Origin: Ignavibacteriaceae bacterium | GTDB lineage: Bacteria; Bacteroidota; Ignavibacteria; Ignavibacteriales; Ignavibacteriaceae | Assembly (NCBI GenBank): GCA_013360295.1 | Contig: JABWCL010000037.1 | Location: 1 to 61,342 of the forward strand | Direction: 5' to 3' | DNA: 61,342 bases | Shown: piece after piece, positions 1-61,342 of the stretch | How the letters are laid out: every line of letters starts with the position of its first letter | Position numbering within the stretch: position 1 is the first letter of the stretch | Made by a program: the position numbers and the translations under genes | Notes under the pieces: generated by a model | Database searches by the model: none | What the model was told of the DNA's origin: nothing | Seen by the model: the letters and a program-made list of their open reading frames with translations, nothing else

Positions 1-159
1 CATAAACCAGCAGAGCCGGTACCATAAGTGATTGCTTAATATTTGTTTCGATAACCCCTCCCGGCCTCCCCTTTGTAAAAATGGGAGGAGATTTTATTGT
101 AAATTATAACCAATTTGCGCAGAATATTTTTTCTAACTACATAATTCTTATTTAAAACA
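1..159. other. Left-edge intergenic DNA, no supported gene
   Basis: No open frame of useful length lies here. A hairpin-like pairing (CCTCCC at about 66-71 with GGGAGG at about 84-90) is visible, but it has no clear T-run. On the minus strand an ATG at 25-23 opens a hydrophobic frame (M V P A L L V Y) that runs off the left edge. It could be the start of a gene outside the window, but eight codons cannot support a call. Confidence 0.3.
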
Positions 160-191
160 AAAAACCCCGAACATTTCTGCCGGGGTTTTTT
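160..191. terminator. Rho-independent terminator of the cytochrome gene
   Basis: A 10-bp stem (AAAAACCCCG at 160-169 with CGGGGTTTTT at 181-190) closes an 11-nt loop. A/T runs flank both sides, so it can work in both directions. It lies just after the stop of the minus-strand multihaem cytochrome gene. Confidence 0.85.
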
Positions 192-213
192 GAAGTTAGA
201 AATAACCGGATGA

Positions 214-2586
214 TTACTTCATCAGAACCATTTTCTTTGTAATGGATTTGTTTCCGGCATCCATTTTGTAGAAGTAGATACCTGAAGCAACCTTAGCGCC
301 GTTGTTATCGTTTCCGAGCCATTCAACACTGTATGTGCCGGCATCGTAATCACGATTAACAAGTTCTTTCACTAATTTACCCATTGCATTGTAAACCGCG
401 ATCTTAACATTACTGTTTACAGGAACTGTAAACTTAATGCTGGTTGACGGGTTGAACGGGTTCGGATAGTTCTGGGCCAGTGAGAAATCAACTGGCATAG
501 AGTTAATGTTAACATTTACAACTTTCGAGAACTCTGAGGTTCCGTCAAAATCAACCTGTTTCAGCCTGTAGCTTACAGTGCCATTTAGCTGAACATTAAC
601 CAGGTTATCAGTATAAGTGTATTTGCTGACACCGGTGGTTGTACCTTTACCGTTAACAAAACCGATTTCTTTCCAGTTACCATTGATCTTTCTTTCAACT
701 GAGAAACCTTTATTATTGGTTTCTGAACCAGTTTCCCAGTTCAGGACGACTGTGTTATCGGATGTCCTTGCATTGAAAGCCATAAGCTCAACCGGAATAA
801 ATCCGTTGTTGATAGCTTTGATTGACTTGCTGAGCACATCAATTGTAAACTTGGTATTATGCATACCATAGCTTCCATCATAATGAACTAAGCGATAATT
901 GAAGTAGGCTTTTCTGTAATTCATAGAATCAGCTCCGATACCTACAATCATTGCCCAGTTGATCGAGTCCAATCCAATAGGAGGAAGCGCTATCCTGAGT
1001 AATCTTTCAAGGCCTTTAACTTCATCCTGAATTGGTTCAATATTGCCGTCTCTGTCATAGTCAGCGGCAGCTACGAAATCAGCAAAAGAGGTCTTCGGAC
1101 CGTGGCAGCTTTCGCAGGCTTTTGTGTGCTGGTAATCATTTTCGGCATTACGCAGCTTCATACTGTGTCCGCCGACTTTATCACGATTTACGGTACCGGT
1201 GTCAGTTGTTGCGTACATATGGCAGTCAACGCATCCGTCGGCGATAGCGTATTTATGTCCGCTGCTGAGGTAAGGGTTAGCGTCGAATACCGGAGCCGCA
1301 TTCTGTCCAAAGAGAATGTCAGCCTGGCCGCTGTAGTGAGGACCCCAGTTTGCATTCAGATTGTTATTAACATAGGTCACATTATTCTGACGTGCTTTAT
1401 GGCAGCTCATACAGGTTTGGCCGGTGCCGCCCATATTAGTATAGTTATATCCGTTAGCAAGTGTATCACCTGCAACCGGAGACTGGCGAAGCGAAGCATA
1501 GAACTGATTTCCGTGCGGATCGTGGCAGGTTGCGCAGGTAACAACAACATGATCGGCTACGGTCGGTGTAAGGGGTGTAGTCTGAGTTTCACCGTTGGTA
1601 TACATTACATAACCTTTACCTGAGTGGCAGCGCATACACTGCTGCAAATCGCCGGAGGGTAATCCGCGTGTAGCAAATCCGCTTGACCATATAGCAACTG
1701 AGTGCATCGAGTTTTCATACTGCGCGCCCTCGTTGTATCTCCAGGGAGCGTCGTGGCATTGACCGCAGGTTGCATCATCCAGTGTAACCTGGATTCTGGC
1801 TACGTTTCCGCCGGCGCCGTGTTCAGAACCGGTACCGTGGCACATTTCGCAGCCAATATTTGCGTGGTTAACAAGACCGGGTTTGTTGGTCTTTAATGAA
1901 TCCCATTTTGATGGATCTGGCGGTGCATACCATACCCAGCCTAGCTGAGCTGCTACATCATCAAAACCATTGTTATTTGCAACCAGGTTATGATCATAAC
2001 CGGTTGTATGGCACTTCATACAGCTGGTGCTGAAATGAGTGGAACCGGAAGTGATATCATTTTTAAACCTGGTAGCGTGGCCTGAAACTTTCCATTTATC
2101 AAAGATAGCTGTGAAAGCTGGCATACTGCCGTGGCAGGACATACACTGCGGAAATGCAGCAGCTACGCCTTCATAGTTGCCCACACCAACATAGCTTCCG
2201 GCGAAGAGTGACATTGTGGTGTCATCAGAACCGGCAGCAGTTGTAACAGTGAGTTTTACCTGGTATTCACCTTTTACGTCAGGTTTGAACATTGTCCAGG
2301 TTGGTTTGTTCGGGAAAGCTTCGAAAGCAGCAGCCGAACCTGATGGCCTGGAAACAAATTGCCAGGTAGCAGTCAATATCGGATCAGAATTCGCGATATT
2401 AAGAGGCGACAGGTATGAATAGGTAAGATTTGGAACAATCTTTAATCCTGCGGAAACTGAGTTTGTTGCGAGACCGTAAGAGGTCAGCTTTGCGCGTGAG
2501 ACTCCTTCGACTTTTATAACGGCTCTCTGAGCCAAAAGACTGAAGGGAAGTAAAAAAAGAAAAGCAATTAGTAATATTTTTTTCAT
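214..2586 (-). CDS. Secreted nine-haem c-type cytochrome with type IX secretion sorting domain
   Basis: The 790-residue protein starts with a clear signal peptide (residues 1-20, ending LLAQ). Nine CXXCH haem-binding motifs lie between about residue 148 and residue 490 (CMSCH, CMKCH, CEMCH, CGQCH, CMRCH, CATCH, CMSCH, CVDCH, CESCH). A fibronectin/Ig-like stretch follows, and the C-terminus is a type A T9SS sorting domain beginning at QNYPNPFNPST and ending ITKKMVLMK. The protein is expected to cross the outer membrane through the Por/T9SS machine and act as a surface or extracellular electron-transfer cytochrome. Similar spacing of CXXCH and extra His is seen in cytochrome c554/NrfB-like and OmcA-like proteins, but I cannot assign a substrate. 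It is monocistronic, with its own terminator. Confidence 0.9.
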   Translation of the reverse strand: MKKILLIAFLFLLPFSLLAQRAVIKVEGVSRAKLTSYGLATNSVSAGLKIVPNLTYSYLSPLNIANSDPILTATWQFVSRPSGSAAAFEAFPNKPTWTMFKPDVKGEYQVKLTVTTAAGSDDTTMSLFAGSYVGVGNYEGVAAAFPQCMSCHGSMPAFTAIFDKWKVSGHATRFKNDITSGSTHFSTSCMKCHTTGYDHNLVANNNGFDDVAAQLGWVWYAPPDPSKWDSLKTNKPGLVNHANIGCEMCHGTGSEHGAGGNVARIQVTLDDATCGQCHDAPWRYNEGAQYENSMHSVAIWSSGFATRGLPSGDLQQCMRCHSGKGYVMYTNGETQTTPLTPTVADHVVVTCATCHDPHGNQFYASLRQSPVAGDTLANGYNYTNMGGTGQTCMSCHKARQNNVTYVNNNLNANWGPHYSGQADILFGQNAAPVFDANPYLSSGHKYAIADGCVDCHMYATTDTGTVNRDKVGGHSMKLRNAENDYQHTKACESCHGPKTSFADFVAAADYDRDGNIEPIQDEVKGLERLLRIALPPIGLDSINWAMIVGIGADSMNYRKAYFNYRLVHYDGSYGMHNTKFTIDVLSKSIKAINNGFIPVELMAFNARTSDNTVVLNWETGSETNNKGFSVERKINGNWKEIGFVNGKGTTTGVSKYTYTDNLVNVQLNGTVSYRLKQVDFDGTSEFSKVVNVNINSMPVDFSLAQNYPNPFNPSTSIKFTVPVNSNVKIAVYNAMGKLVKELVNRDYDAGTYSVEWLGNDNNGAKVASGIYFYKMDAGNKSITKKMVLMK

Positions 2587-2951
2587 ATAAGCCTATTTGG
2601 TTAATTGTTATAGACTCTTTGCAAAAAGCAATATGTGTGCCAATAATCAATACTTCATTTTTCTCAAATATTGCGGAATATCAATCTACTCACCTTTCAT
2701 TTTATCATTAATGAGATGAAATTTTTTCAAATCTTAGAATATTTGATATTTCGAATATTGCTAATTGTCAACTAATAGCTCCCGCAATCGTAATTTTATT
2801 CAATAATCAAACTATGGCTAAAGAAAGGTCCGAATTAGAAATTCTTAAAATCAGGAACCAAGTGTTGAATAATTAAACACGAGTAAATAGCCCTACGATT
2901 CGTATATTTACTCTCTTATTTTACACGAAATCTAAAACGTTATACTACAAA
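2587..2951. other. Intergenic region between the cytochrome gene and the YgjP-like gene
   Basis: This AT-rich stretch separates two divergent genes and must hold both promoters. I see no reliable open frame, RNA fold or repeat in it. The short open frame at 2399-2650 mostly overlaps the cytochrome gene in another frame and is not real. Confidence 0.5.
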
Positions 2952-3635
2952 TTGCCAGTCGTTAAAACAACCTCTCTTACCCTTGGGGAGAGAGTCATAA
3001 AATGTATTTATAAAAGTAACCGGAAAATCAGGAGAGTCTCCCTGAAGATTACCCAGTTTGGTGTTGTCGAATTGCTAATCCCGCCGCGTTACTCAATCGC
3101 AACGGCTGATAATTTCCTGCAGGCAAACCTCTCTTTAATCCGGAAACATATTGATAAAATTATTTCGCCCGTCACGGAAAGATCCCTGTTTGGGCAAGCA
3201 ATCCGTATTGTTACTATCCCCGGTAAGTTTAAGAGCCGGTCGAGGTATAGGTTCTCCGAGAATGTCCTGACCGTTGAAGTTCATCCATCGGTAGATCTTG
3301 ATGAGGAGTACCTCTATAAGCAGCTCCTGAAAATAAAAGCGAAAGAGGTAATACTGCCGCTGGCCGAAGAAATGGCGAAAAGATACGGGTTCTTGCCAAA
3401 ACGCATTCAACTGGGGTACGGGACTACACAGTGGGGTAGCTGTACAACTACCGGAGTCGTAAGACTCAATTCTCTCCTGGCCTCCCTGCCTTTAGAGATT
3501 ATTGAATACGTTATCATCCACGAGTTCTGCCATCTTAAATATATGAATCATTCGAATGAATTCTGGAATGAAGTGGAAAAATATATTCCTCATTACAAAA
3601 CTTTAAGAAAAAAACTTAAAGGGAAAGCCGCCTGA
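2952..3635 (+). CDS. YgjP/DUF45-family zinc metallopeptidase
   Basis: This is a 227-residue member of the YgjP-like metallopeptidase family (WLM/DUF45). The signature WGSC (residues 161-164) is followed by the zinc motif HEFCH at 190-194 and a further His at 200. The N-terminal segment KSNRKIRRVSLKI fits the family's basic start. The start chosen is TTG at 2952, because no in-frame ATG exists before residue 141, well inside the conserved part. Family members are cytoplasmic and often sit beside restriction enzymes, but here the neighbour is a peroxiredoxin. The physiological substrate is unknown. Confidence 0.85.
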   Translation: MPVVKTTSLTLGERVIKCIYKSNRKIRRVSLKITQFGVVELLIPPRYSIATADNFLQANLSLIRKHIDKIISPVTERSLFGQAIRIVTIPGKFKSRSRYRFSENVLTVEVHPSVDLDEEYLYKQLLKIKAKEVILPLAEEMAKRYGFLPKRIQLGYGTTQWGSCTTTGVVRLNSLLASLPLEIIEYVIIHEFCHLKYMNHSNEFWNEVEKYIPHYKTLRKKLKGKAA

Positions 3636-3692
3636 TACCACACTTTTATTCAAATTTGTTAAATTTGTGGACTAAATTTTTTCGAGTATTTT

Positions 3693-4346
3693 ATGACATC
3701 AAGAAGCAATTCCCTTCCGCTAATCGGCGAACTAATGCCTGAAATTGCCGCGGCAACCACCGTCGGACCAATTAATCTTCGTGAGCATTATCAGGGGAAA
3801 TGGATACTTTTATTCAGCCACCCCGCTGATTTCACTCCTGTGTGCACCACAGAATTTGTGGCATTCGCCAGAAAGTCCTATGAATTCAAAAACCTCAACT
3901 GTGAACTGATCGCGCTTTCAATTGACCAGGTCTTTTCACACATTAAATGGGTCGAATGGATCAAGCAAAACATAGGCGTTGACATTGAATTTCCGATTAT
4001 CGCCGACGAACTCGGGGAGATCGCGCAGTCTTTGGGTATGATTCATTATGTTAAAGCCACCAATACGGTTAGAGCCGTATTTATTATCGGCCCTGATTAT
4101 AAACTCAGGTTGATGATGTATTATCCGCAGGAGATCGGCAGGCAGGTTGATGAAATCCTGCGTGCCCTTAAAGCCCTCCAGATCGCGGAGCAGTATTCGG
4201 TATCAATGCCTGAAAACTGGCCAAACAACGAACTGATCGGTGATAAGGTTATTCTCCCGCCCCCAAATAATATTGAAGAGGCTCGCGAGAGAATAAAAAA
4301 CACCGAAGGTTATGACTGGTGGTTCACTTATAAAGATCTTAAATAA
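3693..4346 (+). CDS. Peroxiredoxin, Prx6 (1-Cys type) subfamily
   Basis: The 217-residue protein has the AhpC/TSA fold signature PADFTPVCTTE, with peroxidatic Cys51 and Thr48. The long C-terminal arm ends with the Prx6-like motif YDWWFTYKDLK. It should reduce hydrogen peroxide and organic peroxides in the cytoplasm. It is probably transcribed alone: a TAAATTTG hexamer-like element at 3660-3667 fits the Bacteroidota -7 box, about 26 bases before the start, although no TTG at the usual -33 distance is seen. Confidence 0.93.
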   Translation: MTSRSNSLPLIGELMPEIAAATTVGPINLREHYQGKWILLFSHPADFTPVCTTEFVAFARKSYEFKNLNCELIALSIDQVFSHIKWVEWIKQNIGVDIEFPIIADELGEIAQSLGMIHYVKATNTVRAVFIIGPDYKLRLMMYYPQEIGRQVDEILRALKALQIAEQYSVSMPENWPNNELIGDKVILPPPNNIEEARERIKNTEGYDWWFTYKDLK

Positions 4347-4357
4347 TATGCCTTTTC

Positions 4358-4384
4358 AGGGGCGGTGCTTTTCAGGCTGCCCCT
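4358..4384 (+). terminator. Weak terminator-like hairpin after the peroxiredoxin gene
   Basis: AGGGGC at 4358-4363 can pair with GCCCCT at 4379-4384. The 3' tail is only moderately T-rich (TCTTCC), so this is a weak candidate. Confidence 0.35.
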
Positions 4385-4475
4385 TCTTCCTCCCGCGGTA
4401 ATAACCCCGCTTTCCTCCATATTCTTCAGACAGTTTTAATCAGGATAAAAAATTTTGGTTTAAGCAGAATACCTT

Positions 4476-4507
4476 TTGCATAATATCGTCCTTCATTTTT
4501 ATATTTA
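4476..4507 (+). promoter_or_regulatory. Candidate Bacteroidota-type promoter of acs
   Basis: TTG at 4476-4478 is followed, after 21 bases, by TATATTTA at 4500-4507. This matches seven of eight positions of the TAnnTTTG -7 element. It would give a leader of about 40 bases before the acs start. Confidence 0.35.
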
Positions 4508-4553
4508 ACCCGTTATAATAATATTTATTAACCCCACAAAGAGGCATTGTGAT

Positions 4554-6518
4554 ATGAAAAAAACAGAGACTGATCAGGTGAATATAACTTCGGTACTGGA
4601 AGAACACCGGCTATTTCACCCCTCAGCGGAGTTCAGCAAAAAAGCACACGTGAAGAATATGGCTCAGTACAAAAAAATGTATAAAGAGTCGATACTGAAT
4701 CCTGAAAAATTCTGGGGCGGCATAGCTGATGAACTTCACTGGTTTAAGCACTGGACTCAGATCAAACAGTTCAAAGCACCTGACGCGAAATGGTTCATAG
4801 GCGGTAAGACGAACATCAGTTATAATTGTCTCGACCGGCACCTCGCTACCTGGAGAAGAAATAAAGCCGCGATAATGTGGGAAGGCGAACCGGGAGAAAC
4901 ACGTATTCTTACTTACGGAGTATTGCACAGAGAAGTTTGCAAATTTGCGAATGTCCTCGGTAAAATGGGTGTAAAGAAAGGTGACAGGATCGCGATTTAT
5001 ATGGGGATGGTACCAGAACTAGCCATCGCCGTACTCGCCAGCGCGAGAATAGGTGCAGTCCACACAGTAGTTTTCGGCGGGTTTTCCGCGGAGGCACTGA
5101 AGGACAGAATAAACGATGCACAGGCGAAACTCGTTGTAACCTGCGACGGCGCTATGAGGCGAGGCAGCGTCGTACTTCTAAAACCCGCGGTTGATAATGC
5201 ACTTGATCACTGCCCCACGGTTGAAAATGTAATAGTATATAAAAGATTTTCAGATATGCATACTCATATGGTTCCCGGCAGGGACCACTGGTGGCACGAA
5301 GTAATGCAGTCTGTTAATGATAAAAATGAGGCAGCGCCTCTTGATTCCGAACATCCTCTCTTCATTTTATACACAAGCGGAACGACGGGTAAACCTAAAG
5401 GAATCCTCCACACCACAGGCGGGTATATGGTGAATACTTATTTCACATCAAAAATTATTTTCGATCTTAAGGAGGAAGATATCTACTGGTGTACCGCGGA
5501 TGTCGGATGGGTAACCGGGCATTCATATGTTGTTTACGGGCCCCTTGCGAATGGCGCTACGACTGTTATGTACGAGGGTGCACCCAACTTCCCTGAACCC
5601 GACCGCTTCTGGCGCATCATCGATAAATACCGCGTGAATATTTTCTATACTGCTCCCACCGCTATCAGGGCGTTCATCAGGTGGGGAGAACAGTGGGTAT
5701 TAAAACACGAACTTACAAGCCTCCGACTTTTGGGAACTGTCGGCGAGCCGATAAATCCTGAGGCGTGGATGTGGTATCATAAAATAATCGGGAAAGAAAA
5801 ATGCCCGATCGTGGATACCTGGTGGCAGACTGAAACAGGCGCGATAATGGTCTCCCCCATCCCCGGCGCCACACCCACTAAACCCGGCTCCTGTACACTC
5901 CCTCTGCCGGGAGTCTTACCTGAAATTGTAGATAAAAAAGGGAATCCGGTCCCTGACGGACAAGGCGGGTACCTGATAATAAAAGATACCTGGCCTTCGA
6001 TGACAAGAACTATCTATGGTGATAAGCAGCGGTTCAAAAAACAATACTGGAGCGAATATAAAGGCGTTTATTTTACAGGCGACGGAGCAAGAAAAGATAA
6101 AGACGGCTATCTCTGGGTTATGGGAAGAGTTGATGATGTGATAAATGTTTCCGGACACAGGCTGGGCACTGCCGAAATTGAAAGCGCTCTTGTAAGCCAT
6201 CACGATGTAGCGGAGTCAGCCGTTGTCGCGCGCCCGGACGAGATCAAAGGGAGCGCGATCGTAGCGTTCGTTACGCTGGAGCAGGGAAAGAACCCAACCC
6301 TTCTGCTGAAAGAAGAGCTTCGCAATCACGTGGCAAAAGAGATCGGACACATTGCTAAACCGGATGAGATCAGGTTTACTGACGCGTTACCGAAGACAAG
6401 AAGCGGAAAGATAATGCGCAGGCTGCTGCGTGAAATCGCCACTTCCGGAAATGTTGCCGGAGATATAACCACGCTTGAAGACTTTACCGTGCTTGAAAAA
6501 CTGAGGGACGAGGACTAA
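4554..6518 (+). CDS. acs: Acetyl-CoA synthetase (AMP-forming)
   Basis: The 654-residue length matches bacterial Acs. The N-terminal ACS domain is followed by the AMP-binding motif [11 protein letters not shown] near residue 271. Further motifs are DTWWQTETG, and [14 protein letters not shown] as the hinge region. [11 protein letters not shown] sits near the C-terminus, where the Lys at about residue 619 is the usual acetylation-controlled catalytic lysine. It activates acetate to acetyl-CoA with ATP and CoA. It is a single-gene unit closed by a strong shared terminator. Confidence 0.97.
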
Positions 6519-6618
6519 TTTTGTAATTATATATTAGGTTGAGAGATGAAATACTCCGTGTAAAATGGAAAAAATCTGATCTCAAACAAATAGTCTTAAC
6601 TTTTCTTACGAATACTTT

Positions 6619-6657
6619 AAAATGAAAAACCCACGCGACCGGTGGGTTTTTCATTTT
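6619..6657. terminator. Strong bidirectional terminator between acs and htpX
   Basis: A perfect 16-bp stem (6619-6634 with 6642-6657) encloses a 7-nt loop. It has A4/T5 and T4 runs at its ends. It sits between two convergent genes and can serve both. Confidence 0.92.
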
Positions 6658-6671
6658 AATAAAGAACTTTC

Positions 6672-7508
6672 TTACTGTGCTAATGCTCTGAGGCGTGCGA
6701 TTCTTTCTTCCATCGGGGGATGCGTGGAAAAGAGTTTCATCAGTCCGCCGCCGTGGAGCGGATTCACGATAAACATATGCGCGGTTGCAGGCTGCGCGTT
6801 CTGCATCGGCACAGCATCATTCGCTCCGGAAAGTTTATTCAGCGCTGAAGCGAGGCTCATAGGGTTGCCGCAAATTGCAGCGCCGGATGCATCGGCAGCG
6901 TATTCCCTTGAACGTGAAATTGCCAACTGAAGCAGCGTAGCCGCTATAGGAGCTAAAATGATCATCAGCAATGAACCGATTCCGCCATCGTCATCCCTGT
7001 CGCTTCTGCCAAACATCATTGCCCAGGATGCCATCTGCGCAAGATAGGTAATTGTTGCCACAAGGGTTGAGACAATGGTTCCTGTTAGTATGTCACGATT
7101 TTTTATGTGTGCCAGCTCGTGAGCTATCACTCCGCCCAACTCCTCTGTGTTGAGTATTTTCAAAATACCTGTTGTGACTGCTACGGCAGCATTCTGTGGA
7201 TTCCTGCCGGTCGCGAAAGCGTTAGGGGTTGCAGAATCTATAACATATACCTTCGGCATTGGAAGCTTAGCGTGATGCGACAGTTCCTGCACCATTGAAT
7301 AAAGTTTTGGTACTTCGTTAGCGCTGACCTGACGGGCTCCGTACATCTTTAATACAATTTTGTCTGAAAACCAGTAGCTCCCGAAATTCATCAGCAATGC
7401 AAAGAAGAAGGCGACGGCAAGCCCGGTCTCACCTCCTAAAGCTCCTCCTACGAAGAGAAAGAGCACCATAACCAATGTCATCAGAAAGACTGTTTTAAGC
7501 GTGTTCAT
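6672..7508 (-). CDS. htpX: Membrane zinc metalloprotease HtpX
   Basis: The 278-residue M48B peptidase has two N-terminal membrane segments (about residues 6-25 and 28-48). HELAH zinc ligands are at 130-134, followed by two further hydrophobic segments, and the C-terminal [13 protein letters not shown] motif is present. HtpX degrades damaged inner-membrane proteins, with the active site facing the cytoplasm. The gene stands alone between a shared terminator and the gdx gene. Length and motif set are complete. Confidence 0.95.
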
Positions 7509-7630
7509 ATGTCTAATCCTAAAATATTTTTTCCTAATTTAATAAACCAATATTACCGTTTCAATACTATTCATATTCAAAAACCGATTTTGGTGACAAT
7601 TTGTTCCCGTTTTGGCAGACTTTGGCATCC

Positions 7631-7957
7631 TTATGCGGTAAACTTAAGTCCTATTATCCCTATTATTATTAATCCGATGAACATTAAACGGGGTAAATTA
7701 GCAGGTTCACTAAAAAGGTATATCCCCAGTATTGCAGTCCCAGCTGCTCCTACCCCCGTCCAGACAGCATAGGCAGTGCCCACAGGAAGAAATTTGAGGC
7801 AATATGCCAGAAGTCCCATACTGATCACCATACTTATCACCGTCAGGACTGAAGGCAAAGGTTTGGAAAAACCCTGGGAGTATTTTAGCCCAATTGCCCA
7901 GGCAATTTCAAACAGGCCAGCCAACAGTAAAATTAACCAGTGAAAAACATTTGTCAT
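7631..7957 (-). CDS. gdx: Small multidrug resistance-family transporter, SugE/Gdx (guanidinium exporter) type
   Basis: The 108-residue protein has four membrane helices and the conserved membrane glutamate in GLFEIAWAIGLKYS. The following segment, TAYAVWTGVGAAGTA, is characteristic of the SMR family. The GLFEIAW context points to the SugE/Gdx subgroup, which exports guanidinium in exchange for protons, rather than to EmrE. It lies 31 bases after argD on the same strand and is probably co-transcribed. No guanidine riboswitch fits in that short gap. Confidence 0.85.
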   Translation of the reverse strand: MTNVFHWLILLLAGLFEIAWAIGLKYSQGFSKPLPSVLTVISMVISMGLLAYCLKFLPVGTAYAVWTGVGAAGTAILGIYLFSEPANLPRLMFIGLIIIGIIGLKFTA

Positions 7958-7988
7958 AACTTAACCGGATTTATTAAACTATTCTGAA

Positions 7989-9158
7989 TTAAAACTCTTT
8001 GAGGACAGCATCAAGGTTTTCGGCATAAAAGTCGAAGTGTTCTTTCTCAGCGATAAACGGCGGCAGGATTCTCAGCACCGTATCACCTGCAACAGTGGAC
8101 AATATTTTTCGTTCCATCAGTTTTTTCAGGACATCTTTCGGGTTTATCGCCTTCACAAACTCGACTCCGATCATCAGCCCTTTTCCTCTAATCTCAGCGA
8201 TGTATTCTGAATTGAGATTCTTCAGCAAGTCCATAAGGTAGATTCCGTCGTTACTTATTTTTGCGAGCATTTCCGGCGTAAGCAGATCCACTACAGCTAA
8301 CGCGGAAGCAAGCGCAACAGGATTACCACCGAAGGTCGTTCCGTGGCTGCCGGGTGTTATAACCTCTCCGACCGGCTTATTACAAAAGGTGGCACCGAGA
8401 GGGAGTCCGTTTGCTATTCCCTTCGCGCTTGAGAGAATGTCCGGCACCACACCGGCCCATTGATGAGCATATAGTTTCCCGGTACGCCCCATTCCACATT
8501 GTATCTCGTCAAAGATCAGAAGAATATTATGTTCATCGCATAACTCCCTTAACCCATTCAGATACTCATCTGTAGCGACTGCAACTCCCCCTTCCCCCTG
8601 TATGGGTTCAATAATGATAGCGGCAGTATTCTCATTTACAGCTGCTTTCATTGCGGCGAGGTCATTAAAAGGCACATAATTAAATCCCTCCAGCAGCGGA
8701 TAAAAACCCTTCCAAAGTTTTTCCTGGCCAGAAGCAGAGACAGCGCCCATCGTTCTGCCGTGAAAACTTTTCTGTGTGGAGATGATGCCATATCGCCCAT
8801 CTCCCCACTTCCGGGTAAATTTTATGGCAGCCTCATTAGCCTCCGTCCCGGAGTTGGAAAAGAAAACAAAATCGTGACCTGTCTGAGAGGCCAGCTTAAA
8901 TGCAAGTTCCTCCTGGAGATGGGAATAAAAAAGATTTGACAGATGCCACAATTTATCTATCTGTTCTTTCACCGCGGCTTTAATAACCGGATGATTATGC
9001 CCGAAGGAGGTAACGGCAATGCCGCAAAGGAAGTCAAGATATTTGTTGCCGTCCCTGTCGTAAAGAAACACACCTTCGCCGTGAGAGAAATCTATCTCAT
9101 AACGGGCATAATTTTTAAGAAGTCGTGAGGTTGTTGCCGCGGAGTTTATATTATTCAA
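7989..9158 (-). CDS. argD: Acetylornithine/succinylornithine-type aminotransferase
   Basis: This is a 389-residue class III PLP-dependent aminotransferase. Motifs seen are SNSGTEANEAAIKF (phosphate binding), IIEPIQGEGG, FDEIQCGMGRTGK (PLP Asp) and SSAKGIANGLPLGA, with the Schiff-base lysine near residue 245. Length and motifs fit ArgD (arginine and possibly lysine synthesis). No other arg gene is nearby, so related omega-aminotransferases cannot be excluded. It is followed by gdx in the same direction. Confidence 0.85.
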   Translation of the reverse strand: MNNINSAATTSRLLKNYARYEIDFSHGEGVFLYDRDGNKYLDFLCGIAVTSFGHNHPVIKAAVKEQIDKLWHLSNLFYSHLQEELAFKLASQTGHDFVFFSNSGTEANEAAIKFTRKWGDGRYGIISTQKSFHGRTMGAVSASGQEKLWKGFYPLLEGFNYVPFNDLAAMKAAVNENTAAIIIEPIQGEGGVAVATDEYLNGLRELCDEHNILLIFDEIQCGMGRTGKLYAHQWAGVVPDILSSAKGIANGLPLGATFCNKPVGEVITPGSHGTTFGGNPVALASALAVVDLLTPEMLAKISNDGIYLMDLLKNLNSEYIAEIRGKGLMIGVEFVKAINPKDVLKKLMERKILSTVAGDTVLRILPPFIAEKEHFDFYAENLDAVLKEF

Positions 9159-9196
9159 TTTCTATCCTGAAAAATAATTGGAATTCAAAATGTTGG

Positions 9197-9814
9197 TTAA
9201 TCCCTTAAAATACCCCTGACAGTAAGTTCATTTAGAAGGGGTGCATATCCCGTGTACTGTATCGCGTCCCACCCGCGGGACTTTGCCCCTTCAGCATATT
9301 CCGCTATGTCATCAATAAAGATGTGAGTTTCCGGTAATTCACCAGTATATGAGGTTACGGCTTCATAGATCTCTTTCTGCGGTTTTACATATTTCAATTC
9401 GTGTGAGAGGAAAAGTTTTTCAAAATTTGCCAGGAACGGATACTGCTCCCAGCCATATTTTTTATGAATGGAATTAGTGTTCGAGAGGAGCATCAGCCGG
9501 TAATTCATTTTCAGTTTCGGCAGTAATGCCGCGGTATCTTCGTTAACAGTAAATATCTCAGAGTATAAACTGCAGAATGTTTCTCCGTCAACAAGATTTT
9601 TTAAGGCGTTCAGGTGCTTTTCTATAAAGACTGATTCAGTAATTTCACCAGCCTCAAAAGCCCTGTGGAGTGGATAATTTTCTTTTAGAAAAATACGGTA
9701 ATGGTCTCCAAGCCCCTTCTCAATTTTCTCAAGTTTTGAGAATGCGATTTCATAATTAAAGGGAATGAGGACATTCCCAAGATCAAAAACAACAACTTTG
9801 TATTTATTCGGCAT
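9197..9814 (-). CDS. HAD-superfamily hydrolase (HAD-IA, YihX-like)
   Basis: The 205-residue protein opens with motif I VVFDLGNVL (nucleophile Asp at residue 10-11, second Asp replaced by Gly as in the DLGNVL subgroup). Motif II is LMLLSNTNSIHK, motif III lysine is in YVKPQKEIYE, and motif IV is FIDDIAEYAEGA. It is probably a small-molecule phosphatase. It lies upstream of argD, with 38 bases between them, and may share its transcript. Confidence 0.85.
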   Translation of the reverse strand: MPNKYKVVVFDLGNVLIPFNYEIAFSKLEKIEKGLGDHYRIFLKENYPLHRAFEAGEITESVFIEKHLNALKNLVDGETFCSLYSEIFTVNEDTAALLPKLKMNYRLMLLSNTNSIHKKYGWEQYPFLANFEKLFLSHELKYVKPQKEIYEAVTSYTGELPETHIFIDDIAEYAEGAKSRGWDAIQYTGYAPLLNELTVRGILRD

Positions 9815-9866
9815 CTTTATTTATCAGGGTCTTTTATGGATAATGATTAACGTGCGGCATAAAATA

Positions 9867-9897
9867 TTTTCCTCCGCCGCGGCGCGGCGGAGGAAAA
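9867..9897. terminator. Terminator after the M16 peptidase pair
   Basis: A perfect 14-bp stem (9867-9880 with 9884-9897) has a 3-nt loop and a GC-rich core (CCTCCGCCGC), with T- and A-runs outside. It closes the minus-strand M16 operon and insulates it from the HAD gene. Confidence 0.88.
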
Positions 9898-9905
9898 ATA
9901 ATTTT

Positions 9906-11963
9906 TTATTTAAAGAGATCGTCTCCCAGACCTGTGTTAATTTCGATATTCGAAACGGTCATTTCAATATTCATTCCGACTACTGATTGTACTAATTTGT
10001 AGGGGTATTTCATCCCATTCACTTCACGGTAGTCGGAGAAGTTTGTCGTTTGTGTAAACGTTCCCTGTGGCGTGGAAAGAGTACGCTGTTCACGGAGTTT
10101 TAACCCGGATTCCTTCTCATAGTAATGATGAAATTTACCGCCTGAGGGCAGGACAAATTCAATTTTATACGCGTCTTTGTCATCAATTTTTTCTACTCCT
10201 GTGAGAGTTGCTTTTATACCAAGTTCATCAAGTTTAGTAATCGCGAGCATATCAGCCTCAAATGCCATCTGTTCGAGGTTCTCCCCTTCCAGAACTTCTT
10301 CACCCATAGGTGATTTATTAACACCATTCTTACCATCGAAAAGCATTACCTGCTCCATTCCGCCAACAGAAATTCGCTGCAGCATTTTATTCGGAGCTTT
10401 CTGTAAAAGAACAGCCGTAACATCGAATCCCTGGACTGAGGCGCTCATCGTGGTCTTCCTGTCCTTAACGTTCATAAGTTTTTCTTTGCCGCCGATCGAT
10501 TCGATATACTTCGAGATAACCGAAGCAGCGCTGACTCCCTCAGGAACAGCTTTCGCGTTTGGGTCTACCGGATTAGCAAAATCATCATAATACTCGATCT
10601 TCAGAGACGAGAACTTTTTTACTTTCGACGCTATATCTTCAGCTTTTCCGACAAGTATAATATAGCTCTTTTCGGGAAGGACATATTTATTAGCCGCATC
10701 ACGTATATCATCAGCAGTAAGTGAATTGACCTTTACCAGGTAATTGGAATAAAAATCCCTGGGCAAATTATATTTTGCAGTATTAACCGCAAAACTTGCG
10801 ACCGTCTGAGGGCTTTCCATTGAAATGGCGAAACTGCCTGTAATGTAATTCTTGGCTTTTTGTAATTCATTTTCACCAACCGGTTCAGTCCGGATCCGCT
10901 TCATCTCATATAGGAATTCAGTAACCGCGCTGTCAGTCACTTCATTACGAACATCAGCCGAGGCCGCGAAATAACCGGTAAGCTGATTGGGCGCCAGTTG
11001 TGAGTAAGCACCGTAAGTGAATCCGCGTTTTTCGCGCAGGTTCTCGAATAGTCTGAAAGCACCGCCGCCGAGGATTGTATTCATAACGCGCGCATTGATT
11101 ACATCGGGACTGCTCAGAGAAATCTCGACGGGGTGACCGATATTGATTGAGGTCTGAACCGCGTTATCCCTGTCGACAATCGCCACTTTGGTAAGAAGGG
11201 GAGCCTTAGGCTGCTTATAGGTATGTTTGGGAACCTCTCCCTTTTTCCAGTCTCCGAAATACCTTTGGGCGGCTTTTTTCGCTTCATCGAGAGTAATATC
11301 ACCGACTATCGACAAATAGGAAATATTAGGCTTAAAGTAAGTCTGGTAATATTTTTCACAATCCTGGCGAGTGATCTTTTTCACTGAAGCTTCTGTTTCA
11401 AACTCAGCATAGGGATGCCCCTCTCCGTAGAATAATTTTCTTCTTACTCTTTCGGCGATTTCATCCGGCTCATCCTTGGAAGAAATCAGATTTGAGAGGA
11501 TCTGTTTCCGCGCCTTCTCAACTTCTGCGTCTCTGAACTCCGCGTTGATCACTACATCCGACATAAGTTCAAGAAGTTTGTTCATGTGCTTCTTTAATGA
11601 AGAGGAAAATACGCTTGAAGACGAAGTTCCGAGTGTTCCGCCGATCTTATCCACTTCCTGGTCAATCTGCTCCTTGGTACGGGTTTTTGTTCCGGTACGG
11701 AGAAGCCTGCCCGTCATACCTACATACCCGGCCAGGTCTTTTTCAAGTACAGGATCAGAATCAATGATCAGGTTGAATGCTACCGTAGGCAACTTTGAAT
11801 TTGTAACGACAAATACTTTTAGTCCGTTATCAAGAGTGAATGATTCATAGTCCGCGATTCTAATTTGCGGGGCCGGCCCCGGTTTTGGAGGGGCGCTTCT
11901 GTCAACCTGTCCGAAGGCGGTAAAACTTATTAATAATAAAAGTGCTAATATTCTGTTTTTCAT
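9906..11963 (-). CDS. M16-family peptidase homologue lacking zinc motif, with C-terminal LolA-like extension
   Basis: The 685-residue exported protein has a signal peptide at residues 1-18 (ending FTAFG). Two M16 half-domains fill about residues 35-455. The position of the HXXEH zinc motif is YVGMTGRLLRTGT (residues 80-92), so this subunit is predicted inactive. After residue 480 comes a domain of roughly 200 residues (IESIGGKEKLMNV..., then MLFDGKNGVN..., YREVNGMKYPY) that resembles outer-membrane lipoprotein-sorting/LolA-like folds. It lies 18 bases after the active M16 gene. By analogy with bacterial M16B pairs, the two likely form a periplasmic heterodimer. Confidence 0.88.
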   Translation of the reverse strand: MKNRILALLLLISFTAFGQVDRSAPPKPGPAPQIRIADYESFTLDNGLKVFVVTNSKLPTVAFNLIIDSDPVLEKDLAGYVGMTGRLLRTGTKTRTKEQIDQEVDKIGGTLGTSSSSVFSSSLKKHMNKLLELMSDVVINAEFRDAEVEKARKQILSNLISSKDEPDEIAERVRRKLFYGEGHPYAEFETEASVKKITRQDCEKYYQTYFKPNISYLSIVGDITLDEAKKAAQRYFGDWKKGEVPKHTYKQPKAPLLTKVAIVDRDNAVQTSINIGHPVEISLSSPDVINARVMNTILGGGAFRLFENLREKRGFTYGAYSQLAPNQLTGYFAASADVRNEVTDSAVTEFLYEMKRIRTEPVGENELQKAKNYITGSFAISMESPQTVASFAVNTAKYNLPRDFYSNYLVKVNSLTADDIRDAANKYVLPEKSYIILVGKAEDIASKVKKFSSLKIEYYDDFANPVDPNAKAVPEGVSAASVISKYIESIGGKEKLMNVKDRKTTMSASVQGFDVTAVLLQKAPNKMLQRISVGGMEQVMLFDGKNGVNKSPMGEEVLEGENLEQMAFEADMLAITKLDELGIKATLTGVEKIDDKDAYKIEFVLPSGGKFHHYYEKESGLKLREQRTLSTPQGTFTQTTNFSDYREVNGMKYPYKLVQSVVGMNIEMTVSNIEINTGLGDDLFK

Positions 11964-11981
11964 TTTAATTTCTCCTTCCCG

Positions 11982-13304
11982 TTAATTCTTTTGTGAGGAT
12001 TTTGGGAGGTAATAGAGTACTATCCGGTTTGTGGGCGCAAGAAACTCTCTGGCAACGCGGCGTATATCCTCTTTTGTAACATTCATATATTTATCAAGTT
12101 CGGTATTAATAAGCGAAGTATTCTTGAAAAAAAGATAATACTCTGCAAGGGACTGGGATATTCCGAGCACCTTACTTTTTTCATTTATAAAACTTCTTTC
12201 TACCTGGTTCCTGATCTTTTCGAATTCTTCATCGGTGATCAGTTCGTCCTGAACCTTCTTAATCTGTTCGTTTATCACAGCTTCACTTTCTTCAGGCGCT
12301 TTTCCTGCTGCAGCAAAAGCATAGCAGATAAAAAGACCCGGATCTTCAAGCGATACCGGAATGGAACCTGTCTGTAAGGCGATCTGCTTTTCGTCAATTA
12401 AGGCCTTATAAAAGCGTGAACTTTGTCCTGATGAGAGCAGCGTCGTAAGCATATTCAGAGCATAATAATCCTTCGTTCCCTGTGCCGGAATATGATATGC
12501 CTGCACAACCGCAGGAAGCTGAATTTTGTCGTATACGGTGTCCCTGACTTCCTTTACTCTTTTCGGTTCAACTATTCTGGGCCGTGGTATATCTTTTTTC
12601 CCAGCGGGTATTTCGGAAAAATATTTATTGATCAGAGCCCTGGTTTGCGCGATATCAATATCCCCAGCGATTGAAAGCACCGCGTTCTGTGGCACATAAT
12701 ATGTTTTATAAAACTCCCGGAATTCTTCGATGGATGCCTGGTCAATATACTGGAATGATCCTATCGGAGTCCAGTTGTAAGGATGTTTTGTAAAAGCAGT
12801 CGCGAATACTTTTTCAAAAAGGGTACCGTAAGGGCGGTTATCAATTGACTGGCGCCTCTCTTCTTTTACAACGCTTCTCTGGGTTTCAACACCCACGCTG
12901 TCGATCTTTGCGTGCAGGAGTCGCTCAGATTCAATCCAAAGCGCAAGCTCGAGTTGATTTGAGGGAAGCAGCAGGTAATATGTGGTCTGATCAAAACTGG
13001 TTGAAGCATTTAGCTGTCCTCCGGCGTTCTGAACCAGTGAATCAATTTGCCCCCTTTTGATATTTTCACTTCCTTCAAACATCAGATGCTCGAAAAAGTG
13101 GGCAAAACCTGTTCTCTGAGGATCTTCATTTTTTGAACCGACGTGGTAAGTTATCGTTGTCGCGACGATCGGCGTTGAATTATCCTGGTGGAGTATCACG
13201 TGAAGTCCGTTCGGAAGATCGTATTCTGTAAACTTGATCTCCGGAGCCTGTGCGATAACCAGGATATTTATTAATAAAATAAATACCGGGATTTTTTTAA
13301 TCAT
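11982..13304 (-). CDS. M16-family zinc peptidase, active subunit
   Basis: The 440-residue protein has a signal peptide (about residues 1-19) and the inverted zinc motif HFFEH at residues 69-73. The third ligand Glu is in SVVKEERRQS, about 75 residues later, and the C-terminal R/Y substrate-clamp region follows. It is a processing or oligopeptide-degrading peptidase of the periplasm. It is the first gene of a two-gene operon with the catalytically empty M16 homologue. Confidence 0.93.
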   Translation of the reverse strand: MIKKIPVFILLINILVIAQAPEIKFTEYDLPNGLHVILHQDNSTPIVATTITYHVGSKNEDPQRTGFAHFFEHLMFEGSENIKRGQIDSLVQNAGGQLNASTSFDQTTYYLLLPSNQLELALWIESERLLHAKIDSVGVETQRSVVKEERRQSIDNRPYGTLFEKVFATAFTKHPYNWTPIGSFQYIDQASIEEFREFYKTYYVPQNAVLSIAGDIDIAQTRALINKYFSEIPAGKKDIPRPRIVEPKRVKEVRDTVYDKIQLPAVVQAYHIPAQGTKDYYALNMLTTLLSSGQSSRFYKALIDEKQIALQTGSIPVSLEDPGLFICYAFAAAGKAPEESEAVINEQIKKVQDELITDEEFEKIRNQVERSFINEKSKVLGISQSLAEYYLFFKNTSLINTELDKYMNVTKEDIRRVAREFLAPTNRIVLYYLPKSSQKN

Positions 13305-13508
13305 CGTATTTCCTAAGAATTAATTAATATTTTTATAAATTACTTTATTCTCTGATAATTATTTAGAGCGGATTAATGACAGGCTGAGATCAGTGTTCCG
13401 CGGTGAAATCGCGGGCTGTTCTTTATCCTTATAATCTGTCTGAGTAATAATGAAGAATTTCGGAACAAAATTACATATTTTTATCCATCAAATCACACAC
13501 TATAAACT

Positions 13509-14165
13509 ATGAAATTTGTGGAATTTCTTAACTCCCCCGAAAAAACCACCGTGGGGAAAATCGTCTGCGTAGGGAGAAACTACGCGGAACACGCAAAAGA
13601 GCTTGGGAATGAAGTACCTGAGTTCCCCGTTTTATTTCTTAAACCCGCCTCAGCTCTTATTTACAGCGGTGATACAATAATTAAACCGGCCTTCTCAAAT
13701 GAAATGCATCACGAGATTGAACTTGTGCTCCTTGTCGGGAGAGATCTGAAGGACGCGTCAGAAGAAGAAAGTCTGGCAGCCATTACCGCTTATAGCATAG
13801 GGCTTGATATGACTCTCAGGGATGTTCAGAATGTGCTAAAGAAGAAAGGTGAACCGTGGACGATTGCCAAATGTTTTGATACCTCAGCAGTAATCTCGAA
13901 ACTTATTAAGATATCTGAAAATCCCTTATCACCGGAAATGAATTTATCTCTCTCAGTTAACGGAAACTTACGGCAGTCTTCAAAACTGGAGAATATGATC
14001 TTCTCCCCTTCCCGGCTAATAAGCTATATTTCTTCAAGGATGATGCTCGAACCCGGCGACCTGATTTACACCGGGACTCCCGCGGGTGTTAATAAAGTTG
14101 AGCCAGGGGATATACTGGTTGGAAAACTTGACGAATTGATATCACTGGAAGCGAAGGTCGGATGA
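13509..14165 (+). CDS. Fumarylacetoacetate hydrolase-family protein
   Basis: The 218-residue protein matches the short, single-domain FAH family (YcgM/FAHD1-like). It has CVGRNYAEHAKEL near the start, the acidic metal-binding segment HHEIELVLLVGRDL, MTLRDVQ, and the C-terminal GDLIYTGTPAGV. Family members are Mg-dependent acylpyruvate hydrolases, oxaloacetate decarboxylases or homoprotocatechuate isomerases. The sequence alone does not choose between these. It is monocistronic. Confidence 0.9.
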   Translation: MKFVEFLNSPEKTTVGKIVCVGRNYAEHAKELGNEVPEFPVLFLKPASALIYSGDTIIKPAFSNEMHHEIELVLLVGRDLKDASEEESLAAITAYSIGLDMTLRDVQNVLKKKGEPWTIAKCFDTSAVISKLIKISENPLSPEMNLSLSVNGNLRQSSKLENMIFSPSRLISYISSRMMLEPGDLIYTGTPAGVNKVEPGDILVGKLDELISLEAKVG

Positions 14166-14171
14166 TTTGGC

Positions 14172-14196
14172 GGGGGGCATCTGTGAAATGCCTCCC
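14172..14196. terminator. Terminator between convergent FAH and kinase genes
   Basis: GGGGGGCAT at 14172-14180 pairs with ATGCCTCCC at 14188-14196 (one G-U pair). It is followed by ATTTTATT. It lies in the 34-base gap between two convergent stop codons. Confidence 0.75.
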
Positions 14197-14199
14197 ATT

Positions 14200-15294
14200 T
14201 TATTCAGGCATTTTGAAAAGCAGCTTAGCAATTGTTTTCTTCCCGTTGGCTGACTCGAACTCTAATTCGCCGCCAAAAGCCTCGACAGCGGTTTTAACGA
14301 TCGCGAGTCCCAGCCCCAGGCCCTGCTGCTCATATTTATCACGGCTATACTGATTGAAGGCGCTGATACGGACTGCAAAATCACTCGGCAACCCGACTCC
14401 CTCATCCGTTATCTGAAGGTGGTATTTGTATAATATCGTCCTACCCTGGATTGATATACGGGTACCCGGAGCGGAGAACTTACAGGCGTTTTCAAGCACC
14501 TCCTTTAACACAGAAGCTATGTAATCCCTCATAAACACAATTCGCCCTTCAGCCACATTGATTTCAATATCGGCAGCCCTGGCACGGATAAATTCATCGT
14601 CGTGAATTATTCGCGTGAATAGTGAAGGTTCTATCAGTACAGTTGAATTACTCCTCGTTTCATCCGCCGCAATTATGGTGTTAAGCGCGAGAACATCTGA
14701 ATAAACAATAAATTTGTCGGCTGTGGATTTCAGCCTTAGTGCTGACTCCCGGATGTAATTAAGCATCTCCTCAAATTCTGTCGCGGATAAATTTTTATGC
14801 TCCGCTTTTATAGCGTCAGTGAATCCGAGTATGGCAGTCAGAGGGGTATTAAATTCGTGTGGCATAACACTTGTAAGATATCTCTTGAACTCACTCAGCC
14901 TGTCTTCAAAATTCCTTTTAACCTTCCCCGTTTTGGCAAACTGTGCGTCCGCGGCTTTGAGTATGACTTCTGTTTTACTCCCCCTCGGCAAGTAATCATC
15001 AGCGCCTGCTTCAATAAAAGACCTGAATTCATCCTGGACGAATTTTTCAGTAAGAATAATCACGGGAGTGCAGGCAGTGCTTAAGTTCTCCCTGAGACTT
15101 TTAATAAAATCATGGGACTGTCCATCCATTGAGGCGTCATCCAGAAGAGTTACTTCAGGAGCGAAGTTCCGGATATAAGTATCGGCACCCTGACCGGGCA
15201 TCGAGTGTATAAACTCTATTCCGCGCAGTCTGCAGCCTTTACTCAGCCTGTTTTTCAGCTTATCATCATCTGTTATGAGGAATAATGTGCTCAA
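14200..15294 (-). CDS. Sensor kinase with N-terminal receiver domain (REC-HisKA-HATPase)
   Basis: The 364-residue soluble protein begins with a receiver-like domain (residues 4-118) with acidic pocket TDDD and candidate phospho-Asp52 in TLLDDASMDG. It continues with HisKA (HEFNTPL, phospho-His146) and HATPase_c (N box KEVLENACKFS, G boxes DEGVGLP and GLGLGLAIV). The order REC-HisKA-HATPase makes it a response regulator that is itself a histidine kinase. It has no membrane segment. The input and target are not visible; no separate regulator gene is adjacent. Confidence 0.88.
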   Translation of the reverse strand: MSTLFLITDDDKLKNRLSKGCRLRGIEFIHSMPGQGADTYIRNFAPEVTLLDDASMDGQSHDFIKSLRENLSTACTPVIILTEKFVQDEFRSFIEAGADDYLPRGSKTEVILKAADAQFAKTGKVKRNFEDRLSEFKRYLTSVMPHEFNTPLTAILGFTDAIKAEHKNLSATEFEEMLNYIRESALRLKSTADKFIVYSDVLALNTIIAADETRSNSTVLIEPSLFTRIIHDDEFIRARAADIEINVAEGRIVFMRDYIASVLKEVLENACKFSAPGTRISIQGRTILYKYHLQITDEGVGLPSDFAVRISAFNQYSRDKYEQQGLGLGLAIVKTAVEAFGGELEFESANGKKTIAKLLFKMPE

Positions 15295-15446
15295 CGACTT
15301 ATCATAAAATTATCTAACCGATCTCATATAAAAATAAATATATAAAAGCCGCCTCTATTTTATCTTGACGAAAGTCACGTTTGAGCGAAAAATTACCCCA
15401 ATTTTCTTTCCCCGGGCAAGTGTGTTACCTGTGAATATCCATTTTT

Positions 15447-15908
15447 TTACTCAAATTTGCCGAACATCTCTGTTAATACTTTTTCCCGGTATCTGAAAAT
15501 ACCGTTAAGCTGATGCTTAACAATGAGAGCATTTACGAGTTTTCCAATGGGGCCAAACGGAAGTTTATAGTGGATGAGGTCTTCCATTTCAACGCCGCCC
15601 GGAATCTCTTTAATGAAATGTTTATGATGCCAGAATGTATATGGACCGAATCGCTGTTCATCAACAAAATAATTTGGCTCCGACACGTGCGTAATTTCGG
15701 TAGTCCAGTTCATTGGAACGCCGGGGAACGGTTTTACAATATAATTTATTATCATTCCCGCGTACATCTTTTCCCCGCTGAAACCGGACAGTATTTCGAA
15801 GCCCATGTGCGGCGGGGTTATTTTTTTAAGATTCTCCGGAGACGATAAAAAGTCCCACCCCTGTTCCAGGGAAATGGGGAGTTTCTGCTTTCTTCTTAAT
15901 TCGTGCAT
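15447..15908 (-). CDS. SRPBCC-superfamily protein
   Basis: The 153-residue protein has the START-like/SRPBCC pattern of small ligand-binding proteins: LPISLEQGWDFLSSPENLKKITPP at the start (split here by its natural turn), then FVDEQRFGPYTFWHHKHFI, and a C-terminal long helix. Similar proteins are annotated as cell-division inhibitor-like or polyketide cyclase-like without proven function. The gene stands alone. Confidence 0.8.
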   Translation of the reverse strand: MHELRRKQKLPISLEQGWDFLSSPENLKKITPPHMGFEILSGFSGEKMYAGMIINYIVKPFPGVPMNWTTEITHVSEPNYFVDEQRFGPYTFWHHKHFIKEIPGGVEMEDLIHYKLPFGPIGKLVNALIVKHQLNGIFRYREKVLTEMFGKFE

Positions 15909-16035
15909 AAATTTCCTTTTTTAAGTATAGAACAATTTAATTTATGTAGCGGTTCCTCCCTTCCGGATTGTAACTTTCAGGGATAAATTCATTAAATTAA
16001 AAAAGTGAATTTTATAATCATTATCAGAGAGAAAA

Positions 16036-17010
16036 ATGAAGTACAGAGAAATCGGCAAAACAGGTATTAAAGTTTCAGAAATTGGTCTGGGTTGCTGGAC
16101 AATGGGAGGCCTGAACTGGGTGAACGGAGTGCCAAACGGCTGGGCAAATGTTGATGAAGGTGAAATACGTTCCGCAATCGACTATGCAATCGAACAGGGA
16201 GTGAATCACTTTGATAATGCCGATGTCTACGGAAACGGGAAGGCGGAACGGATGCTTGCAAAAATCCTCGGTAAAAGATCAAATAATTTCTTCATTGCGA
16301 CGAAGGTCGGCTGGTTCCCGGGAACAGCGGCACACGCCTACGAACCGCAGCATATACGCCACCAGTGTGAACAGTCTCTTGTAAACCTTAACCGTGATCA
16401 TATCGACCTTTACTATTTCCATCACGGTAACTTCGGCGAAAGCGATATGTACCTTGATGACGCCGTGGATACTATTTACAAACTTAAATCCGAGGGGAAA
16501 ATCAGGTTCATCGGACAGTCCGCTTACTCACACGACGATTTTGTTAAGCTGATCCCTAAAGTGAATCCGGACGCGATCCAGAGTTCCGCAAGCGCTCTTG
16601 ACTACAAATACCTCGCCGATGGAAGCCCGACAAGAAGACTTCTCGAAGAGAAACAGATTTCATTTATCGCCTTTGGCCCAATCGCCCAGGGGCTTCTGCT
16701 CGGGAAATACTCAAAAGAAAATCCCCCCGCTTTTGAGCCGGGAGACCACAGGGCTAACGCGCAACGTTTTTCTAAAGAAAATCTTGAACGGCTGGATCCG
16801 TTAATCGCGAAACTAAAAGAGAGATTCGGAAGTGATACCCGCAATCTGGCAGGTGCTGCTCTGCAGTTCCTCCTCCATTTCAGCGTAACCGGCGCTGTAA
16901 TCCCCGGTTTCAGGTCACTCGATCAGGTTAAGATCAATCTGGCCGCGGCTGACTTTGCGTTTTCGGATGAGGATTTTTATTTTGTAAAAGATTTATTCAG
17001 CCAAAAATAA
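16036..17010 (+). CDS. Aldo/keto reductase
   Basis: The 324-residue TIM-barrel NADPH oxidoreductase has catalytic Asp60, Tyr65, Lys90 and His129/130. These lie in HFDNADVYGNGKAE, FFIATKVGW and YYFHHGN. IGLGCWTMGG near the start and VIPGFRSLDQVKIN near the end fit the YajO/Tas-like group. The physiological substrate is unknown. It is followed after 37 bases by the large hybrid kinase, which may be co-transcribed. Confidence 0.93.
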   Translation: MKYREIGKTGIKVSEIGLGCWTMGGLNWVNGVPNGWANVDEGEIRSAIDYAIEQGVNHFDNADVYGNGKAERMLAKILGKRSNNFFIATKVGWFPGTAAHAYEPQHIRHQCEQSLVNLNRDHIDLYYFHHGNFGESDMYLDDAVDTIYKLKSEGKIRFIGQSAYSHDDFVKLIPKVNPDAIQSSASALDYKYLADGSPTRRLLEEKQISFIAFGPIAQGLLLGKYSKENPPAFEPGDHRANAQRFSKENLERLDPLIAKLKERFGSDTRNLAGAALQFLLHFSVTGAVIPGFRSLDQVKINLAAADFAFSDEDFYFVKDLFSQK

Positions 17011-17047
17011 AATTGATATTTAATTTCAAACTACCCCCTGTAAAAGA

Positions 17048-20000
17048 ATGACAGATTTCCGCATACTCTCTCAGGACGGAGGCTCACCCGGATACAACCC
17101 GGCAGAAATTTTATTTCGTGCGCTGGAATCGGAGGATTTTAAGGCGTTTGTAAGTTCGTGGACTGATAAAAACAGCTTAACCAGTGAGCAGGCAAACTCA
17201 CTCCTGCAGTTAGCCGGTTACGTTAAGCAAATATCACAGGAACTCGCGAGCACAAAGATATTACTTGAGTCTTCACCTGATATAATTTTCCGGCTCTCGA
17301 GATCTGGGAAGTTGATATTCATCAGTTCTGCTGTCAGCAAAGTCCTTGGATATAAGGTTGAAGAGGTAATTAATCACTCCTTCCGGAACTTCATTCCCCC
17401 GGAGCATCTCAGGGACTTCCTAAAAGCCCTTTCCCTCTTTTTTGAGAAGAAAGAGCTATCCGGGTTCCAGTCGTACCTTATTCACGCAAACGGGTCGGCT
17501 GTACCTGTGGAAATAAACGGACGAATGGTAAGCGAAGGAGAAAACCTTATCGGACAAGGGGCTATCCGGGACATCACTCTTCGTAAAGAGTATGAGGAAA
17601 ATCTCAGGCGCGCGGAACATAACCTTCGTGAGGTATGGAACAAATCCGCTGATGGTATGCGTATCACTGATGCCGAAGGTAAAGTGCTAATGGCAAATGA
17701 AGCATACTCGAAAATGATGGAGCTTCCGCTGCATGAGATTGAAGGATTCTTGATTGACAAGTTTTATGAGCCATCCTCCAGAGCAAGGGTTCTCAGTACA
17801 TATATCAAGAACATTTCGTCCGGATCTCTTAAACCCAAATACGAGACAACACTTACTATCTGGAACGGAAACTCAAGAGACTTTGAGGTGACAAATTCTG
17901 TCCTTAATCTGGAGGGAGAGTATAAAGCTGTACTCAGCATTTTCAGGGATATCAGTCAGAGAAGATTAGCTGAAGCAAAACTTGCACGCAAGGACAGTCT
18001 TTTGGCATCCGTAGCCGAAGCCACCAAAGTCCTGATCTCCCGTGCTGAAACGAAGGATGCGTTTGATACTGTGCTGGAGCTGCTTGGGGTTGCGGCGGGC
18101 GTTGACCGGGTCTATATATTTGAAAATATTGCTGGACCGGCGGGTGAGATCACACATATGTCAGAAAAATATGAGTGGGTAAATGAAAACACCCCGCCTC
18201 AATTGGAGAACTTAAGAACACCGATAAACTATTCGAGATTTGGTTCAATCGATCTGCTCAATAACCTTAAGAGCGATAAGATCATCAGGGTGCATATGAA
18301 TCAACTGACCGGCGAAGAAAAGAGCTCCTTTATTGACAGCGACATAAAATCAATCCTCCTGGCGCCGATTAAAGTCAACAACACTTTCTGGGGATTTATC
18401 GGATTTGATTCTTGCTCTTCAGAAAGATACTGGGAAGATGATGAAGTCTCTGTGCTCGAAACTCTTGCGGCAACTATCGGCGGGGTTATTCACAGGATGA
18501 GCATCACAAATGAGTTGAAGCAAAAAAATATCGAACTTGATAAAGCCCTCGTCCAGGCAACTGAAGCAGTAAGGGCAAAGAGCGAATTCCTCGCGCTTAT
18601 GAGCCACGAAATACGGACCCCGATGAACGGTGTGATAGGAATGACCGCGCTCCTGTCGGATACCCCCCTCAGCAGGGAGCAGCAGGAATTTGTTGATACC
18701 ATCAGGATCAGCGGCGAGCAGCTGATGGTGATTATCAATGACATACTTGACTTCTCGAAAATTGAATCCGGCAACCTGGAGATCGAAAGTTACCCGTTTG
18801 TATTAAAAGACTGCATTGAGGACACTTTGGATCTGTTAAGTTCTAAAGCTTCGGAAAAAAATCTCGACCTCGTCTATTTTGTAGATGAAAACACACCGAA
18901 GATGATAGTGAGTGACATTACGCGGCTGAGGCAGATCATCACTAATCTTGTGAATAATGCCATAAAATTTACCGAGAAAGGTGATGTTTTTATAAACGTC
19001 TCCTCAGAAAAAAGTGAAGACGGCCAATATAAGATCCTTTTCAGTGTCAGGGATACCGGAATCGGTATTCCCGCCGACAAGATGGACCGGTTATTTAAAT
19101 CCTTTTCCCAGGTTGATTCTTCCACTACGCGTCAGTTTGGCGGCACCGGACTGGGTCTGGCTATCAGTAAAAGACTTACGGAACTGATGGGAGGGACTAT
19201 ATGGGTGGAAAGTGAGGTGGGTAAAGGGTCTACATTTACATTTACGATAAAAGCAAGTCCTGCAGATACTGAAGAAGAAGGGAAGACTCTCCGGAGCGCC
19301 GAATTACGCGGGAAGAGGATACTTATCGTTGATGATAACGCGACTAACAGAAGAATACTGACGTTACAGTGTTCCAATTGGGGGATGGAACCGACCGCAG
19401 TTGAAAGCCCGTTAACAACACTGAATAAACTCCGTTCCGGAGAAATCTTTGATATAGCAGTTATCGACTATCAGATGCCCAATATGAGTGGAATTGACCT
19501 GATAAGAGAGATCAGGAAACTTGCTCTTTCTCAATGGCTGCCTATTATTATTCTCTCTTCTGTGGGAAGAAAAGAAGATCAGGCTTTAATTGATGAACTA
19601 AAAATCTCCAAATTCCTTAGCAAACCGATCCGTCAGTCGGCACTCTATGAAGGGATTCTTTCCGTCTTCTCCAAGGAATACTCCTATGTTAAAAAGCCCA
19701 AAACCCCATCCGGTATAGACTGGCACTTAAATGAAAAATATCCCTTAAATATCCTTTTAGCGGAAGACAATGCCATCAACCAGAAGGTTGCTTTGCGGCA
19801 GCTCGACCGGCTTGGATACAAAGCGGACATTGCAGATAACGGTCTTGACGTGCTTGCTGCCCTCCCGCATACTCATTACGACATAATCTTTATGGATGTG
19901 CATATGCCTGAAATGGACGGCTTTGAAGCAACCAAAAAAACACTCGAATACTATAAAGAGAAAGCTTTCGGCCCCATCATTATCGCGATGACCGCGAACG

Positions 20001-20533
20001 CACTGCAGGGAGACAGAGAATTATGCCTCGCGGCAGGTATGAATGATTATATCAGCAAGCCGGTACAGCTTGATGAGTTGCAGTCTGTTTTGTATAAATG
20101 GGGAGAATTTATCTCCGCGAGGAAGAAAGCTCTGCTTGATGAGATTTCCCGCGAACATCTTGATACAGCCGTTGTGAATGAGTCAGAGTTCAGTTACGTT
20201 AATGAACTCGAATCGCCGGAGGATATTGTTTTCCTCATTGAACTCATCGACATTTTCCTTAATGAAGCGCCGCAATTATACAATGACATCGAAACTGCTT
20301 TCCGGAATCAGGATCATGACCAGCTAATATTTCATACTCACAAACTGCGCGGCACCAGTTTGACGCTCGGCATAAAAGCAACGTCAGAAGTATGTCTTCA
20401 GCTTGAAATATCAGCGAAGAAGCGAATTCAGCCCGATGAAAAACTTATGGACGGCTTAAAGGAAGTACTAAAGTTGTCCTACCACGACCTTGAGTTAATG
20501 AAGAAGAAATATCAAAAGATTCTTGATGCTTAG
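17048..20533 (+). CDS. Hybrid sensor histidine kinase PAS-PAS-GAF-HisKA-HATPase-REC-REC-HPt
   Basis: The 1161-residue cytoplasmic phosphorelay protein has domains in this order: PAS (about 70-180), PAS (about 190-305), GAF (about 320-485), HisKA with His520 in [11 protein letters not shown], HATPase (N box [17 protein letters not shown]), receiver 1 (Asp807 in [10 protein letters not shown]), receiver 2 (Asp950 in [11 protein letters not shown]), and HPt (His1098 in [10 protein letters not shown]). All phospho-acceptor residues are present, so a full four-step relay inside one chain is possible. No membrane segment is seen, so the signal is probably cytoplasmic, through PAS or GAF ligands. 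No output regulator lies next to it. Confidence 0.95.
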
Positions 20534-20565
20534 ATAAGTTTCCATAAAACGGATGAAAATTATTC

Positions 20566-20596
20566 TTGATTCTCAGATAAAAAAATGACAGTTTTG
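20566..20596 (+). promoter_or_regulatory. Candidate promoter of tRNA-Ala
   Basis: TTG at 20566-20568 and CAGTTTTG at 20589-20596 are separated by 20 bases. The second element differs from TAnnTTTG at one position. The distance to the tRNA 5' end (20612) is suitable for a short leader. Confidence 0.35.
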
Positions 20597-20611
20597 TAGT
20601 ACGTGTTTTTT

Positions 20612-20684
20612 GGGGCTATAGCTCAATTGGCAGAGCGCCTCGTTCGCAACGAGGAGGTTGGCGGTTCGACTCCGCTTAGCTCCA
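20612..20684 (+). tRNA. tRNA-Ala(CGC)
   Basis: A 73-nt cloverleaf has a 7-bp acceptor stem with the alanine identity pair G3-U70, a D stem GCTC/GAGC, an anticodon stem CCTCG/CGAGG with loop TTCGCAA (anticodon CGC at 20645-20647), a five-base variable loop, a T stem with loop TTCGACT, and discriminator A73. The 3' CCA is not encoded. It reads GCG alanine codons. Confidence 0.95.
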
Positions 20685-20706
20685 CAGAAATGATTTTCTT
20701 TAAAAT

Positions 20707-20743
20707 AAAAAACCTCCGGTAACGATATCACCGGAGGTTTTTT
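20707..20743. terminator. Bidirectional terminator between tRNA-Ala and the TPR gene
   Basis: A 14-bp stem (20707-20720 with 20730-20743) with core ACCTCCGGT/ACCGGAGGT is flanked by A6 and T7 runs. It ends both the tRNA transcript and the seven-gene minus-strand operon. Confidence 0.92.
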
Positions 20744-20756
20744 TGTAAAGTAAAAT

Positions 20757-22379
20757 TTACTTTATACTCTTCAAAACTTCTTCAGCCTGTTTGTTGCCCG
20801 GATCAATTTCAAGGATTTTGTTCCAGTAAACTTTGGAAGAATCTTTCCAGGTTGATTTGAATTCAGGCACATCCTTCTTGGCTATATAATAAGCGCCAAG
20901 ATAAGTATATGCTTCAATAATCTGATTCTTGTATTTATCAACCTGTCCTGCGGTCAGTTCCACAAATTTTTCGTAATGCGGTTTTGCAGCGCCGGTTTCA
21001 AGAGTCGAGTCTATCTGGGAATTTGATCTTGCTCTCCAGAAGTGGGCGAGCGCGAGTTCAGGATTCTTTTCGATTACAGCTCCGAATGTAACATCCGCGA
21101 GTTCCAGGTTGCCATTACGGTAATATGCAAACGCGAGGTTGTAATTCTCTTTCATTGAGAGCCCTTTATCAGACTTCGCGCCTTTCATTTTATAGGACTC
21201 AATCGCGTCAATCCATTTATTATTTTTAAAGTAAATATCGCCAACGGTGCCGTACATATCGAAACTAGTGGTGTCTAATTCCTGTGCTTTCAGGTAAAAC
21301 GGTATTGACTCCATCTCCTTACCGCTCTTGTTCAGAGATACGGCATAATACTCGTAGTCAATTCTGGAAAGCTTTGACTGATCTGCCTTAGCGAAATATG
21401 TCTCAAATGTTTTCGCTGCATTTGTATAATCTTCCATCGAATAGTAGGCATAAGCCTTCAACTGTACGATTTCATTAGCATCCGGCTGATTCGAAAGGAT
21501 CTTGTCACACACTTCAACCGCCTCAGCGTAATTTTTATTCAGATAAAGATACCTTACCAGTTGTGTTTTAACCGGCACAGTTTCTTCCGAGAGTTCGATA
21601 TATTTCTTCAGGTTTGTAATCGCCTTCTCGTATTTTCTCTGCCCGTAGTATAACTCAGCCAATTCCTTATAGGGAATTGAATGAGTAAGGTCAGCGTTGT
21701 TCGCGTCAACAAATGCTGACTCGGCCGCGCCAAGGTTACGGGTGCGGTTATAAACCCTCCCCTTTCCTACGTGGCCCATAACGTAGCTGCGGTCAAAATC
21801 AACAGCCTTCTGGAAATTCTCGATTGCCTTGCTTCCGTCATTCCTGGCGAAGTAAATACCGGCCATTATGTCATAGAGCCTCGGATTCTTCCGGTCAATA
21901 TCTCTGGCTTTATTGAGATACTCTATCGCGTCATCGTTGGCTGTAAGTCCCAGCGCGAGATAACAATCCGCTATTCGCAGATAGGACAGAATGGTTTTTT
22001 TCGGTGTATTGCTTATCGCTTCCTTAAACTGTTTTTTTGCTTTCTCCTGCTCATCATTCATCAGCGCGATTACACCGCTGCCGACGAGCGAATACATATT
22101 GTCATCGTCAATTTTTATCGCGTTCTCAAAAAAGATTTTCGCTGAATCCTTATTGCCCATCTTGAGATAAAACTCACCAACGTAGTACATCACTTCCGCG
22201 TTCTTCTGATTGGCGCCTGCCAGATCGAGGAAGTATTGTTTGGCCGCACTAAACTGGTCAGTTTCATACATACGAACACCCTTCTGGATGTCCTGAGCAT
22301 TTGCTATTCCCACGAATAAGAGGAGAACAAATAATGAATGGAAGATCTTATTAATTGTTGTTGCTTTCATATTTATCAT
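20757..22379 (-). CDS. Exported tetratricopeptide-repeat protein
   Basis: The 540-residue protein has a signal peptide (through GIANA, about residue 28) and then tandem TPR repeats over nearly the whole length (for example YYVGEFYLKMGNKDSAKIFF and YAYYSMEDYTNAAKTFE). It is the last gene of the exbB-exbD-exbD-tonB operon, and its start overlaps the end of the PstS-like gene by 29 bases. An in-frame ATG three codons later is an alternative start. It is likely a periplasmic scaffold for the TonB/Exb machine, but that is inference. Confidence 0.85.
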   Translation of the reverse strand: MINMKATTINKIFHSLFVLLLFVGIANAQDIQKGVRMYETDQFSAAKQYFLDLAGANQKNAEVMYYVGEFYLKMGNKDSAKIFFENAIKIDDDNMYSLVGSGVIALMNDEQEKAKKQFKEAISNTPKKTILSYLRIADCYLALGLTANDDAIEYLNKARDIDRKNPRLYDIMAGIYFARNDGSKAIENFQKAVDFDRSYVMGHVGKGRVYNRTRNLGAAESAFVDANNADLTHSIPYKELAELYYGQRKYEKAITNLKKYIELSEETVPVKTQLVRYLYLNKNYAEAVEVCDKILSNQPDANEIVQLKAYAYYSMEDYTNAAKTFETYFAKADQSKLSRIDYEYYAVSLNKSGKEMESIPFYLKAQELDTTSFDMYGTVGDIYFKNNKWIDAIESYKMKGAKSDKGLSMKENYNLAFAYYRNGNLELADVTFGAVIEKNPELALAHFWRARSNSQIDSTLETGAAKPHYEKFVELTAGQVDKYKNQIIEAYTYLGAYYIAKKDVPEFKSTWKDSSKVYWNKILEIDPGNKQAEEVLKSIK

Positions 22380-23364
22380 CTCTTTCTATACTGAAATTTT
22401 CACTTCTGACTTCTACTAATCTTATCGGCATAGTGGCTGGCACCAATCCCGATTTCAAAATAATTCTTTGTCCCCTCTCGCTTGCCACAAAGGACATAAA
22501 CCCGTACGCCAGCCCGGTGCGGGGTTCCCTGCTTATCATAGTTACTGTTCTCACCAAAGGGTAATCACCCGTGGCGATATAGGCCTGGAACGGCTGATAA
22601 TACTTTCCTCCCTTAACGGATGTATCCGGATGGGATACTTCCATCACGTTTATTTTACTCAGGAACGACAAATTTTTCGGATCGTCACCGTCACTGATCC
22701 AGCTTACGCCCAGAAACCCAAGTGCATTCTTGTTCTTTGACACATAATCCACGACGGCTTCACTGCTTTTAACGGCAAAACTGTTCTTCTTCAGAAAACT
22801 ATCCGTACCAAATTTGTTTTTCAGATAATTTATTATTCCCGAGTTATAACTATCAAATATCAATTGTATCTCACCGGACGGCAGCGATGCATCAACCTGC
22901 CTCCAGTTCGGTATATTCCCTCTTAGTATTCCCTCTATCTGCTCGTAAGTGACTGACACCAGCTTGTTTTCCTTATGAGTTATCAGGGCGACGGCATCAT
23001 ATGCAGCTTTCACATTGCGGGGGAATATTTTAATTTTTTCAAATTCACTGCTCTCAGACGGCGTTAACAGCCTGCTGACGACAATCATCCTCGAAGTATC
23101 GCTCAGAAGATCCGCAAATGCCTGAGCTTCGGGAACATATCTTACCGTAAGATGCGCCCGTTTGTAAATGCTGTGAAATGTCTCTACCTGTGATTCAAAG
23201 ATCGGTTTGAAGTTTTCGTCAACTGATATTGTTATCGAACCGAAGGTAGGGCCATCCTCGATGGGATCTTGCTTCTGATCTCCGCAGGAAATCGTAAAAA
23301 AGGCAAAGGCCAGTAAAAGAGCAAAGTAATATTTATTCGTTATCTTCTTCATTTTCATCGTCAC
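22351..23364 (-). CDS. PstS-like substrate-binding lipoprotein
   Basis: The 337-residue protein has a signal sequence ending in a lipobox-like FTISCG (Cys about residue 27). The body is a periplasmic phosphate-binding-like domain with AQAFADLLSDTSRMIVVSR, DAVALITHKEN and DSYNSGIINYL, as in PstS-type proteins. No pstCAB permease genes are nearby. Instead it sits inside the ExbB/ExbD/TonB operon, overlapping its neighbours on both sides, so it may act with that complex rather than in phosphate import. Confidence 0.85.
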   Translation of the reverse strand: MTMKMKKITNKYYFALLLAFAFFTISCGDQKQDPIEDGPTFGSITISVDENFKPIFESQVETFHSIYKRAHLTVRYVPEAQAFADLLSDTSRMIVVSRLLTPSESSEFEKIKIFPRNVKAAYDAVALITHKENKLVSVTYEQIEGILRGNIPNWRQVDASLPSGEIQLIFDSYNSGIINYLKNKFGTDSFLKKNSFAVKSSEAVVDYVSKNKNALGFLGVSWISDGDDPKNLSFLSKINVMEVSHPDTSVKGGKYYQPFQAYIATGDYPLVRTVTMISREPRTGLAYGFMSFVASERGQRIILKSGLVPATMPIRLVEVRSENFSIERDDKYESNNN

Positions 23365-23554
23365 TTTCGCGGAATTTTTTATACGTTTGGTAGCCCCTGA
23401 AAATCCCGTATAAAATTAATGCCGAGCCAAAAATTATCCTGTAAGTATCATTGAAACCTTGAATAAAGTCAGGGGCTGATAAAAGCAATAACCCGATGAG
23501 GATATAAATGATTACCATAAATCCGCCGAAGAGCGATAATGCTTTATTCCACAT
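23333..23554 (-). CDS. Small two-helix membrane protein of the TonB operon
   Basis: The 73-residue protein has two predicted membrane helices (about residues 10-27 and 38-52) and a very acidic C-terminal tail (ESDDENEEDNE). It lies between tonB and the PstS-like gene and overlaps the latter by 32 bases, which supports that it is real and translated. I do not recognise a named family. Confidence 0.7.
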   Translation of the reverse strand: MWNKALSLFGGFMVIIYILIGLLLLSAPDFIQGFNDTYRIIFGSALILYGIFRGYQTYKKFRESDDENEEDNE

Positions 23555-23583
23555 CGGGTTACCGAAAGCTATTTATTTGTAGT

Positions 23584-24402
23584 TTAGTTTAGCTTAAAGA
23601 TTATCGGAATAGAAACCCTAACACTAACAGGATTACCGTTCTGCTTTCCGGGGTTCCAGCTTGGCATAGTCTTCACTACCCTTACTGCTTCCTCGTCGCA
23701 TCCTGCTCCGATACCTTTAACTACCGCGACATCGCGAATAACTCCGCCGCGGGTGACTACGAAAGAAACAAATATTTTACCCTCGACTCCGGCACGCTTT
23801 GCGATCTCGGGGTACTGAATATTCGCGGAGAAGAACCTGAACATTTCTTCAGGGCCGCCCGGGAAACTGGGCATTTCTTCCACGTAGGTAAATATCTCTG
23901 CTTCTTTTTCTTCTTCTTTAACTACTTCGGGTTGCTTCTCCTCTTCTATGTCAAGAAGTGAATAATCAACTCCGCCCGGATCTCCCTGCTGGGTAAGTTT
24001 ACCGGGGTCAACTTCTTTAAGTTCTTCCTGGGAAGGAATATACTCGTCGGTTACTTCTTCGTCCGGCTTTACGACAGGCGGAAGGAACTTGATAGTTGAT
24101 TTAAGCGGCGGCGGCGCCTCAACATCAATCTTTTCTTCCTTCTTGTCAATAGAAGGCGGCTCGCTTAATTGAGTGTAGTCAATTACACGAAGCTTCTTCT
24201 TCGCCATATCCTCTTTTGGGGTGAAGTACTTTATGATAATGGGAGTGCTTGTTCCAAGAGAGAACGCGAATATCACTACCCAGATAGACAAAGAAATATG
24301 TTTCCTGTAAAGCTGCCTGAGAAGATAGGCGCCGTACTCTTTGTTCTTGAACGCGAAAACAATCTCGTTCAGTTTTTCATTAATTACCAGATTACTTTCC
24401 AT
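23584..24402 (-). CDS. tonB: Energy transducer TonB
   Basis: The 272-residue protein has one membrane anchor at about residues 34-56 and a long Pro/Glu/Lys-rich periplasmic linker. The C-terminal TonB domain (from about 190) carries FPGGPEEMFRFF, YPEIAKRAGVEGKIFVSFVV and SWNPGKQNGNPVSVRVSIP. It carries proton-motive energy from ExbB/ExbD to outer-membrane receptors. Twelve bases separate it from exbD2. Confidence 0.93.
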   Translation of the reverse strand: MESNLVINEKLNEIVFAFKNKEYGAYLLRQLYRKHISLSIWVVIFAFSLGTSTPIIIKYFTPKEDMAKKKLRVIDYTQLSEPPSIDKKEEKIDVEAPPPLKSTIKFLPPVVKPDEEVTDEYIPSQEELKEVDPGKLTQQGDPGGVDYSLLDIEEEKQPEVVKEEEKEAEIFTYVEEMPSFPGGPEEMFRFFSANIQYPEIAKRAGVEGKIFVSFVVTRGGVIRDVAVVKGIGAGCDEEAVRVVKTMPSWNPGKQNGNPVSVRVSIPIIFKLN

Positions 24403-24414
24403 ACTACACCTTAC

Positions 24415-24933
24415 CTATAAATTCGCTTTCTCGATTAATTCCAGATCGAAATCCGTAATATCAACCAGCGCGTATTTTTTAACATCAGTAATAGCCATTT
24501 CATCCAGTATGTCGACAACATTTTTATACTTAGCATCCTTCGTCGCCTTGATAATAACGATAAGGTCGCGGATAGTCCTGTTTTTCTCATTCAGAACTTT
24601 ACGAATACCGTCTTTATCAAAACCGGTCACCATCAGTTCAGGATCTTCAATACCGAGATAGTAATAAACCTTATTATCTGCGCCGAGCAGGATTGAAAGC
24701 GCCTTGGAAGCCTTGACCGCCTGGCCTTCTTCCTTGGTCTCCTTATCCTTAACCGGCATGTTTATTTCCATCGTCTGCGGTTTGCTGAAGGTAGTCGTGA
24801 GCATAAAAAATGTTACAAGCAAAAACGCGAGGTCAACCATCGGGGTGAGGTCAACCCTGGTGGACATTTTCTTGCCACCGTGCTTTTTTCCTTTTTTCTT
24901 TCCCCCGCTTTGCGAGGTATCTAGTTCAGCCAT
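24415..24933 (-). CDS. exbD: ExbD/TolR-family protein (second copy)
   Basis: The 172-residue protein has a basic, Lys/Gly-rich N-terminus, one membrane helix with the conserved Asp in LTPMVDLAFLLVTFFML, and a periplasmic TolR-like domain. It pairs with ExbB as the proton-driven motor. It differs from the first copy in length and in the periplasmic part, so the two are paralogues and may form a mixed dimer. Confidence 0.9.
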   Translation of the reverse strand: MAELDTSQSGGKKKGKKHGGKKMSTRVDLTPMVDLAFLLVTFFMLTTTFSKPQTMEINMPVKDKETKEEGQAVKASKALSILLGADNKVYYYLGIEDPELMVTGFDKDGIRKVLNEKNRTIRDLIVIIKATKDAKYKNVVDILDEMAITDVKKYALVDITDFDLELIEKANL

Positions 24934-24951
24934 TTTATAACTCCTTTCACC

Positions 24952-25554
24952 TTACTTCGGACGAACTTCTAGGTCGGTGATAAGATTAAATTTATTTACG
25001 TTTTTATCCTGCAGGGTGTTCATAACGCCTTTTACAACGGGATACGGAGTTTCACCATCCCCCCTTATCGCGATACGCGTTCTGGGGTTGGAAAGCCTGC
25101 CGTATACTATCCAGTACTGCAGTTCATTATTGAGAGAATCAATCGGTATGCCGGGTTGAATCTTCTCGTTCTTCCTTTCTTCTGAGGTCAGGCTCAGAAA
25201 CTGCTTGAGATTCGCGATCGGGACTCCAAAACTACCGGTGAGAGAAAAGGAGTGGACTTCTTCTTCAGTAAACTGAATACCGAATCTAGCTCCGATCTTC
25301 TCGATCATTCTTTCGCGGTTGTATTTGCCGTCCATTCCGAAGAATACTTTGCCGTCCTTCGTTATGGTAATAGCCATAATGTCGGTATCCGGCAGTTTGA
25401 TCTCTGAAATGGATGATGGAGTATCCACAATCACGGGATCGTCAGCTTTAAATTTTGTTGTTAACATAAAAAATGTCAGCAACAAAAAAGCTACGTCGCA
25501 CATCGCGGTCATGTCGATGTTCGTGCTTTTACGTGGAACTTTTACCTTTGGCAT
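24952..25554 (-). CDS. exbD: ExbD/TolR-family protein (first copy)
   Basis: The 200-residue protein has the family's helix MTAMCDVAFLLLTFFML with the conserved Asp near residue 20, followed by a longer periplasmic domain than in copy two (an insertion around residues 90-145). It is located 17 bases after exbB. Confidence 0.9.
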   Translation of the reverse strand: MPKVKVPRKSTNIDMTAMCDVAFLLLTFFMLTTKFKADDPVIVDTPSSISEIKLPDTDIMAITITKDGKVFFGMDGKYNRERMIEKIGARFGIQFTEEEVHSFSLTGSFGVPIANLKQFLSLTSEERKNEKIQPGIPIDSLNNELQYWIVYGRLSNPRTRIAIRGDGETPYPVVKGVMNTLQDKNVNKFNLITDLEVRPK

Positions 25555-25571
25555 TTTATCTCACTCTTCTA

Positions 25572-26381
25572 TTAATTGTGTTTAGCTGCGAACTGCTGAA
25601 CTAACGCAACGCCTGCTTCATCAATACTATAGGTGATTTTGTCAATCTTTGTTGTGAAATAGTTATAAAAAATAATCGCAAAGGTTGATGAACCGATACC
25701 AAGCGCCGTATTAACAAGCGCTTCGGAAATACCGTTTGCGAGTGCTACCGCGTCCGGCGCGCCTGCAGTTGCAAGAGCCGCGAACGCTTTGATCATACCA
25801 ATTACCGTTCCGAGAAGACCTACCAGCGTGGATACGGAAGCGAGTGTAGCAAGAATTACAAGGTTTTGCTCGAGCATCGGGAGTTCAAGACTGGTTGCTT
25901 CTTCAAATTCCTGTTTAATTGCCACAACTTTCTGGTCGCGGTTAAGCCCGGGAGCGCTTATCATTTCTTTATATTTTATAAGACCTGCTTTAACAACGTT
26001 GGCAACTGAACCTCTCTGTTTGTCGCATTCGGCGATAGCAGAATCAAGATCTTCTTTTCCGGAAACCATTGTGTAAATTTTTGCTACGAACGCTGATACC
26101 GTTCCTTTGCCTCTTGCTTTGGTGATCGTAATCATTCTTTCGAGAGCGAAAGTAAACACGATCATAACGAGAGAGAGGAGAATCGGAACTACCACACCGC
26201 CCTTATATACGATACCGAGATAGTTCCCGGGAAGCGGGTGGTTGTTCGGATTATTTCCCTCAAAGTTGGAAGGATTTCCGAAAACGTAGATATACAGCAA
26301 TACTGCTATCACAAAAATGACCGGGATTACTATTGCCGCAAAACCGGTGAAGAAAGCTTTCATATTTGATTTTTGACTCAC
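25572..26381 (-). CDS. exbB: MotA/TolQ/ExbB proton-channel protein
   Basis: The 269-residue protein has four hydrophobic segments (about 10-32, 55-78, 160-185 and 200-225). The conserved TolQ/ExbB region is LATLASVSTLVGLLGTV and GIGSSTFAIIFYNYF. The number of segments is one more than the three of E. coli ExbB, as is usual in Bacteroidota. It is the first gene of the operon and forms the proton-conducting part with the two ExbD proteins. Confidence 0.92.
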   Translation of the reverse strand: MSQKSNMKAFFTGFAAIVIPVIFVIAVLLYIYVFGNPSNFEGNNPNNHPLPGNYLGIVYKGGVVVPILLSLVMIVFTFALERMITITKARGKGTVSAFVAKIYTMVSGKEDLDSAIAECDKQRGSVANVVKAGLIKYKEMISAPGLNRDQKVVAIKQEFEEATSLELPMLEQNLVILATLASVSTLVGLLGTVIGMIKAFAALATAGAPDAVALANGISEALVNTALGIGSSTFAIIFYNYFTTKIDKITYSIDEAGVALVQQFAAKHN

Positions 26382-26689
26382 TTGAATTACTCCTAATGAT
26401 AATTTAGTAAATGATTAAATTTCAGGTAAAATACATCACATAAAATTAAAAGATTATTAATTCAGAACAAAGTATTTTATTAATAAAAATTGCCTCTTAC
26501 GTGAACAAAATTTAAGTTATCAAATTTAAGGCAACCTGACAAATAAATTTTATGTAAAATTTTGGTAACCTGAATCGCCTCTCTCGGGGGCTTTCTCCGC
26601 CATCTGAGTATTTATACTACCGATTCCCCGTATTGTTCCAATGCTGATGAATGTATTAAATTTGCGGAAGTAATAATCAGAAAAGAGAG
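26382..26689. other. Divergent promoter region between exbB and the FAD oxidoreductase
   Basis: This AT-rich region contains no gene. It should hold the promoter of the seven-gene exbB operon (minus strand) and that of the oxidoreductase (plus strand, see the separate entry). No repeat or RNA structure is evident. Confidence 0.5.
26633..26664 (+). promoter_or_regulatory. Bacteroidota-type promoter of the FAD oxidoreductase
   Basis: TTG at 26633-26635 and a perfect TAnnTTTG match (TAAATTTG, 26657-26664) are 21 bases apart. The start codon lies at 26690, giving a leader of about 18 bases, with GAGAG just before the ATG. Confidence 0.55.
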
Positions 26690-28351
26690 ATGGAAACAAT
26701 AACAACAGATGTATTAGTGGTCGGCGGAGGCTGCGGCGGTTCAGCTGCGGGTATCCAGTCAGCCCGGCTCGGAGCAAAAACAATAATCATTGAAGAAACC
26801 CCGTGGCCCGGCGGAATGATCACTGCCGCGGGTGTCTCTGCGTTTGACGGTAATAAATACGCGGTCGGCGGAGGGATCTTCGGAGAACTGAGGAAAATGA
26901 TTGAGGATTATTATGGCGGCCCGGAGAGGACTTTCACGGGATGGATAAGTCTTACCTGCTTCGAACCCGTAGTCGGAAAAAACTTTATTATGAAACTGAT
27001 TGACGCGGAAAAGAATCTGACGTTTATGAATAACACCCGGTTTGTCTCGGCAGTAAGAGAGGATAACAGGATCACCGGAGTGATAGCCCGATCGCCGGAG
27101 GGGAAGGAATTCCGTATCAATGCCAAAGTGGTGATTGAGGCGACCGAGTACGGCGATGTCCTTAAATCCGCAGGTGTACCGTACCGTATCGGACGGGATA
27201 CCAAATCCGATACCGGAGAACCTGATGCCACAGAAATCTGGGATGCTGAGGTGCAGGATGTCACTTTCTGCGCTATACTTAAAAAATATGACGGCAAGGC
27301 TCCGCAAGTTTCCCCCTCACCGAATTATAATCCTGAAAGGTTTATTAACTCAACTTCCGTACACAGCGATTCAACCGATGAAAAATACCTGAATCATAAA
27401 CTTCACGACTGGAACAGCTTTATCACTTACGCGGCGCTGCCAAATGATAAGTACCTTCTCAACTGGCCCTTCCGCTCAAATGATTACCCGACCACCCTTG
27501 ATTTATACGAGGATGCCGGCTCGCGCGAGGAACACTACAGGAAGGCTAAAGAACTAACTCTTGATTTTATCCATTACATTCAAACCAGACTTGGGCATCC
27601 TGAATGGGGACTTGCGACGGATGAGTTCCCGACACAGGACGCACTCCCCTTTATTCCGTATGTGAGGGAAAGCAGAAGAGTGAAAGGGCTGCGATTGATG
27701 AAGGAAGAAGATGTGGTGCCCGCGGACGGAAGTTACAGGCCGCCGCTGCAGAAAGACAGCATCGCGGTCGGCGATTACTTTCTCGATCATCACCACAGCA
27801 AGTTTTTTGTCGAACCGGAAAACCGCATCAGCGAAGACCTCCCCGACAATGCTCCGTTCCAGATTCCTATGGGTACACTTATACCTGAATCCTGTGATGG
27901 ATTAGTGTGCGCTGAAAAAAGTATTTCGATCACCCATATAGTAAACGGTTGTACAAGGCTCCAGCCCGCGGTTATGCTCACAGGGCAGGCAGCCGGGGCG
28001 CTTGCGGCAATATCAGCTATTGTGAAAAAACAACCTTCTGAAATTGAGCACGGTGCAGTTCAGAAAACCCTTCTCGATGCCGGATGCCAGTTGTTCCCTT
28101 ATAAGGATGTATGGAATACAAATCCACACTTCCGTGCGGTACAGGAACTCGCAATTCACGGACTATATATAGATAAAGAAAATTTCGATTTCGGGGGATG
28201 GGAGAAAATTTCCTCTGACAATATTGAGAAGTGGAAAAAGGCGTCACTCGCCAATAATCTGAATATCCCGAGCGAAGTCTTCGATTCCCTTCCCGGCCGC
28301 ACGCGTTACGAAGCGGCGGAAATAGTCTGGGCTTCACTAAATCAAAAATGA
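26690..28351 (+). CDS. FAD-dependent oxidoreductase (FAD_oxidored family)
   Basis: The 553-residue protein starts with the dinucleotide-binding fold VLVVGGGCGGSAAG (residues 8-21) and IIIEETPWPGGMITA. It continues with VVIEATEYGDVLKSAGVPY and ends the FAD domain with SISITHIVNGCTRLQPAVM and TGQAAGALAA. This is the pattern of the PF12831 group. The substrate is unknown; related proteins act on sugars, xanthan-type breakdown products or are anonymous. It is monocistronic. Confidence 0.88.
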   Translation: METITTDVLVVGGGCGGSAAGIQSARLGAKTIIIEETPWPGGMITAAGVSAFDGNKYAVGGGIFGELRKMIEDYYGGPERTFTGWISLTCFEPVVGKNFIMKLIDAEKNLTFMNNTRFVSAVREDNRITGVIARSPEGKEFRINAKVVIEATEYGDVLKSAGVPYRIGRDTKSDTGEPDATEIWDAEVQDVTFCAILKKYDGKAPQVSPSPNYNPERFINSTSVHSDSTDEKYLNHKLHDWNSFITYAALPNDKYLLNWPFRSNDYPTTLDLYEDAGSREEHYRKAKELTLDFIHYIQTRLGHPEWGLATDEFPTQDALPFIPYVRESRRVKGLRLMKEEDVVPADGSYRPPLQKDSIAVGDYFLDHHHSKFFVEPENRISEDLPDNAPFQIPMGTLIPESCDGLVCAEKSISITHIVNGCTRLQPAVMLTGQAAGALAAISAIVKKQPSEIEHGAVQKTLLDAGCQLFPYKDVWNTNPHFRAVQELAIHGLYIDKENFDFGGWEKISSDNIEKWKKASLANNLNIPSEVFDSLPGRTRYEAAEIVWASLNQK

Positions 28352-28783
28352 AAATGACATTTTAACCCTGCCAATTCCCCTCTTACGCCCTTCCGCTGGC
28401 GTAAGAGGGACAGGGATACTTCAACTCGCCCCCATCATTTCCGCAGAAATTTCTAAATCCATAAGCCGCCTCGGCTAGTAATGTAAGGCAATGATCTTAT
28501 TGTTTGAATAATTCTTGTGATTTATTTAAGGTTATTCTATTAAACCTGAATTTTGTTGCTCGCTTTTTAATCTCAGTATCCTGTCCGGGTGATGGATTGG
28601 GATTTACTCTGATGTCTGAGTTTTTCCCCCGGGGGAATGGGATTAATTTTTAGTTCTTAAGTGATTTTTAATTTTTAATTGATTAAAACTTTGAATAGTT
28701 TTACATATACAAAAAATTATATTCTCCGGACGGAAGTACAATTTTGCCAAATCACGTTGTTTAAAATTAAAAAGGTAATTCCG
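28352..28783. other. Intergenic region upstream of maeB, with one strong hairpin
   Basis: No supported gene. A 12-bp inverted repeat (28378-28389 with 28398-28409, core CTCTTACGCC/GGCGTAAGAG) is extended by CCCTG/CAGGG outside. It lies 26 bases after the oxidoreductase stop and may end its transcript, although it lacks a T-run. The rest is AT-rich and should hold the maeB promoter. Confidence 0.5.
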
Positions 28784-31048
28784 ATGAAATTAACCAAACA
28801 AGAAGCTCTTGATTATCACAGTACAGGCCGGAAAGGAAAAATTGAAGTAATTCCTACGAAACCCTGTCAAACCCAGCGCGACCTCTCCCTCGCTTACACA
28901 CCCGGAGTCGCAGACCCTTGCCTCGAAATAGCCGCAGATTTAGAAAAAGTTTATGAATACACAGCCAAAGGAAATCTGGTAGCAGTATTTTCAAACGGAA
29001 CAGCTGTTCTCGGATTAGGCGATATCGGCCCTGAAGCCGGCAAACCGGTAATGGAAGGTAAAGGAGTGTTGTTTAAAAGATTTGCCGACATTGATGTTTT
29101 CGATATTGAAGTCCGCAGCAAGGATATTCAGGAAATTATTAAATGCGTTCAGATGCTTGAACCAACTTTCGGCGGTATCAACCTTGAGGACATCAAAGCG
29201 CCAGAATGTTTCTATATAGAAGAAGAACTGAAGAAGACGATGGCGATCCCCGTCTTTCATGATGACCAGCACGGTACCGCGATAATCAGCGGGGCAGCAC
29301 TGCTTAATGCGTGCGAGCTTGCCGGAAAAGACTTAGCAAAGATAAAGGTTGTATTTAACGGTGCGGGAGCATCCGCCAACGCCTGCGCTAACCTTTATGT
29401 CCGACTCGGTGTAAAGAAAGAAAATATAATTATGTGCGACACCAAGGGTGTTATTTATACCGGCAGAAAAGAAGGTATGAATGAGTTTAAGGAAGTATAT
29501 GCTGTAGATACAACGCTTCGCACTCTGGCTGAAGCCCTTGTCGGGGCTGATGTATTTGTAGGATTGTCGGTAGGCAACTGCGTTACCAAAGAAATGGTAA
29601 AATCAATGGCAAAGGATCCGATCGTGTTTGCTATGGCTAATCCCTACCCGGAAATCACATATGATGACGCCACTGACGCGCGCAAGGACGTTATAATGGC
29701 AACGGGACGCTCAGATTATCCAAATCAGATAAATAACGTTCTCGGATTCCCCTTTATCTTCAGGGGCGCTCTCGATGTAAGAGCCAGCGCCATAAATGAG
29801 GATATGAAACTTGCAGCCTCCTATGCACTTGCCAGATTAACCAAAGAAGAAGTACCCGAAATGGTTAAGAAAGCTTACGGCGGCCAGGAGATTGAATTCG
29901 GAAGAGAGTATATTGTACCAAAACCGTTCGACCCGAGGGTTCTAACTTATGTAGCCCCGGCAGTAGCTAAAGCCGCTATGGATACCGGCGTTGCCAAAAA
30001 GCCGATCCACGACTGGGATGCATACAGAGAAGAACTCCTTGCACACCTTGGAATATCAAGCGAAATCGTAAGGAGAACGATCGAGAAAGCGAAGAACAAA
30101 CCTCGCAAGATAGTATTCCCTGAGGGTTACCAGGTCAAGATAATGAAAGCCGCTGAGCAGCTGGTAGACGACGGCATCGCTGAACCAATTCTTATCGGTC
30201 AGAAGGAGCGAATCGAAAAGCTGATTGAAGAAAATAACATTGACAGCACTGGATTCACAATTGTAGATCCCGCGCATTTTGAGAAATTTGATTTCTATGT
30301 TGAGCAGCTACACCTCTTAAGGCAGAGGAAAGGTCTGACCCTCCACGAAGCAAACAACCTGCTTTTACATAACAGGAACTACCTGGGCTGTATGATGGTG
30401 CATCTGGGCGATGCTGACGGGTTAATATCAGGATTAACGTCCCACTACCCTGAAACGATCCGCCCCGCGCTTCATACAATTTCCCTCGCCCCCGGCATCA
30501 GGAAAGTTTCCGGGATGTATATTGTTATGGTAAACAAGAAAGTGTATTTCTTTGCCGATACAACGGTTAACGTTGATCCTTCCGCTGAAGAACTTGCTGA
30601 AATCGCCATACTTACCGCGCAGACCGTCCGCAGATTCGGAATCGAACCGAAAGTCGCGATGCTTTCATTCAGTAACTTTGGCAGCGCGATGTATCCGCAG
30701 TCAATGAAAGTCAAGAAGGCTGTTGATATATTGAAACAGAAGAACGTTGATTTTGTATTTGACGGTGAGATGCAGGCTGATACGGCTACTGCTCCGGATA
30801 TTATCCCGACACAGTATCCGTTCTCATCGCTTAAGGCAGGAGCCAACGTCCTTATATTCCCGAACCTGGATGCAGGGAATATAGCTTACAAACTGCTGGC
30901 GAGAATCGGTCACGCTGAAGTGATTGGGCCGATCCTGATGGGCCTTGATAAACCGGTTCACGTTCTCCAAAAAGCCGCTGAGATAAATGACATAGTAAAT
31001 ATGGCAGCAATCGCGGTTGTTGAAGCAAACGAGAAAAGCGGAAAATAA
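28784..31048 (+). CDS. maeB: NADP-dependent malic enzyme fused to phosphotransacetylase-like domain
   Basis: I start at ATG 28784 (754 residues), because family members begin just before [16 protein letters not shown] and AAAGGTAA lies upstream. The 35 extra codons from a TTG at 28679 look non-coding. The malic enzyme part (about 1-420) has [21 protein letters not shown] and the nucleotide fold [14 protein letters not shown]. The C-terminal part (about 430-754) is the phosphate acetyl/butyryltransferase-like domain, including [11 protein letters not shown] and [15 protein letters not shown]. It converts malate to pyruvate and CO2 with NADP reduction. In MaeB the second domain is regulatory (acetyl-CoA sensing). 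Confidence 0.96.
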
Positions 31049-31055
31049 TTCTTGT

Positions 31056-31077
31056 AGTGCAGTTCGCGAACTGCACT
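31056..31077. repeat. Perfect 22-bp palindrome after maeB
   Basis: The sequence from 31056 to 31077 is its own reverse complement, with centre TTCGCGAA and arms AGTGCAG/CTGCACT. A second, related imperfect palindrome is at 31136-31158. Together they look like REP-type units around the maeB terminator. Confidence 0.8.
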
Positions 31078-31095
31078 GCGTTAATACTTAACATC

Positions 31096-31135
31096 AACGG
31101 GCATTCGGTAAAACACCGCAATGCCCGTTTTTTTT
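31096..31135 (+). terminator. Rho-independent terminator of maeB
   Basis: AACGGGCATT at about 31096-31105 pairs with AATGCCCGTT at 31120-31129. An inner CGGT/ACCG stem extends it, and a T-run of eight follows. It is placed 48 bases after the maeB stop. Confidence 0.88.
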
Positions 31136-31158
31136 GTAGTTCAGGTCGTGACCTGACC
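31136..31158. repeat. Second REP-like imperfect palindrome
   Basis: TGTAGTTCAGGTCGTGACCTGA has CAGGTC/GACCTG arms and the same 5' word TGTAGT as the palindrome at 31054-31077. It lies between the maeB terminator and the DUF4389 gene. Confidence 0.55.
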
Positions 31159-31182
31159 AAGCCTAAATTTATCAATCTTCCA

Positions 31183-31797
31183 TTACTTAAACCCGAACGG
31201 CGGATACTTATCCGTTGTTAAGATAAACGCGTACGCATCCACTCTGAAGGCCCACCTGAAAGTTCCGGTTATGTAGTTAAATAATGGCCTCGGATATCTC
31301 CCGGTGAACAGTATCGCCCACCACGCAATGAACACCGCGAAAAATATCCCAAGAAATAATATTGCCAGCAGGAAATAATGAGGCAGCGCGAGGAACCATT
31401 TAACTAACGGTAGCCACCGGCTTAGTTCCTGCTTAGCATCGGGGTACTTTAATTCTGCGTGGACTGCCTGATCCTCATCCGTCGAAGGATACTCGTCTCT
31501 GAGCAGACAACAATAAGCAAACACCCTGATGCCGAATTTAGTCAGGTTAAAATTCCAGTCGAACCACCAGCGCGGATACTTATGCCTGAAAAGAAGCATC
31601 AGTAGTGTGGCTGCATATAATAATCCGGCGGTGCTCAGATACTTTACTTTGTCTCCGTAATCGTAATAATCAAATCCGCCGGCCAGCAGAACGAATAAAA
31701 ACAATACCGGGAACGCAAGAAAAACACGGAAAAACGTTTTCCAACGATTCAGTTTTTCCGGATAATCAATTTCAAGTTTTGCTGGATAATCTTCCAT
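31183..31797 (-). CDS. DUF4389 membrane protein
   Basis: The 204-residue protein has the family start YPAKLEIDYPEKLNRWKTFF (20 residues at the N-terminus), hydrophobic segments at about 24-42, 52-70 and 130-165, and the repeated motif PRPLFNYITGTFRWAFRVDAY. The two-part DUF4389 arrangement is complete. Function is unknown. Confidence 0.85.
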   Translation of the reverse strand: MEDYPAKLEIDYPEKLNRWKTFFRVFLAFPVLFLFVLLAGGFDYYDYGDKVKYLSTAGLLYAATLLMLLFRHKYPRWWFDWNFNLTKFGIRVFAYCCLLRDEYPSTDEDQAVHAELKYPDAKQELSRWLPLVKWFLALPHYFLLAILFLGIFFAVFIAWWAILFTGRYPRPLFNYITGTFRWAFRVDAYAFILTTDKYPPFGFK

Positions 31798-31830
31798 CTC
31801 AAAAATATTAATAATGCAGTTAATATGTTT

Positions 31831-33021
31831 TTATTTAATAAGTATTATCTCTTCCTGCGGAATACTCAGATAGCTGCATCCGTCCTCAGTAACAACTACC
31901 ATCTCTTCCATCGTTACCGTTCCGTGCCCCTCGACCTTCAGGCGCGGCTCGATAGTGAAGACCTGCCCTTTTTCGAGTTCAAGGTTCGGCAGTATCCCGT
32001 ATTTCTCCCATTGCGGATACAGACCAACTCCGCCGTCGTGTACATTCCTGCCTACCTGATGGCCGAGAGCGTGCTGGAACTCGGCGTATCCGTTGGATGT
32101 AATGTGGCTTCTTGCGATTGTATCGATCTCAAACCCCTTCATTCCTGGTTTGATTGCGTCCGAGGCCTTCCGGATCGAAGTTTTTATCGTATTGAATCCG
32201 TGCATTACTGCGGCTGGTGCCTCCGTTTCTCCGTCCCTGAGCACATACCAGGTACGCTGCATATCCGAGCAGTATCCGTTCACTTTAACGCCGTAATCTA
32301 TATTAAGCACGTGCCCTTTCTCCACTGTTCTGTTTGTCGGCCCGCTGTGGGCGCCCTCGACTTCAGGTCCGGCATACACTGCAGGACAGTGATCCGGATC
32401 CCAGGCGAGTTCAAGTCCGCGTTCCTTAACGCGTGCGGTCATAAACGCGGCTATCTCCTGCTCCGTTCTCCCGGGTGCAATGAATTTCGTTGTCTCCGCG
32501 AATATTTCCTGGGTATGCTTTATCGCCTCCCTGATATTATTCAGTTCGCTCTCTGACTTTCTCCCTCTGAGCGCGCGAATGATCTCCTCCGAAGAAATAA
32601 ACCGCGAAGCAAAATCAGTTCCCTGGAAATAATTGAGCAGATTCAGGTACATTCCGTGCGTTAGTCCATCAGCAAGATTTGAATTAACAGAGTAATTCAG
32701 CGCGATTGATTTTGGATTCCTCTTATTAAAATATTCGAGCAGCGGTTCTTTCACGGATTTCACATAGCCGATAACGTTATCATACAGGTTTCTCTTCTTA
32801 AAGCTGGGTTCTTCCAGCGAGCCGATAATGGCCGTTGTCTCGCCGCTCCTGTCTATTATAAATGCGCTCTGCCAGGTGTGGTTAGAGCCGACAACGACAT
32901 CCAGAGATGGATCGTGAATGTCGGCGGATTCCCTTACATAAATCATCCATACGTCAATGTTTTTTTCGCTGAGTAATTCAGATGCCTGTTTAATTTTTTC
33001 TCTTAAGATCGGTGAATCCAT
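31831..33021 (-). CDS. M24-family metallopeptidase (Xaa-Pro aminopeptidase-like)
   Basis: The 396-residue protein has a creatinase-type N-terminal domain (about 1-150) and a pita-bread catalytic domain. Metal ligands are visible in NIDYGVKVNGYCSDMQRTW (two Asp), HALGHQVGRNVHDG (His), FTIEPRLKVEG (Glu) and VTMEEMVVV (Glu). The enzyme probably removes N-terminal residues before proline, or cleaves dipeptides. It is located 33 bases upstream of the DUF4389 gene in the same direction. Confidence 0.93.
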   Translation of the reverse strand: MDSPILREKIKQASELLSEKNIDVWMIYVRESADIHDPSLDVVVGSNHTWQSAFIIDRSGETTAIIGSLEEPSFKKRNLYDNVIGYVKSVKEPLLEYFNKRNPKSIALNYSVNSNLADGLTHGMYLNLLNYFQGTDFASRFISSEEIIRALRGRKSESELNNIREAIKHTQEIFAETTKFIAPGRTEQEIAAFMTARVKERGLELAWDPDHCPAVYAGPEVEGAHSGPTNRTVEKGHVLNIDYGVKVNGYCSDMQRTWYVLRDGETEAPAAVMHGFNTIKTSIRKASDAIKPGMKGFEIDTIARSHITSNGYAEFQHALGHQVGRNVHDGGVGLYPQWEKYGILPNLELEKGQVFTIEPRLKVEGHGTVTMEEMVVVTEDGCSYLSIPQEEIILIK

Positions 33022-33116
33022 ATAGTCAATATCCTTTATTAAGTTATTTTATTAATCAAAAATATTACTTTTTTTTGAGAGTTCCTCTTTCGATTATTTA
33101 ATTTAACAGGTGTTTT

Positions 33117-33686
33117 ATGAAAGAAAAAAGTTTTACCTTTTACCCGGCGACTAAGAGCAGATGGAAGAATTTTGAAGCCCTCTTCGGGAATAACGGCGCC
33201 TGCGGCGGATGCTGGTGTATGCACTGGCTACTGACAGCTCCGGAGTTTAACTCCGGCAAGGGAGATGCGAATAAAAGAAAGATGAAGAAACTAATTGAGG
33301 CGGGTAAAGCACCCGGAATTATTGCCTATTATGAAGGCGCTCCGGTTGGATGGTGCGCTTTTGGCAAAAGGGAGAATTATAAACGGTTAGCAAACGCCAG
33401 GTCATTAAGGCCGATAGATAATCATAATGTGACTTCCATTGTCTGCTTTTACATAAAAAAAGAATTCAGAAATACCGGGTTGTCCGGGAGGTTAATTGAG
33501 GCGGTGATTGATTACGCGAGAAGAAAGAAAATAAAAATTCTGGAAGCATATCCGGTTCACCCATCATCAGAGAGTATGCCGGCAGTTTTCGCCTGGACAG
33601 GTTTTTATTCTGCGTTTATAAAAGCCGGTTTCGCTGAATTAGATAACCCATCAGGCGCCAGACCGATTATGAGGTACTATCTTTAA
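33117..33686 (+). CDS. GNAT-family N-acetyltransferase
   Basis: The 189-residue protein carries the acetyl-CoA-binding motif FYIKKEFRNTGLSGRLI (residues about 105-122). Its N-terminus has an unusual Cys-rich segment, NGACGGCWCMHW, that marks a subgroup of uncharacterised GNAT proteins. The substrate is unknown. It converges on the TerB-like gene with only three bases between the stop codons. Confidence 0.85.
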   Translation: MKEKSFTFYPATKSRWKNFEALFGNNGACGGCWCMHWLLTAPEFNSGKGDANKRKMKKLIEAGKAPGIIAYYEGAPVGWCAFGKRENYKRLANARSLRPIDNHNVTSIVCFYIKKEFRNTGLSGRLIEAVIDYARRKKIKILEAYPVHPSSESMPAVFAWTGFYSAFIKAGFAELDNPSGARPIMRYYL

Positions 33687-33689
33687 ATA

Positions 33690-34112
33690 TTAATTTGAAC
33701 CTGCAAGAATCTTCCGGATCAGCAGCTCACGTTCGATTTTGCGGTTAATATCTTCGATTATTGTTTCAATGATGTTATCAACTTTCCTTGCCGGGAAACC
33801 GAGCTTAAGCGCGATTTCGGAACAGAAACTCATTTCCGTATCCTGGATTTTGCCGTCCGCGAGCATCATCAGCACAAGGTCAAGCAGCTGCACCGCAGCT
33901 TCTTCCTTTGTGGCGGGAGGATAAAATTTTATCATCTCAGGATTCTCGAGAATCTCCTCGAACTCCTCGGAACTCATCCCGGTCTGCGTTGCGATTTTAA
34001 TCAGAAGTGACTGTTCCTTCTTATCAATAATTCCATCAGCCAAAGCCAGTGAAACAAGATTAACAATATGGCTTTTGCGTACTTTCGATCTTTCGTTTTC
34101 TAACCAGGTCAT
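33690..34112 (-). CDS. TerB-like (tellurite resistance family) protein
   Basis: The 140-residue all-helical acidic protein fits the TerB/DjlA-like repeat: LVSLALADGIIDKKEQSLLIKIA and LVLMMLADGKIQDTEMSFCSEIA are two copies of an A-D-G-x-I-x-x-x-E motif typical of this fold. The family probably binds metal or partner proteins. The name does not prove tellurite resistance. Confidence 0.8.
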   Translation of the reverse strand: MTWLENERSKVRKSHIVNLVSLALADGIIDKKEQSLLIKIATQTGMSSEEFEEILENPEMIKFYPPATKEEAAVQLLDLVLMMLADGKIQDTEMSFCSEIALKLGFPARKVDNIIETIIEDINRKIERELLIRKILAGSN

Positions 34113-34159
34113 AGAAATTCCTTACACAAGGATTTTAAAATTTGATTTGCATAAATATA

Positions 34160-34190
34160 ATTAAGAATTAAGAATTAAGAATTAAGAATT
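34160..34190. repeat. Short tandem repeat (7-bp unit)
   Basis: The unit TTAAGAA occurs four times head to tail just upstream of the longer 78-bp duplication. It is AT-rich slippage-type DNA. Confidence 0.85.
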
Positions 34191-34235
34191 TTTTTGCCCA
34201 TTGACCATTGTTCTGCCTCTCCCCCCTTCCCTCTG

Positions 34236-34391
34236 AAAAAAACTTTGATCCTTGATCATTGATAATTGATCATTGTCCTGCCCCTCTTCTCTGTTCCCTG
34301 CCCGCTGTTCCTCAAAAAAACTTTGATCATTGATCATTGTTAATTGATCATTGCCTTCCCCCTGTTCCCTGATCTCTGTTCCCTGTTTCCC
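34236..34391. repeat. Two tandem copies of a 78-bp unit
   Basis: Copy one is 34236-34313 and copy two 34314-34391. Each begins with A7 then CTTTGATC, continues with several TGATCATTG/AATTGATC palindromic words, and ends with CTGTTCCCTG-like pyrimidine-rich words. Because 78 is a multiple of three, the repeat creates an open minus-strand frame (34182-34400) with a 26-residue repeated peptide. Its GTG start overlaps the DnaE stop as GTGA. I regard that frame as a by-product of the repeat, not as a gene. Confidence 0.85.
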
Positions 34392-34396
34392 GTCTT

Positions 34397-36100
34397 TCAC
34401 CCCGCGTACGCCTGCACCATCGCTTCCCTTCCGAGCGAATTAACCAGCGAAAACTCCTCTTCAAATATTTTTTCCTCATCTCCGAAGTAGTTGTGCTCCA
34501 CACTATCATTCATCTTCACCGCGTTCATATCCGCGCTGCTTACCAGTTCCAGTTTATTCACTATCAGGTTATCGCCGTTTTCCATATCCACTTTCCCCTC
34601 TACCAGGTAAGGACCCATTGACATCGTCTCCTCCGCGTACTTATTATACGCCCCGGGAAAGAGCACTGCCTCGAAAGTCCCCGTAAGATCCTCGAGCGAG
34701 AGGAATTTCATAATATCCCCCTTTTTTGTTTTTATCCTCTTGGCGGTCATATACCACCCTATCATCTTTATCGTGCGCCCGTTATAGCGGCGCATATCGG
34801 AGGCGGGAACGATTCCGGGACGCGAAAGATACTCCGGAAAAAACTCAAGCGGATGGCGCGTTGCCCCGTAGCCAAAGAGCTCCATTTCCGTTATCAGTTT
34901 TTCCGCGGGACTGTAATCAAGATCAGTAACCACCTTTCTCTCCAGTTCGAAAGAGTCCGCGGCGAACAGGTCATACTGCATACCATCAAGCAGGCGGCGG
35001 TTATGGAGATAAACATCAAGAAGCCGCATAAGCGTGGGGCGGGTCTGCTTAAAGCAATCCATTGCCCCTGCCTTTATCAGCAGCCCGGTTTCCTGCGGGC
35101 CGGGATGCAGCCTTACGATAAAATCCGCCAGCGATACATACCGGCCGTTCCTTTCCCTTTCCGCGATTATCCTTTCAACGTAACCCGTGCCCAGCCCTTT
35201 GATCGCCATAAATCCGATCCTGATCGTCTTCCCCTCGCAGGAGTACTCATACTCGCTCTTATTCACGCACGGCAGGGCTACCTTCAGCCCGAGCCGCTTA
35301 CTTTCTTGTATATACACGGCAGGCGAATAATACCCGCCCCGGTTGCTCAGCACCGACGACATAAACTCCGCCGGGTGATGCGCCTTAAGGTACGCCACCT
35401 GGTACGAAAGAAGGGCGTAGCAGGCGCTGTGCGATTTGCAAAACGCATAACCCGCGAACGAACTTACCTGCCGCCACAACTCCGCAACCACCTCCGGCTT
35501 AAGCCCCCGCTTCAGCCCGACTTCACGGAACCTCCCCTGCAGTTTTGACATCGCGTCGTGCGAACGCATCTTACCGCTCATAGCACGGCGCAGCAGGTCG
35601 GCTTCTTCCAGGCTCAGCCCTATTATATGATGCGCCACACGAAGCACATCCTCCTGGTATATCATCAGTCCGTAAGTGGAGCCGAGGTACTTTTTCATTT
35701 CCGGCACAAGGTACTTCCGCCGCGAGGGGTCTTTATGGCGAAGAATGAACTCCTGCATCATCCCGCTTTCGGCCACACCGGGACGAATGATCGAACTCGC
35801 CGCCGTCAGCATCTCGAACGTATCCACCGAAAGCCGTCGCAGAAGCGAGCGCATACCGGGCGACTCGATATAGAAGCACCCTATCGTCCTCCCTTCTTTT
35901 ATCAGGCTGACCGTTGGCGCGTCGTTAAAGAGCATCTCATAGTCGTAGATATCAAAGTCCACGCCGCTCCCCTTACGAGGTATCGGTTCGTAAATCTTCG
36001 TCAGGCTCAGGTCCTTCCCCCTGTCATTAGGGAGGACATAAGTCGTGAGGTCTATGTAGGGTGAGTTACTCTCCGGCTCTTTCATAAATTTAGTGAACAT
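34397..36100 (-). CDS. C-terminal half of a DnaE-type DNA polymerase III alpha subunit (second paralogue, error-prone type)
   Basis: The 567-residue open frame aligns by eye with the fingers, tandem HhH and OB regions of the second DnaE of Bacteroidota: DAPTVSLIKEGRTIGCFYIE at about 54-73, then AASSIIRPGV, YGLMIYQEDVLRVAHH, EADLLRRAMSGKM and SFAGYAFCKSHSACYALLSY, with an OB-fold at about 420-500. The N-terminal PHP domain and the palm with its three catalytic aspartates (PDxDxDF and the later Asp) are missing, about 450 residues. The frame is otherwise uninterrupted. The ATG at 36100 lies inside a palindromic operator; the Met at 36085 is an alternative start. It is either a decayed gene or a catalytically empty accessory protein. 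No imuB/dinB partner is in the window. Confidence 0.82.
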   Translation of the reverse strand: MFTKFMKEPESNSPYIDLTTYVLPNDRGKDLSLTKIYEPIPRKGSGVDFDIYDYEMLFNDAPTVSLIKEGRTIGCFYIESPGMRSLLRRLSVDTFEMLTAASSIIRPGVAESGMMQEFILRHKDPSRRKYLVPEMKKYLGSTYGLMIYQEDVLRVAHHIIGLSLEEADLLRRAMSGKMRSHDAMSKLQGRFREVGLKRGLKPEVVAELWRQVSSFAGYAFCKSHSACYALLSYQVAYLKAHHPAEFMSSVLSNRGGYYSPAVYIQESKRLGLKVALPCVNKSEYEYSCEGKTIRIGFMAIKGLGTGYVERIIAERERNGRYVSLADFIVRLHPGPQETGLLIKAGAMDCFKQTRPTLMRLLDVYLHNRRLLDGMQYDLFAADSFELERKVVTDLDYSPAEKLITEMELFGYGATRHPLEFFPEYLSRPGIVPASDMRRYNGRTIKMIGWYMTAKRIKTKKGDIMKFLSLEDLTGTFEAVLFPGAYNKYAEETMSMGPYLVEGKVDMENGDNLIVNKLELVSSADMNAVKMNDSVEHNYFGDEEKIFEEEFSLVNSLGREAMVQAYAG

Positions 36101-36110
36101 TTGTTCACTA
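36091..36110. promoter_or_regulatory. Perfect palindromic operator of LexA-like form over the start of the half-DnaE gene
   Basis: TAGTGAACA at 36091-36099 and TGTTCACTA at 36102-36110 form a perfect 9-bp inverted repeat with a 2-bp centre. The core GAAC-N4-GTTC equals the SOS box form of Gram-positive LexA. The minus-strand start codon lies inside it. Confidence 0.75.
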
Positions 36111-36138
36111 TATTAATAAAAGAAAATGAGAAAGTCAA
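36110..36138 (-). promoter_or_regulatory. Sigma70-like promoter of the half-DnaE gene
   Basis: On the minus strand, TTGACT (36133-36138) is followed after 17 bases by TAATAT (36110-36115). The expected transcription start, near 36103, falls within the palindrome, and the ATG follows by only a few bases, so the mRNA would be nearly leaderless. A repressor bound to the palindrome would block it. Confidence 0.6.
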
Positions 36139-36215
36139 GGATAAGTTGAGTCGCTTGTTGGAGGAGTTTTCGGTGATTGAACTGGTCGCAAACAGTCCCC
36201 CATTTTCCGTGGCAA

Positions 36216-36461
36216 TCAATAAAAGCAGAAGCTGATTTCCAGCGGATCATCTGCTTTCAGAATTTCAGAATAATGGCTCCAACTCAATTGTTCAGACAGT
36301 GTCTGGATTTTTGGAAATTTGAAATAAAGCTGCCTCATCTGAAAGATATTTGTCCGGCTAAAACCTTTGCCAAATTCAAATGTTAAATTTATTAAAAGGC
36401 GATATAAAAGTTCAGAACCATAATCAGATTTTGCTTTTCTATTAAGTTCATTGGCAAAATG
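36216..36461 (-). pseudogene. Fragment of a DUF1016/YhcG-family (PDDEXK nuclease) gene
   Basis: Reading the minus strand from 36461 gives about 81 residues with the hallmark text of the DUF1016 N-terminal domain: ANELNRKAKSDYG, EFGKGFSRTNIFQMRQLYF, and LSEQLSWSHYSEILKADDPL, followed by an early stop at 36216. The 5' part of the gene is replaced by the repeat that starts at 36464, and the catalytic C-terminal domain is absent. It is therefore a relic of a mobile restriction/defence-associated gene. Confidence 0.75.
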
Positions 36462-36463
36462 AA

Positions 36464-36544
36464 AAATATGTCGTTCCTACGGAACTTTAGAGGTGATAGG
36501 TGAAGCACTTGTTACTAATATTCCGTTCCTACGGAACTCCGGAG
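36464..36544. repeat. REP-like repeat, type A, copy 1
   Basis: An 81-bp unit begins AAATATGTCGTTCCTACGGA. It contains two GTTCC-TAC-GGAAC hairpin cores joined by a GTTACTAA segment and ends ACTCCGGAG. It abuts the DUF1016 fragment. Confidence 0.8.
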
Positions 36545-36659
36545 AAACACATTAGTGATTTGATTGCGAATGCGAAATGAAGGGGAAATCGGTTTTCAAT
36601 AATGTACTGGATCAAGTAAACAGGATCTGTGTTGATTAATACCTGAGGAGATAAGTTGG

Positions 36660-36734
36660 CTTAACTGCGTAGCAGTGGCATTTTGGTAACTAACGAACAA
36701 CTCCATATAAAGAGTTCCGTAGGAATGACATATT
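36660..36734. repeat. REP-like repeat, type B (inverted), copy 1
   Basis: A 75-bp unit begins CTTAACTGCGTAGCAGTGGC and ends with AGTTCCGTAGGAA and CATATT. It is 72/75 identical to copy 2. Its reverse complement shares the ATATGYCGTTCCTACGGAACT word with type A, so A and B are related units in opposite orientation. Confidence 0.82.
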
Positions 36735-36783
36735 CGTTTTTCCGCACGAAAGTATTTTTTCCATAACTCAAACTACATTCGGG

Positions 36784-36863
36784 AAATATGTCGTTCCTAC
36801 GGAACTTTGGACGAAAGAGGTGGATTCTCGTTACTAACATTCCGTTCCGACGGAACTCCGGAG
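36784..36863. repeat. REP-like repeat, type A, copy 2
   Basis: An 80-bp second copy of the type A unit, with the same two GTTCC/GGAAC cores (the second has GAC in its loop) and a diverged middle. It lies between the two B copies, giving the order A-B-A-B. Confidence 0.8.
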
Positions 36864-36892
36864 TTATGTGTCTATGATGTTGTTGCTTTAAT

Positions 36893-36967
36893 CTTAACTG
36901 CGTAGCAGTGGCATTTTGGTAACTAACGGACAACTCCATATAAAGAGTTCCGTAGGAACGGCATATT
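36893..36967. repeat. REP-like repeat, type B (inverted), copy 2
   Basis: A 75-bp unit differing from copy 1 at three positions. It is the last repeat before the promoter of the AAA_14 ATPase. Short open frames across these repeats (minus strand 36661-36975 and 36894-37175) share the peptide LVTKMPLLRS and are products of the repeat, not genes. Confidence 0.82.
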
Positions 36968-37025
36968 TCAGGCAATCCAGAATCCGGCAGAAGGCTTTAT
37001 GAAGTAGAGTATTCCTGAGATCGCT

Positions 37026-37055
37026 TTGAATTCTTGCCATATTTATGTACTTTTG
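37026..37055 (+). promoter_or_regulatory. Bacteroidota-type promoter of the AAA_14 ATPase
   Basis: TTG at 37026-37028, a spacer of 19 bases, and TACTTTTG at 37048-37055 form an exact match to TTG-N19-TAnnTTTG. The start codon follows at 37097. Confidence 0.65.
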
Positions 37056-37096
37056 TCGCTGTAATACAGCACTTTTGCCAAGTTTTGATGTAGTAT

Positions 37097-38326
37097 ATGA
37101 TACAAGACGTAATAAATCAGCAAAAATCCGAACGGGATCGGTTGATCTCTGCGGATTATATCCCAAGGGATTCACGGTTGAATCTGCGATCCGGATTGAT
37201 CAACGTGATAATCGGCCCCAGGCGTGCAGGGAAATCTTTCTTTGCCCTCCACTCACTGGCAGATGAAAAATTCGGGTATGCCAACTTCGACGATGAAAAA
37301 CTCGTCGGAATAGAAAATTACGATGAGATAACCGAAGCAATAGACAGAATTTATGCATCGCCTGAAATAATACTGTTTGATGAAATACAGAACCTGCCAA
37401 AGTGGGAATTATTTGTTAACCGGCTTCAGCGGCAGGGGAGAAAAATTGTAATAACCGGAAGCAACTCTAATCTTCTGTCTGGTGAACTGGCTACACACCT
37501 TACCGGAAGGAACTACCCAGTATACATATTTCCATTCTCATACAATGAATTATTCAGTGCATCAGGGCAGGATACAGAAATGAAACGCAGGGAGATATAT
37601 CACAACCTGCTTGAAAACGGCGGTTATCCGGAAGTCGCGGTAAGAAGATCAGATTCAAAAGAATATCTGCGGATGATATTTCGTGATACTATATACAAGG
37701 AGATTGTTGCACGCTACAAACCCCGGGATCCGGTAATGGTCAGCAAAATCGCGGAGATGCTGATAACGGGAATAGGTTCAGCCGCATCTTTAAGGACAGT
37801 ATCGGATACTACAGGCTACAATGAGAGGACTGCTTCAAAATATATTTCATATATAATAAACACCATAATCTTCTTTCAGTTGCCGCGGTTTTCGTATAAA
37901 GTTAAGGAACAGCATAAATCAGTAAAGAAGATATATGCCATTGATAACGGATTTATAAACAGCATAGGTTTCAATTCCACGGCGAACCGCGGCAGAAAAC
38001 TTGAAAACCTTGTGGCGTCAGAACTTTACAAACGCTCCTTGAAGAAGGGTGAAATGCTTCATTACTGGAAGAAAGAATATGAGTGCGACTTTGTTGTTCA
38101 GTCAGGCGGGAAAGTTACTGAGATAATTCAGGTATCAGCGGATGTAAGTAATCCTAAAACTTTAAATAGAGAAATGCGCGCGCTCACTGTGGCTTCCTCA
38201 GAATTAAACTGCGATAACCTTACCATCGTGACCGAAGGTGAAAAATCAGTAAGACAGTTTGAGTGGTACGGAAAGAAAAAAGAAATATATCTGGTTCCGT
38301 TTGTTGAGTGGGTGGAATCCTGCTAA
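37097..38326 (+). CDS. AAA_14/DUF4143 ATPase
   Basis: The 409-residue protein has a P-loop GPRRAGKS (residues 40-47), Walker B IILFDEIQN (about 92-100), and sensor-1-like VITGSNSNLLSGEL. The C-terminal DUF4143 part carries a nuclease-like end, with YWKKEYECDFVV and the ending ERxVRQFEW-like region. This family is common next to mobile DNA and toxin-antitoxin genes, often in many copies per genome. No cellular role is proven. Its position beside the repeat cluster and the broken DUF1016 gene fits an accessory gene. Confidence 0.9.
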   Translation: MIQDVINQQKSERDRLISADYIPRDSRLNLRSGLINVIIGPRRAGKSFFALHSLADEKFGYANFDDEKLVGIENYDEITEAIDRIYASPEIILFDEIQNLPKWELFVNRLQRQGRKIVITGSNSNLLSGELATHLTGRNYPVYIFPFSYNELFSASGQDTEMKRREIYHNLLENGGYPEVAVRRSDSKEYLRMIFRDTIYKEIVARYKPRDPVMVSKIAEMLITGIGSAASLRTVSDTTGYNERTASKYISYIINTIIFFQLPRFSYKVKEQHKSVKKIYAIDNGFINSIGFNSTANRGRKLENLVASELYKRSLKKGEMLHYWKKEYECDFVVQSGGKVTEIIQVSADVSNPKTLNREMRALTVASSELNCDNLTIVTEGEKSVRQFEWYGKKKEIYLVPFVEWVESC

Positions 38327-38375
38327 GCTGCGATTAACACCCACTATGTCCACAACTTTTAACTTATAATTATTT

Positions 38376-39404
38376 TCAGTAACTCATATTATTCAGTTTA
38401 ACCTTCCCCCTGAACACCCAGTATATACTTATAGTATATGATAACACAAATGGCATACCGAGTATTGCGACCCAGAGCATTATTTGCAAAGTCTTTTGTG
38501 AGGATGCCGCATTGTAGATATTCAGGCTGTAGTTTGGGTCAGTGCTGGAGATGACAAAATTCGGGAATAGCCCTACCGCGAAAAGCCCCATCAGCGCTGC
38601 AATGCTCGCCGCTGAAGAGAGGAATGCCCTGAGCTCCCTGCCGTGATGAATCTCCCTTGGTATATTTGCAACTGCAAGCATATTGAGCAGGCCGAGTAAA
38701 AACAAAGAAGGATGATCCTTGAAAGGCTGAGCCATATGGGGGAAGTATATCAGCGTTGCCATTGTTGTGGCGGCATAACAGATCACGAAGAATATAACCG
38801 CATTGTTAACCCGTCCGCGCAGATTTTGCTGAAGTTCGCCTTCTGTTTTCAGTACAAGGTAGATTGAACCGTGCATCATAAAAAGGGCAACAGTTGTTAT
38901 TCCGACAAGAAGCGCGTATGGATTAAACAGGCTTAGTGTACTTATCCGTATTTCGTGGTTTGCGTCAACCGGCAGGCCTTGGATAATGTTCCCGATCGCT
39001 ATTCCCATTATCAGTGCGATTAATATGCTTGAGAAAGAGAAGAGGACATCCCACGTCTTTCTCCACAGCCGCGACTCGCGTTTGGAACGGAACTCTATTG
39101 CGACTGCACGAAAGATCAGAACAAACAGCAATAGCATAAACGCGGTATAGAATCCGGAGAATACTGAGGCGTAAACTATCGGGAAAGCCGCAAAGAGAGC
39201 GCCTCCGCCGGTAACAAGCCACACTTCATTACCGTCCCACACGGGACCAATTGCGTTCAGTGTTATCCGCCGGTGTTCATCGGATTTATTGAAGAGGTGC
39301 ACCGCTCCGACTCCCAGATCAAAACCATCAAGTATCGCGTAACCGGTGAGAAGCACACCGATCAGAACGAACCAGACAACATTCAGATTTAATAAGTTTT
39401 CCAT
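38376..39404 (-). CDS. cydB: Cytochrome bd ubiquinol oxidase subunit II
   Basis: The 342-residue protein has about eight to nine membrane helices. Family motifs are YAILDGFDLGVGAVHLF near residue 22-38 and GPVWDGNEVWLVTGGGALFAAFP at about 52-74 (the latter in two adjacent parts). It is the partner of CydA, ten bases downstream of it. No CydX-like small gene is visible in the 49 bases after the stop. Confidence 0.96.
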   Translation of the reverse strand: MENLLNLNVVWFVLIGVLLTGYAILDGFDLGVGAVHLFNKSDEHRRITLNAIGPVWDGNEVWLVTGGGALFAAFPIVYASVFSGFYTAFMLLLFVLIFRAVAIEFRSKRESRLWRKTWDVLFSFSSILIALIMGIAIGNIIQGLPVDANHEIRISTLSLFNPYALLVGITTVALFMMHGSIYLVLKTEGELQQNLRGRVNNAVIFFVICYAATTMATLIYFPHMAQPFKDHPSLFLLGLLNMLAVANIPREIHHGRELRAFLSSAASIAALMGLFAVGLFPNFVISSTDPNYSLNIYNAASSQKTLQIMLWVAILGMPFVLSYTISIYWVFRGKVKLNNMSY

Positions 39405-39414
39405 TGTATCCTCC

Positions 39415-40770
39415 TTATGCCCTTGCAGTTGATTCGTTTACCACGTGCTCTTCTTCATCCGGGCCATGTTTTATCTTCTGGTCAAGGAGGAAAATGAATA
39501 AAATGAACAGCAGCAGGTAAATAATTCCGAAAAGTATAAGCGAAAATAATATCTGGTTGGCTTCAACATTTTTTGATACTGCATCAGATGTGCGGAGTAA
39601 ACCGTAGACTATCCACGGCTGCCTCCCGACTTCAGCACTGAACCAGCCGATCTGATTTGCTATCTGCGGAAGCAATACCGCAAATATCATTAGTTTAAGA
39701 TACCAATTCGCTGTGAATAGTTTTTTCCTCCAAAGAAGAAATAATCCAAGCAGGCTGAGTCCGATTAACGCGAAGCCAATCGCAACCATAAGATGGTATG
39801 TCTGGAACGCAAAGTTTACCGGAGGCAAATCTGCCGGATCAAACGAATTCAGTCCGCGCAGAGGGGTTTTTGTATCGCAGTATACAAGAAGGCTCAGCAT
39901 CCCGGGTATCTTTACTCCGTAGTTAACTACCTTATTATTCTCATCCACCCACCCAAAGAGATAGAGGTCACCCGCGGCAAGTGAATCATAATGCGCTTCG
40001 AACGCTGCAAGTTTTGCGGGCTGGTTGCGCGCGACACCCGATGCGCTGCTGTGTCCCGTCATCAACTGGAAGATGGAAGCGAATACTGCGAGCCCAAGCC
40101 CGATTTTGAATGATGATTTCGCGATATCCGTATGACGGTTTTTAATAAGATAGTAAGCCGACACGCTCATAACCATAAAAGCGCCGGCAAGCCAGCCTCC
40201 TGAGATAGTGTGCGTAAGCCTGTCAATTGAAGAAGGATTAAACACCATTGCCCAGAAATCCGTTATCTCCGCGCGCGCGGAAAGCCCTTCTCCAACGATG
40301 TGATACCCAGCCGGAGTCTGCTGCCAAGAATTCGCAACTACAATCCATACCGCGCTCATCATTGAGCCGAGCGAAACCATTATAGTCGCGAAGAAATGCA
40401 TACCGGGTTTAACCTTGTCCCACCCGAAAAGAAGGATTGCAAGAAATCCCGATTCAAGGAAGAACGCGAATATCCCTTCCGCCGCCAGCGCGCTGCCGAA
40501 AACATCGCCGACATAACGCGAGTAGGTTGCCCAGTTGGTTCCGAACTCGAATTCCATCACGATACCGCTCGCGACCCCAATGGCAAACGTCAGCGCGAAT
40601 ATCCGGACCCAGAATTTTGTCATCCGTTCATACATTTTGTTTTTGGTTTTTATATACAAAAACTCCATCATAACGAGAATAACACCGAGGCCGATGCTTA
40701 AAGGAGGAAAGATATAATGAAATGCGATGGTGAAAGCGAACTGAAGACGGGCGAGAAAAACAGTATCCAT
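39415..40770 (-). CDS. cydA: Cytochrome bd ubiquinol oxidase subunit I
   Basis: The 451-residue protein has nine membrane helices. Haem ligands are seen in FAFTIAFHYIFPPLS (His18), a later His in SGGWLAGAFMVMS context, and the GRQPWIVYGLLRTSDAVS quinol-site motif. Its length, shorter than the 522 residues of E. coli CydA, indicates the short Q-loop form. It reduces oxygen to water with quinol and high oxygen affinity. It is the first gene of cydAB. Confidence 0.95.
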   Translation of the reverse strand: MDTVFLARLQFAFTIAFHYIFPPLSIGLGVILVMMEFLYIKTKNKMYERMTKFWVRIFALTFAIGVASGIVMEFEFGTNWATYSRYVGDVFGSALAAEGIFAFFLESGFLAILLFGWDKVKPGMHFFATIMVSLGSMMSAVWIVVANSWQQTPAGYHIVGEGLSARAEITDFWAMVFNPSSIDRLTHTISGGWLAGAFMVMSVSAYYLIKNRHTDIAKSSFKIGLGLAVFASIFQLMTGHSSASGVARNQPAKLAAFEAHYDSLAAGDLYLFGWVDENNKVVNYGVKIPGMLSLLVYCDTKTPLRGLNSFDPADLPPVNFAFQTYHLMVAIGFALIGLSLLGLFLLWRKKLFTANWYLKLMIFAVLLPQIANQIGWFSAEVGRQPWIVYGLLRTSDAVSKNVEANQILFSLILFGIIYLLLFILFIFLLDQKIKHGPDEEEHVVNESTARA

Positions 40771-40803
40771 AAATAACCAATAATTTTATGTCCGGTAAAT
40801 TTA

Positions 40804-40819
40804 TATAAAATATTTTATA
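40804..40819. promoter_or_regulatory. AT-only 16-bp palindrome upstream of cydA
   Basis: TATAAAATATTTTATA is a perfect palindrome 34 bases upstream of the cydA start, in the divergent region shared with the CPXCG gene. It could be an operator or simply AT-rich promoter DNA. Confidence 0.3.
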
Positions 40820-41012
40820 CAAACACAATATAAATTCGGGACGAAGAAATTTTTATTTTCTCTAATCTTAGGATATTAATTAAGTTTCATTTATGGAATA
40901 AACTTTTCAGGCTGTAATAAAGACAATTATTTGCTTATTTAATTTTTTTAACGTTAAACAGTCTTAAAGTTTTTATAATTCAAGTTCGAATCAGTTAAAA
41001 CGGTAAATTGCG

Positions 41013-41219
41013 ATGATACGAAAAAAAGTTCTGCCGGATGATGATGTCGTGTGGATCTGCCAGTATTGCGGCAGGTATAACACCGTTTGGGTTGACCTGA
41101 CAGTAGGTAAACAGGATTTTATTGAGGAATGCAGGATCTGCTGCAGGCCAAACAGGATTATCGTCAGGCTCGACGAAGACGATAACGTCTCCGTCGAGTC
41201 GCGATATACTGATGAATAG
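41013..41219 (+). CDS. CPXCG-motif cysteine-rich small protein
   Basis: The 68-residue protein has the paired cysteine motifs CQYCG (residues 16-20) and ECRICCRPNRI (about 35-45), which fit the CPXCG zinc-ribbon-like family. Function is unknown. Its stop codon (41217-41219) directly touches the stop codon of ftsZ on the other strand, with no base between. Confidence 0.85.
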   Translation: MIRKKVLPDDDVVWICQYCGRYNTVWVDLTVGKQDFIEECRICCRPNRIIVRLDEDDNVSVESRYTDE

Positions 41220-42521
41220 TTAGTCGAGCATTATTCTCAGCAGGGATGAAGCTTCATCATCTTCATCATCCTCAATGGAATTCTTCGGAGGATTCTGACG
41301 GCTCTTCCTGTAGGTGTCTTCCATCGGAGAATTGATAAAACCCTCAAAGTTAAGTGTCGGCTGATTTTCTTCCGCTGCCCTTATCGGCTTTACCTTACGT
41401 GTCGCGGATTTACGCAGAATTGCAGGGAATTCAATGTCTGTGTTTTCCGTCTCAGGTTCTGATTCCTCAATCAGATTTTTCGAAAACCCTGAGTGAGCGT
41501 TCCCGAATCCATTATTACCTATCTCCTGTTCAACCGGCTTAGGGGCAAAAGCAGCCTCACGGTCAAATCCGGTGGCAATTACCGTATAGGATACAAAGTC
41601 ATTCATCTCATCCTTTCTTACACAGCCGAAGATAACGTGAGCCTCATCGCCCGCGGCTTCAAAGATAACATTGTTCCCTTCATATACTTCGTGCATCGTG
41701 AGATTGCTCGAACCGGTGATATTAACCAGGATGCTCCTCGCGCCTTTTATGCTGACGCCTTCGAGCAGCGGATTTGATATCGCCTTCTGTGCCGCTTCGA
41801 TTGACCTGTTCTCGCCGCTTGCCGTGCCTGTACCCATAAGCGCAACACCGCTCTTATCCATAACTGACTTGACATCAGCGAAATCAACATTTATCATACC
41901 CTTAATGAGGATAATCTCAGCGATGCCCCTCGTGGCTTCATAAAGGATTTCGTTTGGTTTATCAAACGCCTGGAACGCACTCGTGTTTTTGTCAAGTATT
42001 CCGAGCAGTCTTTCATTTGGTATTACAATTAAACTGTCAACCGAATGCCTGAGTTCCTGGAGTCCGCGTTCGGCGTATTTCATCTTCTGATGCCCTTCCC
42101 ATTTGAAAGGCTTTGTAACTATCGCTACGGTAAGGATTCCCATTTCCCTTGCAAGGCTTGCAACTACGGGAGCTCCGCCTGTACCGGTACCGCCGCCCAT
42201 ACCCGCGGTGATAAACACCATATCGCAGCCGCGAAGGACGTCAACGATCTTATCCTTGTCGTCTTCAACTGCTTTTTTACCAATTGTGGGATTCGCGCCT
42301 GCTCCAAGTCCGCGGGTTGTTTTTACTCCGACCGCGATCTTGTGTGATGCCAGGCAGGCTTCGAGAGCCTGGGCATCTGTGTTTACTCCGACGTAATCAA
42401 CATTTGAAAGGCCTCTCTGGATCATATAGTCGATCGCGTTACAGCCGCCTCCGCCTACTCCGATAACTTTCAATGTTGCACTCATCTTCAATTCAGGATC
42501 AACCTGTATGAACTTTGCCAT
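41220..42521 (-). CDS. ftsZ: Cell division protein FtsZ
   Basis: The 433-residue tubulin homologue has the GTP-binding signature GGGTGTG (residues 109-115), GVGGGGCNA near the start, and the NVDFADVKSVM synergy loop. After the globular part (about 330) comes an acidic, variable linker. The tail ends ASSLLRIMLD rather than the common DIPxFLR-type peptide. It is the last gene of the dcw cluster, 15 bases after ftsA. It forms the division ring. Confidence 0.98.
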   Translation of the reverse strand: MAKFIQVDPELKMSATLKVIGVGGGGCNAIDYMIQRGLSNVDYVGVNTDAQALEACLASHKIAVGVKTTRGLGAGANPTIGKKAVEDDKDKIVDVLRGCDMVFITAGMGGGTGTGGAPVVASLAREMGILTVAIVTKPFKWEGHQKMKYAERGLQELRHSVDSLIVIPNERLLGILDKNTSAFQAFDKPNEILYEATRGIAEIILIKGMINVDFADVKSVMDKSGVALMGTGTASGENRSIEAAQKAISNPLLEGVSIKGARSILVNITGSSNLTMHEVYEGNNVIFEAAGDEAHVIFGCVRKDEMNDFVSYTVIATGFDREAAFAPKPVEQEIGNNGFGNAHSGFSKNLIEESEPETENTDIEFPAILRKSATRKVKPIRAAEENQPTLNFEGFINSPMEDTYRKSRQNPPKNSIEDDEDDEASSLLRIMLD

Positions 42522-42536
42522 GGATACCTCCGGGGA

Positions 42537-43871
42537 TTATTTTAGATTGTTAATAAATTCTTTAAGATCGTTCCAGCGTCCTTTGAACCAGTTACCGGCT
42601 AATTCTTTATTCCCGGAACGTTCTTTTATTTTTTTCTCTTTTTTAGGTTTAGCTTCCGCGTGCTCAGCTTTTTTAACTTCAGGCTCCTCAATTATCAGTG
42701 TTCCTGAAAGCGTACTTCCTGAGGACGGATCGCCTTTCAGCAGTCCAAGTACTGTGGAGAACTCCGGTTTCTGAAGTTCATCTTTTCCTACCGTCAGTTT
42801 ATCAGAAGGGAGCCCGAGCTGCGCCGACATACCGAATACTTCTTCCGCAAGGTCGGCTACTCCTCTGAGCATTGCTCCGCCTCCCGTGATTATGATACCA
42901 GCCTTAATTTTCTTTTTCATCTTTGTGGCTTTCAGATCATTATCAATCATTGTGAAAAGCTCGCGCATTCTGGCTCCGATTATTTGCGTCAGCAAACTTA
43001 TCGGGATCTGCGAATTACCGTAAGCTCCAATACCTTCAATCATAATCATTTCATCCTGTTTTATGATCGCTTTTTCGTGAGCGCAGCCGTATTCCATCTT
43101 AAGTTTTTCGGCATTCTCGGTAACCACCCCAAGCGTTTCGCGGATATCGTTTGTCACCATATTGCCCGCGATCCCGAAGACCCGTGAATACCTGATTGAT
43201 TTTCTGTGAAAGAGGGCTACGTCTGTAGTTCCGCCGCCGATATCAAGCAAAAGCACTCCGATGTCCCGTTCATCGTCATCAAGAACAGCCTGCGCGGAGG
43301 CCAGTGGCTGAAGGATAAGAGATTTAACTTTATATCCGGCACGTTCAACCGCTTTCCTGATATTATTGACCGGATTGATTGAGGCCAGCACCACGTGATT
43401 CACGGCTCCAAGTTTATACGCGGAGACTCCTATCGGGTCTTCAACAGTGATCTCATCGTCAATTATGAATTCTTCCTGGATGACGTGCAGTATCTCCTGG
43501 TCAGCAGCTATTTTTATGGCCCTCACTTCCGCCTCAAGGCGCGCCACATCGCCGGGTTCAACTTCTTTATTCAGGTTCTGAATGAAAACGTGGTTACGGT
43601 GAATGATACTTTTTATATGTTCGCCGGCTATACCTACGTAAAAACTTTTCAGTTCAACGGGAATGCTCGCGTTCTCAGACGCGATCTGCACTGCCTGACG
43701 AATCGACTCCGAAGTCTTTGTAATATTTGTAACCATCCCCTTATGCATACCCTGCGACTTCACTATTCCGTATCCAAGGATATTCTGTTCGCCGTTATCG
43801 TATATTTCAGCTATCACTGCTCTGACTTTGGTCGTGCCAAGGTCTATGGCTCCGATTATCTTTCTGCTCAT
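42537..43871 (-). CDS. ftsA: Cell division protein FtsA
   Basis: The 444-residue actin-like protein starts with phosphate-1 loop GAIDLGTTKV (residues 7-16). It has the 1C subdomain (about 85-165) and LLLDIGGGTTDVALF as phosphate-2. It ends with an amphipathic helix (NWFKGRWNDLKEFINNL) that anchors FtsZ to the membrane. Its start overlaps the ftsQ stop by four bases. Confidence 0.97.
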   Translation of the reverse strand: MSRKIIGAIDLGTTKVRAVIAEIYDNGEQNILGYGIVKSQGMHKGMVTNITKTSESIRQAVQIASENASIPVELKSFYVGIAGEHIKSIIHRNHVFIQNLNKEVEPGDVARLEAEVRAIKIAADQEILHVIQEEFIIDDEITVEDPIGVSAYKLGAVNHVVLASINPVNNIRKAVERAGYKVKSLILQPLASAQAVLDDDERDIGVLLLDIGGGTTDVALFHRKSIRYSRVFGIAGNMVTNDIRETLGVVTENAEKLKMEYGCAHEKAIIKQDEMIMIEGIGAYGNSQIPISLLTQIIGARMRELFTMIDNDLKATKMKKKIKAGIIITGGGAMLRGVADLAEEVFGMSAQLGLPSDKLTVGKDELQKPEFSTVLGLLKGDPSSGSTLSGTLIIEEPEVKKAEHAEAKPKKEKKIKERSGNKELAGNWFKGRWNDLKEFINNLK

Positions 43872-44629
43872 ATAGCTAACCTGCTCTCCTCATAATTTCC
43901 TATATAAATTCTTTTCGCGTATCTGACATCAACATAAAGCGCGTTATCCAGTTTCATTTTCAATTTCACATTTTTCAGCAACTGACTGAGCGCTGCTATT
44001 TTAAGCGGGAAGTTTCCCCTGCCAAGTTTGATGAATGCAGGAACGTTTTCCATATGCATAATAATTTCATTTCCGCGCCTCATATCAACTTCCGCCAGTC
44101 TGACTGCATCCGGGGCCGCGTATAACATTCCCTGAATTATTCTCACGCCGAGTTTAAGTTCACTATTGTATTTCAGTGAGTCGGCGCCGGTGTAAAGTGT
44201 ATCCGGAAGATTTGAGATCACCGGGTAATCAGCTTTCAAAGTTCCCTGGATAAGCTTTAATAATTCCAGATTTTCAGTAATAAGGTGCAGGGCACGGTCA
44301 CGGATAGTCTGCGCGACGATCATCTTTTCCGTGATTTCAACTGAGACACTGTTGTCCGCGTTTCTTTTAACCGCCGTGTTCATTATATAACTGTGCTCGT
44401 CAAAGCGTTTCTTAATATCTGCAAGCTTTAACCTGTTAAATGATTCAGGCGTAGTGAAACCGGTGAATTCTATGTAATCAGTTTTGTCAAGGAGCTGATT
44501 TCCGCTTATCCTTAATCCGGTTATTAGCTTTTCCTGCTCCCGCATACCAGCAATGACACCAAGGGTTATTAACACACCAGATATCAGTGTAATAACGGTT
44601 CCGGTAATAACTTTTTCCTTAGTGTTCAT
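43868..44629 (-). CDS. ftsQ: Cell division protein FtsQ/DivIB-like
   Basis: The 253-residue protein has one N-terminal membrane helix (about 8-27) and a POTRA-like segment (ITGLRISGNQLLDKTDYIEF). The FtsQ beta domain follows, with VSVEITEKMIVAQTIRD and the conserved YPVISNLPDTL. Sequence conservation is low, as usual for FtsQ, and the position between murC and ftsA settles the call. Confidence 0.88.
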   Translation of the reverse strand: MNTKEKVITGTVITLISGVLITLGVIAGMREQEKLITGLRISGNQLLDKTDYIEFTGFTTPESFNRLKLADIKKRFDEHSYIMNTAVKRNADNSVSVEITEKMIVAQTIRDRALHLITENLELLKLIQGTLKADYPVISNLPDTLYTGADSLKYNSELKLGVRIIQGMLYAAPDAVRLAEVDMRRGNEIIMHMENVPAFIKLGRGNFPLKIAALSQLLKNVKLKMKLDNALYVDVRYAKRIYIGNYEESRLAI

Positions 44630-45998
44630 TTTCCCTCAGCATCTTTACCAACTCATCGCCTATGCTTGTGATATCTCCCGCGCCTATGGTAAGTATAATA
44701 TCTTCATTCTTTTTAAGTTTCATCAGGAATTGCGGTAACTCGTGCTTATCCCGCACATAGAACGCGTTTTTATGCCCAAGCTCCTTTACTGTATTAACAA
44801 TCAGCTCGCCTGAAATTCCTTCAATAGGGGTCTCGCGCGAAGTATAGATATCCGTGCACACAAAGACGTCGCTATTCATAAATGATTCGGCGAATTCCCT
44901 GTAAAAATCCTTTGTCCGGGAATAATTATGCGGCTGAAAAACCGAGATGAGCCTTCTGTTATAGCCTGCTTTGATTCCATTTACTGTTGCGGCAGTCTCG
45001 GTAGGATGATGACCGTAATCGTCAATCATCATAACTTCACCGTCATATTTAATCTCAAACCTGCGACGCGCTCCCGTGAATTTCCTGAATGCGTTTTGAA
45101 TGGAATCGAACGGACAACCTAACCGGTGCGCTACCGTAATTGCCCCAAGAGCATTCTTTACGTTGTGAAGGCCGGGAAGGTTAATTGTCACTGACCCAAG
45201 AGGTTTATTCTTATACAGTACGTCAAATGAAGTGGAACCGCCCGAAGCTTTTATATTTACTCCTCTCATCTCCGCGGTATCATTTAAGCCATATGTAACG
45301 ATATTGCGTTTAATTGCGGGGATGATACCAGCTAATACAGGTTCATCGCTGCAGGCGGCTACAAAGCCGTAGAACGGAACCTTATTAGCGAACTCCGTGA
45401 AACAATTCTTTATATCATCCAGATCCCTGTAAGTATCGAGATGTTCCGCTTCAACGTTTGTAATTACAGCAATAGCCGGAGTAAGCGAGAGGAATGTTCT
45501 GTCATACTCATCAGATTCAATCACCAGCAGATCGCTTTTTCCGAGCCTGGCGTTTCCGCCCCCCAGAATGTCAAGCTGCCCACCGACAATTACAGAAGGA
45601 TCAAGCCCTGCTTCGATCAGCAGAGCCGCGGTCATACTCGTCGTGGTGGTTTTACCGTGCGTGCCTGCTACGCCTATTCCGTAATACGGACGCATAGTCT
45701 CTTTAAGCATTTCGGGACGTTTAATAAATGGTATACCACGCTTCGCAGCTTCTTTAAGCTCAGGATTATCTTCGCGGATAGCGGAAGAGTAGACAACAAG
45801 ATCAACGCTATCACTCAGGTTCGCGGCGGAATGCCCCTCATATATCGTGGCGCCAAGCGATTGCAGCCTCTTCGCCGAGTCATTAATTTTCTGGTCAGAG
45901 CCGCTGACTTTGTAACCTCTTCTCAGCCATAATTCTGCGATCGGTGATATGCCGCTTCCGGAGATTGCCACAAAATGGATATGATTAAAGAATCTCAT
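44619..45998 (-). CDS. murC: UDP-N-acetylmuramate--L-alanine ligase
   Basis: The 459-residue Mur ligase has the N-terminal ISGSGISPIAEL fold (HFVAISGSGIS; most MurC have GIGGxGM here), the ATP loop GTHGKTTTT (112-120), LVIESDEYDRTFL and DDYGHHPTE. It adds L-Ala to UDP-MurNAc. The end overlaps the ftsQ start by 11 bases. Confidence 0.96.
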   Translation of the reverse strand: MRFFNHIHFVAISGSGISPIAELWLRRGYKVSGSDQKINDSAKRLQSLGATIYEGHSAANLSDSVDLVVYSSAIREDNPELKEAAKRGIPFIKRPEMLKETMRPYYGIGVAGTHGKTTTTSMTAALLIEAGLDPSVIVGGQLDILGGGNARLGKSDLLVIESDEYDRTFLSLTPAIAVITNVEAEHLDTYRDLDDIKNCFTEFANKVPFYGFVAACSDEPVLAGIIPAIKRNIVTYGLNDTAEMRGVNIKASGGSTSFDVLYKNKPLGSVTINLPGLHNVKNALGAITVAHRLGCPFDSIQNAFRKFTGARRRFEIKYDGEVMMIDDYGHHPTETAATVNGIKAGYNRRLISVFQPHNYSRTKDFYREFAESFMNSDVFVCTDIYTSRETPIEGISGELIVNTVKELGHKNAFYVRDKHELPQFLMKLKKNEDIILTIGAGDITSIGDELVKMLRENEH

Positions 45999-46001
45999 CT
46001 C

Positions 46002-47087
46002 TTACTCTCTCCCCCCGGCTAACTCAATTATCCGTTTCGCGATTATTGTGCCTGCTTCCGGCGCGCTGAATTTCGCGATATTCTCTTTCAGCGTGTTCAG
46101 CTTTTGAGGTTCACTAAGGAGCTGTGTGATCTCAGGAAATAACCGGCTTTCAATTTCTTTCTCTTCAATCAGCACCGCCGCGTTTTTCTCCGAAAGTGAA
46201 AGCGCGTTAAAATACTGATGGTTATTTGCAACGTTGGGAGAAGGAATCAGAATTGTTCCCATCGCTATCGCGGCAATTTCAGCGATTGTGGTAGCGCCTG
46301 CCCGGGCCACCATAAGATCGGCTGCGGCGTATGCTGATGCCATATCGTTCAAATAAGGCACTACTTTGCAAACTGTGCTGTTCAGACTGCTGTAACTGGC
46401 ATAATATCTTTCACCGGTCTGCCACAGAACCTGTATCCCCTTCTCCTTAAGTCCGGGAAGTATTCCGGCAATGCTGTCATTTATTTTCCCGGCGCCAAGG
46501 CTCCCGCCGAGGACGAGAACGACTGGCTTTTGCGGATCAAGACCAAAACTTTTAATTGCTTCGGATTTATCTGCGCCTTTCATTCCGGGCCTTACAGGAT
46601 TTCCGGTAAGAAAAACTTTATCTTTATCCTTAAAGAATTTCACCGAATCACTGAATGAAACGTGTATTTCGCGGGCAAGCCCCTGAAGCAGTTTTGTTGT
46701 TACGCCGGGGAAACTGTTCTGCTCAAGCAGTATGATCTTCGCGCCGGTGATCTTAGCGGCAAGAATACCTGGCGCCGATATGTAGGCGCCTGATCCCACG
46801 GCAACTTCAGGCTTCAGTGCTTTTACGTATTTTAGCGCGGAAAGCAGACTCCTTGTAAATACAAATGGGAATTTAATCAGCTCCGCGCCCGCTTTCCTCG
46901 GGAAAGAAGCTGCCTTAATTCCGTGGAAGGCAAAACCTGAGGCAGGCACCGCTTTCTCCTCGATTTTCCCTTTGCTTCCGATGAACTCTATCTTCGCGCC
47001 GGGAACAAGCGCGAGCAGGTTCTGCGCAACAGCTATAAGAGGATACAAATGTCCGCCCGTGCCTCCGCCGGTAAATAATACTCTCAT
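46002..47087 (-). CDS. murG: UDP-GlcNAc:lipid I N-acetylglucosaminyltransferase
   Basis: The 361-residue GT-B enzyme has GGTGGHLYP (residues 7-15), GSGAYISAPGILAA, LVLGGSLGAGKIN, and RAGATTIAEIAAI. It makes lipid II on the inner face of the membrane. It overlaps ftsW by four bases. Confidence 0.96.
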   Translation of the reverse strand: MRVLFTGGGTGGHLYPLIAVAQNLLALVPGAKIEFIGSKGKIEEKAVPASGFAFHGIKAASFPRKAGAELIKFPFVFTRSLLSALKYVKALKPEVAVGSGAYISAPGILAAKITGAKIILLEQNSFPGVTTKLLQGLAREIHVSFSDSVKFFKDKDKVFLTGNPVRPGMKGADKSEAIKSFGLDPQKPVVLVLGGSLGAGKINDSIAGILPGLKEKGIQVLWQTGERYYASYSSLNSTVCKVVPYLNDMASAYAAADLMVARAGATTIAEIAAIAMGTILIPSPNVANNHQYFNALSLSEKNAAVLIEEKEIESRLFPEITQLLSEPQKLNTLKENIAKFSAPEAGTIIAKRIIELAGGRE

Positions 47088-48208
47088 TTAGCTCCCTCGT
47101 TCAAAACATTTTCCTGTATGGGGGCTTCTTTGTACGCGGAGAAACCAATATTCATAAGTATACCGAGGGAAATGCAGGTCATAACTATCGCGGAACCGCC
47201 GTAGCTCATTAAGGGCAGCGCGAAGCCTGTAGTAGGAAATATCCCAACCGTTACGGCAACATTTACGAAAGTGTAGAAAATGATTGTAAGTGAAATCATA
47301 CTTCCAAGAAGTTTTCCGAATTTATCCTTCGCGTTTTTAGCTATAATCATTCCAAAGATGAAGATCAGCAGATAGAAGCTAAGGACAACGAGAGTTCCGA
47401 TAAGGCCGGTCTCTTCTCCGAGAACCGCAAAAATAAAATCACTGTGTGCTTCGGAAAGGAACAGGTTCTTCTGCCTGCTTCCGCCAAAACCGATCCCCTG
47501 CCAGCTGCCTGTACCGAGCGCTACAATCGCCTGTTCGATCTGCGAATGAGGCCTGCCGTCTCCGAATAACCAGTTGAAGTACCTGTCAAATCTTGTTGCA
47601 ACGTGGCCCAAAAAGAAATAACCTAAAAATCCGGCAGCCACAAACACCGAAAGCCCCATTGCCGCGAGGTGCTTCAATCTTGTACCGGCAAGGAATAACA
47701 GAAGGAATGTTAAACCTGACAGCATAATTATGCTGCTGAAATTAGGCTGAAGCAGAAGGATCACTAAAACTATTCCGAGCCAGATAAGAATAAAGACTAT
47801 CCCTTTTTCAAAACTTTTAATCCGGTCTCCCATCTTTTCAATCATTGCACAGAGATGAATAAATAATGCAAGTTTCACAAACTCTACCGGCTGAAAGGAA
47901 AAGATCATAAGGTCAATTGACCTGCGCGCGCCTTTTACTTCCTGCTCGACAAAAAGAGTAAGGAAAAGCATCAGGATGCCGGCAATAAGCAGATAAATGC
48001 TGACTTTTTTGTATATCTGGTACGGGATGACCGCGAAAACAAAAAGGAAAACCACTCCTACCGCGACAAAGACAAGCTGCTTATAAAACAGGTAAAACGG
48101 ATCGCCGTTCGATATCGAACTGAATGTGTTGCTCGCGCTCATAACGATCATGAGCCCGAGTGCAAGCAAAGTCAGTGAAGCGAACATTATTCCGACAATC
48201 CGTGTCAC
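47084..48208 (-). CDS. ftsW: Lipid II polymerase/cell division protein FtsW
   Basis: The 374-residue SEDS protein has about ten membrane helices. Motifs include RRSIDLMIFSFQPVEFVKLA, LQPNFSSIIML, GIGFGGSRQKNLFLSEAHSD (catalytic Asp environment) and FPTTGFALPLMSYGGSA. It polymerises septal glycan with FtsI, encoded in the same cluster. Confidence 0.96.
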   Translation of the reverse strand: MTRIVGIMFASLTLLALGLMIVMSASNTFSSISNGDPFYLFYKQLVFVAVGVVFLFVFAVIPYQIYKKVSIYLLIAGILMLFLTLFVEQEVKGARRSIDLMIFSFQPVEFVKLALFIHLCAMIEKMGDRIKSFEKGIVFILIWLGIVLVILLLQPNFSSIIMLSGLTFLLLFLAGTRLKHLAAMGLSVFVAAGFLGYFFLGHVATRFDRYFNWLFGDGRPHSQIEQAIVALGTGSWQGIGFGGSRQKNLFLSEAHSDFIFAVLGEETGLIGTLVVLSFYLLIFIFGMIIAKNAKDKFGKLLGSMISLTIIFYTFVNVAVTVGIFPTTGFALPLMSYGGSAIVMTCISLGILMNIGFSAYKEAPIQENVLNEGAK

Positions 48209-49551
48209 GCGAACAAATCCTCCACCGCAGTTTTGAATACCCTGCCCCTGTGCTCGTAATTATCAAACATATCAAAACTGGCGCACGCGGGAGAGAGGAG
48301 GACAACATCCCCGCTCTTTGCTTCAAGATTCGCTGCTTTAACGCATTCTTCCATCGAGTTTTTTATCTCAACTTTTACATCGTGATGGAAGTAGTTAAAT
48401 ATTTTCTCAGCTGAACTGCCGATAGCGAATATCTTTTTGACTTTCTCGAGTACCAGGCCTCTTATCTGTCCGTAATCGTTACCTTTATCCTGCCCGCCAA
48501 GGATCAGGTAAAGAGGTTCCTCGAAACTTCTTAATGCATACCATACTGAATCAACATTCGTCGCCTTCGAATCATTTATATATTTTACACCGTCAATCTC
48601 AGCAACCAGTTCAAGCCGGTGTTCTACCGGCGCGAAAGTACTAAGGTGGGAGGCTGCTTCGTTAAAAGGAACACCGACTGATGTAACAGCGAGCAGAGCA
48701 GCCATTGTATTGGCGTAATTGTGTTCGCCGCGTATCTGAAGGTCTCCGGCGTTAAATGCGTTATATTCTCCCCCATTTACGCCAACCTTGATAAAGCCAT
48801 CTTCGAAATACGCTTCGCTGTTCTTTGTAAGTGAGAAGTATTTCACAATTGCGCGTGTATTAACTTTATCAGGACTCAGGTTTGCATCATCTCCGTTAAG
48901 AATAAGATAATCTTTTTCATCAAGCGCCCTGTAGATCCTTCTCTTCGATGAGATATAATTCTCAAAACAGTTCTCGTACCTGTTCAGATGGTCAGGAGTT
49001 ATATTTAATATCAGTGCCGCGGCAGGTTTAAAGCTGAAGCAGTGATCCAACTGGAAACTGGATACTTCCAGAGAAACATATTCATCCTCTTTAACCAAGT
49101 CAGCGATTTCGGAGAATGCATAACCGATATTCCCGGCGGTGTAACATTTTCGTCCTGTTCCGTTTATAAGATAAGCGATCAGAGATGTAACTGTTGTTTT
49201 TCCGTTTGTTCCGGTCGTCGCGATTACCTTGCCCTTGCAATAATAAAACGCAAACTCAATTTCACTAATTACTGTTATTCCGCGGTTGTATGCTTGAACC
49301 ATTACTGACGAGTTGGATGGTACTCCGGGGCTGACTATAATAAACTCAGTATCAAATACACGATTGCTGTGCGCGCCGCACTCATACTCAATTCCTTCTT
49401 CAGCAAGCTGCTTCAGCGATTCTGATATTTTATCTTCCTTCGCGTGGTCACTCACAAACGGGATTCCGCCGAGCCGCTTCACCAGTCTGGCAGCGCCGAC
49501 TCCGCTTCTCTCCGCTCCGAGTATGGATATTTGCTTTCCTTTAATTTCCAT
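48205..49551 (-). CDS. murD: UDP-N-acetylmuramoylalanine--D-glutamate ligase
   Basis: I place the start at ATG 49551 (448 residues, MEIKGKQISILGAERSGVGA), one base after the mraY stop. The longer frame from TTG 49602 would overlap mraY by 50 bases and adds residues that no MurD has. The ATP loop is TTGTNGKTTVT, followed by HCFSFKPAAALILNITPDHL and the C-terminal LSPACASFDMFDNYEHRG, both diagnostic. It adds D-Glu. Confidence 0.96.
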   Translation of the reverse strand: MEIKGKQISILGAERSGVGAARLVKRLGGIPFVSDHAKEDKISESLKQLAEEGIEYECGAHSNRVFDTEFIIVSPGVPSNSSVMVQAYNRGITVISEIEFAFYYCKGKVIATTGTNGKTTVTSLIAYLINGTGRKCYTAGNIGYAFSEIADLVKEDEYVSLEVSSFQLDHCFSFKPAAALILNITPDHLNRYENCFENYISSKRRIYRALDEKDYLILNGDDANLSPDKVNTRAIVKYFSLTKNSEAYFEDGFIKVGVNGGEYNAFNAGDLQIRGEHNYANTMAALLAVTSVGVPFNEAASHLSTFAPVEHRLELVAEIDGVKYINDSKATNVDSVWYALRSFEEPLYLILGGQDKGNDYGQIRGLVLEKVKKIFAIGSSAEKIFNYFHHDVKVEIKNSMEECVKAANLEAKSGDVVLLSPACASFDMFDNYEHRGRVFKTAVEDLFA

Positions 49552-49552
49552 A

Positions 49553-50662
49553 TTATCTGATCTTAAATGACGCAAGCGCGATGATTGCGAAAATGATGCC
49601 AATTATATAAAACCTTGTAACGATCTTCGGTTCCTGCCATCCAAGCTTTTCAAAATGATGATGTATTGGCGCCATAAGGAAAACCCGCTTCCCTTCACCA
49701 TACTTCTTTTTTGTGTATTTGAAATACACTCGCTGAATAATGACTGACAGGGTTTCCATAAAGAAGACGGCTCCGAGAATTGGGATAAGCAATTCTTTTT
49801 TAATGAGTACTGATATTATCCCGAATGCCCCGCCTAAAGCCAGTGATCCGGTATCTCCCATAAAAACCTGCGCCGGATACGAGTTGAACCATAAGAATCC
49901 AAGCGCCGCACCGACTACCGCGGCGATGAAAACGGTTAACTCTCCTGATCCGGCAAGGTAAATGATGTTAAGGTAATCAGAGTATCTGATATTTCCTGTA
50001 ACGTAAGCAAGCACAGCCAGAGCTATCATCACGATCATTGTAAGTCCTATGCTCAGTCCGTCAAGGCCGTCGGTAAGATTCACGGCATTGGAAGTAGCCG
50101 TAATGATGAAGACTACTATGGGTATATAGAACAGGCCAAAGTCGAGGTTAAAATCCTTAAAGAAAGGGAGTGTGGTTAGTGTGTTTATGCCATCAAACTG
50201 CGGCGCGAAGTATATTGTAAGCGCAACAGCGAGTCCGATTATGACCTGCCCGAGAAGTTTATACCTCGCAATCAGTCCGTTTGGAAGTTTCTTTATCACT
50301 TTAAGATAGTCGTCCAGAAAGCCAACGGCGCCAAGCCACAGCGTGCCGGCTAGGATCAAAATAATATAGATGCTAACGATATCACCCCACATCAGCACCG
50401 GCACAATAACCGAGATCAGTATTATCAATCCGCCCATTGTCGGTGTACCTGCTTTTGACCAGTGTGATTTCGGCCCGTCAATTTTCTTCGCTTCCCCGAT
50501 TTGATGCTTCTGCAGATACCTTATGATCTTCGGTCCGAAATAAAACGAAATAAATAACGCCGTTATCGCGGAGAGCGCGGAACGGAAAGTCAGGAACTTG
50601 AATACGTCAAATCCGGGAGGATTATAGGCTTTGTTAATATATTCGAATAAATAATACAGCAT
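49553..50662 (-). CDS. mraY: Phospho-N-acetylmuramoyl-pentapeptide transferase
   Basis: The 369-residue polytopic protein carries GTPTMGGLIIL, GFLDDYLKVIKK (Asp pair), NAVNLTDGLDGLS, FMGDTGSLALGG and MAPIHHHFEKLGW. It makes lipid I. It lies between murF (six bases) and murD (one base). Confidence 0.98.
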   Translation of the reverse strand: MLYYLFEYINKAYNPPGFDVFKFLTFRSALSAITALFISFYFGPKIIRYLQKHQIGEAKKIDGPKSHWSKAGTPTMGGLIILISVIVPVLMWGDIVSIYIILILAGTLWLGAVGFLDDYLKVIKKLPNGLIARYKLLGQVIIGLAVALTIYFAPQFDGINTLTTLPFFKDFNLDFGLFYIPIVVFIITATSNAVNLTDGLDGLSIGLTMIVMIALAVLAYVTGNIRYSDYLNIIYLAGSGELTVFIAAVVGAALGFLWFNSYPAQVFMGDTGSLALGGAFGIISVLIKKELLIPILGAVFFMETLSVIIQRVYFKYTKKKYGEGKRVFLMAPIHHHFEKLGWQEPKIVTRFYIIGIIFAIIALASFKIR

Positions 50663-50668
50663 CTTACA

Positions 50669-52045
50669 TTAAATTTCCGTTAGTTGATTAATGAACTCTT
50701 CCATCTTCATCCCCCTGGATCCTTTAAGAAGAATGAACATCTGTTTGCCGGAAAGAGATTTTATTTTTTTTCCGTACTCTTCCCTGCTGTCGAAATGGAA
50801 AACGCGGTCATAGTCTGACTTCAGTTCCTCGTAAAGATGTTTCATATGCTTGCCAAGCAACAAAACCATCGAAGGTTTGATTTTCATAACGGGTCCGGCG
50901 AGTTCCCTGTGCGAACTCTCCGAGGTATCACCCAGTTCGAACATATCACCAAGCGCAACCACTTTCATTTTTTTGCCCGCGACGGCTTTCAGTACTTTCA
51001 GCGCCGCTGTAACGGAGTTGGGATTAGAATTGTATGTATCATCAATAATTGTAGCTTCCCCTGCTTTGATAAAATTCAGCCTGTGTTTTGCGGGAACCAG
51101 TTTTGCTATGCTTTCTTTTATATGTTTTTTCTTCAGACCGAGTTTAAGCGCCACAGCAACCGCGGATGCAATGTTCAGGGCATTGTGTTCACCGATAAGC
51201 GGAGAATCTGCCTTAAGCTTAAAATTCTTTGCCCGGATCGTGATTTTCTGTGTGCCGTCCTCATTTATCTCTCCCATCGAACAGGATACGTCAGCCTTCT
51301 TAGATCCGAATGAAACAGTCCTTTTATAGCTCTTCAGGTAAGTTCTGAGGTACTTATCATCCCTGTTAACTATAAGTGTTCCTTTCGACCTGATGACTTC
51401 CTCAAACAACGCCCTTTTCTCCTTAAATACGCCGTCAAAGTCGATAAGGAATTCAAGATGAGAGGGCCCGATATTTGTAATTACAGCCATATCCGGTTTC
51501 ACCGTCTTCGCCAAGTATTCAATCTCGCCGAAATGATTTGTGCCCATTTCTATTACCGCCGCATCGTGCCTGTTGTCAAGTTCATAAATTGTCAGCGGTA
51601 CACCAATGTGGTTGTTATTGTTTGCTGAGGTAGCGTGAACGTTATATTTCCCGGATAGAATCGTTTTAACTATCTCTTTCGTCGTTGTCTTTCCGTTGCT
51701 TCCCGTTATGCCGATTATCACCCCGCGGTACTTTGAACGCTTGATACCGGCAAGTTCAGCGAGAAAAGCGGTTGTGTCCGTTACAGAAATAAAACAGGCG
51801 GCGAGCGCGGAATCAGGAGTGTAGTTCTCATTACAAATTATTACTTTAACTCCCGCCGCAACAACAGCGGGAATAAATTCGTGCCCGTCAAACCTTTCTC
51901 CTTTAATCGCAACAAAACAATCCTTCCTTGTAACTGAGCGGGAGTCAATTGTGATTTCCTTTACAGGTTTAAAGAATTCCTGTCCGGTGACGCGGATAGA
52001 TTTGTTTTTTCTCAAATCTCTGAGGGTAATTGCCGGCTTTGCCAT
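50669..52045 (-). CDS. murF: UDP-MurNAc-tripeptide--D-Ala-D-Ala ligase
   Basis: The 458-residue Mur ligase has ITGSNGKTTTKEIV (ATP loop), the HATSANNNNHIGVPLTIY stretch, AVIEMGTNHFGEIEYL, IDDTYNSNPNSV and LGDMFELG. The first base of its start codon is shared with the stop of murE. No ddl gene is in the cluster, so D-Ala-D-Ala must come from elsewhere. Confidence 0.96.
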   Translation of the reverse strand: MAKPAITLRDLRKNKSIRVTGQEFFKPVKEITIDSRSVTRKDCFVAIKGERFDGHEFIPAVVAAGVKVIICNENYTPDSALAACFISVTDTTAFLAELAGIKRSKYRGVIIGITGSNGKTTTKEIVKTILSGKYNVHATSANNNNHIGVPLTIYELDNRHDAAVIEMGTNHFGEIEYLAKTVKPDMAVITNIGPSHLEFLIDFDGVFKEKRALFEEVIRSKGTLIVNRDDKYLRTYLKSYKRTVSFGSKKADVSCSMGEINEDGTQKITIRAKNFKLKADSPLIGEHNALNIASAVAVALKLGLKKKHIKESIAKLVPAKHRLNFIKAGEATIIDDTYNSNPNSVTAALKVLKAVAGKKMKVVALGDMFELGDTSESSHRELAGPVMKIKPSMVLLLGKHMKHLYEELKSDYDRVFHFDSREEYGKKIKSLSGKQMFILLKGSRGMKMEEFINQLTEI

Positions 52046-53520
52046 TATTCGATGACTCCCAGATATTTTTTAGCGGTTTCTTTATCGGAGAAGTATGACT
52101 TAACGCCTTTCTCATCTATATAATTCTCATGACCTTTACCCGCTATCAGTACTACCGAGTCAGGGTCACTGTTTTCAATCGCGTGCTTAATCGCGTGCTC
52201 GCGGTCAGATATGATAACATAATTATCCCCGCTTATACCCTGTGTAATGTCAGAGAGAATCTGACCGGGATCTTCATTGCGCGGATTATCATTTGTGACC
52301 ACAACTTCATCGCTCAGCTCGGATGCGATTCTGCCCATTATTGGACGTTTTGTTCTGTCACGGTCTCCGCCGCAGCCAAATACAGTATATACCTTCCTGC
52401 TGTTACCGACTATCTCCCGGATATTGAGAAGAGTTTTTTCAAGGCTGTCGGCAGTATGCGAGTAATCGACTATCGCATACTTTGCTCCGGAACGCACAAT
52501 CTCAAATCTCCCGGGCACCTGAGGTGCGGAAGTTATCAGCCTCGCAGCATCCTTCCCATTTACTCCCGATAAAACCGCGGCAGCAAATGCAGAAGTCGCG
52601 TTATACGCATTGAAGGCTCCAACGAGCGGAACATTAATGTTGTATTTTTTCTGATTGTAATTAATTTCGAATGATGTCCCGTTCATATCAAAACTGATAT
52701 TACTTATTCTGAATACCGAGTCATCGTCTCTTCCGTATGAGATCTTCCTTCCCGCACAGTCTTTGAGCAGCCTGGCGGCAGAAGGATCGTCTGAGTTGTA
52801 TATCGCGGGCACGCCATCTTTCAGACCGTCAAATAGGATCTTCTTTGCAGCGAGGTAATTTTCAAAGTCACCGTGAAAATCAAGGTGGTCAGAGGTAATA
52901 TTTGAAAATATCGCCGCTGAGAAATCAATTGCCGCGGCACGCTTTAATAATAATGAGTGCGAAGACACTTCCATCACCGCATATTCACAGCCTGCCTGGT
53001 ACATTTCATATAGTAATTTCATCAGGTCGCTCGCTTCGGGAGTTGTCAGCGATGAAGCTTTCTTTTCGCTGCCAATCCAGTTGGCGATCGTACCGATCAG
53101 TCCTGTTTTGTGCCCGAGTGATTCCAATATGTGTTTAATGATGTAGGTGGTCGTCGTCTTACCGTTTGTTCCGGTGATACCAATAATTTTTAACAGCTTT
53201 GACGGCTCTTTATAATATGAGTGCGACAGCTTCGACAGCGCATCGCGGCTGTTTTCAACACAAATTTTAGTCAGCTTGCGGTGTTTAATAAGATCGTTCG
53301 GAATGCAATTATCATCTTCAACCACTACAACAACAGCGCCTTTTTCGATCGCCTGCATAACAAACCTGTGACCGTCAGTACTGAATCCTCTGATCGCGAC
53401 AAAAACAGAACCGGGCTGTACCTTACGCGAGTCATACTCTATTCCGGTTATGTCTTTCCTTTCGACTTCGCCGGTAACGCTTATCGCCCGTATGGAGTTT
53501 ATCAGTTTACTGAGTTCCAT
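52045..53520 (-). CDS. murE: UDP-MurNAc-L-Ala-D-Glu--2,6-diaminopimelate ligase
   Basis: The 491-residue Mur ligase has GITGTNGKTTTTYI, EVSSHSLLLKRA, FSNITSDHLDFHG, and the substrate-selecting motif DNPRNEDP near residue 403. DNPR is the signature of enzymes that add meso-diaminopimelate, so the wall should be of the mDAP type. One base overlaps ftsI. Confidence 0.97.
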   Translation of the reverse strand: MELSKLINSIRAISVTGEVERKDITGIEYDSRKVQPGSVFVAIRGFSTDGHRFVMQAIEKGAVVVVVEDDNCIPNDLIKHRKLTKICVENSRDALSKLSHSYYKEPSKLLKIIGITGTNGKTTTTYIIKHILESLGHKTGLIGTIANWIGSEKKASSLTTPEASDLMKLLYEMYQAGCEYAVMEVSSHSLLLKRAAAIDFSAAIFSNITSDHLDFHGDFENYLAAKKILFDGLKDGVPAIYNSDDPSAARLLKDCAGRKISYGRDDDSVFRISNISFDMNGTSFEINYNQKKYNINVPLVGAFNAYNATSAFAAAVLSGVNGKDAARLITSAPQVPGRFEIVRSGAKYAIVDYSHTADSLEKTLLNIREIVGNSRKVYTVFGCGGDRDRTKRPIMGRIASELSDEVVVTNDNPRNEDPGQILSDITQGISGDNYVIISDREHAIKHAIENSDPDSVVLIAGKGHENYIDEKGVKSYFSDKETAKKYLGVIE

Positions 53521-55508
53521 TAATAGAGCTCCTTCGTGGGCGAATTGGAATCAATGGCGGTGATAACACATTTCATACCCGGGGCAATCGCGCCGCCGGG
53601 AGGTATACTCTGTTTTGTTACTTTCCCTGATCCCGCTATTTCTATTTCAAGCTTTAGACTATTCAGCACGGTAATTGCTTCGCGAAGAGTATATCCGTAA
53701 AGGTCAGGCATAACCTGAGGATTGAAATCTTTTACACGATCGTTTTGTTTTTGTGTTTTTTTGTAATTCTCTGAAAAAGTAAAGTCACCTGAGACTGTTG
53801 TATCACTTGCGAATTTCAGTTCAATTCCCTCATTCTTCTTCAGCAGTTCTTCGGCGTGAATCTTTGAGGCAATTTTGCTGAATACAGGGGCAGCTACTTC
53901 ACCGCCGTGATACTTGCCCGTAGCTTTTGTACCATAGATTACGAGCAGTACGTATTTAGGACTTTCAAGCGGGAAGAAACCGATAAACGAAGAAGAATAA
54001 AATAATTTTGAATGCGCACTCCCCGTAAACCTGCGTGACGTACCTGTCTTACCGCCGACCTTCAATCCTTCAACTTTAGCGCCTTTTCCGGTTCCGTTTT
54101 CAACAACTTCGTTCAGCAGATAGCGCATCCGGCGGGAAGTCTCATCTTCGATCACCCTGCGTACTGCTTTGGGCTTCCCCTCAGTGAGTTTATTGTTGTC
54201 GGATGATTTCAGCTTTTTTACTATCTGAGGTTCATACAAAATACCGCCGTTAACAAGCGCGGAATATGCAGTCGCCATCTGCAGAGGGGATGCGTCAATT
54301 TCATATCCGTAGGACAAAGCGTAACGGGTAGCTCCGCTCCACAGAGCGGGTTTCTTTAAGCTTCCTCTTGTTTCGGCAGGAAGCGCGATCTCGGTTCTGT
54401 TCCCAAAGCCAAACGCGCGTAAATAGGAATAAAAATCATCCTGTCCCATTTTTTCAATTATCTTGCTGACTCCCACATTACTTGATTTTGCAAGGATTTC
54501 TTTCGTGGTTAACCAGGTATGCGGAGCTTCGTCACGGATCTTCACATCACGGTATGGTTTATAAAGCCCGCGCTCACAATAGACTGAACTGTTTTCGCTG
54601 CACAAGTTTTTGTCCATCGCCGCCGCGATCGAAATTGATTTCATAGTCGAACCGGGAGCGTATATATCGGTCACTCCAATATTTTTATACAGTGAGTCGG
54701 GATATTCCTGGTAGTTATTCGGATCAAAATCTTCTTTGCACGCAAAGGCAAGTACTTCACCGTTATTGGGGTCCATCAGAATGGCTACCCCCGCGGTAAC
54801 GTTCCCGCTCTCCATACCTGCTTCAAGTTCACTTTCAACAATCCCCTGAAGTTTACCGTCAATAGTAAGATAGAGGTCATCTCCGCTCACAGGCTGCCTT
54901 GTCAGCGCGTCTATAAACGTAATGAGCCCTCCTTTTGGGCTTTGAAGTATCGTTCTCGTTCCGGGCCTTCCGGCAAGAATATCGTTAAAAGATTTTTCCA
55001 CGCCCCCCAGCCCCCTGTTATTTTTATCAACGAAACCGAGAACGTGTGCCGCCATCCTTCCATTAACATATATACGCTCGTGCTCTTCTTTTACATAAAG
55101 CCCGTCTTCCTTTATTGCCTTAAGCTGCAAAACAAGCGAGGCAGGCACATCAGTTTCGAGAAAGACTTTGCCGCGCGAAGGCTTCATTATCGCAATATAA
55201 TCAGATACGGGCCGCTGTGTCACCGCCGAAAATCTCTCCGCGAGCCTCTCTTTTTTTTCATCCTTGTCAAATCTGGCAAGGTTAACGTAGAAGGAGGTGT
55301 GAATCTTTGTATAGGCAAGCAGAACATTATTACGGTCGTAGATGCGGCCGCGCTCGGACATGATATCCTCGGTACGAAGCTGCTGGTACCTCGCCTTGTA
55401 TATCATCTCTTCGTGCTTCGCCACCTGGATATCGTAAAGTTTATAAACGATCGCTCCGAAGAAGAAAAATACTAACACCGCAACTGTTATCAGCCGTCCT
55501 GTCTGCAT
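53520..55508 (-). CDS. ftsI: Septal transpeptidase FtsI/PBP3 with one PASTA domain
   Basis: The 662-residue class B PBP has one N-terminal membrane helix (about 6-24), a dimerisation domain, and the transpeptidase domain with SXXK at 287-290 (STMK), SXN at 342-344 (SSN) and KTG at 487-489. A single C-terminal PASTA domain (about 600-655, MPDLYGYTLREAITVLN) is present, as in SpoVD-like and Bacteroidota FtsI. It cross-links septal peptidoglycan with FtsW. Confidence 0.96.
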   Translation of the reverse strand: MQTGRLITVAVLVFFFFGAIVYKLYDIQVAKHEEMIYKARYQQLRTEDIMSERGRIYDRNNVLLAYTKIHTSFYVNLARFDKDEKKERLAERFSAVTQRPVSDYIAIMKPSRGKVFLETDVPASLVLQLKAIKEDGLYVKEEHERIYVNGRMAAHVLGFVDKNNRGLGGVEKSFNDILAGRPGTRTILQSPKGGLITFIDALTRQPVSGDDLYLTIDGKLQGIVESELEAGMESGNVTAGVAILMDPNNGEVLAFACKEDFDPNNYQEYPDSLYKNIGVTDIYAPGSTMKSISIAAAMDKNLCSENSSVYCERGLYKPYRDVKIRDEAPHTWLTTKEILAKSSNVGVSKIIEKMGQDDFYSYLRAFGFGNRTEIALPAETRGSLKKPALWSGATRYALSYGYEIDASPLQMATAYSALVNGGILYEPQIVKKLKSSDNNKLTEGKPKAVRRVIEDETSRRMRYLLNEVVENGTGKGAKVEGLKVGGKTGTSRRFTGSAHSKLFYSSSFIGFFPLESPKYVLLVIYGTKATGKYHGGEVAAPVFSKIASKIHAEELLKKNEGIELKFASDTTVSGDFTFSENYKKTQKQNDRVKDFNPQVMPDLYGYTLREAITVLNSLKLEIEIAGSGKVTKQSIPPGGAIAPGMKCVITAIDSNSPTKELY

Positions 55509-55514
55509 CTAATA

Positions 55515-55826
55515 CTATTTGTTAAAAATCTGTTTTAAAGTCTCAAGTTCTGTATGATTAATGATAACGGAATCAATTTCCTGTTCATTGAAAATCAATC
55601 CGTGCCGCGTAAGAGCCCAGGAAATTATCGAATCCCTGTCCGCCTGTTCCTGGTAGTCTGCCATAAGTTTTATCTCTTCATTCTGTATGACAAGCAGGCT
55701 GTCGTTAAGGTATGCCACCCTTCTCTGCATATTATCAATGCTTAGCTTCAGCCCGATGTACGATAAAAGCATCACGAGCATCACAACCGCTATCAATATA
55801 TAAGGAGTCTTGCTTTTCTTTGCCAT
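55515..55826 (-). CDS. ftsL: FtsL-like division protein
   Basis: The 103-residue bitopic protein has a short basic start, one membrane helix (about 9-28) and a coiled-coil-like heptad stretch (about 30-65). Sequence identity to known FtsL is too low to judge by eye. The call rests on topology, size and its place between rsmH and ftsI. Confidence 0.8.
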   Translation of the reverse strand: MAKKSKTPYILIAVVMLVMLLSYIGLKLSIDNMQRRVAYLNDSLLVIQNEEIKLMADYQEQADRDSIISWALTRHGLIFNEQEIDSVIINHTELETLKQIFNK

Positions 55827-55830
55827 TAAG

Positions 55831-56754
55831 CTAAACCCTTTCCGCCGCTCTCAGCTTCGCGCTGCGCGCCCGCCTGTTTTGCCTGATCTCATCATCGCCG
55901 GCTGTGACGGGTTTTTTCGTTAAAATCTTCAGCCTTACTTCCTTACCGCAGGTACAGATGGGGAAATCCCTGGGGCACACACACGAAAGAGTTTCATATT
56001 TGATTGCATCCTTTACTATCCTGTCTTCAAGCGAATGATAAGTAAGAACAACCAGCCTGCCCCCCTTTTCGAGGAGTCCGACCGACTGTTCCAAAAAACT
56101 TTTAAGTTTCCCCAGTTCATCATTCACGTATATTCTGAGTGCCTGGAAAACCCTCGAGAGGGTTTTTATATGATAATTAGGAGGAGTTATCCGGCTGATC
56201 AGTTCAACAAGCTGTGAAGACTCGCTGAAGGCTCTCCTCTTTCTGGCTTCGGCAACCTCTGCCGCTATTTTTCTCGAGTTTTTCTCTTCACCGAATTCAA
56301 AAAGTATCTTCGCAATCTCATCTTCATCAAAACCGTTTAACACATCGGAAGCATTAACCTTTAAGTTTTTGTCCATTCTTAGATCAAGAGGGGAATTCTC
56401 CCTGTAAGTAAACCCTGACTCCGCGTTATCAAGCTGGAACGAAGAAACGCCGAGGTCAGCGAAAATTCCGGTAAAGGAGGCGAGTCCTTCCAGTTTGGCA
56501 ATAACGCCTATATGATCGAAATTAAAATTGTACAGCCTCACCCGGGGATCATTTCCAAACCTCTCCCTGCAATAATCAAACGCTTTCAGGTCAACATCGG
56601 TGGCAGCGTGAAGCGCGGAACTGCTCAGTCTCTCAATTATCAGTTCAGTGTGTCCCCCGAAACCTAGAGTAGCGTCGAAGTAAGCCCCGTCCGGCCTGGT
56701 TACCAGAAGTTCAATACACTCGCTGGCAAGAACCGGGTTATGATATTTTGTCAT
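55831..56754 (-). CDS. rsmH: 16S rRNA (cytosine(1402)-N4)-methyltransferase
   Basis: The 307-residue protein has the RsmH/MraW start YHNPVLASECIELL, SAM-binding DATLGFGGHTELI, GIFADLGVSSFQLD, and the C-terminal LVVLTYHSLEDRIVKD and KKPVTAGDDEIRQNRRARSA (first 20 residues of the end motif). It overlaps mraZ by 17 bases. Confidence 0.97.
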   Translation of the reverse strand: MTKYHNPVLASECIELLVTRPDGAYFDATLGFGGHTELIIERLSSSALHAATDVDLKAFDYCRERFGNDPRVRLYNFNFDHIGVIAKLEGLASFTGIFADLGVSSFQLDNAESGFTYRENSPLDLRMDKNLKVNASDVLNGFDEDEIAKILFEFGEEKNSRKIAAEVAEARKRRAFSESSQLVELISRITPPNYHIKTLSRVFQALRIYVNDELGKLKSFLEQSVGLLEKGGRLVVLTYHSLEDRIVKDAIKYETLSCVCPRDFPICTCGKEVRLKILTKKPVTAGDDEIRQNRRARSAKLRAAERV

Positions 56755-57199
56755 GCAGGAGCGCTATTTGTTCCTGTAGCTCTTCAAATGATGTGGAGTC
56801 CGCCGCCAGGTACTCTTCATACTTTACAGGGTTCCACAATTCAATTCTCTTTCCTGAGCCGGCAATCAGCACCTCGTTCTCAATTGACGCGTACTGCTTG
56901 AGCGGCTGCGGGAGGATTATACGGGACTGGCCGTCCATCTCTTCTTCGTGAACATTGTGAGTAATGTTGCGGATTAAGCGGTTCTCTTTTCGTATATTAC
57001 TGTCGAGTTTTAATACTTCCGCGATAACATCGCCGAAGATATCCTTAGGGTAGACATAAATGCACGAATCACTCCCCTTGGTCAGAACAAGGGAATTCCC
57101 CGCTTCCGGGGAGAAATTTTTCCGGAGGCGCGATGGGATTGCAACCCGACCCTTAGGGTCAATGGAATGCAGATATTTTCCAAAAAATTGATTCAACAC
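56738..57199 (-). CDS. mraZ: Transcriptional regulator MraZ
   Basis: The 153-residue protein has two AbrB-like swapped-hairpin domains with the MraZ signatures SIDPKGRVAIPSRLR (about residues 13-27) and DGQSRIILPQPLKQYA (about 93-108). The start used is GTG at 57199. MraZ binds repeats upstream of its own gene and controls the dcw operon; matching repeats are seen just upstream. Confidence 0.95.
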   Translation of the reverse strand: MLNQFFGKYLHSIDPKGRVAIPSRLRKNFSPEAGNSLVLTKGSDSCIYVYPKDIFGDVIAEVLKLDSNIRKENRLIRNITHNVHEEEMDGQSRIILPQPLKQYASIENEVLIAGSGKRIELWNPVKYEEYLAADSTSFEELQEQIALLHDKIS

Positions 57200-57206
57200 T
57201 TTTATG

Positions 57207-57240
57207 CCACTTTATGGGAATTTAAACCACTTTTCACCAC
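57207..57240 (-). promoter_or_regulatory. Candidate MraZ boxes
   Basis: On the minus strand GTGG words occur at 57237-57240, 57227-57230 and 57207-57210, thus at 10- and 20-base steps. They end just before the mraZ GTG start, which itself falls near the next step. Direct GTGG(G) repeats at one helical turn are the known MraZ target. Confidence 0.55.
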
Positions 57241-57241
57241 C

Positions 57242-57273
57242 GAAAATTAATGTAATTTTTGGTATTATGTCAA
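57242..57273 (-). promoter_or_regulatory. Candidate promoter of the dcw cluster
   Basis: Minus-strand TTGACA at 57268-57273 is followed after a suitable distance by TAATTTTC at 57242-57249 (TTG-N21-TAnnTTTN form). The candidate MraZ boxes start directly downstream. Confidence 0.4.
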
Positions 57274-57410
57274 TATTTCAGGGGGCTTTTTGTGTTAAAT
57301 TTAGGTGAATTGGTAAACTTTTGAGGAAATATAGTATTATCTTTTTACAATTAGTGTAAAAAGTGAGGGATATATTGTAAGTTATTGGTTTATAAGGGGT
57401 TATGGGAAAA

Positions 57411-58613
57411 TTAAAGTTTTCTCATTCTGGCGATGAAAAACCCGTCAAATCCGCTTTCATAGGGGGAAATATTAACCTGATCTTCCAGCCTGAACTCTTC
57501 GTGCGCCGCGAGCAATTTTTCAACCTGCTTTTCATTTTCAGAAGGAAAAATGCTGCAAGTTGCATATACAAGCAATCCGCCGCTTTTTAGCACGCGTGTA
57601 TAGCGGTCCAGGATATCCTGCTGAAGTTGTTTAAGCCTTTCCAGTTCCTCCGGCGTCAGCCTCCATTTCGCATCGGGATTGCGCCGCAGTACACCGCTCC
57701 CGGAACAGGGGACGTCAAGCAGCAGCCGGTCGGCGGAGTTCTCCAGCCGTTTAATCGTTTTTCCGGAATCAATTAGCCGGGTCTCAATATTTGAAATTCC
57801 GTTTCGCTTTGCCCGCCTCTGCAGTTCTTTCAGTTTCCATTCATCCACATCCATAGAGATGATCTTCCCGGAATTCTTCATTAATGCAGCCAGATGCAGC
57901 GACTTCCCCCCTGCCCCGGCGCAGGCATCTATCACACGCAGATTCTTCTCCGGTTTTAGGAACGGCGCCACCAACTGGGACGAAGCATCCTGTACTTCAA
58001 AAAGCCCGTTCCTGAATGCCTGGCTGGCGTACAGATTTTTTCTCTGGTCAACTGTGCAGGCCTCCGGGTATCCTTCCAGTGCCGAAGCGGGAATATCCTC
58101 CTTTTTTAGTTCCGCGATCAGCGATTCCCTGCCTGTTTTCAGAGTATTCACCCTGATAATAAGTTGTGCCTGCTCATTCAGTCTGGAAAGTTCCTTCTCC
58201 CATCTTTCGCCGAGTTCCTCCTCCCCCTTCAAGTCCAGCCAGTCCGGCACGGATTCCCTTATCTTCCGGATTCCTTTATAATTATCATACGCCGCTTTCA
58301 GTGCGGTTATCTTTTCTGCCTCATCCTTCAACTGCGGAAAATCCTCTGCCTTAAAAAGATACAGGTAATTCATAATCATTTCGCGGACCGGATCACCCTT
58401 TGTATAATCCCGGCGGAAGGAGATATTCGCAAGCAATCTGAAATTCCTCACAACATCATACACTGTTTCCGCGACAAATCTCCTGTCGCGGCCGCCAAGT
58501 TTTTTATTCGCCAGGAACGCATCCTTAATCACGAGTGAAGCTAGCCTCCCGCCGTTCATTATTTCATCAATGCATTTTTCCGAGGTAACTAAAAGGTTGT
58601 TATGAAGTTTCAT
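57411..58613 (-). CDS. rsmB: 16S rRNA (cytosine(967)-C5)-methyltransferase
   Basis: The 400-residue protein has an N-terminal NusB-like helical domain (about 1-140) and a C-terminal RsmB SAM domain with ASSQLVAPFL, VIDACAGAGGKSLHLA, LLLDVPCSGSGVLRRNPDAK (catalytic Cys) and LVYATCSIFPSENE (second Cys). It is located 211 bases upstream of mraZ in the same direction, and is probably a separate unit because of the mraZ promoter region. Confidence 0.95.
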   Translation of the reverse strand: MKLHNNLLVTSEKCIDEIMNGGRLASLVIKDAFLANKKLGGRDRRFVAETVYDVVRNFRLLANISFRRDYTKGDPVREMIMNYLYLFKAEDFPQLKDEAEKITALKAAYDNYKGIRKIRESVPDWLDLKGEEELGERWEKELSRLNEQAQLIIRVNTLKTGRESLIAELKKEDIPASALEGYPEACTVDQRKNLYASQAFRNGLFEVQDASSQLVAPFLKPEKNLRVIDACAGAGGKSLHLAALMKNSGKIISMDVDEWKLKELQRRAKRNGISNIETRLIDSGKTIKRLENSADRLLLDVPCSGSGVLRRNPDAKWRLTPEELERLKQLQQDILDRYTRVLKSGGLLVYATCSIFPSENEKQVEKLLAAHEEFRLEDQVNISPYESGFDGFFIARMRKL

Positions 58614-58802
58614 TTGTCCATAATTAAATAAATTCCGGTTATTATATTAGCGATGAAATAGGGATTAACAAAAATTAATGTTTTAGTACTAACAAGCCTG
58701 ATTCATATTACATTCAATTGTTGAGGCCTCTGACCGTTGTTAATCCAATGAAACTGAATAAATTAACCTTGACAGTTTTTATAACTTAATTTATTTATCA
58801 TT

Positions 58803-59225
58803 ATGAATGGCGAAGACATCCGCTGGAAGCAAAGATTTTCAAATCTGAAAAAAGCATTTATGCAATTGGAGAGGTTTATTGATAAAACAGATTTAAATGA
58901 TTTAGAGAAGCAGGGGCTGATTCAGGTTTTCGAGTACACGTATGAGCTATCCTGGAACACAATAAAGGATTATTATGAGTATCAGGGTGAATCCGGAATA
59001 CAGGGAAGCCGGGATGCGTTCAGGCTCGCGATTAAAATAGAATTGGTTAAGGAAGACCAATTATGGATGGATATGATCCAGAGCAGGCAGAAAACCGCCC
59101 ACACATACAACGAGAAAACAGCTAATAAGATTGCCGCCCGCGTTACAAATGATTACTTCGGCCTATTTAAAGATTTAGTACAGTCATTTAAAGCGATCGA
59201 AAACGAAGAGGATAAAATCAGCTGA
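58803..59225 (+). CDS. HepT-like (HI0074-family) HEPN protein of an MNT/HEPN toxin-antitoxin pair
   Basis: The 140-residue all-helical protein matches the nucleotidyltransferase substrate-binding family: RWKQRFSNLKKAFMQLERFI at the start, FEYTYELSWNTIKDY, and the motif RQKTAHTY, which is exactly RX4HXY. In the studied MntA-HepT system this is the RNase active site, whose Tyr is AMPylated by the partner. The stop overlaps the next start by one base (TGATG). Appears intact. Confidence 0.88.
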   Translation: MNGEDIRWKQRFSNLKKAFMQLERFIDKTDLNDLEKQGLIQVFEYTYELSWNTIKDYYEYQGESGIQGSRDAFRLAIKIELVKEDQLWMDMIQSRQKTAHTYNEKTANKIAARVTNDYFGLFKDLVQSFKAIENEEDKIS

Positions 59226-59527
59226 TGTTTGGCCTTAAGGAAGAGAATATTAATAACATCAATCATATTTTCGCGTCCTTTCCCGAAGTTGAAGAAGTAA
59301 TTATTTTTGGATCCCGCTCAAAAGGAACACATAAAAGAGGTTCAGATATTGACCTTGTGATAACAAAAGGTGATGTTGAGTTCACACTCTTAAATAAACT
59401 AACAGAAAAACTTGACGACCTATTATTGCCTTACCATATTGATCTGTGTCTGTTTTCATTGATAGACAACCCTGATTTAATAGAACAAATTAAAAGAGCC
59501 GGGAAAATTTTCTATACTAAGGCTTGA
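59225..59527 (+). CDS. MntA-like minimal nucleotidyltransferase
   Basis: The 100-residue protein has the motif GSRSKGTHKRGSDID, that is GSX10DXD, and a later strand PYHIDLCLFSLI that supplies the third carboxylate. It is the expected antitoxin that AMPylates the upstream HepT-like protein. The pair is translationally coupled. Confidence 0.88.
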   Translation: MFGLKEENINNINHIFASFPEVEEVIIFGSRSKGTHKRGSDIDLVITKGDVEFTLLNKLTEKLDDLLLPYHIDLCLFSLIDNPDLIEQIKRAGKIFYTKA

Positions 59528-59543
59528 ATTGGCTTAAAATAAA

Positions 59544-59846
59544 TCAATTTATTTCAATCCCTGTTCTTCTGATCTCTTCAAGAAATCCTGCAGGGTCCTT
59601 GCCTGCTTCAAAAAGTACCGGTTCAATACGGGTATCAATCTCTCTTCTCAACTTCCAAAGCAACGGAGCATAATCAAGGTAATCCCCTTCAAGTTCATCA
59701 ACAACCACAGCAACGTCAATATCACTGTCCTCCCTGTGCGTTCCCTTCGCGTAACTCCCAAAAAGAAACACCGAGCGTAATTTATAATGCTTACTGAGAA
59801 GGATTTTATAGTCTTTTAATTTTTTTATAACTGCTGTCTGATCCAT
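59544..59846 (-). CDS. Minimal nucleotidyltransferase (MNT), partner of a HEPN relic
   Basis: I start at ATG 59846 (100 residues, MDQTAVIKKLKDYK); the longer frame from 59894 lies over the end of the HEPN relic. The motif GSYAKGTHREDSDID gives GSX10DXD. It converges on the preceding MNT gene with 16 bases between stops. Its HEPN partner is broken, so it is an orphan. Confidence 0.85.
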   Translation of the reverse strand: MDQTAVIKKLKDYKILLSKHYKLRSVFLFGSYAKGTHREDSDIDVAVVVDELEGDYLDYAPLLWKLRREIDTRIEPVLFEAGKDPAGFLEEIRRTGIEIN

Positions 59847-59932
59847 TCCATCAGCTTTCTGGTTTCTTCGATAAGCGCCGTACAAAAGCCACATCGCGAT
59901 ATTTACTTTGATCAGTTAGCGTTCGAAAAGAT
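59825..59932 (-). pseudogene. 3' relic of a HEPN gene (frameshifted)
   Basis: Directly upstream of and overlapping the MNT start, the minus strand reads ALIEETRKLMEWIRQQL and then stop (59825-59827). A short piece in another frame, RTLTDQSKYRDVAFV, precedes it. Joining the two needs one missing base near 59880. The joined text resembles the C-terminal end of a HEPN domain protein. The rest of the gene is gone. Confidence 0.5.
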
Positions 59933-59968
59933 TTTGAAGCCGCCCTTTGAATTATTTACCTATACTCT

Positions 59969-60376
59969 TTATGTGAGATTTACGTTTGACAGGACGAAAT
60001 CCCTTACCATTGAAGCAAGATTGAATGTTTTCTCAGCATCATCTTTATTTACTTTTTCATAATAATCCGGATATCGTTTTGCAACAGCATAATCACTCAA
60101 ATCTTGCACCTTATCAAACGAATCAGGTAGAATTATTTGAGAGGGGATCAAAGCGATCAAGCGTTCTATGCTGTGAGTGTACGGAAACTCAATTTGGTAA
60201 TAAACAAGAAGCCCTTTTAAAAATTTTTCAGCGGACTACTGACAATGATAAGCGATTAGGCGATAACGCACAGGTGAAGAAATGAAAAATGAATGTTTGG
60301 CGAGATGGAAATCCTCCTCTGCGATTTCAAACCACTGTTTTACTTTCTCTTTTATGGCTTCATTACTTGGAGTCAT
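59969..60376 (-). pseudogene. HEPN-domain gene interrupted by an in-frame TAG
   Basis: From ATG 60376 the frame reads MTPSNEAIKEKVKQWFEIAE and on to RYRLIAYHCQ, then TAG (60236-60238, codon 47). It continues in the same frame SAEKFLKGLLVYYQIEFPYT, HSIERLIALIP and SDYAVAKRYPDYYEKV to a normal stop at 59969. This is a complete HEPN protein of 135 codons with one nonsense codon in place of the usual HxQQxAEK glutamine (CAG to TAG). The start overlaps the upstream MNT gene by 14 bases, the normal MNT-HEPN arrangement. Confidence 0.85.
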
Positions 60377-60683
60377 AAATCACTAGCCCATCCTGTGATG
60401 CATATCTGGCTAACGTACCGCATATTTGCCTGTCCCGATTGTACTCTTCAGGTGTGATTGTAAGTATATCAAAATCATAAGGGATAGAATGCAGTTTTCT
60501 GCGAAGCCGCCTCATGAGTTCAAAACGATTATGGATATTTTTTAAGATCACCAACAAATCAATATCGCTGTACTCATCGGCGGTTCCTCTCGCCTGGGAA
60601 CCGAAGAGAATTATTTGTTCCAATTCCTGTTCCGTTTTAAGAATGCTTTTTATTTGTTCTATCGTTTGCTGATTAATCATCAA
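60363..60683 (-). CDS. Minimal nucleotidyltransferase (MNT), partner of the interrupted HEPN gene
   Basis: The 106-residue protein has the GSX10DXD motif GSQARGTADEYSDID and a downstream IPYDFDILTITPEEY strand. It looks intact. With its HEPN partner carrying a stop codon, the module is probably inactive, unless the TAG is suppressed. Confidence 0.87.
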   Translation of the reverse strand: MMINQQTIEQIKSILKTEQELEQIILFGSQARGTADEYSDIDLLVILKNIHNRFELMRRLRRKLHSIPYDFDILTITPEEYNRDRQICGTLARYASQDGLVIYDSK

Positions 60684-60856
60684 TAATATTTAATTTTTCT
60701 GTCACAATAAAATAATGAAAAGCTTAACGGAAAAAAATTATAAATTAAAGTCTTCCTCGATTAGAGTGCAGAAGGTGATGGTCAAATTTTATCTTTCTTT
60801 TGAACAGAAACCGGGGCAATTCTTAGTAAGTGCGTGATAGACAGATTAATAGCAGT
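60684..60856. other. AT-rich upstream region of the third MNT gene
   Basis: No gene seen. It should hold the MNT promoter; no convincing site was found. Confidence 0.4.
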
Positions 60857-61066
60857 TCACTTCCGTTCAACTCTTACATACTCATCTGATTTCGTCTTGC
60901 TGTCCGCCGCGGCGGATTCCCTATTCCGTTCAACACCTCTGCCCTTAGACAGAAGCGCTCCCACAAATGGGATTGACTTCGGGCGATTTGACAGGTTTTC
61001 CTGATAATCCCTGCCGGTGGTTCTTATCTGCTTCTTCTCCGCTAAGTTCTCTGTCGGGTAGCTCGG
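60857..61066 (-). other. Open frame without a standard start, coding-like composition
   Basis: A stop-to-stop frame of 69 codons runs from 61066 to the stop at 60857, with text such as GRDYQENLSNRPKSIPFVGA and SKTKSDEYVRVERK. It has no ATG, and no GTG or TTG near its beginning. It could be the remains of a gene, a piece of a longer frameshifted gene, or an interspersed repeat. I do not recognise a family. Confidence 0.3.
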
Positions 61067-61157
61067 TCAGTCATTTCGCTCGACCTCCGCAGTTTTACCT
61101 TTCGCTCGATACGCTTTTCAGTTCATAGCAGTCCACCATCACGAGAACAGCATACTC

Positions 61158-61178
61158 AAACATACCTTCGGTATGTTT
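61158..61178. terminator. Hairpin after the FISUMP gene
   Basis: AAACATACC (61158-61166) pairs perfectly with GGTATGTTT (61170-61178) across a 3-nt loop, 17 bases after the stop of the edge gene. There is no clear T-run on the minus strand, so terminator function is uncertain. Confidence 0.45.
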
Positions 61179-61194
61179 TCGTTTCTTGGCACAC

Positions 61195-61342
61195 TTAATC
61201 CTTCACGCACCGCACACTAAACCCATACTCCTCATAGTAGTAGTCGAAGCTGATATACGCGTTACTGTAGTACAGGTCTATGCTCCTCGCGCGAGTAGAA
61301 CTGTACTCAGTAGAACTCCAAAAGTAAGCGAGGTAGCTTAAA
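61195..61342 (-). CDS. C-terminal part of a FISUMP-type (Fib_succ_major) paralogous-domain protein, runs off the right edge
   Basis: The last 49 codons read LSYLAYFWSSTEYSSTRARS, then IDLYYSNAYISFDYYYEEYG and FSVRCVKD before TAA. FWSST, the LYY stretch and the G(F)SVRCVKD ending are the hallmark of the Fibrobacter succinogenes major paralogous domain found in many surface proteins of Fibrobacterota and Bacteroidota. The gene starts outside the window. Confidence 0.8.
   Translation of the reverse strand, partial: LSYLAYFWSSTEYSSTRARSIDLYYSNAYISFDYYYEEYGFSVRCVKD

Follow-up and report, generated by a model that had tools for sequence, protein, structure and literature searches.

A DnaE2-type polymerase probably produced as two polypeptides in Ignavibacteriales

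The reverse strand of the 61,342-nucleotide stretch of Ignavibacteriaceae DNA analyzed here (hereinafter the window) carries, at positions 34,397–36,100, a stop-free frame of 567 codons counted from the ATG at 36,100, which comprises fingers, HhH, clamp-binding-like and OB regions and which, judging from sequence comparison, represents the C-terminal half (hereinafter C-half) of a DnaE2-type polymerase split in two. Pfam searches (E up to 0.01) identified the DNA_pol3_finger domain at residues 56–194 (35,519–35,935, minus strand) and HHH_6 at residues 271–356 (35,033–35,290, minus strand), and matched neither PHP nor the palm family PF07733; the OB-fold domain at residues 447–519 (34,544–34,762, minus strand) scored 26.6 bits, just under the Pfam cut-off of 27, and is also placed by the structure model. 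The frame and its domain content thus agree with the first-pass annotation, which had described fingers, HhH and OB parts without PHP or palm, the OB match being sub-threshold. These are C-family domains with a C-family fold, not the Y-family fold of ImuB-like inactive polymerases. In the alignment of 40 C-half sequences, the CFYIESPGMR segment of the fingers is invariant, as are L378 and F379 of a QYDLF motif (34,964–34,978, minus strand) in which the Q is variable; an xDLF pattern was detected in 35 of 54 C-halves. QxxLF is the sliding-clamp-binding consensus, and a comparable role is predicted for this motif. The first 42 or so residues (35,975–36,100, minus strand) form an extension without counterpart in fused DnaE2, mostly of low confidence in the structure model, in which Y-x-L-P and P-x-(I/L)-P-R patterns, discerned by eye, are loosely conserved. 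At the other end, the C-terminal tau-binding domain is absent: the protein stops 48 residues past the OB match with a mostly low-confidence tail. The flanks are repetitive, with two imperfect 77-nt tandem copies directly past the stop codon (34,233–34,387) and, in the intergenic region 5′ of the gene (36,456–36,967), several CGTTCCTACGGAACT palindromes and a 75-nt direct repeat.

A LexA-type operator, the 16-bp perfect palindrome GTGAACATTTGTTCAC (36,093–36,108), was recognized at the start of the C-half by pattern scan and consensus comparison, and nowhere else in the 4.46-Mb genome is GTGNACANNTGTNCAC matched without a mismatch (the next-best match of this first operator pattern lies at C48:49485). 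Genome-wide regulon scans yielded 59 matches to GTGNACANNTGTNCAC at up to two mismatches versus 46 in the control, and 14 versus 7, an excess too small for a target list. The operator is abutted by a promoter-like site, TTGACT-17-TAATAT (36,110–36,138, minus strand), recognized solely by consensus match; it agrees at 9 of 12 positions, and sites of such quality number 5 in the region versus 2.6 in shuffles. A promoter-like site and an operator directly at the start, as originally proposed, are therefore present, with the correction that the annotated ATG at 36,100 sits within the operator (GTGAACAA-ATG-TTCAC). Because the operators of many relatives begin approximately 20–40 bases 5′ of the called ATG, the true start is probably Met6, at the ATG at 36,085, giving 562 codons.

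The missing 5′ half, for which a search of the genome had been suggested, was located on another contig of the same genome (G000:C89:6342-7943, locus L035). This gene (hereinafter N-half), a 537-aa frame with a 533-aa protein, contains the PHP domain, the palm and three catalytic aspartates, and has purD (named by eye) before it and a gene for a Y-family polymerase (PF00817; hereinafter PolY) after it. The palm family PF07733 has two matches in this genome, full-length DnaE1 (contig C70) and the N-half, and the C-half protein likewise has two (E up to 1), itself and DnaE1; another partner for the C-half in its own genome was considered and rejected, given that the searches returned DnaE1 and the N-half only. 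When aligned with E. coli alpha (5FKU), the N-half, which ends 18 residues past KIDLL, the motif of the third catalytic aspartate, reaches residue 575, and the C-half starts at residue 591; by this alignment, the cut falls in the linker that joins palm and fingers. The N-half model (pLDDT 87, pTM 0.84) has DnaE chains as its top 14 PDB matches, with TM 0.81–0.88 over the query, and the C-half model, of moderate confidence (pLDDT 77, pTM 0.74), matches the same proteins, best of all M. tuberculosis Pol III alpha (7PU7, TM 0.63); the residues below 50 confidence (1–16, 21–33, 522–550 and 563–567) indicate disordered ends.

In the alignment of 42 N-halves, D357, D359 and D513 are invariant; by alignment to the E. 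coli residues, we take these to be the catalytic aspartates. The PHP active site is altered, with TDTDG in place of TDHGN (Thermus) and TDHTN (E. coli) at the single position inspected. Conceivably, pairing of the two halves could yield a complex that synthesizes no DNA and has a purely regulatory role, swapping polymerases at the clamp, a reading compatible with the altered PHP site and with the fact that polymerase activity is predicted from sequence; it is nevertheless highly improbable, as invariance of all three palm aspartates in 42 sequences would be unexpected for a non-catalytic complex. Covalent rejoining of the halves, as in the cyanobacterial DnaE with split inteins, which is a known route for a split DnaE (PMC3919608, available text), has a negligible probability here, because the N-half ends 18 residues past KIDLL and no intein family was matched in either half (E up to 0.01). 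Given this lack of inteins, the two halves would instead associate non-covalently into one polymerase. In G062, G064, G066, G071, G073 and other genomes, the N-half has an extended C-terminal tail in which a (I/V)Fx(I/L)-like pattern, noted by eye, recurs; this could be a docking element for the extension of the C-half.

With presence of a half defined as a best E below 1e-80 (a limit also applied to PolY), 65 of 97 genomes of the order have a C-half-specific match and 65 an N-half-specific match: 61 encode both halves, four the C-half only (G003, G055, G077, G084), four the N-half only (G024, G031, G052, G058) and 28 neither (Fisher p 5.5e-16 for co-occurrence, with genomes taken as independent). 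Among the 68 genomes that are at least 95% complete, the corresponding counts are 42, 3, 2 and 21; five of the eight one-half genomes reach this completeness, and their single halves may reflect assembly gaps or true loss. A finger piece with 49% identity on a short contig of G060 was scored as C-negative. None of the matches listed in the 97 genomes is a frame of fused DnaE2 length, and the long frames among them, with 29–35% identity, are presumed to be DnaE1. Of 395 genomes sampled from the phylum, 75 match the C-half at 1e-90; 28 belong to the order, and the 47 outside it have frames of 871–1056 aa. C-half records in the named collection are mostly labeled Ignavibacteriales, Ignavibacteria, Ignavibacteriaceae or Melioribacteraceae, and some just Bacteroidetes or bacterium; the N-half, C-half and PolY genes are all present in one MAG, labeled Melioribacter roseus (L190).

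Where dN/dS is computable, it indicates purifying selection on both halves. The NG86 value for the C-half against a genome of the same genus (G000 vs G001) is 0.07, at a near-saturated dS of 1.43, and 15 of 18 comparisons, 13 of these 15 between halves, gave 0.025–0.091; these values are rough, dS being incomputable in the other three comparisons and above 1 in several. Some C-half copies may be decaying: in G064 (C11:112290-113699) the C-half lies in a 480-aa frame in which some 35 codons replace about 125 query residues, and in L160 (positions 1970–3670, one MAG) it is broken by a stop after about 390 codons. That the frame in the window is itself a decay product, arising by recent deletion or as a pseudogene with a fortuitously placed operator, could be argued from its half length and from these damaged copies, but this option is vanishingly improbable against a stand-alone frame in nearly all of the 65 genomes with a C-half, the low dN/dS and the single clade described below. 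On the same three grounds we reject recent deletion, including the fusion of an operator to a 3′ half suggested in the first-pass annotation, as well as a pseudogene and an assembly join. The three outcomes named there beforehand as refuting did not appear: the matches listed for the 97 genomes include no full-length orthologue, dN/dS against the same-genus genome is 0.07, and an assembly join near 36.1 kb is unsupported, with the C-half found in 65 of the 97 genomes, including five single-contig genomes (G002, G007, G019, G026 and G078).

The other suggestion made at the outset, a retained, non-catalytic damage-response protein, stands in part: the frame is retained and under selection, but a lone non-catalytic protein is disfavored because this genome also encodes the catalytic half, on another contig, and the two halves co-occur. 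In its more general form, this explanation holds that the C-half alone is an SOS-induced accessory, either a clamp or ssDNA adaptor or a competitor of DnaE1, with the N-half performing a separate function. A promoter-like site and operator of its own, the clamp-like motif, the OB fold, the frequent lack of linkage and the four genomes with the C-half only are all compatible with such a role; we consider it unlikely all the same, in view of the invariance of both the palm aspartates in the N-half and the finger residues in the C-half, the complementary ends, the presence of both halves in 61 of 69 carriers, and the tandem pairs.

Phylogenetic analysis places the split pairs together. In a 76-row tree of joined N- and C-sequences, the 51 pairs form one clade with SH-aLRT 100 (each from a genome whose fetched loci contain both halves as complete frames; the 844-aa L251 fell to the length cut). 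In a quick tree with 16 of these 51 pairs, the split clade falls inside the DnaE2 branch, which includes the imuABC-linked DnaE2A and the DnaE2 of Bacteroidota, with SH-aLRT 100 and apart from seven presumed-DnaE1 rows; the nearest clade there is Bacteroidota DnaE2 (SH-aLRT 89), a relationship unresolved in the 76-row tree. For both halves, DnaE1-type models of NCBIfam outscore the error-prone polymerase model PRK05672, and the predicted membership in DnaE2 rests on the quick tree, in which the split pairs grouped with DnaE2, bearing out the original assignment to the second, mutagenesis-type DnaE. The separate N-half and C-half trees of the 51 genomes agree (Mantel r 0.68, reached in 0 of 2000 permutations), sharing 29 of 48 bipartitions with one conflict between strongly supported ones; shared species history contributes in part to this agreement.

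Outside the order, 13 of 18 loci of the named collection (L210–L227) encode the N and C regions in a single frame exceeding 900 aa; of the remainder, one is a single frame cut by the contig end (L222), three have the C region alone at a contig end, and one is split (L215). Twelve homologues fetched from Bacteroidota are likewise unsplit, with frames 844–1039 aa long. In 18 of the 19 fused proteins in which both motifs were found (in six more they were not), 45–48 residues separate KxDxL from xES, the exception being L213 with 77; in the split pairs listed, 16–47 residues follow KIDLL in the N-half and 56–113 precede CFYIES in the C-half. These spacings are longer than in fused DnaE2, and therefore the ends have gained residues, chiefly at the start of the C-half. 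The split locus L215 belongs to the Candidatus Sumerlaeia MAG SKW40, in which tandem DnaE2 frames (7883–9916 and 9926–11692), cut at the same linker, lie 9 bases apart with two in-frame TGA stops between them. Because this pair lies outside the Ignavibacteriales clade in the quick tree, its split is apparently independent.

The halves occur in tandem N→C, in tandem C→N, divergently, convergently or at separate loci. In the tandem N→C pairs of G034 and G025, the C-half begins 2 and 4 bases, respectively, past the last sense codon of the N-half, and therefore stop and start overlap or touch. In the single-contig genomes G002, G007, G019 and G026, the halves are at least 0.47 Mb apart. Thirty-five pairs were scored as separate, including G018 and G081, which are in fact linked, and G057, which may be; for G032, G064 and G072, the arrangement table shows one half owing to the loci fetched. 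Among the fetched loci (56 N-halves and 54 C-halves, some with short flanks, and with gene names assigned by eye), purD is immediately 5′ of the N-half in 21 genomes, ftsZ is one or two genes 5′ of the C-half in 17, and a yajQ-like gene is 3′ of it in 17. In the window, matches to ftsZ (41,223–42,521) and ftsA (42,693–43,871) lie 5′ of the C-half, separated from it by other genes. Compact lexA2-DUF72-PolY-N-C cassettes are found in G025, G034 and G049, with variants elsewhere.

PolY accompanies the complete pair in 58 of 61 genomes and is also encoded in 11 genomes that do not have the two halves together. The PolY that adjoins the N-half in the genome under study (P0004) retains the SIDE motif, which we take to mark an active Y-family polymerase. 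It corresponds to the only IMS-family gene in this genome, which, having no second Y-family gene, probably has no ImuB. By eye, the tails of 23 PolY proteins contain a QxxLF-like motif and a stretch resembling the RecA N-terminus; the tail of P0004, REKLFDAIGRIRLKHGYDAINIG, likewise resembles the start of the RecA of the same genome, MKILEDTILAIEKNYGKGAIMKLG.

With respect to regulation across the order, the first-type consensus GTGAACAWWTGTTCAC, derived from C-half sites and controlled with mononucleotide shuffles and N-halves, was found at up to four mismatches between −110 and +60 of the start in 46 of 54 C-halves (1.85 expected), compared with 4 of 56 N-halves (1.4 expected near the start) and 10 of 23 PolY genes (0.6 expected). 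Five of these ten PolY boxes are shared with a divergent C-half, four fall in the conserved coding start, and one is of another kind. A scan for GAAC-N4-GTTC gave 5 exact and 9 one-mismatch hits among the 54 C-halves, 0 and 3 among the 56 N-halves, and 0 and 7 among the 23 PolY genes, with 11 exact hits in 2660 random windows. By sequence match, the operator type of the C-half is shared with a lexA gene, lexA1 (contig C82), which has two first-type boxes, with three mismatches each, immediately before its ATG; no box at up to one core mismatch was found at the recA locus. The operator of a second gene, lexA2, is of another type and strongly conserved, reading TACCATACAAATGTATGGTA in all ten loci examined, the own genome included (L148, L096, L109, L130, L121, L070, L136, L145, L174 and L198); lexA2 is usually followed by a DUF72 gene.

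Among the eight C-halves without a first-type box, five have a lexA2-type operator upstream, at distances of 83 (G009), 53 (G057), 1770 (G049), 4673 (G034) and 4728 (G025) bases; that of G019 has a five-mismatch first-type box with the core intact, and those of G015 and G054 have neither operator type upstream. Counting both operator types, 51 of 54 C-halves have a LexA-type operator at their start or farther upstream. As for the N-halves, divergent ones share the box of the C-half, and 7 of 56 are preceded by a lexA2-type operator within 5 kb, including G066 and G068, where the N-half belongs to a lexA2 cassette away from the C-half. In the 35 pairs scored as separate, a first-type box (up to four mismatches) is near the start of 31 C-halves and one N-half, and five N-halves have one (up to three mismatches) within 4 kb. 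For the N-half of the genome under study, the best-matching first-type element in the 4 kb before it differs at five positions, and no lexA2-type operator is present at up to five mismatches in the window or in the 16-kb N-half locus. Thus, to the extent that operator matches report control, that of the C-half is near-constant and that of the N-half varies, and no operator is seen at most unlinked N-halves, including that of the own genome, although short upstream flanks at some loci make not all of these absences firm. Control of the split polymerase appears to be shared, among species, by two LexA-type repressors, each with its own operator.

The existence of both genes, their complementarity at one point of DnaE, their co-occurrence, the purifying selection on them and the LexA-type operator at the C-half are established. 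From these observations, we conclude with considerable confidence that Ignavibacteriales make a DnaE2-type polymerase, by analogy error-prone, as two polypeptides, and that the frame in the window is its C-terminal half. The split pair is best read as a two-polypeptide DnaE2 of the DnaE2B-PolY-RecA kind, which would work with the neighboring Y-family polymerase and RecA in translesion synthesis. Similarly, the best reading of the operator data is that SOS control of this enzyme rests mainly on the C-half: because the C-half bears an operator and none is seen at the purD-linked N-half, induction of the C-half would switch the enzyme on in genomes like the one analyzed here. A further proposition, to which we assign somewhat less than an even chance, is that of a two-key polymerase, in which the N-half is produced constitutively with a purine-synthesis gene and is inert until its active site is completed by the LexA-controlled C-half, often made from a locus behind ftsZ. 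If so, the mutagenic enzyme would be conditional, its activity being set by the level of one subunit, and each half could evolve onto a different operon and a different LexA. More generally, if the two-polypeptide reading is correct, a C-family fold that a bacterial order keeps stably divided in the palm–fingers linker, with its parts under different control, can assemble from two proteins; this would give engineers a natural split site and open the question of how bacteria restrain mutagenic polymerases to testing.

Apart from the intein-joined DnaE of cyanobacteria, which is replicative, we know of no C-family polymerase that is not a single chain. Among the papers searched, no report of a two-gene DnaE2 was recovered. 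The survey in PMC3919608, as far as its available text goes, removed fragments without an intact active site, a step by which the C-half would be missed, and tabulates one Ignavibacteria genome with DnaE1 and DnaE2. Available portions of other reports describe DUF72 near PolB2 genes (PMC11791011) and other SOS motifs of Bacteroidetes, GGA-N5-TCC and CTAA-N5-TTAG (PMC8565304). The system most similar to the split pair is the DnaE2B-PolY-RecA module described in Bacteroidetes (PMC12926913, available text, where "split" refers to ImuB and to the DnaE1/DnaE3 division, not to DnaE2): it is the nearest clade in one tree (SH-aLRT 89), and the Ignavibacteriales pair likewise has a Y-family partner, predicted to be active, the tail of which may, by eye, carry clamp-like and RecA-NT-like stretches. 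Unlike Bacteroidota DnaE2, which are single frames of about 840–1056 aa, the Ignavibacteriales enzyme consists of two polypeptides, often unlinked and regulated differently. The gene order of the compact lexA2-DUF72-PolY-N-C cassettes recurs on the Desulfosarcina ovata plasmid Do28_1 as lexA-DUF72-PolY-DnaE, where the third gene, annotated as hypothetical, matches PolY at 27% and the polymerase is one 1033-aa chain, in contrast to the split one of Ignavibacteriales. The ImuA-ImuB-DnaE2 (imuABC) mutasome is comparable in combining DnaE2 with a Y-family partner and in its SOS linkage; its DnaE2, however, is a single chain of the DnaE2A branch, and ImuB is described as catalytically dead (PMC6511836, available text), whereas the Y-family partner here keeps the SIDE motif. 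The DnaE2 pair of Candidatus Sumerlaeia SKW40 (L215) is cut at the same linker, but is known in tandem from one MAG outside the Ignavibacteriales clade. Finally, as in the cyanobacterial DnaE split by an intein (PMC3919608, available text), the gene is in two pieces; unlike that case, the polymerase is a DnaE2 and the two pieces carry no intein.
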